In this document: positions 1-23,930 of the stretch, in pieces | How positions within the stretch are numbered: the first letter of the stretch is position 1 | Layout of the letters: each line of letters opens with the position of its first letter | Origin: a virus | IMG/VR virus record: IMGVR_UViG_3300030118_006029 | Span: 3,615 to 27,544 of that record | Reading direction: 5' to 3' (one strand) | Length of the DNA stretch: 23,930 nt | Program-made: the position numbers and the translations under genes | Notes under the pieces: model-generated | Seen by the model: only the letters and a program-made list of their open reading frames with translations | Databases searched by the model: none | Told to the model about the DNA's origin: nothing

Positions 1-1
1 A

Positions 2-1024
2 ACTAGCGAAAAAGTACTCGAAGAAAACGTCGAAACAACAGATGAAAAACCTACCGGAGAAAGTGAAAAATCCGATACCGTTCAAGATGAAACACCCGTT
101 ATTGAGGAAGTAACAGATGAACAAGTTGAAGAACAAACAGAAGAATTAGTTGAAGAAACTAAAGAGGCTATAGTTGAAGCTCAAGAAACAGGTAAAGAGC
201 TACCAGAAAACATACAAAAGTTAATAGACTTTATGGAAGAAACTGGTGGTAGTGTTGAAGATTATGTTAGGTTAAATCAAGATTATAGTAAATACGATGA
301 CAATAGCGTATTAAGAGAATATTATAAACAAACTAAAAAGCATCTAACAGATGAAGAGATTAGCTTTTTAATGGAAGACTCTTTCTTAATAGATGAAGAC
401 GAAGATACTGAAAGAGATATAAAAAGAAAAAAACTAGCGTTTAAAGAGCAAGTTGCCAGCGCTAGAAGCCACTTAGACGGGCAAAAGTCTAAATACTATA
501 AAGAAATTAAAGCTGGGTCAAAGTTGACTCCTGAACAACAGAAAGCTGTTAACTTCTTTAATAGATACAACAAAGAATCAGAAGAGAATCAAAAAGTTGT
601 AGAACAACAAACTAAAGCTTTTAAATTAAAAACTAACAATTTATTTAATAAAAACTTTAAAGGTTTTGATTATAATGTTGGTGATAAAAAGTATAGGTTT
701 AATGTTAAAAATACAAACGAGGTAAAAGAAACTCAAAGCGACATTAATAATTTTGTAAAGAAGTTCTTAAACAAAAAAAATGAAATGGAAGATGCTGCGG
801 GTTATCACAAATCTTTGTTTACAGCAATGAACGCTGACGCTGTTGCTAAACACTTCTATGAACAAGGTAAGGCTGATGCTTTAAAAGAAAGTATAGCTAA
901 ATCTAAAAATGTTGACATGCAACCAAGACAAGCTTTTGGTGGTGTTGAAGCTGGAGGTATTAAAGTAAAGGTGTTAGGTGATAACTCTAATGATTTTAAG
1001 TTTAAAATTAAAAACAACAAATAA
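2..1024 (+). CDS. Capsid scaffold-like protein, 5' end missing
   Basis: The frame is open from base 2, so the gene begins upstream of the window and 340 residues are visible. The ATG at 233 is an internal methionine, not the start. The first ~75 visible residues are very acidic and low in complexity (many E, T, V, K), as expected of a disordered scaffold N-terminus. A segment follows of a type common in marine phage scaffolds (FMEETGGSVEDYVRLNQDYS, then REYYKQTKKHL and an acidic turn before RDIKRKKLAFKEQV). The rest is charged, helical and Lys/Asn-rich, without cysteines or an enzymatic motif. It lies 20 bases upstream of the capsid gene, where podoviruses usually place the scaffold, so it probably directs head assembly and leaves the mature capsid. 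The scaffold role is inferred from position, composition and remembered family resemblance. Confidence 0.72.
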   Translation, partial: TSEKVLEENVETTDEKPTGESEKSDTVQDETPVIEEVTDEQVEEQTEELVEETKEAIVEAQETGKELPENIQKLIDFMEETGGSVEDYVRLNQDYSKYDDNSVLREYYKQTKKHLTDEEISFLMEDSFLIDEDEDTERDIKRKKLAFKEQVASARSHLDGQKSKYYKEIKAGSKLTPEQQKAVNFFNRYNKESEENQKVVEQQTKAFKLKTNNLFNKNFKGFDYNVGDKKYRFNVKNTNEVKETQSDINNFVKKFLNKKNEMEDAAGYHKSLFTAMNADAVAKHFYEQGKADALKESIAKSKNVDMQPRQAFGGVEAGGIKVKVLGDNSNDFKFKIKNNK

Positions 1025-1044
1025 CAATTTAAAATTACAAAATT

Positions 1045-2550
1045 ATGGCAATTACAGGAGGTGCTTTGTTAAATAGTGTACCTGCTTCACAAAAGCAAAC
1101 ACTATCTACAAACTACTTAGATTTTACGTCCGGTGCAAATGACTGGGCACAACAATATCTGCCAGACTTGATGGAACAAGAAGCTGAGGTTTTCGGACCT
1201 AGAACAATTTCTGGTTTCCTATCACAAGTTGGTGCAGAAGAGGCTATGACGTCTGATCAAGTCGTCTGGTCTGAACAATCAAGATTACATTTATCTTACA
1301 AAGGTAAAGTATCATCTGCTACAGGTGGTGCTTCGAGTGGTGTAGCTTCTACTTCGCAAATTACTATTGAGTCTGACATTGATGAAACTTCTGGTTTCAC
1401 TGCTGCAGATCACGGTATTAGAGTTAACGATACTATTATCGTTGCTAACTCTGATGGTGTTTTCAAATGTTTAGTAACACTTGTTGCTAACGCGGTTATC
1501 GATGTTGCTCCTTACGGACAAGCGAACTTATCTGCAAACACTACTTCAAAAGGAACAACTATATTAGTTTATGGTTCTGAGTTTGGTAAAGGTATGAACT
1601 ACGTTACAGCTGCTGGTACTACTAACACTTCTGATTCAAGAGGTGCTAACGAGCCTACTTTTAAATCTTTTACTAATAAGCCTATTATTATGAAAGATTA
1701 CTACGAAGTATCTGGTTCTGACGCTTCAAGAGTTGGTTGGGTTGAAGTATCTGCTGAGAACGGACAATCTGGTTACTTATGGTACTTAAAAGCTGAAGCT
1801 GACACAAGAGCTAGATTTACTGACTACATTGAAATGGCAATGTTAGAAAGTGAATTAAACGTTGCTGCTTCTGTTGCTGATGGTGCTACTATTTTAGCTG
1901 GATCAACTGCTGGTGCTGGTAGTGTAGGTACTGAAGGTTTATTCGCTGCTATAGAGTCAAGAGGTAACATAACTACTGGTGTAACTGGTGTTAACGCTGC
2001 TACTGATTTAGCTGAGTTCGATGCAATTTTAGCTGAGTTCGATAAGCAAGGTGCTATTGAAGAATACATGATGTTTGTTAACAGAGGAACTAGCTTAGCT
2101 ATTGATGATATGTTAGCTTCAATGAATTCTTACGGAGCTGGTGGTACATCATACGGTGTATTTAACAACTCTGAAGACATGGCGTTAAATTTAGGTTTCA
2201 CTGGTTTCAGAAGAGGTTCTTATGACTTCTATAAGTCTGACTTCAGATACTTAAATGACTTAGCAACAAGAGGTGGTATTAACGCTGCTTCTGCTGCTAA
2301 TGCAATTAGAGGTGTTATGATTCCTGCTGGTACAACTTCAGTTTACGATCAAACTGTAGGGCAAAGCATGAAGAGACCTTTCTTACACGTTAGATTTAGA
2401 GCTTCACAAACTGATGACCGAAGAATGAAAACTTGGGTTACTGGTTCTGTTGGTGCTGCTACAACTGCGTTAGATGTTATGCAATTACATTTCTTAACTG
2501 AAAGATGTTTAATCACTCAAGGTGCTAACAACTTTATGTTAATGAAGTAA
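1045..2550 (+). CDS. Major capsid protein
   Basis: A 501-aa protein beginning MAITGGALLNSVPASQKQTL, with a Gly/Ala/Ser/Thr-rich beta-strand composition and few cysteines. The length matches major capsid proteins of crAss-like and related marine podophages (about 490-510 aa). The N-terminal part (WAQQYLPDLMEQEAEVFGPR, residues ~34-53) and the C-terminal part (KRPFLHVRFRAS, then the closing NNFMLMK) look like a HK97-type capsid chain, but the fold is assigned from context. It follows the scaffold-like gene and is closed by a strong terminator at 2562-2587, as expected for the most abundant virion protein. Codon choice also fits high expression: 14 of 18 tyrosines use TAC, while the 225-aa gene downstream uses TAT for 11 of 14. 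The start has no Shine-Dalgarno; the leader is A/T only. Confidence 0.85.
   Translation: MAITGGALLNSVPASQKQTLSTNYLDFTSGANDWAQQYLPDLMEQEAEVFGPRTISGFLSQVGAEEAMTSDQVVWSEQSRLHLSYKGKVSSATGGASSGVASTSQITIESDIDETSGFTAADHGIRVNDTIIVANSDGVFKCLVTLVANAVIDVAPYGQANLSANTTSKGTTILVYGSEFGKGMNYVTAAGTTNTSDSRGANEPTFKSFTNKPIIMKDYYEVSGSDASRVGWVEVSAENGQSGYLWYLKAEADTRARFTDYIEMAMLESELNVAASVADGATILAGSTAGAGSVGTEGLFAAIESRGNITTGVTGVNAATDLAEFDAILAEFDKQGAIEEYMMFVNRGTSLAIDDMLASMNSYGAGGTSYGVFNNSEDMALNLGFTGFRRGSYDFYKSDFRYLNDLATRGGINAASAANAIRGVMIPAGTTSVYDQTVGQSMKRPFLHVRFRASQTDDRRMKTWVTGSVGAATTALDVMQLHFLTERCLITQGANNFMLMK
2008..2043 (+). repeat. Two-copy 15-bp direct repeat inside the capsid gene
   Basis: TTAGCTGAGTTCGAT occurs at 2008-2022 and again at 2029-2043, exactly 21 bases apart. 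It encodes two copies of a seven-residue unit (LAEFDAI, LAEFDKQ). The register is in frame, so it looks like a small helical heptad duplication rather than a regulatory repeat. Confidence 0.7.
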
Positions 2551-2561
2551 ATCATTATTTA

Positions 2562-2587
2562 AAAGTCGGGGCTTCGGCCTCGACTTT
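2562..2587 (+). terminator. Rho-independent terminator after the capsid gene
   Basis: Eleven base pairs (one G-T wobble) close a TTCG tetraloop at 2573-2576 with a C-G closing pair, followed directly by a T-rich tract to about 2598. It lies 11 bases after the capsid stop codon and should end or strongly reduce transcription from the scaffold/capsid side. Confidence 0.88.
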
Positions 2588-2616
2588 ATTTTATTAATTT
2601 TATTATATATTATATT

Positions 2617-3444
2617 ATGGCAAAAAAGAAAACAAAAGTGGAAGTTGAAGAAACTCCACAGGTAGTTGAAACACCAGTTGTTGAAACACCAAAACCAAAA
2701 AAGGTTGAAGTTAAAAAATCAAAGTGGGAAGTAAAAGATAGAATTTATAATTTAAAAGGTTATAAAAGACCTTTATCTTATATGTTAAAAAGCTCTAACA
2801 TTTACTGGTTTGACGAAGAAAAAGGTTTTGAAAGAGAATTAAAATATTGTGAAAACCAAAGAACGTGTTTTGTTGATGAAATGAAAGGCGATCAAAGATT
2901 AGCTCATATTATATTTAGAAACGGTAATCTTTTTGTAGAAAAAGAAAAAACAGTTTTACAAAAGTTTTTATCTTTGTACCACCCACATAGAGATAAAATA
3001 TACACAGAGTACAAACCTGCTCAAGAAGCTGCTGACGAAATAGAAATATTAGAGTTAGAAGCAGATGCAATATTAATAGCTAGAGACATGGATATTGAAA
3101 TGGCAGAAGCTATTATGCGTGTAGAAAAAGGCTCTGAAGTGTCTAAGCTAAGTTCTAAAGAACTTAAAAGAGATTTACTAGTGTTTGCTCGTAATAATCC
3201 TAGTTTGTTCTTAGAGTTAGCCTCTGATGACAATGTACAGCTTAGAAACTTTGGTATTAAAGCTGTAGAGCTTGGTATATTAAAATTATCAAGCGATCAG
3301 AGAAACTTCATGTGGGGTTCAAATAATAGAAATATTATGACAATTCCATTTGATGAGCATCCATACACTGCTTTAGCACATTGGTTTAAAACTGATGAAG
3401 GTATGGAAATATATGCAAATATAGAAAAACGATTAAATTCGTAA
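2617..3444 (+). CDS. Uncharacterised protein between capsid and connector genes
   Basis: A 275-aa protein that I do not recognise at family level. Residues ~1-40 are a low-complexity Lys/Glu/Val/Pro/Thr stretch with ETP repeats (VVETPVVETPKPKK), probably disordered. A compact region follows (WEVKDRIYNLKGYKRPLSYM, then HIIFRNGNLFVEKEKTVLQKFLSLYHPH), then an acidic helix (~residues 135-175) and a helical C-terminal half. No membrane segment, signal peptide or catalytic motif is visible. It sits alone between two UUCG-capped hairpins, directly after the capsid gene. Its place in the morphogenesis block suggests a virion or head-completion protein, but nothing in the sequence fixes the role. The ATG is preceded by an all-A/T leader without Shine-Dalgarno. 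Confidence 0.8.
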   Translation: MAKKKTKVEVEETPQVVETPVVETPKPKKVEVKKSKWEVKDRIYNLKGYKRPLSYMLKSSNIYWFDEEKGFERELKYCENQRTCFVDEMKGDQRLAHIIFRNGNLFVEKEKTVLQKFLSLYHPHRDKIYTEYKPAQEAADEIEILELEADAILIARDMDIEMAEAIMRVEKGSEVSKLSSKELKRDLLVFARNNPSLFLELASDDNVQLRNFGIKAVELGILKLSSDQRNFMWGSNNRNIMTIPFDEHPYTALAHWFKTDEGMEIYANIEKRLNS

Positions 3445-3457
3445 CAACCTTAGTAGA

Positions 3458-3481
3458 GTAACCACTCTTCGGGGTGGTTAC
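3458..3481 (+). terminator. UUCG-capped hairpin after the 275-aa gene
   Basis: GTAACCACTC and GGGTGGTTAC pair over ten base pairs (one T-G wobble) around a TTCG tetraloop at 3468-3471. Unlike the hairpin at 2562-2587, it has no T-run after it; the next bases are CAATACTATAAAAAAAT. It may be a weak terminator, an RNA-stabilising 3' end or a processing site. It ends 19 bases before the next ATG. Confidence 0.6.
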
Positions 3482-3500
3482 AATACTATAAAAAAATATT

Positions 3501-4178
3501 ATGATAAGAATAGACGATGTATATCAGAAAGTTTTAGCTATTGCTAATAAAGAACAAAGAGGTTATATAACTCCACAAGAGTTTAATTTATTTTCTGATC
3601 AAGCTCAGTTAGATATATTTGAACAATATATTTATGATATAAATCAATTTGAAAGAGCAAAAGGTAATGATACAGAATATTCTGATATGTTAGAGCATCT
3701 TAACGAAAAATTAAGTGTATTTAAACATTTACAAGATTTAACTTATACTACAAACTACTTTGAGTTAGCTAACAACACTTACAGAATAGGTAGTATAATA
3801 TATAAAAACGTTCAAGTTCAAGAAATAAACGATAAAGAGTTTGTTTATTTAAACTCATCTCCTCTTTTAAAACCAACAAAAAAAAATCCTATATACATAA
3901 AAAGACAAAACAAAATATTTTTATATCCTGAAAATATACAAGCAAATGTATCTTGTTCGTTTATAAAAAAACCAATAAAACCTAGATGGAACTATGTAGT
4001 TGTAAACGGTGAAGCACTACACAATCCAACAGGTTCTCAAAATTTTCAACTACACAGATCAGAAGAAAATAATTTAATAAATAAAATATTACAGCTAGCA
4101 GGTATAACTATGAATAATGAAATATATCAAGTTGCTAGTCAAGAAGAAGTAAAAGATATTCAACAAGAAAAAGTATAA
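3501..4178 (+). CDS. Head-tail connector / ring protein (crAss-like type)
   Basis: A 225-aa protein starting MIRIDDVYQKVLAIANKEQR, then GYITPQEFNLFSDQAQLDIF. This N-terminal signature recurs in phages of marine Bacteroidetes and crAss-like phages, next to the tail-ring genes. The first ~75 residues are helical; the middle (~residues 85-165) is beta-rich with a proline/lysine turn (LKPTKKNPIYIKRQNKIFLYP); the end is helical and polar. This arrangement resembles tail tubular or ring adaptors that sit below the portal. It is followed by tandem TAA codons, and the next ATG begins 3 bases after the first stop, so the two genes are probably translated together. The exact ring position is inferred; it could be a head-completion protein instead. 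Confidence 0.7.
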   Translation: MIRIDDVYQKVLAIANKEQRGYITPQEFNLFSDQAQLDIFEQYIYDINQFERAKGNDTEYSDMLEHLNEKLSVFKHLQDLTYTTNYFELANNTYRIGSIIYKNVQVQEINDKEFVYLNSSPLLKPTKKNPIYIKRQNKIFLYPENIQANVSCSFIKKPIKPRWNYVVVNGEALHNPTGSQNFQLHRSEENNLINKILQLAGITMNNEIYQVASQEEVKDIQQEKV

Positions 4179-4181
4179 TAA

Positions 4182-5705
4182 ATGGCTCTACTTAATCAAA
4201 CACAACAACAGTATTATCAAGGTAATGATTTTGGTAATTATCAATTTATATCTTTAGCTGAAGTTATAAATCAATTTATGGTTGCTTACGTTGGTGAGGA
4301 AAAATTAATTAATAAAGCTAGAAAAGTTGATGTTCAGTTTCATGCTATGAGAGGTTTGCAAGAGTTAAGTTTTGACACTTTTAAATCTACTAAAGCTTAT
4401 GAAATAGTAGTACCTTCTAACTTACAAATGATACTACCGCACGATTATGTTAACTATGTAAAATTATCGTGGAGTGACGCTGGCGGTATAGAGCACGTGT
4501 TATATCCGGCTATTAAAACATCAAACCCACTTTCTATAGATCAAGAGGCTGACGGTGATTATATATTTCAAACAGATGAAGAGTTAGTTGACAATGGAGA
4601 TTACAGCGTAGACTTAAGTAATTCTAAATGGCAAAAAAGTACTGTTACAAAACAAACTACTTTAACAGGCCCTTTTACAGGTGGAGCAAGTGGTAATCAA
4701 GCTACAGGTGGTCCAGTAACTAGAGATGATGAAATTTTTATTGATAACGGTCAACTAGCCATAAGAACAGAAAACTTTTTATATAGAGGTTTAACTAACT
4801 CTAACGTAGCTAGTAGATGTTATGCTGTTTGGCAAGAAATAGATGTTTCTAATTTTAACGTGTTAGATATTACAGCAACAGCAACTTCTCATGCTGCAGG
4901 AACTATACATGGCGCTGGTATAATAAAATTTGGTTTAAGTACAGAGCCTGGTAGTAATTCTACAAACCCTTATAATGTAACTGCCAACGCAGCCTTGCAT
5001 CAAAGAAACGTAAACCCAGCTTACATACCAAACGGTTTTTTAGAGTGGAGTGACGGTAACGCTACAGCTACAGAAAAAACAATTGAAAATATAGATGTTT
5101 CAGATTACGATACTTTATATGTTGTTATAACTTCTAGAACAATTTGGTCTCAATTAGGTAGTGGTACTGGTACAGAGTTTACTGCAACTAACTTAATTGA
5201 TGATGTTTCAGTTAAATTTACTGGTGAACCTGATAGTTTAAAACTAAATAGAGAGTCTAGCACTTGGACTAAATTTAAATCTAATACACCAAAAGATAAT
5301 ATGAATCGTTATGATGATGGTACTTATGATTTAGTTGTTGGCGAAAGATATGGTATAGATCCTCAACACTCTCAAGTTAACGGTAGCTTTTATATAGATG
5401 AGCTTGCTGGTAAAATACACTTCAGCTCTAATATATCAGGTAAAACTTTAATATTAAAATATATAAGCGATAGTTTAGGTACTAATGAAGAAATGCAAGT
5501 GCATAAGCTAGCAGAAGAAGCTATGTATAGATATATAGCTCACGCAATATTAGCTGGTAAAGCAAATGTTCCAGAATATATTGTAAATAGATTTAAAAAA
5601 GAAAAGTTTGCTGCTATCAGACAAGCTAAATTAAGATTATCAAATATTAAATTAGAAGAAATAACTCAAATATTAAGAGGTAAATCTAAACGTATAAAAC
5701 ACTAG
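4182..5705 (+). CDS. Ring / tail tubular protein with a carbohydrate-binding-like insert
   Basis: A 507-aa protein. Its two ends match the ring-type proteins of marine Bacteroidetes phages: an N-terminal helical part (ISLAEVINQFMVAYVGEEKL, HAMRGLQELSFDTFKS, then a loop with LPHDYVNYVKLSW), and a C-terminal part (GKIHFSSNISGKTLILKYIS, VHKLAEEAMYRYIAHAIL, ending LRGKSKRIKH). Between residues ~137 and ~347 lies an insert with the marks of a CBM4/9-like jelly-roll: it opens DNGDYSVDLSNSKW, has many Gly/Thr strands and closes with LIDDVSVKFTG. The core probably forms part of the short tail tube; the insert should project outward and may bind sugars. The next ATG follows the TAG stop by 3 bases. 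The CBM assignment is from motif recognition only. Confidence 0.72.
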   Translation: MALLNQTQQQYYQGNDFGNYQFISLAEVINQFMVAYVGEEKLINKARKVDVQFHAMRGLQELSFDTFKSTKAYEIVVPSNLQMILPHDYVNYVKLSWSDAGGIEHVLYPAIKTSNPLSIDQEADGDYIFQTDEELVDNGDYSVDLSNSKWQKSTVTKQTTLTGPFTGGASGNQATGGPVTRDDEIFIDNGQLAIRTENFLYRGLTNSNVASRCYAVWQEIDVSNFNVLDITATATSHAAGTIHGAGIIKFGLSTEPGSNSTNPYNVTANAALHQRNVNPAYIPNGFLEWSDGNATATEKTIENIDVSDYDTLYVVITSRTIWSQLGSGTGTEFTATNLIDDVSVKFTGEPDSLKLNRESSTWTKFKSNTPKDNMNRYDDGTYDLVVGERYGIDPQHSQVNGSFYIDELAGKIHFSSNISGKTLILKYISDSLGTNEEMQVHKLAEEAMYRYIAHAILAGKANVPEYIVNRFKKEKFAAIRQAKLRLSNIKLEEITQILRGKSKRIKH

Positions 5706-5708
5706 TAT

Positions 5709-8700
5709 ATGGCGAAGATACAGAATACTTTTACTCAAGGTAAAATGAACAAAGACCTTGATGAAAGATTACTGCCAGTTGGACAGTATAGACATGCTAT
5801 GAATGTGCAAGTTAATACTTCAGAGGGTTCTGATGTAGGTACTATACAAAATATATTAGGTACTAATAATAATTTACCTAAAATAGGTTCTGGTGGTGAT
5901 GGTGTTTGTGTTGGTTCTATAGCTGATGAAAAAAATAATCATGTATATTGGTTTACTAAACTAAGTGGTGGCGATAATATTATATCAAGATACAACACAG
6001 ACACTAACGTTCATGAGTTAGTTTTAGTTGATAAAAACGATATATTAGAGTTTACTTACGAAAATATTATAACTGGTATAAATATTGTTGATGATATGCT
6101 GTTTTTTACAGACAATATATCTGAGCCAAAAAAAATAAATATAACAAGATGTATTGAAGGTACAACTGATATAAACACACACACAAAGCTTGTTGTTAAT
6201 GGTGAAGTGGTTCAAGATATTGTACCTGCTACTTTTGGAACTCCTGGTTCTGCTACAGATGTTGATTTAAGAAAAGAGCATATAACTGTAATTAAAAAAG
6301 CACCTAAATATCCACCTGTATTAAAAATGTCTTCTGAATTACCAACTGGTGTTTTTAGCGGTAGCACTGAACGAGACTTTGATACTTATGGTGTAAACGA
6401 TACTTTACTTATAAACGTTGCTCTTCCAGCTAACGTAGATCCAAACTCTTCTTTTAACATACAGCAAGGAGATATAATAGTTTTACAAAACTATACTACA
6501 AACGTTCCTGACGTACCTTTATCTGAGTATGTTATCAGAGCTGAAGTTTTGCAAATAGTTTCTGGCACAAACCCTCCTTCGTTAAATAACGGTTTGACTT
6601 TATTTTCAATAAAAATACTTAGTAAATCAGTAGATACGCCTTCAGGTTTAGAGACTTATTATATGTCTCTGTTAATAGATAAAAAAAATAAATTTGAATT
6701 TAAATTTCCTAGATTTGCTTATAGATATAGATATGAAGATGGTGAATACTCTAGTTTTTCTCCTTTTTCAGAAATAGCTTTTTTACCTGGCGGTTTTGAT
6801 TATCATCCTAGAAAAGGTTATAATATAGGTATGACTAACAAATTAACTGACATATACGTAACAGAATTTGTAACAGAAGACCAACCTGAAGATGTTATTG
6901 AAATAGATTTATTATATAAAGAATCAGACTCATCATCTGTTTATGTAGTAGAAACTTTAAAACCTGAGAATGATGAGTATAAAGTTACTAACTTTGATGC
7001 TAATAACGGTATTTTAGATTTAAAAAGAAACGGTAGTTATTTAGTAAAATCAGAAACTATATATTCTTTATTACCTTCAAATCAAATATTAAGACCTTAT
7101 GATAATGTTCCTAGATTTGCTAAAGCTCAAGAGGTTGTAGCTAACAGATTAATATATGGTAATTATGTTCAAAACTATGATTTATCACCAAAAACAGAAA
7201 ATGCAGATTATAAAACTAAACTAAGTGTTGTTTTACAAAGTGAAAACGTAAACTCAAGTTTTGGTGTAAAATCTTTAAAATCACTTAGAGATTATCAAGT
7301 TGGCGTTGTGTATTTAGATGAGTATGGTAGACAAACACCGGTATTAACAACAAACACTTCTACAATAACTGTTGATAAGGCTAACGCTGATAAATCAAAT
7401 AAATTAAGAGTTCAAGTTTCTGGCGGACAACAAGCTCCACCTTGGGCAAAAGGTTTTAAATTTTATGTAAAAGAAACTACAGGTGAATATTATAATCTAG
7501 CTATGGATCGTTTCTACAATGCTGAAGACGGTAATATATGGTTAGCTTTTCCTTCTGTTGATAGAAATAAAGTAGATATAGAAACTTTTTTAATATTAAA
7601 AAAAGGTTCTGAATCTGATGATTTAGTTACTACAGAAGCTAAATACAAGGTAATAGCTATATCAAATGAAGCTCCAGACTTTATAAAAGAAAAATTTTTT
7701 CCACTTGGTAGTGTCGTAGAAAATAGTAGTAATCATTTATTTGGAAGCGTATCTAGTTTAATAGGTAGTAGAAGTATTAATATTTTAGAAGATCCTAACG
7801 GTGGGTTTGCTTTAAGAAACGGTAGCTTATCACATATACATGAAAAAGTTAAATCAAAAAGAGTAAGAATTAGATTTGAAGGTGGTAGTAATAATCAAGT
7901 GTCTAACTATTATGAAGTTACTACTATTGGTTATGAGCCTGGTTCTAGCGATTATCCTGTTGGTGAAATAAAAATAAATATAGAAGAAAATTTTGGGGCT
8001 GATGTTAATTTTATATTTGACAGTATTACCAATACTATTTCCAGTGGAATTAGATTAGTTTTTGAAGAGATAAAAGTTGTAAACTCACCTAAATTTGATG
8101 GTAGATTTTTTGTGAAAATATATAACGATGCTTCAGTGCAGCAGAACATAGGTGTTAATCAAAGCACTAGTAGTAAATATCAAGTTTTAACTTCTAGAAA
8201 ATTATATTATTTATCACCAAACCATATAGCTTTACACTCTTTAGGAGGCACAGGCGCTGTTAACGATCCTACGTACGATCCTAACACAACTACTTTTAAC
8301 GATGATTACCATGATAATGGTATAATTATACCGTCAAATATAAATTCTAACGATTGGTTTAGAGGTATTTATAGTAATTCTATTCCTGATTTTTGGTATA
8401 AGTATACTGCTTTTTTTAGAAATCAACATACATTTGATATAAACGATAGATCTTCTTCAGCTGATGCTAGTTCTTTTGAAGATGTTTGGTATATAGATGG
8501 TGGTTTATCAACTGGTACTTTTTCAAACTCTAATCCTATAAATTCAACAGGTACAAATCACACTAACGTGTCTGTAAATGCTTTTTCTCACCAAGGTATA
8601 GGTGTAACAAATTATACTAACTCTTCTGAAATAGAAATAGGTTTTGGAGGTATGCAGCCAGATCCTGATAAAGAAAACCAAGCTAACTCATACGCTTCAA

Positions 8701-11700
8701 GTCAATATGTACAAACTCTCGTACCACCTAATGTACAAGCTGCCGGTAATCTTAGCACTCAAGGTTGGACTACAGGAGGTTCAAGTATATACGCTATAGG
8801 TGTTGAAGCTAAAAACGAATATTATGGGCTTGAACAAAAAGAATTTGTAGATCCTATAATGACAGTTGGTACACAGTTTAGGTGGAAAGAAGATCCAAAC
8901 GGAACAGTATACACTATAGTAGGAAACAATAATCCAGACTGGTTTTTATTAAGATATAACAATGGAATATTAAATATGGGACCTCCTTTCGCTTCTAGAA
9001 CAGGTCTTAGACCAGAAAACTGGAATAGAAACTTTAGGATTACTTTAGATAAACCTATGCTTTGGAACCCTATAACAGACGGTGCTTTAAACGGTTATTC
9101 TCCAAACTCAATACAAGCTTTAACAAGTAATGGTAATTTACCTTCTGGCGTTACTTCTGCTACTTTTGTTACTATGGAAATAGTTAAACAAGTAGAAGAA
9201 GAAGTACCTTTAGCTTCAAATCCAGCTATATGGGAAACAGAACCAAAAGAAAAAGCAGAACTAGATATTTATTACGAAGCTAGTAATGTTTATCCAGTAA
9301 CTTTAGATGAAAAAAGTTTTAGTAGCATAATAAAAATAGGTTCTGTTATAAGTCAAGATCAAAATGGTACAATAGTTACTTCTATAGTAAGCGGTCATGA
9401 TGGTGATGATATTATAAACATAAGTAGTGCTTCAGTTTCGTTTGATCCTGCTTATATAGCTACTATAACTTACAACAACACATCATTAAACATTACTGTT
9501 GTTAGCATGCCTCAACCTGGTAAAGTAAAAATAAGTAGAAATATACATAACAGTCCGATAGAACTAGAGTGGTTTAATTGTTATAGTTTTGGTAATGGCG
9601 TCGAGTCTAATAGAATAGAAGATAATTTTAATAAAGCTTTTATAGATAATGGAGCTATTGCTTCAGCAACTTTATCAGATACATCTTTAATAAAAGAAGA
9701 ACGAAGAAAATATGGTTTAATATTTTCAGGATTATACAACACTATATCAAATATAAATAACTTAAATCAATTTATACAAGCAGAAAATATTACAAAAGAA
9801 ATTAACCCTACTTACGGTAGTATACAAAAATTATTTACTAGACAAACTGATTTAGTTACTTTATGTGAAGATAGAATTGTAAAAGTATTAGCAGATAAAA
9901 CAGCTTTATTTACAGCTGATGGTGAAAACAATGTAACTTCAACTTCTAACGTTTTAGGTCAAACAGTACCTTTTGTAGGTAGTTACGGTATATCACAAAA
10001 CCCAGAAAGTTTTGCTAGCGAAAGTTATAGAGCTTATTTTACAGATAAACAAAGAGGTGCTGTTTTAAGATTATCAATGGACGGTTTAACACCTATATCT
10101 GATGCTGGTATGAGAGACTGGTTTGGTGATAATTTAAAAAGCGCAAAATACTTAATAGGTAGCTATGATCAAGATAAAAGTGATTATAACATAACTATAT
10201 TTAACGATGCTTTAGTAAGAACTGCAGGTTTAAGCAGAGAAATAGATTATACTTTATCTTTTGATGAAGAAGTTAGAGGTTGGACAAGCTTTAAATCTTT
10301 TATACCAGAAAGTGGTGTTAGTTGTTCTAATAAATACTATACGTTTTATAAAGGTGATATATTTGAACACCATGCTGAAAACTCTCAAAGAAATAACTTT
10401 TACGGAGACTTTGAGCAAACTTTAGTTTCATTTATATTTAATCAAGAACCAAGTGTTGTTAAAGAGTTTAGAGCTTTAGTTTACGAAGGTAGTCAATCAA
10501 GAATATTAAGTGTATACGCTAACAACACTTATACAGATGCTAATGGTAATTTATTAACTTCTTCTAACGATAACTATAAAAATTTAGTTGCTAAAGACGG
10601 TTGGTATGCTCAAAAGTTAGAAACTGATTTAGAAAAAGGTATGATACCTTATTTTATTGAAAGAGAGAAAAAATGGTTCAACTACATTAGAGGTAACGAA
10701 ATAGATTATTCTCAAGGTAAATTAGTTGTAGACACATCTAAGTTTTCTGTACAAGGTATAGGTTTTGCTAACGACATACAGTCTACAGTAGCACCACCTC
10801 CACCACCCCCACCACCTCCACCTATAGTAGTAACTGGCTGTACAGACCCATTAGCGGCTAACTATGATCCAAACGCAACAGTTGATGATGGTAGTTGTGT
10901 TTATATAGTACAGCCCCCACCACCTCCACCTCTACCTGCATGTAATCATACATTTAGCGCAACGATGATTGTTATCACTTACGACTCTAACACAGAAAAA
11001 TTATCATACACGTTTACTATAGATGCTCCAACAGGAGGGATTGTTGATGCTAACGGTAATCAAAATTATAGATATGAAGCTCTTTACATGATAGATGGTT
11101 TTGGGTCTCAAACTGTAAAACCATTGGTTAACGCAACTAATACTTTAAACAACACTCCAGGTATGGTTGACGGAACTTATGTAGGTAGCCTCACTATTCA
11201 AGACGAGCAAGTTATAACAAATGATTACTCAGGTTATTTACCTATGCCAGCTGGTAGTCGTTTAGCTTTTATTACTGTAAGAGTTTACGATGAAAATCAT
11301 CCAACTAATGATCCTTTATATATACAAGCTAATCCAAGTACTTCTGGCTGTTTTGTAATACAAGCAATGCAATTTCCTATAACCGCAACTGTACCAACAC
11401 CACCACTTATACCTGGGTCTTTATCGCTTACACAAAATACAGTAAATTCACCGCTATACCCACACACTGGTTCAACCACTTACGTATTTATAGCTTTTCC
11501 AGTTTTAGTTTCTGGCGGCGTGCCATTTGCTTCACCAAACGCTCCTTATAATTATCCAGGTAATAACCTTGAGTATGCTACAATTGATTCAAACGGAGTA
11601 GTAGGCGCTTATACTCCAGTAATAAATTCTCCTAACAATTTATGGGGACTTGTTTTAACTAGTTCTCAAACAGGTACTTCAACAGTAGGTTTTACATATA

Positions 11701-11813
11701 ATTACCCCGTAAGAGGTGCTGGTGCTAATGTTAGAGTTAGGATGACAGTTTTAGATTCAACAGGAGCATCTGTAACATATAGCGCTGACATCCAATTAAT
11801 AAACCCAGAATAA
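5709..11813 (+). CDS. Giant tail stabilisation / muzzle-type protein with C-terminal modules
   Basis: A 2034-aa protein. Residues ~1-1690 resemble the large tail stabilisation (muzzle) proteins of crAss-like phages: MAKIQNTFTQGKMNKDLDER, a strand-rich region with VDDMLFFTDN and EPKKINITR, YRYEDGEYSSFSPFSEIAF (~338-360), a YGRQTPVL segment, and SMDGLTPISDAGMRDWF (~1456-1472). Repeated short strands suggest a beta-propeller or barrel body at the distal tail. After ~1690 the character changes: ten prolines (1696-1705), a GCTDP...DDGSC motif (1710-1730), six prolines (1736-1741), then two Ig/PKD-like beta-sandwich segments (~1745-1890 and ~1895-2034). The extension looks like a flexible, surface-exposed host-contact arm. 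It is tightly packed with its neighbours (3 bases before, 1 base after). The muzzle role is inferred from similarity and order; the domain boundaries are approximate. Confidence 0.75.
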   Translation: MAKIQNTFTQGKMNKDLDERLLPVGQYRHAMNVQVNTSEGSDVGTIQNILGTNNNLPKIGSGGDGVCVGSIADEKNNHVYWFTKLSGGDNIISRYNTDTNVHELVLVDKNDILEFTYENIITGINIVDDMLFFTDNISEPKKINITRCIEGTTDINTHTKLVVNGEVVQDIVPATFGTPGSATDVDLRKEHITVIKKAPKYPPVLKMSSELPTGVFSGSTERDFDTYGVNDTLLINVALPANVDPNSSFNIQQGDIIVLQNYTTNVPDVPLSEYVIRAEVLQIVSGTNPPSLNNGLTLFSIKILSKSVDTPSGLETYYMSLLIDKKNKFEFKFPRFAYRYRYEDGEYSSFSPFSEIAFLPGGFDYHPRKGYNIGMTNKLTDIYVTEFVTEDQPEDVIEIDLLYKESDSSSVYVVETLKPENDEYKVTNFDANNGILDLKRNGSYLVKSETIYSLLPSNQILRPYDNVPRFAKAQEVVANRLIYGNYVQNYDLSPKTENADYKTKLSVVLQSENVNSSFGVKSLKSLRDYQVGVVYLDEYGRQTPVLTTNTSTITVDKANADKSNKLRVQVSGGQQAPPWAKGFKFYVKETTGEYYNLAMDRFYNAEDGNIWLAFPSVDRNKVDIETFLILKKGSESDDLVTTEAKYKVIAISNEAPDFIKEKFFPLGSVVENSSNHLFGSVSSLIGSRSINILEDPNGGFALRNGSLSHIHEKVKSKRVRIRFEGGSNNQVSNYYEVTTIGYEPGSSDYPVGEIKINIEENFGADVNFIFDSITNTISSGIRLVFEEIKVVNSPKFDGRFFVKIYNDASVQQNIGVNQSTSSKYQVLTSRKLYYLSPNHIALHSLGGTGAVNDPTYDPNTTTFNDDYHDNGIIIPSNINSNDWFRGIYSNSIPDFWYKYTAFFRNQHTFDINDRSSSADASSFEDVWYIDGGLSTGTFSNSNPINSTGTNHTNVSVNAFSHQGIGVTNYTNSSEIEIGFGGMQPDPDKENQANSYASSQYVQTLVPPNVQAAGNLSTQGWTTGGSSIYAIGVEAKNEYYGLEQKEFVDPIMTVGTQFRWKEDPNGTVYTIVGNNNPDWFLLRYNNGILNMGPPFASRTGLRPENWNRNFRITLDKPMLWNPITDGALNGYSPNSIQALTSNGNLPSGVTSATFVTMEIVKQVEEEVPLASNPAIWETEPKEKAELDIYYEASNVYPVTLDEKSFSSIIKIGSVISQDQNGTIVTSIVSGHDGDDIINISSASVSFDPAYIATITYNNTSLNITVVSMPQPGKVKISRNIHNSPIELEWFNCYSFGNGVESNRIEDNFNKAFIDNGAIASATLSDTSLIKEERRKYGLIFSGLYNTISNINNLNQFIQAENITKEINPTYGSIQKLFTRQTDLVTLCEDRIVKVLADKTALFTADGENNVTSTSNVLGQTVPFVGSYGISQNPESFASESYRAYFTDKQRGAVLRLSMDGLTPISDAGMRDWFGDNLKSAKYLIGSYDQDKSDYNITIFNDALVRTAGLSREIDYTLSFDEEVRGWTSFKSFIPESGVSCSNKYYTFYKGDIFEHHAENSQRNNFYGDFEQTLVSFIFNQEPSVVKEFRALVYEGSQSRILSVYANNTYTDANGNLLTSSNDNYKNLVAKDGWYAQKLETDLEKGMIPYFIEREKKWFNYIRGNEIDYSQGKLVVDTSKFSVQGIGFANDIQSTVAPPPPPPPPPPIVVTGCTDPLAANYDPNATVDDGSCVYIVQPPPPPPLPACNHTFSATMIVITYDSNTEKLSYTFTIDAPTGGIVDANGNQNYRYEALYMIDGFGSQTVKPLVNATNTLNNTPGMVDGTYVGSLTIQDEQVITNDYSGYLPMPAGSRLAFITVRVYDENHPTNDPLYIQANPSTSGCFVIQAMQFPITATVPTPPLIPGSLSLTQNTVNSPLYPHTGSTTYVFIAFPVLVSGGVPFASPNAPYNYPGNNLEYATIDSNGVVGAYTPVINSPNNLWGLVLTSSQTGTSTVGFTYNYPVRGAGANVRVRMTVLDSTGASVTYSADIQLINPE
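10794..10931 (+). repeat. Paired polyproline hinges around a GCTDP...DDGSC motif
   Basis: Ten consecutive proline codons (10794-10823) and six more (10914-10931) flank a Cys-Asp-rich motif encoded at 10836-10898. The motif has two cysteines and spaced Asp/Asn residues, compatible with a small disulphide-closed or calcium-binding knot. It separates the tail body from the two C-terminal beta modules of the 2034-aa protein. Confidence 0.8.
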
Positions 11814-11814
11814 T

Positions 11815-13278
11815 ATGAAAACAATAACTAACTTTGGATTTGATACTACAGATTTACCAAAAAACGAGAGTACAAGATACTTTTACGTTTACGGTGATGT
11901 TGGTAGTGTTTTTAGTGTGTATGTAACTAATGGAGATCATAATTTGACCACAACAAACAAAGGTGCTGTAGGTAATTATTATGATTTTGAAACTAGACAA
12001 TTTGTAGCTAGTGGATTTAAAGGTTTACTTCAAGTTAAAATACCAGTTAGTGGTATTTATACTGGTTCTATAAAGTTTCCAACGGTTAGTAGTAATGATG
12101 AGTACAATATATATTTAAGAGCTGAAACTCATTTTAATACTCAACTGTCTACAAATCTAGTTGATAAAGGTTTTATATATAAGATGCCAAACTTTAGTAA
12201 ACAAACTAATAGCGACGGTAGTTTAACATATCCATCAACTGTTTATCAATATACATTTACACAAATAAATATAGGTCCGTTGTCTTTAAACGCTGCTATA
12301 GTAGAACCAACTGGTGTTAATTATATAGCTGACAGGGGTGGTTTTGAGTTAAGTGAAAGTACTCTTGAGGTAATATCACCAGATAATAGAAAAGAAATAA
12401 GTTTTTCAATAAGCACAAGCGGTGTTGATAAAGTTTTATCTATATTAAAACAACCAGAAGCAAATGATTTTTACATTACAACAACTGCTACAGTCTCGTT
12501 AGACCAAAACCCTGCTTCTGACACTTCAGGAACCGTTACATTAATTAACAATTATGTTGATGTAACTAGCGCTGATGGTATAGCTATTGGTTATGATGTT
12601 TATTCTGGCGTAGATGCTGACGGCGTTGCTTTGTCAATAGAAGCTGGTGTTTATAAAGTAGTAGCGATTAAAACTTATGAAGAGTTACGTGGAACAGCAT
12701 ATGATCAAAATTTAAACTCACCGGGTAATGCTGTAAGAATATTCTTTAACACAGTAAGCGGTTTTCCAAATACAGAACAAAACTCTATTTTAACGTTTAG
12801 AGGTTATGGTCCTAACGCTTGTTTTAAAACGTATGAAACAAAATTTAAAGTAAATTCTATGTCTGTTGCTTTACCATTAGTTGATAATGTAGACACAGGT
12901 CAACCTACAGAGTTTAATGTAGTAACAACCGCCGGGCAAGATTTAACTTCAGCTGATAGCACCACGTGGCAAGTTGCAACTACAGCTGGTATAAAAGCTG
13001 GTAATACGATGCAAGCCAAAGGTTTAGGTGTTACTAGCGCTGGCGCTAGTATAACAGTTGCTGCTGTAGCTAGTGCAACTACAATAACGACAAGTGGTGC
13101 TTTAGCTAGTGGATATACAATATTAAACGGTACAGCTATATATTTTACTGGAAGCGCTGCTACAGCTACAGTTTCAGGTAATATAGACTTTATAGAAGTT
13201 GGTGACGGTGGTGCTTCAGGTGAGTTTGATTTAAGATTAGACTTAGATAGAATATTAACATTAACAGACACACATTAA
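11815..13278 (+). CDS. Beta-rich virion structural protein, probably fibre or decoration
   Basis: A 487-aa protein beginning MKTITNFGFDTTDLPKNEST, an opening I recognise from structural proteins of uncultured marine phages. The N-terminal ~115 residues look like a beta-sandwich (RYFYVYGDVGSVFSVYVTNG, then ETRQFVASGFKGLLQVKIPV, then YNIYLRAETHF). The middle repeats short strand patterns. The last ~120 residues are a low-complexity Thr/Ala/Gly/Ser region (AGASITVAAVASATTITTSG) ending in a DLRLDLDRILTLTDTH strand. There is no signal peptide, catalytic motif or cysteine-rich region. It begins 1 base after the muzzle-type gene and ends 1 base before the next gene, so it belongs to the same virion operon. 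A fibre, head-fibre or tail-decoration role is inferred from composition and context. Confidence 0.65.
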   Translation: MKTITNFGFDTTDLPKNESTRYFYVYGDVGSVFSVYVTNGDHNLTTTNKGAVGNYYDFETRQFVASGFKGLLQVKIPVSGIYTGSIKFPTVSSNDEYNIYLRAETHFNTQLSTNLVDKGFIYKMPNFSKQTNSDGSLTYPSTVYQYTFTQINIGPLSLNAAIVEPTGVNYIADRGGFELSESTLEVISPDNRKEISFSISTSGVDKVLSILKQPEANDFYITTTATVSLDQNPASDTSGTVTLINNYVDVTSADGIAIGYDVYSGVDADGVALSIEAGVYKVVAIKTYEELRGTAYDQNLNSPGNAVRIFFNTVSGFPNTEQNSILTFRGYGPNACFKTYETKFKVNSMSVALPLVDNVDTGQPTEFNVVTTAGQDLTSADSTTWQVATTAGIKAGNTMQAKGLGVTSAGASITVAAVASATTITTSGALASGYTILNGTAIYFTGSAATATVSGNIDFIEVGDGGASGEFDLRLDLDRILTLTDTH

Positions 13279-13279
13279 C

Positions 13280-13639
13280 ATGCTAACATTAACATTTCCA
13301 TTTCCATTAAATACATCTGTTCAAATAGGTGATCTTGTTTTTGCTAGATCAACTTTATTATCTGGACAATATTCTACTAGTAACGGTTCTGTAGCAGGCG
13401 CAGATTTAGTTGGTGTTATAACTGATATACAAGACAGAGAGAGTAATAACTCTAAAATAATAATTGATATTCCAAACTTTACACCAACAACAGATGATTT
13501 TATTTGTTTTGCTAAAAGTAACATTATTAACGCTTCTAGTTTAAAAGGTTATTATGCTGAAACAACGTTTGTTAATAACTCAAAAGAAAAAGCAGAATTA
13601 TTTGGTGTAACAGCTGAGATTCAACAAAGTAGTAAATAA
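13280..13639 (+). CDS. Small conserved phage structural protein
   Basis: A 119-aa protein, strand-rich throughout. Its C-terminal half (FAKSNIINASSLKGYYAETT, then FVNNSKEKAELFGVTAEIQQ and a final SSK) is a pattern I recall from small proteins encoded beside fibre or baseplate genes in many marine phages, including T4-like ones. The N-terminal half has the pattern of a compact beta-barrel (VQIGDLVFARS, then GADLVGVITDI). No enzymatic residues are evident. It starts 1 base after the 487-aa gene, which suggests the two products act together, for example as a fibre and its cap or adaptor. That pairing is inference from spacing; the biochemical role is unknown. Confidence 0.65.
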   Translation: MLTLTFPFPLNTSVQIGDLVFARSTLLSGQYSTSNGSVAGADLVGVITDIQDRESNNSKIIIDIPNFTPTTDDFICFAKSNIINASSLKGYYAETTFVNNSKEKAELFGVTAEIQQSSK

Positions 13640-13673
13640 TTAATATATAGTGTAATTATAAAAAATAAAAAAT

Positions 13674-14639
13674 ATGGCATTAGGTAAAAAGGTAAGTCCG
13701 GCAAAGTTTATAGGTATGGTTGCTGCAGGTATAGGTATTGCTCAAGGAGCTACTCAAATAATCGGTGGTATACAAGAAAGAGCTAGATTAAGAAGAGAGA
13801 TGGCTAGAACTAAAAAACAGTTTAGAAAAAATAGAGATACATTAAGAAACTTAAGCTTTGACAACCCATACGCTGATATACAAACAAACTTTGAAAATCC
13901 TTATGAAGATTTAACTGTTAACCAACAGCAAGCTCAGTTTCGAGCAGAGCAAGCCGCTCAGTCAAGAGCCAATATATTAAGTAATCTTCAAGGCGCCGCT
14001 GGTCCAAGCGGTATTGCTGGTCTTGCTCAAACTTTAGCTAATCAAGAAACTCAACAGCAAGCTGCTATTTCTGCGGATATAGGAGCTCAAGAAGCTGCTA
14101 ATCAACGTTTAGCTGCTCAAGGAGCTGTAGGTGTTCAAGCTATGGAAGCTCAAGCAGAACAACAAGTTGCTCAAGGAGAAGATTTAAGAAAACAAAGAGA
14201 AAGACAAAGAACAATGAACATCATGTCTTTAAGAGCTGGTAGAGATGAAGGTTTAGCTAATCTTAGACAACAAAGAGCTCAAGCTACTCAAAATGTTGTA
14301 GCTGGTATTGGTGGTGTTGTAGCTGGTGGGCTTGGTATGGCTGGTGAAGCTGGTTTACTTACTAAAAAAACTACTTCAACACCAAAAACTACAGCTAACG
14401 CTACAGGAGCAAACTTTTCAGGTACAACTAGTGCTTTTAACGTACCTTATAACTTTAATATAAACACAGGTGTAAAACCAATATATATGGATCCAAACCA
14501 AACAAGAACTGATACTGTAGGTTTTGTAGACTCTTATAGTAATTTAACTCAACCATTAAACTACAACATGACACCATTAAATATACCTCAAAATCAAACT
14601 TCAATTTTTAACTTAAACGAAGAACAAGATGGCAACTAA
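13674..14639 (+). CDS. Internal virion (ejection) protein, short Gly/Ala-rich
   Basis: A 321-aa protein of the kind found with internal virion proteins of T7-like and crAss-like podophages. Residues ~10-33 form a Gly/Ala hydrophobic segment (KFIGMVAAGIGIAQGATQII), followed by a basic helix (~35-58) and a NPYADIQ...NPYEDL repeat (~64-80). A long Gln/Ala-rich amphipathic helix spans ~83-205 (QFRAEQAAQSRANILSNLQG, then SGIAGLAQTLANQE). A second Gly-rich hydrophobic segment covers ~207-229, and the last 90 residues are polar and Asn/Thr-rich. Two membrane-seeking segments around a coiled helix suit a protein delivered into the host envelope during DNA entry. A short A/T-only gap precedes its ATG. 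It overlaps the next gene by 11 bases. The assignment is by character and position, not sequence identity. Confidence 0.7.
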   Translation: MALGKKVSPAKFIGMVAAGIGIAQGATQIIGGIQERARLRREMARTKKQFRKNRDTLRNLSFDNPYADIQTNFENPYEDLTVNQQQAQFRAEQAAQSRANILSNLQGAAGPSGIAGLAQTLANQETQQQAAISADIGAQEAANQRLAAQGAVGVQAMEAQAEQQVAQGEDLRKQRERQRTMNIMSLRAGRDEGLANLRQQRAQATQNVVAGIGGVVAGGLGMAGEAGLLTKKTTSTPKTTANATGANFSGTTSAFNVPYNFNINTGVKPIYMDPNQTRTDTVGFVDSYSNLTQPLNYNMTPLNIPQNQTSIFNLNEEQDGN

Positions 14640-15918
14640 TTTTTTTGAAATAGGTAAAGGCGGTGCTAGTAGCGTAAAAACAGTAGATTATTCTAAAGGT
14701 TTAGAGCCAATAGTTGATAAATTTAATAAAATGGCTGAAGAGAGTAAAGCTAAAACAGAAGCTTTAGTTGCAGCTATGCCACAAGGCGTTGCTATTGATA
14801 AAGTACCAGAAGAGTTAAGAGGTGAAGTAACAAGTTTTTTATCAAAAGGTAAACAAGAATATTTAAAAGCAAGTAAAGTTATAGCTTCTGGTATAAGAGC
14901 AGATGATCAAAGATATATAGATGCTGTAGCTACTATTAACAAAGTACAAAATAAATTTCAAAGTTTAAGCGATCAACTAGAAGATATAGCTGTTAAAAGA
15001 CAAAATGCTTTAGATAATAGAGATCATTCAGATGGCGCGTTTGATTGGGAAATAAGTGACCATGAAAGTTTAGCAAACGGAAGCATGTATTCTAGTTTTA
15101 AGTTACAAGATGATGGTACTTTTAACTACACGTCAAGTGACGGTAATGTTAAAAAATGGAGTGATTATTCTAATACTTTTCAAAAAAGTGGTGCTGGTCA
15201 AGAAGGTTTTATTGCTATTGCTGACAAAGCTAAACAAGATGGTAGATACGGTGAGGCTTTTGATGAAAATACATATAGAAACTTATTTACAAGTTTAAGA
15301 AAAACTTTAAAAACAGATGGTAATAGAGATTTTTTGTTTTCTGATGAAAAGTTTTTAGAAGAAATTACAGGTGAAAAGTTTGGCACAGATGAATATAAAA
15401 AAGCTGTAAGTCAACTACGTAACAAAGGTAGTTTTAAAAGTTTAATGGATCAATACGAAGATTATGCTATTGAAGAGTTAAGACAAGTACACGGTTCAGC
15501 TTTAGGAAATTATCAAGAAAGACAAAATAAACAAACTAAACAAAGAGATACTTTACCTGTTGGTTATGGTGTTGGTTATATTACTAGAAACAGTGCTGAA
15601 ATGCTTCTTGATGACATGAAAAACAAAAGAGATATAATAAGCTTAAATGATGGAACTTCTTATAGATTTGATGAAAACAAGCAACAATATTACATAATGG
15701 GTACGGAACCTAGAGAATACAAAAGCAACATGTTTATATTAGGTACTGACGGTTTGTGGCAGCAAGGTTATAGAATTGGAGAGTTTAATGCTGATATAGA
15801 AGAAAAAAATAAACAAAATAAAGACAACATAATAAACGACGCGTTAGATAATAAGAAAAAACAAAGAAAAAATTCAGGTTCATTTTTTAGAAACGTTTAC
15901 GATGAATTAATTGGTTAA
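14629..15918 (+). CDS. Putative internal virion protein, helical
   Basis: A 429-aa protein starting MATNFFEIGKGGASSVKTVD, overlapping the upstream gene by 11 bases in a different frame. Residues ~20-125 are predicted long helices rich in Lys, Glu, Ala and Gln (PIVDKFNKMAEESKAKTEAL; YLKASKVIASGIRADDQRYI). The middle part is mixed and aspartate-rich (residues ~130-260). The last ~35 residues are highly charged and basic (EEKNKQNKDNIINDALDNKK). There is no signal peptide, strong membrane helix or known catalytic motif. Its place between the 321-aa ejection-type protein and the giant polyvalent protein is where podophages carry their second internal virion protein. I do not recognise a specific function; an inner-core or ejected role is inferred from context. 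Confidence 0.68.
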   Translation: MATNFFEIGKGGASSVKTVDYSKGLEPIVDKFNKMAEESKAKTEALVAAMPQGVAIDKVPEELRGEVTSFLSKGKQEYLKASKVIASGIRADDQRYIDAVATINKVQNKFQSLSDQLEDIAVKRQNALDNRDHSDGAFDWEISDHESLANGSMYSSFKLQDDGTFNYTSSDGNVKKWSDYSNTFQKSGAGQEGFIAIADKAKQDGRYGEAFDENTYRNLFTSLRKTLKTDGNRDFLFSDEKFLEEITGEKFGTDEYKKAVSQLRNKGSFKSLMDQYEDYAIEELRQVHGSALGNYQERQNKQTKQRDTLPVGYGVGYITRNSAEMLLDDMKNKRDIISLNDGTSYRFDENKQQYYIMGTEPREYKSNMFILGTDGLWQQGYRIGEFNADIEEKNKQNKDNIINDALDNKKKQRKNSGSFFRNVYDELIG

Positions 15919-15919
15919 T

Positions 15920-18900
15920 ATGTACGAATTACAAGGTCAAAAATTTACTTTAAATGAATTACAAGACTATGCTAGTAATAAAGGCATGGAGTTTGATGAT
16001 TTTATGTCTAGTATGCGTAATGCTGGATTAGTTGAAGTATCTGGTAAACAAGGTGAATCTAACTTTTTTGCTAATAACGCTATATTAGGCGGTAAAATAA
16101 TTGACTTTTTTGCTAATAACATACCAGATTATATTGATAGAGCTACTCCTGGTAAAGATGTTCAAGTAAGTTTTGAGTTTGCTGAAGATGAAGATAAAGA
16201 TTATGGCGCTATGGTTGACGTAATTAAAGGTCAAGTTGAAAAACCACCTTCAAAAGCAATGAAAAACTTTTATAAAATACTTGAAGAAAACGGTGGTGGT
16301 CCTATAGGTGTAATAAAAGCTTTTAGGGAAAATCCAGACATAGCACCTGAAGTTATAGTTACTTCTTTAGCTAGTGCAGTAAGTGCTGGTGTGTTTTCAG
16401 GAAAAGCTAGAAAATACGCTGCTATAGGTGGTGCGGCTGGTGTAAAAGCAGGAAAAGGTCGTGGAAAAATTCTTACAGGATCTCAAGGTGTGTTTGCTGG
16501 TTTGAGTATGTCTGTAGAAACTACTAGTAAGTTTGTTGAACTTTTATCTGAAGAGTTAGAAAAAATGCCCGGTGGTATTACTGAAGAAAATTTACAAAAA
16601 ATAGTTGCAGATAAAAATAAGTTTCAAAAAATAAAAAATAAATCTTACGCTAAAGGAATAACTGTAGGTGTTATAGATTTTGCTACTGGTTTTGCAACTA
16701 CTAAAGCCGCGAGTAAAGTTGTTGAAAAAACAGGTAGTAAGTTATTAGCTACAGGTGCTGGAGCTGGTGTAGAAGGTTTTGGTGGTGGTTTTGGTGAAGC
16801 TGCTAGTAGTGTTGTTATTGGTGAAGATGTTGATGCTGGTGCTGTTGGTTTAGAAATAATTGCTGAGTACGCTAGAGCACCGGTAGATATAGGTGGTGCT
16901 TTATTAAGACCTTCAAAAAAACCTCAGTATTTTATAAATGATCAAGAAGTTTCGTTTGGCGAAATGAGAAACTTTGTAAATACAGCTGATGACATGCAAA
17001 TAGCTATGGCTAATATACGTATGAAAAATGATTTCACAGGTATAGGTAAAAAAGCTGCTGCTAAACAAGAAGCTGCTAGAAAATCTGTAGAGCTTTCTGG
17101 TGATACACAGACTATTGCAGATGTTGAAGCTGCTAAAGCAAAACAGCAAGCTGGTCAAGCGGAGCAAGATTTTCAAGCAAATATGGCTTTTGCTAAAAAA
17201 CACAGCAAATTATTTGGTTTAAAATTTACAACTTTAACTCAAGATCAAATAAAACAAAGATTTAAAAACACAGAAAATGCTGAGTTAAGTGAATCTTTAG
17301 GTGGTATTATAGGTGATGAAATAATAATAAATAAAACTTTAGCTAAAACTAGAGTTTATGGTAAAAACGTAGGTAATCATGAACTTTTACACGCTATAAT
17401 AAAAGCTAGTGGTCAACAAAAATTAATAACACAAGCAACTATAGATGATTTTTTAAATGTTATAGGTAAAGACAATGCTGCTAAAGTTCAAAAAAGATTA
17501 GACGATAACTATACTAAAGAATATGTTTCTCAAAATTTAGATGAGTATTTTACAGCTTTTTCTGATGCTATAGCTAATGATGAAATAGTATTTAATGATA
17601 GTATTTTTACACAAGTAAAAGATGTTATGAGAAGATTATTTGCTAGTGTAGGTATTGCAAATGTTGATTTTCAAACTGGAAGAGGTGCTTATAACTTTTT
17701 AAAAGACTATAACAAAAGCATACATAAAGGATCTTTATCTTTTGGTATAAGACAAAAAGTTAAAGGACCTGTAAACATTGAGCAAAGTAAATTTTCTAAA
17801 GAAGCATCAGATAAAGTTCAAGACTTATATAATAGAAAAGGTGTAGATGGTGCTTTTGAAATAATGCAAATGTTTAGACCAATAGTAAACCGTATAGTTG
17901 AAAGACGTAGCCAAGCACCTAACTTTGATAGAGAGTTATTAACTAGTGAAATAGAAATAGGTGAAAGAGGTGTATTAGATTTAATTAGAGACTATAAGCC
18001 AGACTCAGGTGTACCTTTAGCTGCTTATATAAATAAATTTTTACCAGCAAGAGCTATAGAAGCTTCTAGACGTGTTTTAGGTGAAGAGTTTACGGTTGAT
18101 GTAGAAGAAGCTAAAGCTATTGAAGCTAGAGAAGAAACTGTTGAAACTAAAGCAAAGCCAAAACCTAAAAAAATTGTTTTATCTAGTAGGTTAGGTGTAT
18201 CAACACAAGTAAAAGATATTGTTAGTAAAAAATTATCTAATTTAAACATAAAAGATTTAAACTTTAAAAACTTAAAAGATTTAACTCCAGAAGTAACAGG
18301 TAAACTTTTTGGTATATCACCTAAAAAATTAATTAGTCTAGCTAATTTAACTAAAAAAGAATTACAGTCTGCTCAAATGTTTATTAATAAAAACGCAGAT
18401 TTATTAATATCAATGTTACCTGAAGGTAGCACAGCTAGTGGTACAGCTACTGGTGTGCCTAGAACTTTATTAAACGCTTTTTATACTAAAACTGATAGAG
18501 CAAAAATGGCTAAAACAGGTAGTAAGTCTGGTTTAGCGATACAAGTAAAAAATAAAATAAATAAAAAAGAATTTTTAGAAGTTTTTGGTATTGTTGATGG
18601 TAAACCGCAGCGTGATGATAGAAACACGTCAGCAAGAGTTTTAGCTATAGCTAATTTAACTGGAAAAATGATGACTAATCAAGAAGTTAGATCACAGCTA
18701 CAACAAACAGATACTTCTGAGCAAACGATACAAAATATTAAAGATGGTAAATCTGAAATTTTATTTAGCAAAAGTAAAGTTAAAAAATTTAGTGAAAAAT
18801 ATAATTTAGATTTTTTTGATATAAACGATCCTAGTAACGGTTTTGAAAACTATAATATTTTCATGGACAACATGATTTTGTTATCAGATTATCTACCACC

Positions 18901-21900
18901 TGGTTTTATTAGAGCTGTTGATTTAAGAAGTTTTGGTATTAGTAATCCTGCTGTAAAAGTTTACGCTAGAACAAATTCTTTAGCTTTTGAATATTTTACT
19001 GTAGGTAAATCAGAAAATATAAAGTATTATAGACCAGATACTTTTTTAGGTAAAAATATAAAAGATATAACAAAAGAAAATATTAAAGAATATAATGAGG
19101 CTGGTGTAAAAAACTTTGATGTAATGTGGAAAGGTATTGAAGCTGCGTTAAAAGCAAATCCTAACAACAAACAACTGGCAATTTCTATATATATTTACCT
19201 TACTAGCGCTTTAAATGACACATCACATCCTTTAAGAACTGGCGCTAAATACGTTGGTGGTGACCCTTCAGCTACAGGAAAAATAGTTTATGAACATGCT
19301 TTACAAAGTGTTAATGTTAGAGATCAATTGTTAGATTCTATTTTAAACCCTAAAAGTGAAAACAACTTTGTAGATACTTTTAAAGCTATTAAGAAAAATT
19401 ACTTTTTAATAGCTATGAGTAAACAAGACGCTGATATAGTTGATACTACAACTTACATTGACGAAAACAATAAAAAAGTAAAGTATAAAACTGGTATGGG
19501 TAAAGGTTGGAACGTTTTTAACAACAACTGGTGGCAAAGATATTTTAACGAAGATGTAGCTCTTAATCCTGATAAGTTTATATTTGTTGAAAACGGTAAA
19601 ACTTTTACAGAGCAGTTTGGCGCTGTTAAGTTTAGCAAAAGTGGCTCTATACAGCAAGCTGCTAGTGTACCTTTTGCAAACGCTAGAACAACAGCTAAGT
19701 ATAGTAAATCATCAAGAGGTATGAGTACTTTTGATTTTGATGAAACGTTAATCGTAGAAGGTAAAAACTTCATTACAGCTACTAAAGGAAATAAAACTAT
19801 AAAAATCAGTAGCGCAGACTGGCCTATAGTTGGTGAAAGTTTTGCTAATCAAGGTTATAGTTTTGATTTTAGTGATTTTGTAAACGTACGTGGTGGTATT
19901 GACGGGCCTTTGCTACAAAAAATGCGTAATCAAATTAAAAAGTTTGGGCCAAGTAACGTGTTCGTTTTAACAGCTAGACCACCTGAAAGCGCAACAGCAA
20001 TACATGGTTGGTTAAAAAGTAAAAACATAAACATACCTTTAGAAAATATAACTGGTTTAGGCAACAGTAGTGGTGAAGCAAAAGCTGTGTGGATGCTTAA
20101 TAAATTTGCAGAAGGTTATAATGATATGTATTTTGTTGATGACGCTTTACCAAACGTAAAAGCTGTTAAACAAGCACTAGAACAGTTAGATATTAAATCA
20201 AACGTACAGCAAGCTAGAATTAAATTTAGCAAATCAATAAATGAAGACTTTAATAGTATATTAGAAGATGTTTCTGGTATTAAATCTGAAAGAAGATATT
20301 CTGATGCTAGAGCTAATAAAGCTGGTGAGGGTAAAGGTGGTTTTAGATTTTTTGTACCACCATCACACGAAGACTTTGCTGGTTTGTTATACAACTTTAT
20401 GGGTAAAGGCAGGCTTGGTAACAAGCATAGAGAGTTTTTTGAAAGAACTTTATTAAAACCTTTAGCTAGAGGTTATAGAGAGTTAAACATGGCTAAACAA
20501 GCTATAGCTAATGACTATAGAGTTTTAATAAAAAAAGCACCTTTAACACGTAAAAAATTAAGAAGAAAAATACCTGGTAGTGACTATTATTACAGTGACG
20601 CTGTAAGAGTTTATTTGTGGAATAAAGCTGGTTTTGACATACCAGGTATATCACAAACAGAAATAAACGAATTAATTGATATAGTTAACTCAAGTGTTAA
20701 TTTAAGAAACTTTGCTAACGTAGTTAGTAAAATATCTAGACAAAAAGAAGGTTATATAGAGCCTAGTGAAAACTGGCAAGTCGGTGATATAAGAACTGAC
20801 TTACAAGACGCTACAGGTAGAGTTGGTAGAAAAAGATTTTTTAATGAATATTTAGAAAACTCTAAAATAATATTTAGTAAAGAAAACTTAAACAAAATAG
20901 AAGCTGCTTATGGCGCTGATTTTAGAAGCGCACTAGAAGATATGTTGTATCGTATTGAAAAAGGTAGTAACAGACCAACTGGTCAAAATAAAAATGTAAA
21001 TTTATTTTTAGATTATATAAACGGATCTATTGGCGCAACTATGTTTTTTAACGCAAGATCAGCTGTATTACAGACTATATCTACAGTTAACTTTATAAAC
21101 TTTGGAGATAACAATATATTTAAAGCCGCAGAAGCTTTTAGTAATCAAGAGCAGTTTTGGACTGATTTTAAAACGCTATTTAACTCTGATATGTTAAAAC
21201 AAAGAAGAGCTGGTGTTGCTTTTGATTTAAATGCTAGTGAAATAGCAAGTGCTGTAAGTAAAGCTAAAACACCTACAGGTAAAGCTAGAGCAGCTATTGC
21301 TTATTTGTTACAAATAGGTTTTTTACCTACACAATTAGCTGATAGTTTTGCTATAGCTTTTGGTGGGGCTACAATGTATAGAAATAGAATTAAAACATAC
21401 AGACAGCAAGGGTTTACACAGCAACAAGCTGAAACAAAAGCTTTTGAAGACTTTCAAGAAATATCTGAAAGCACACAGCAGTCTGCTAGGCCAGATAAAA
21501 TATCACAACAGCAAGCTTCTGTTCTTGGTAGATTAATATTAGCTTTTCAAAACACACCGTCACAGTATGTTAGGTTAATGAAAAAAGCTGGTTCTGATTT
21601 AATTAATAGAAGAATATCTAAAGGTTACAACGATCAAGCTAGAAGTGATATGTCAAATATATCTAAAATAATATATTATGGGGCTGTACAAAACGTAATA
21701 TTCTATAGTTTACAGTCAGCTTTATTTGCTATGTTATTTGGTGAAGATGATGAAGATGAAGAAAAAACAGAAAAGTTTTTCAAAACTAAAAAACAAAGAG
21801 TTGTTAACGGGAGTATAGATACTGTTTTACGTGGCGCTGGTATTGCAGGCGCCGTAGTATCTACAATAAAAAATACAGCTATAAAATATGCTGAAAACCA

Positions 21901-22327
21901 AAAGAAAAACTGGGGTAAAGAAGACAATATTATTATGATGGAACTATTACAGCTTTCACCACCAATAGGTATTAAAGCTAGAAAATATAGAAGTTACGAA
22001 AAAACCATGGATTATAACAAAAAAGTAATTGATGAAATGGACACTTTTGATATTAATAATCCTATATGGGATGCATACTCTCAAATAATAGAAGCTGCTA
22101 CAAATGTACCTTTAGCAAGACTATATAGAAAAGTTGATAACTTAAGAGCTGCTGTAGATACTGAAAACGCTTGGTGGCAGAGACTTGCTACTGGTTTAGG
22201 TTGGAGCCGTTGGGATGTTGGTGTAAAAGATAAAGAAGTTGATGAGGTAAGAGATTACATTAAAAAATCTAACAAAAGTAGAAATAAAAAGAAAAAAGGT
22301 TTAAAGCAAAAAGAAATATTATTTTAA
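15920..22327 (+). CDS. Giant polyvalent virion protein: HExxH protease, sigma-like region, HAD phosphatase
   Basis: The ATG at 15920, 1 base after the upstream stop, is preferred over the in-frame TTG at 15911; the product is 2135 aa. Order by residue: N-terminal YELQGQKFTLNELQDYASNK module (1-30); two Gly/Ala-rich membrane-active stretches (~140-190, ~245-310); HELLH metallopeptidase motif (487-491) with E542 (in LDEYFTAF) as possible third zinc ligand; sigma-70 region 2-like helices (~630-720); uncharacterised regions (~725-1236); HAD phosphatase (~1268-1425) with D1272/D1274, T1351, K1388 and D1407/D1408; a long C-terminal region of large-polyvalent-protein type (~1450-1950) with a hydrophobic helix near 1917-1945; basic tail. 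The motif [KL][FY]SK[SE] recurs at 624, 948, 1237, 1260 and 1435, at domain borders. It is probably packaged, ejected and processed. The families are recognised by motif; the processing is inference. Confidence 0.78.
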   Translation: MYELQGQKFTLNELQDYASNKGMEFDDFMSSMRNAGLVEVSGKQGESNFFANNAILGGKIIDFFANNIPDYIDRATPGKDVQVSFEFAEDEDKDYGAMVDVIKGQVEKPPSKAMKNFYKILEENGGGPIGVIKAFRENPDIAPEVIVTSLASAVSAGVFSGKARKYAAIGGAAGVKAGKGRGKILTGSQGVFAGLSMSVETTSKFVELLSEELEKMPGGITEENLQKIVADKNKFQKIKNKSYAKGITVGVIDFATGFATTKAASKVVEKTGSKLLATGAGAGVEGFGGGFGEAASSVVIGEDVDAGAVGLEIIAEYARAPVDIGGALLRPSKKPQYFINDQEVSFGEMRNFVNTADDMQIAMANIRMKNDFTGIGKKAAAKQEAARKSVELSGDTQTIADVEAAKAKQQAGQAEQDFQANMAFAKKHSKLFGLKFTTLTQDQIKQRFKNTENAELSESLGGIIGDEIIINKTLAKTRVYGKNVGNHELLHAIIKASGQQKLITQATIDDFLNVIGKDNAAKVQKRLDDNYTKEYVSQNLDEYFTAFSDAIANDEIVFNDSIFTQVKDVMRRLFASVGIANVDFQTGRGAYNFLKDYNKSIHKGSLSFGIRQKVKGPVNIEQSKFSKEASDKVQDLYNRKGVDGAFEIMQMFRPIVNRIVERRSQAPNFDRELLTSEIEIGERGVLDLIRDYKPDSGVPLAAYINKFLPARAIEASRRVLGEEFTVDVEEAKAIEAREETVETKAKPKPKKIVLSSRLGVSTQVKDIVSKKLSNLNIKDLNFKNLKDLTPEVTGKLFGISPKKLISLANLTKKELQSAQMFINKNADLLISMLPEGSTASGTATGVPRTLLNAFYTKTDRAKMAKTGSKSGLAIQVKNKINKKEFLEVFGIVDGKPQRDDRNTSARVLAIANLTGKMMTNQEVRSQLQQTDTSEQTIQNIKDGKSEILFSKSKVKKFSEKYNLDFFDINDPSNGFENYNIFMDNMILLSDYLPPGFIRAVDLRSFGISNPAVKVYARTNSLAFEYFTVGKSENIKYYRPDTFLGKNIKDITKENIKEYNEAGVKNFDVMWKGIEAALKANPNNKQLAISIYIYLTSALNDTSHPLRTGAKYVGGDPSATGKIVYEHALQSVNVRDQLLDSILNPKSENNFVDTFKAIKKNYFLIAMSKQDADIVDTTTYIDENNKKVKYKTGMGKGWNVFNNNWWQRYFNEDVALNPDKFIFVENGKTFTEQFGAVKFSKSGSIQQAASVPFANARTTAKYSKSSRGMSTFDFDETLIVEGKNFITATKGNKTIKISSADWPIVGESFANQGYSFDFSDFVNVRGGIDGPLLQKMRNQIKKFGPSNVFVLTARPPESATAIHGWLKSKNINIPLENITGLGNSSGEAKAVWMLNKFAEGYNDMYFVDDALPNVKAVKQALEQLDIKSNVQQARIKFSKSINEDFNSILEDVSGIKSERRYSDARANKAGEGKGGFRFFVPPSHEDFAGLLYNFMGKGRLGNKHREFFERTLLKPLARGYRELNMAKQAIANDYRVLIKKAPLTRKKLRRKIPGSDYYYSDAVRVYLWNKAGFDIPGISQTEINELIDIVNSSVNLRNFANVVSKISRQKEGYIEPSENWQVGDIRTDLQDATGRVGRKRFFNEYLENSKIIFSKENLNKIEAAYGADFRSALEDMLYRIEKGSNRPTGQNKNVNLFLDYINGSIGATMFFNARSAVLQTISTVNFINFGDNNIFKAAEAFSNQEQFWTDFKTLFNSDMLKQRRAGVAFDLNASEIASAVSKAKTPTGKARAAIAYLLQIGFLPTQLADSFAIAFGGATMYRNRIKTYRQQGFTQQQAETKAFEDFQEISESTQQSARPDKISQQQASVLGRLILAFQNTPSQYVRLMKKAGSDLINRRISKGYNDQARSDMSNISKIIYYGAVQNVIFYSLQSALFAMLFGEDDEDEEKTEKFFKTKKQRVVNGSIDTVLRGAGIAGAVVSTIKNTAIKYAENQKKNWGKEDNIIMMELLQLSPPIGIKARKYRSYEKTMDYNKKVIDEMDTFDINNPIWDAYSQIIEAATNVPLARLYRKVDNLRAAVDTENAWWQRLATGLGWSRWDVGVKDKEVDEVRDYIKKSNKSRNKKKKGLKQKEILF

Positions 22328-22900
22328 ATGAAACGTTTTTTGTTGTGCATTGTTTTGCTTACAACTTGTGAAAAAATTGATGACGACGGTTTTAGAGTGT
22401 TTAAAATAAATAAAGGTGAACATAGGTCTGGTACATACTTACATAACGACGCACCTTATAAAATAAACTTTTTAGTTAAAGTTACAGAGTCAATGATATA
22501 TGATTTTGGCGGTAATACTAGAGATCAATACGATGTAAATAAAATATATGGTTTTAGTGACTTTGGTCAAATACATCAAGAAGCTTCTATAAGACTTGGT
22601 TGGTCTTACTACACTGAAGGCGAAAAAGCTGGTGAGTTATGGTTTAGATGGTTAAAACACACTTGGGGCCAACATAAATCAGGTGACTTAATGGAAGTTG
22701 AAGTTGATGAAGTATATAATGTTACAATAGAACAAAGGTTAATACATTATATTTTTACTATAAACGGTAAAGAGTTTATTGTTGATAGAGATATAGAGCA
22801 GAACAGAAGATTAGATTATATAGATAGATATTATTTATACCCATATTTTGGTGGTCAAAAAACAGCACCACACGATATAAAAATTAAAATAAAAGAATGA
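22328..22900 (+). CDS. Putative surface-exposed lipoprotein, jelly-roll-like
   Basis: A 190-aa protein. MKRFLLCIVLLTTC is a short signal peptide with a lipobox-like end (L11-T12-T13-C14; Thr just before the Cys is unusual). The residues after C14 (E-K-I-D-D-D) resemble the Bacteroidetes lipoprotein export signal, C-x-K plus acidic residues, that sends lipoproteins to the outer face of the outer membrane. The mature part is strand-rich: YDVNKIYGFSDFGQIHQEAS, RLGWSYYTEG, then YLYPYFGGQKTAPHDIKIKI. This pattern recalls small jelly-roll or lectin-like proteins of Bacteroidetes. It starts immediately after the stop of the polyvalent gene and overlaps the next gene by ATGA, so it is in the virion operon. 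Possible roles are receptor masking against superinfection, or a glycan-binding product. It is too globular for an outer spanin. Function is not established. Confidence 0.65.
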   Translation: MKRFLLCIVLLTTCEKIDDDGFRVFKINKGEHRSGTYLHNDAPYKINFLVKVTESMIYDFGGNTRDQYDVNKIYGFSDFGQIHQEASIRLGWSYYTEGEKAGELWFRWLKHTWGQHKSGDLMEVEVDEVYNVTIEQRLIHYIFTINGKEFIVDRDIEQNRRLDYIDRYYLYPYFGGQKTAPHDIKIKIKE

Positions 22901-23930
22901 AAAGATTAATTATAATAATAATGTGTATAGCATTAACAGCTTGCGCGGCGCCAAAAAGTTGTTGTGGTCAAGATTTACAGTCATTGTTAAAGTTTTCTAC
23001 GTTTTACGCAGCGGTAAACGGTGGTACTTCTTTATCAGATGTTGATGTGTTTTCTGTAGATAACGGTTTATCAACAAGCACAATATCTACGCCATACGAT
23101 TACAACTTAACAATTGGTTTACGTAAAATAGCTAGATTTGGTTATGAAAACAAAGCACAAACGTTTTACGATGGTACAGAGTCAAATTATAGTGACGCAG
23201 CTACAGTTGGTAAAATTAGAGGTTTAGAGTATTTAATTGAGATGGACTACAAAAGACAAGAAGGTGTAGATTATACAGATCAACATCATTTTGTACGCTG
23301 GAGCTCTGATGACGGTTGTGATAGTGAAGTTTGTATAAACTTTTTTGCTTTAAAACTAGAGTATTTACAAGATGGTTTTGCTGATGTAGAATATTTTGAA
23401 GCATCTGAAAGATATAGATACAGAAAACATAAAAACTTATCTTGGAATATAGGTTTAGCACATAGATTAGCTGAACCATACGGTTATGATCCGTTAGATG
23501 AGTGGATGTTATCAAACGGTAATTTACATTACACGTATTTAGCTTTACAAGAAGGTTATAACGTAGATGTAGCTAACTCTATATATACAAACCCAGAGGG
23601 CGAAGTTGTAGCTACAAACGCTGAAGTGTGGGAGGCTGTAGTAATACCACAGGTTTTATCTGATTATACAGAGAAAAAACGAAACGAGCTTGATAGAATA
23701 ATACAGCACTCTATTGTAGTTGGCTTTGATTATTATAAATACAACAAACAAACATGGTTACACGCGTGGGGTAATTTAATGCCATATCATTACGATAGTG
23801 GTAATGAGTTTTCATATCACAACTTTAACGACGGTGAACAGTGGTATGATTACAGCGGTGGACTAATATACGGTATAAAAGTAAACAAAAGCTTAGGTTA
23901 TTTCTTTGAAGGTAAATACAATAAGTATTG
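22897..23930 (+). CDS. Exported beta-strand-rich protein, outer-membrane-like, 3' end missing
   Basis: The ATG overlaps the previous stop (ATGA) and the frame stays open to the end of the window, giving 344 residues without a stop. MKRLIIIIMCIALTAC is a signal peptide with a good lipobox (L13-T14-A15-C16), followed by AAPKSCCGQ. There is no acidic export signal after the Cys, so if lipidated it would face the periplasm, unless signal peptidase I cuts nearby. The rest consists of alternating aromatic/polar strands (YNLTIGLRKIARFGYENK; RGLEYLIEMDYKRQEG; NFFALKLEYLQDGF; LSWNIGLAHRLAEPYGYDPL; GGLIYGIKVNKSLGYFFEGK), the pattern of an outer-membrane beta-barrel. Similar Cys-Cys-Gly-Gln leaders occur in predicted proteins of uncultured marine phages, from memory. 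It could alter the host surface, serve lysis, or be a virion component. The barrel is inferred from strand pattern only. Confidence 0.72.
   Translation, partial: MKRLIIIIMCIALTACAAPKSCCGQDLQSLLKFSTFYAAVNGGTSLSDVDVFSVDNGLSTSTISTPYDYNLTIGLRKIARFGYENKAQTFYDGTESNYSDAATVGKIRGLEYLIEMDYKRQEGVDYTDQHHFVRWSSDDGCDSEVCINFFALKLEYLQDGFADVEYFEASERYRYRKHKNLSWNIGLAHRLAEPYGYDPLDEWMLSNGNLHYTYLALQEGYNVDVANSIYTNPEGEVVATNAEVWEAVVIPQVLSDYTEKKRNELDRIIQHSIVVGFDYYKYNKQTWLHAWGNLMPYHYDSGNEFSYHNFNDGEQWYDYSGGLIYGIKVNKSLGYFFEGKYNKY

Follow-up and report, generated by a model that had tools for sequence, protein, structure and literature searches.

A recurrent F-S-[KR] motif at the unit joints of a giant phage protein, a candidate site for separating it into pieces

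The units of a giant phage protein meet at copies of a short motif, [FY]-S-[KR], which on sequence grounds is a good candidate for a cleavage site at which phages would split proteins of this kind into individual tools. The protein, of 2135 amino acids, is encoded at 15920..22327 of a 23,930-nucleotide stretch of virus DNA (IMG/VR record IMGVR_UViG_3300030118_006029, positions 3,615 to 27,544; hereafter the window, in whose coordinates all features are given, each on the plus strand). About 150 relatives combine [FY]S[KR] at unit joints with a probable metal-dependent protease site, and the joints, their conservation and the near-universal HExxH are evident across the aligned family. We regard it as highly probable that the motif is a selected inter-module signal in flexible joints, and proteolytic processing at the motif, which would separate the chain into pieces, as an evenly balanced proposition. 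The giant multi-domain proteins that phages send into cells have parts that are hard to define and a fate that is mostly unknown. The joint signature delimits the units of such proteins where annotation is lacking, and flags the proteins themselves in raw sequence.

A polyvalent-type protein and its predicted units

The reading frame runs from ATG to stop. Searches of viral contigs gave 81 homologues that match most of the protein, and a second set of 71. It is probably a phage polyvalent protein, with independent units in one polypeptide, and is probably carried in the virion. At least two unrelated functional domains share the chain (zincin, sigma-like, HAD and C-terminal modules are predicted), and its relatives show a mosaic architecture with domain exchange. 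Pfam LPD domains had no match in the protein, in 16 homologues or in L254, a relative without the HAD domain; LPD domains are common in the polyvalent class but not required, since architecture is what defines it. Gene order suggests the virion location, this being the last large gene, after that of a muzzle-type tail protein; the corresponding gene place in Cellulophaga phi18:3 holds gp123, annotated from MS/MS. A tblastn search of 50,697 phage records with the whole protein, the HAD domain, the C-terminal part and L254 returned zero relatives, and thus no isolate there with published virion proteomics carries the family.

The N-terminal region (aa 1-430; 15920..17209) has no known domain and matches phrog_32588, of unknown function, over aa 94-382 (hmmscan against PHROGs, E 9e-27). 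It precedes a zincin-like metallopeptidase domain (aa ~435-600; 17222..17719), which AlphaFold models at pLDDT ~80-94 in the order of the MPTase fold, with three strands, a helix (481-497) bearing HExxH and a later helix starting at the conserved Glu542. In alignment A2, the sole invariant residues are H487, E488 and H491 of the HELLH active site (aa 487-491; 17378..17392) and E542 (17543-17545), the candidate third ligand. HExxH occurs in every full-length member of the first set and in 67 of the 71 proteins of the second. When the 16 most divergent members are compared, nothing else is invariant in the first ~1900 residues, although the family has zincins of many kinds. Solved zincin structures were absent from the Foldseek matches listed. 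In five relatives (L104, L129, L137, L155 and L215), EExxH replaces HExxH, a version probably inactive as a classical zincin, and the joint sites are kept.

A helical unit (aa ~627-945; 17798..18754) follows that is sigma-factor-like and may have the sigma-2 fold of sigma factor region 2. Sigma factors dominate its Foldseek matches in the PDB; nearly all top matches are of this kind (e.g. 5h6x, TMt 0.63), with every E above 0.1 (at least 0.12) and no match to any profile, Pfam included. Next come an unnamed helical unit (aa ~953-1230; 18776..19609; AlphaFold pLDDT mostly >90) and a HAD phosphatase domain (aa 1267-1431; 19718..20212). The DFDET, LTAR and FVDD motifs of the latter are invariant in alignments A3 and A6, as are the diagnostic D, D, T, T, K and DD residues, and Foldseek matches it to the HAD folds of Ceg4, EYA2, Lem4 and Pnkp1 (best E 5.6e-3, prob 1.00). 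The C-terminal module of ~670 residues (20312..22324) is strongly conserved (mean column identity 53% in alignment A8) and has no significant NCBIfam or PHROGs family. Its assignment to PLxRFG / tail-700 (NF032893) was rejected, given no NCBIfam match and an hhalign probability of 0.2% with the C-terminus of the H66 protein.

The motif at joints, in homologues and across collections

The 2135-residue protein carries [KR][FY]S[KR] at 624, 1237, 1260 and 1435, four copies against 0.26 expected, a number reached in 0 of 5000 composition shuffles. [FY]SKS is similarly in excess (4 against 0.10), as is FSK (5 against 0.79), and the commonest form of the motif is [VI]-K-F-S-K-[ST]. The motif was picked post hoc from the sequence, and the p-value of this one protein is therefore not decisive by itself; the homologue and collection-wide tests are. 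The original prediction had located the five main sites and a weaker KFSE exactly, both by residue and by nucleotide (17789-20236), and two sites absent from it were found, RRYSD at 1459 and IFSKE at 1651.

The AlphaFold models place the five main sites in or beside low-confidence linkers between folded units. Segments with pLDDT <50 account for 9-14% of all modelled residues. Sites 625, 949, 1238, 1261 and 1436 all lie within such segments (622-625, 943-954, 1242-1261 and 1435-1460) or at most 4 residues away. At the joint of the zincin and the sigma-like unit, KFSKE (aa 624-628; 17789..17803) lies where a helix starts at residue 627, and [FY]S[KR] stands in the same column in 14 homologues. 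LFSKS (aa 948-952; 18761..18775) joins the sigma-like and helical units; 55 homologues carry [FYL]S there, and on the two sides of a Ser that hardly varies the sequences form 5 clusters upstream and 20 downstream. The KFSE variant (aa 956-959; 18785..18796) is known from sequence only. Two sites precede the HAD domain: KFSKS (aa 1237-1241; 19628..19642), just before the low-confidence segment and with a homologue hot spot at 1238-1245, and KYSKS (aa 1260-1264; 19697..19711), directly before the domain, where ~29 homologues form a hot spot at 1255-1266 (e.g. YSKTSRGMSTFDFDET and YSKDSRGMSTFDFDET). Between the HAD domain and the C-terminal module, KFSKS (aa 1435-1439; 20222..20236) marks a joint at which [FY]S[KR] is retained by 49 of 82 members; L254, which has no HAD, retains it too. 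A second FS site, RYSD (aa 1459-1462; 20294..20305), lies 24 residues downstream; its Ser is nearly invariant in homologues and invariant in the 16 most divergent full-length ones. The IFSKE copy (FSK at aa 1652-1654; 20873..20881) is inside the conserved C-terminal module, hence not a border site, and its context (IIFSKENLNKIEA) is conserved in 17 homologues.

The [FY]S[KR] hot spots of the 81 homologues coincide with the joints of the 2135-residue protein, and modules with no homology to one another adjoin the motif, before it as well as after it. Ser950 and Ser1437 are at least 90% conserved in alignment A3, which has a mean column identity of 24%. The original prediction had held that the sites mark unit borders, that they flank the HAD phosphatase on both sides, that homologues should keep FS[KR] at the same joints between varying flanks, and that HExxH lies in the same chain. 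AlphaFold linkers, homologue joints and module clustering agree on the first point; the sites at 1260 and 1435 bear out the second, the alignment the third, and the fourth holds almost throughout the family. The idea that motifs fall in poorly conserved columns overall was unsupported, with a mean local conservation of 0.392 at motifs versus 0.387 at random positions; conserved stretches surround the copy after the HAD and those within domains, which explains the similar values; the border claim rests on structure models and module clustering, not on column conservation. FSK also occurs inside domains at W1652, at column 1115 and, as SEFSKV, within the HAD domain of the second set.

Across these proteins, [FY]SK[SATGDE] occurs 165 times versus 38.2 expected (4.3-fold), and in neighbouring proteins 42 times versus 38.3 (1.1-fold). 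The order of residues matters, as [KR][FY]S[KR] is found 76 times versus 11-22 for permuted forms or T/A substitutions. The 71 proteins of the second set hold 71 motifs versus 19.4 expected. The copy number per protein ranges from none to at least 5, and a strict copy is missing from many homologues. In a blind scan of viral contigs, IKFSK[ST] fell in 15 ORFs that are 1000 aa or longer; HExxH is present in 10 of them, and further motifs numbered 23 versus 4.8 expected; the permuted control IKSFK[ST] gave one such ORF, with no HExxH and no further motifs. The matches include an unrelated methylase-helicase type of giant HExxH protein, whose plasmid and phage relatives (those of L248) are mostly without motif and HExxH. 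The GC-rich form IRFSR had 120 matches, with only two giant polyvalent-like proteins among them (L500, with two HExxH, and L516) and no enrichment of further motifs; the case that the motif may extend beyond AT-rich phages is a weak one. No description of the motif was found in the literature.

Proposed cutting at the joints and alternative explanations

Cutting, the identity of the cutter, the exact place of the cut and its timing are what we infer from this pattern. The motif would be a recognition or cutting site that separates the chain into pieces of ~1-623 (N-terminal region and zincin), 624-948 (sigma-like), 949-1236 (helical), ~1261-1435 (HAD phosphatase) and 1436-2135 (C-terminal module). 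Among possible cutters, the zincin domain of the same chain would rank first; it offers the best single explanation because HExxH is the sole invariant feature of the N-terminal two thirds. Thermolysin-type zincins usually favour sites with Phe as P1', and a cut just before the Phe of the motif would suit them. A self-cutting polyprotein is plausible, with arguments we weigh as equal on either side. More tentatively, F-S-[KR] might be a general, undescribed cutting signal, shared by giant virion proteins that number in the hundreds among uncultured phages; around entry their own zincin would split them, and effectors such as a sigma-like factor and a HAD phosphatase would be released; we incline slightly to doubt this broader reading.

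Several observations weigh against cutting by the zincin. The EExxH relatives keep their sites, which speaks against simple cutting in cis, and the motif is constant whichever kind of zincin is present, where co-evolution of a protease with its site in cis would lead one to expect otherwise. The N4 virion RNA polymerase, packaged uncut despite its zincin, counts on this side too. The FSK tripeptides within conserved domains speak against a cutting role, and HExxH without the motif, in elemoF gp18 and the MW202828 protein, against a link with cutting.

The joints may instead be uncut hinges, through which units unfold and refold singly on passing the tail, or the motif may cap the first helix of the next unit, with Phe as a hydrophobic staple and Ser as the N-cap. 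The sites do lie in flexible joints with a helix soon after 624 and 1435, and crAss001 cargo proteins are thought to be partly unfolded on ejection (PMC10172136). However, a strand, not a helix, comes after the pre-HAD site, and a plain linker needs no near-invariant Ser beside Phe, followed by Lys/Arg, across 20 unrelated downstream modules; we judge this explanation unlikely. We find it distinctly unlikely that the joints are cut by another protease, encoded by the phage or by the host, while the zincin does another job, for instance on host proteins. Such a protease would fit a motif that is the same across unrelated zincin types and retained in the EExxH clade, but HExxH is near-universal in the same chain and the EExxH loci examined contain no HExxH ORF elsewhere. 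It is improbable that the motif is a docking signal for capsid packaging or partner binding, repeated at joints since only joints are exposed: short, repeated, exposed and protein-specific as it is, its copy number ranges too widely, many homologues doing without a strict copy, and P1 DarB has a dedicated capsid localisation signal (PMC9024508). Modules do swap at the joints, yet short conserved DNA serving as recombination anchors is largely refuted and very improbable, as Ser is encoded by both TCN and AGY at one joint and each hot spot holds 5-20 different 9-mers, so that selection acts on protein, not DNA. Chance in a Lys/Ser-rich protein is refuted and has next to no probability, for although the motif was chosen post hoc in a Lys-rich protein, the enrichments hold against composition or permutation controls.

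Returning to cutting by the zincin, processing of this kind was proposed in 2017 without a site, and the joint signature supplies exact, testable positions. If these are cut sites, N-terminal sequencing or mass spectrometry can test that proposal directly; if they are not, a near-invariant Phe-Ser in the linkers of unrelated modules still wants explanation.

Comparison with known systems

Polyvalent proteins were described by Iyer et al. in 2017 as chains in which an HExxH + Glu metallopeptidase is combined with unrelated effector domains, 2 to 15 in number, and processing by their zincins was proposed (PMC5512222); that paper makes no mention of an F-S-[KR] signature at joints. The 2135-residue protein differs from theirs in having no recognised Pfam LPD domain, and its sigma-like and HAD units with the present C-terminal module form a family unmatched among isolated phages. 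P1 DdrB, a virion protein with a C-terminal HExxH zincin, is reported to be processed (PMC5512222); taken as a positive control, it has no [KR][FY]S[KR], only KRFSY at ~756, which is not to be equated with the motif. The giant N4 virion RNA polymerase is ejected, has a zincin-like domain and is packaged uncut (PMC5512222); it has one GKFSRK and no clear motif enrichment. Pseudomonas phage H66 gp60 (PLxRFG / tail-700), a 3787-residue polyvalent protein found in the virion by MS, has two HExxH and five [FY]S[KR] versus 1.46 expected (e.g. QFSRSG), but no [KR][FY]S[KR], and its C-terminal module shows no detectable kinship with that of the 2135-residue protein.

Cellulophaga phi38:1 gp101, phi18:3 gp123 and Flavobacterium elemoF gp18 occupy the same place, as the last large structural gene after a muzzle-type protein. 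They differ in having no HAD domain and no [KR][FY]S[KR] enrichment; among the three, only elemoF gp18 has HExxH, and it has no [KR][FY]S[KR]. In crAss001, for whose cargo gp45-gp50 cleavage is not reported (PMC10172136), the Crassvirales cargo proteins are likewise large, lie beside a muzzle protein and leave the virion as ejected cargo.

The F-S-[KR] motif and predicted anatomy of the 2135-aa protein

Judged by sequence and predicted structure, the giant 2135-aa polyvalent-type protein (window 15920-22327, + strand) is a modular chain. The original prediction placed variants of one motif at its domain borders (KFSKE at residue 624, LFSKS at 948, KFSKS at 1237, KYSKS at 1260 and KFSKS at 1435), and all of its residue numbers and coordinates agree with the sequence. 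The form [KR][FY]S[KR] occurs four times against 0.26 expected, a count reached in 0 of 5000 shuffles, and no comparable pile-up was found in the window's other proteins. AlphaFold models built on homologue alignments (mean pLDDT 78 for residues 430-985 and 80.5 for 925-1500) predict, in order, a zincin-like domain, a sigma-like helical unit named from Foldseek matches with weak E-values, a further helical unit, a HAD phosphatase (aa 1267-1431; Foldseek matches Ceg4, EYA2, Lem4 and Pnkp1) and the start of a C-terminal module. Internal segments with pLDDT <50 cover residues 622-625, 724-747, 865-868, 943-954, 1028-1030, 1242-1261, 1435-1460 and 1472-1478. The sites do fall between units, with residues 625, 949, 1261 and 1436 inside such segments and 1238 four residues ahead of one, and the HAD domain is flanked on both sides as proposed, KYSKS closing the preceding linker and KFSKS starting the following one. 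On each HAD side, FS sites are paired ~23-24 residues apart, 1237 with 1260 and 1435 with 1459 (window 20222-20236 with 20294-20305).

Motif conservation at the joints of homologues

Scanning viral contigs with a profile yielded 80 loci with relatives, and a separate search two more; their proteins hold 73 [KR][FY]S[KR] motifs against ~20 expected. When 82 sequences (the window protein, which supplies the numbering, plus 81 relatives) are aligned with MAFFT, [FY]S[KR] hot spots at 626 (14 members), 950 (27), 1238-1245 (14), 1255-1266 (~29), 1437 (49) and 1461 (11) coincide with the sites in question while the flanks change, as had been anticipated. Two additional hot spots, at 1115 and 1653, are located within conserved domains. 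At joint 626, variable sequence precedes the motif and at least three different modules begin downstream. At joint 950, the upstream side ends in a conserved ...GKSxxMFSK or ...AAQSKAAFSK, after which the sequences are unrelated, and the 60-residue flanks of 55 members form 5 upstream versus 20 downstream clusters. In homologue alignment A3, where column identity averages 24%, Ser950 and Ser1437 reach at least 90% conservation. Serine at one joint is encoded by TCN as well as AGY codons, which are not single-step neighbours, and conservation is therefore of the protein. In L254, a relative lacking the HAD, the motif is still found ahead of the C-terminal module. Single members of alignment A5 match lysozyme-type domains (GH108, SLT) or a zeta-toxin/AAA_33 kinase; the exchanged modules thus include wall-degrading and kinase units.

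Several controls bear on the specificity of the motif. Within the same loci, [FY]SK[SATGDE] occurs 165 times in the giant protein versus 38.2 expected, and 42 times in all the remaining ORFs that reach 120 aa, versus 38.3 expected. The reversed [KR]S[FY] occurs 139 times versus 295 forward, and permuted, Thr- or Ala-substituted four-residue forms 11 to 22 times versus 76 for the motif; [KR][LIV]S[KR], built from commoner residues, reaches 63. A second set of 71 proteins, found via a distant HAD and sharing a few loci with the first, holds 71 motifs versus 19.4 expected. When 2.9 million viral contigs were scanned blind for IKFSK[ST], at least 46 frames of 100 aa or longer were returned, at least 15 of them 1000 aa or longer and at least 10 with HExxH; the matches listed hold at least 23 further [KR][FY]S[KR] versus 4.8 expected. 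A control query in which the F and S codons traded places, with the codons otherwise unchanged, returned at least 38 frames, at least one of at least 1000 aa; among the matches listed, none has HExxH and there are 0 further [KR][FY]S[KR] versus 1.6 expected. Many of the 15 or more giant proteins belong to one broad family; L248, a methylase-helicase protein with LPD23, lies outside it. A 5391-aa protein of methylase-helicase type in Bacteroides phage BS-TP4 (L426:1132-17307) has neither HExxH nor the motif. The motif finding is real, and its generality goes beyond what could be known from the single sequence: a large class of polyvalent phage proteins has F-S-[KR] as a border signature, and the motif's role as a selected inter-module signal is strongly supported.

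The zincin domain and possible cleavage

HExxH is present in all full-length first-set homologues and in 67 of the 71 second-set proteins, within surrounding sequence of many kinds, indicating that the zincin slot is almost always occupied while the type of zincin varies. In the first ~1900 residues, nothing but HExxH is invariant across the 16 full-length homologues that diverge most, and alignment A2 has just four invariant columns (H487, E488, H491 and E542), which are those anticipated for zinc binding and catalysis. A predicted active zincin in the chain has strong support, both from residue conservation and from the modelled fold.

The leading explanation of the signature is cleavage, a prediction to which we give an even chance. 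The chain would be cut at F-S-[KR], a step we consider about as probable as its opposite, and the cut may precede Phe; cutting ahead of Phe would suit the known thermolysin-type preference. The strongest argument against a zincin that acts in cis comes from L215 and four second-set members, in which a recognisable domain carries EExxH instead of HExxH (sub-clade L104, L129, L137, L155 and L215; e.g. APLEELFH) and the FSK sites are retained. No HExxH ORF was found in the loci of these members. Cleavage would be reconciled with these cases if the Glu serves as a metal ligand or if the cutter is another protease.

Once released, the sigma-like unit could, speculatively, steer the RNA polymerase of the host to other promoters or genes. 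For the HAD, an action on nucleic-acid ends, perhaps in end repair, is a similarly speculative role suggested by the Pnkp1 fold match and by a P-loop kinase inserted within the HAD of two relatives, at L093:1591-2640 and L095:3253-4302 (GGPGAGKTNVGKG), a layout reminiscent of polynucleotide kinase-phosphatase.

Probable virion location and known systems

The window covers 23,930 of the 27,544 bases of the virus record and contains a head-tail gene block with a coat-type protein (phrog_13704), a 2034-aa muzzle-type tail protein (window 5709-11813; phrog_14478, with crAss_MUZ_C slightly under the Pfam cut-off) and the 2135-aa protein as last large gene. The muzzle-type protein has proline-rich repeats near its C-terminus, and its sub-threshold crAss_MUZ_C match links the phage to crass-like and phi38:1-like podoviruses; by muzzle and coat-type proteins, the closest isolates are Flavobacterium elemo phages and Cellulophaga phi38:1. 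Since gp123 of phi18:3, at the equivalent gene position, is annotated as a virion protein from MS/MS, a virion location of the 2135-aa protein is likely. Relatives also occur in MAGs labelled Maricaulis, Woesearchaeota, Ilumatobacteraceae, Aliivibrio and Sphingobacteriales (L087, L089, L092, L094, L095 and others). These are probably mostly mis-binned viral contigs, making the labels poor evidence of host.

Polyvalent proteins, and their processing by their own zincins, were described and proposed, respectively, by Iyer et al. 2017 (PMC5512222). The motif is absent from the text of that paper, and a literature text search with incomplete journal coverage found it in no paper. The N4 vRNAP urges caution about cutting, as this chain has its own zincin domain but is packaged whole and uncut (PMC5512222). 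In H66 gp60, a polyvalent protein with two HExxH motifs whose presence in the virion is verified, [FY]S[KR] is modestly enriched, with 5 versus 1.46 expected.
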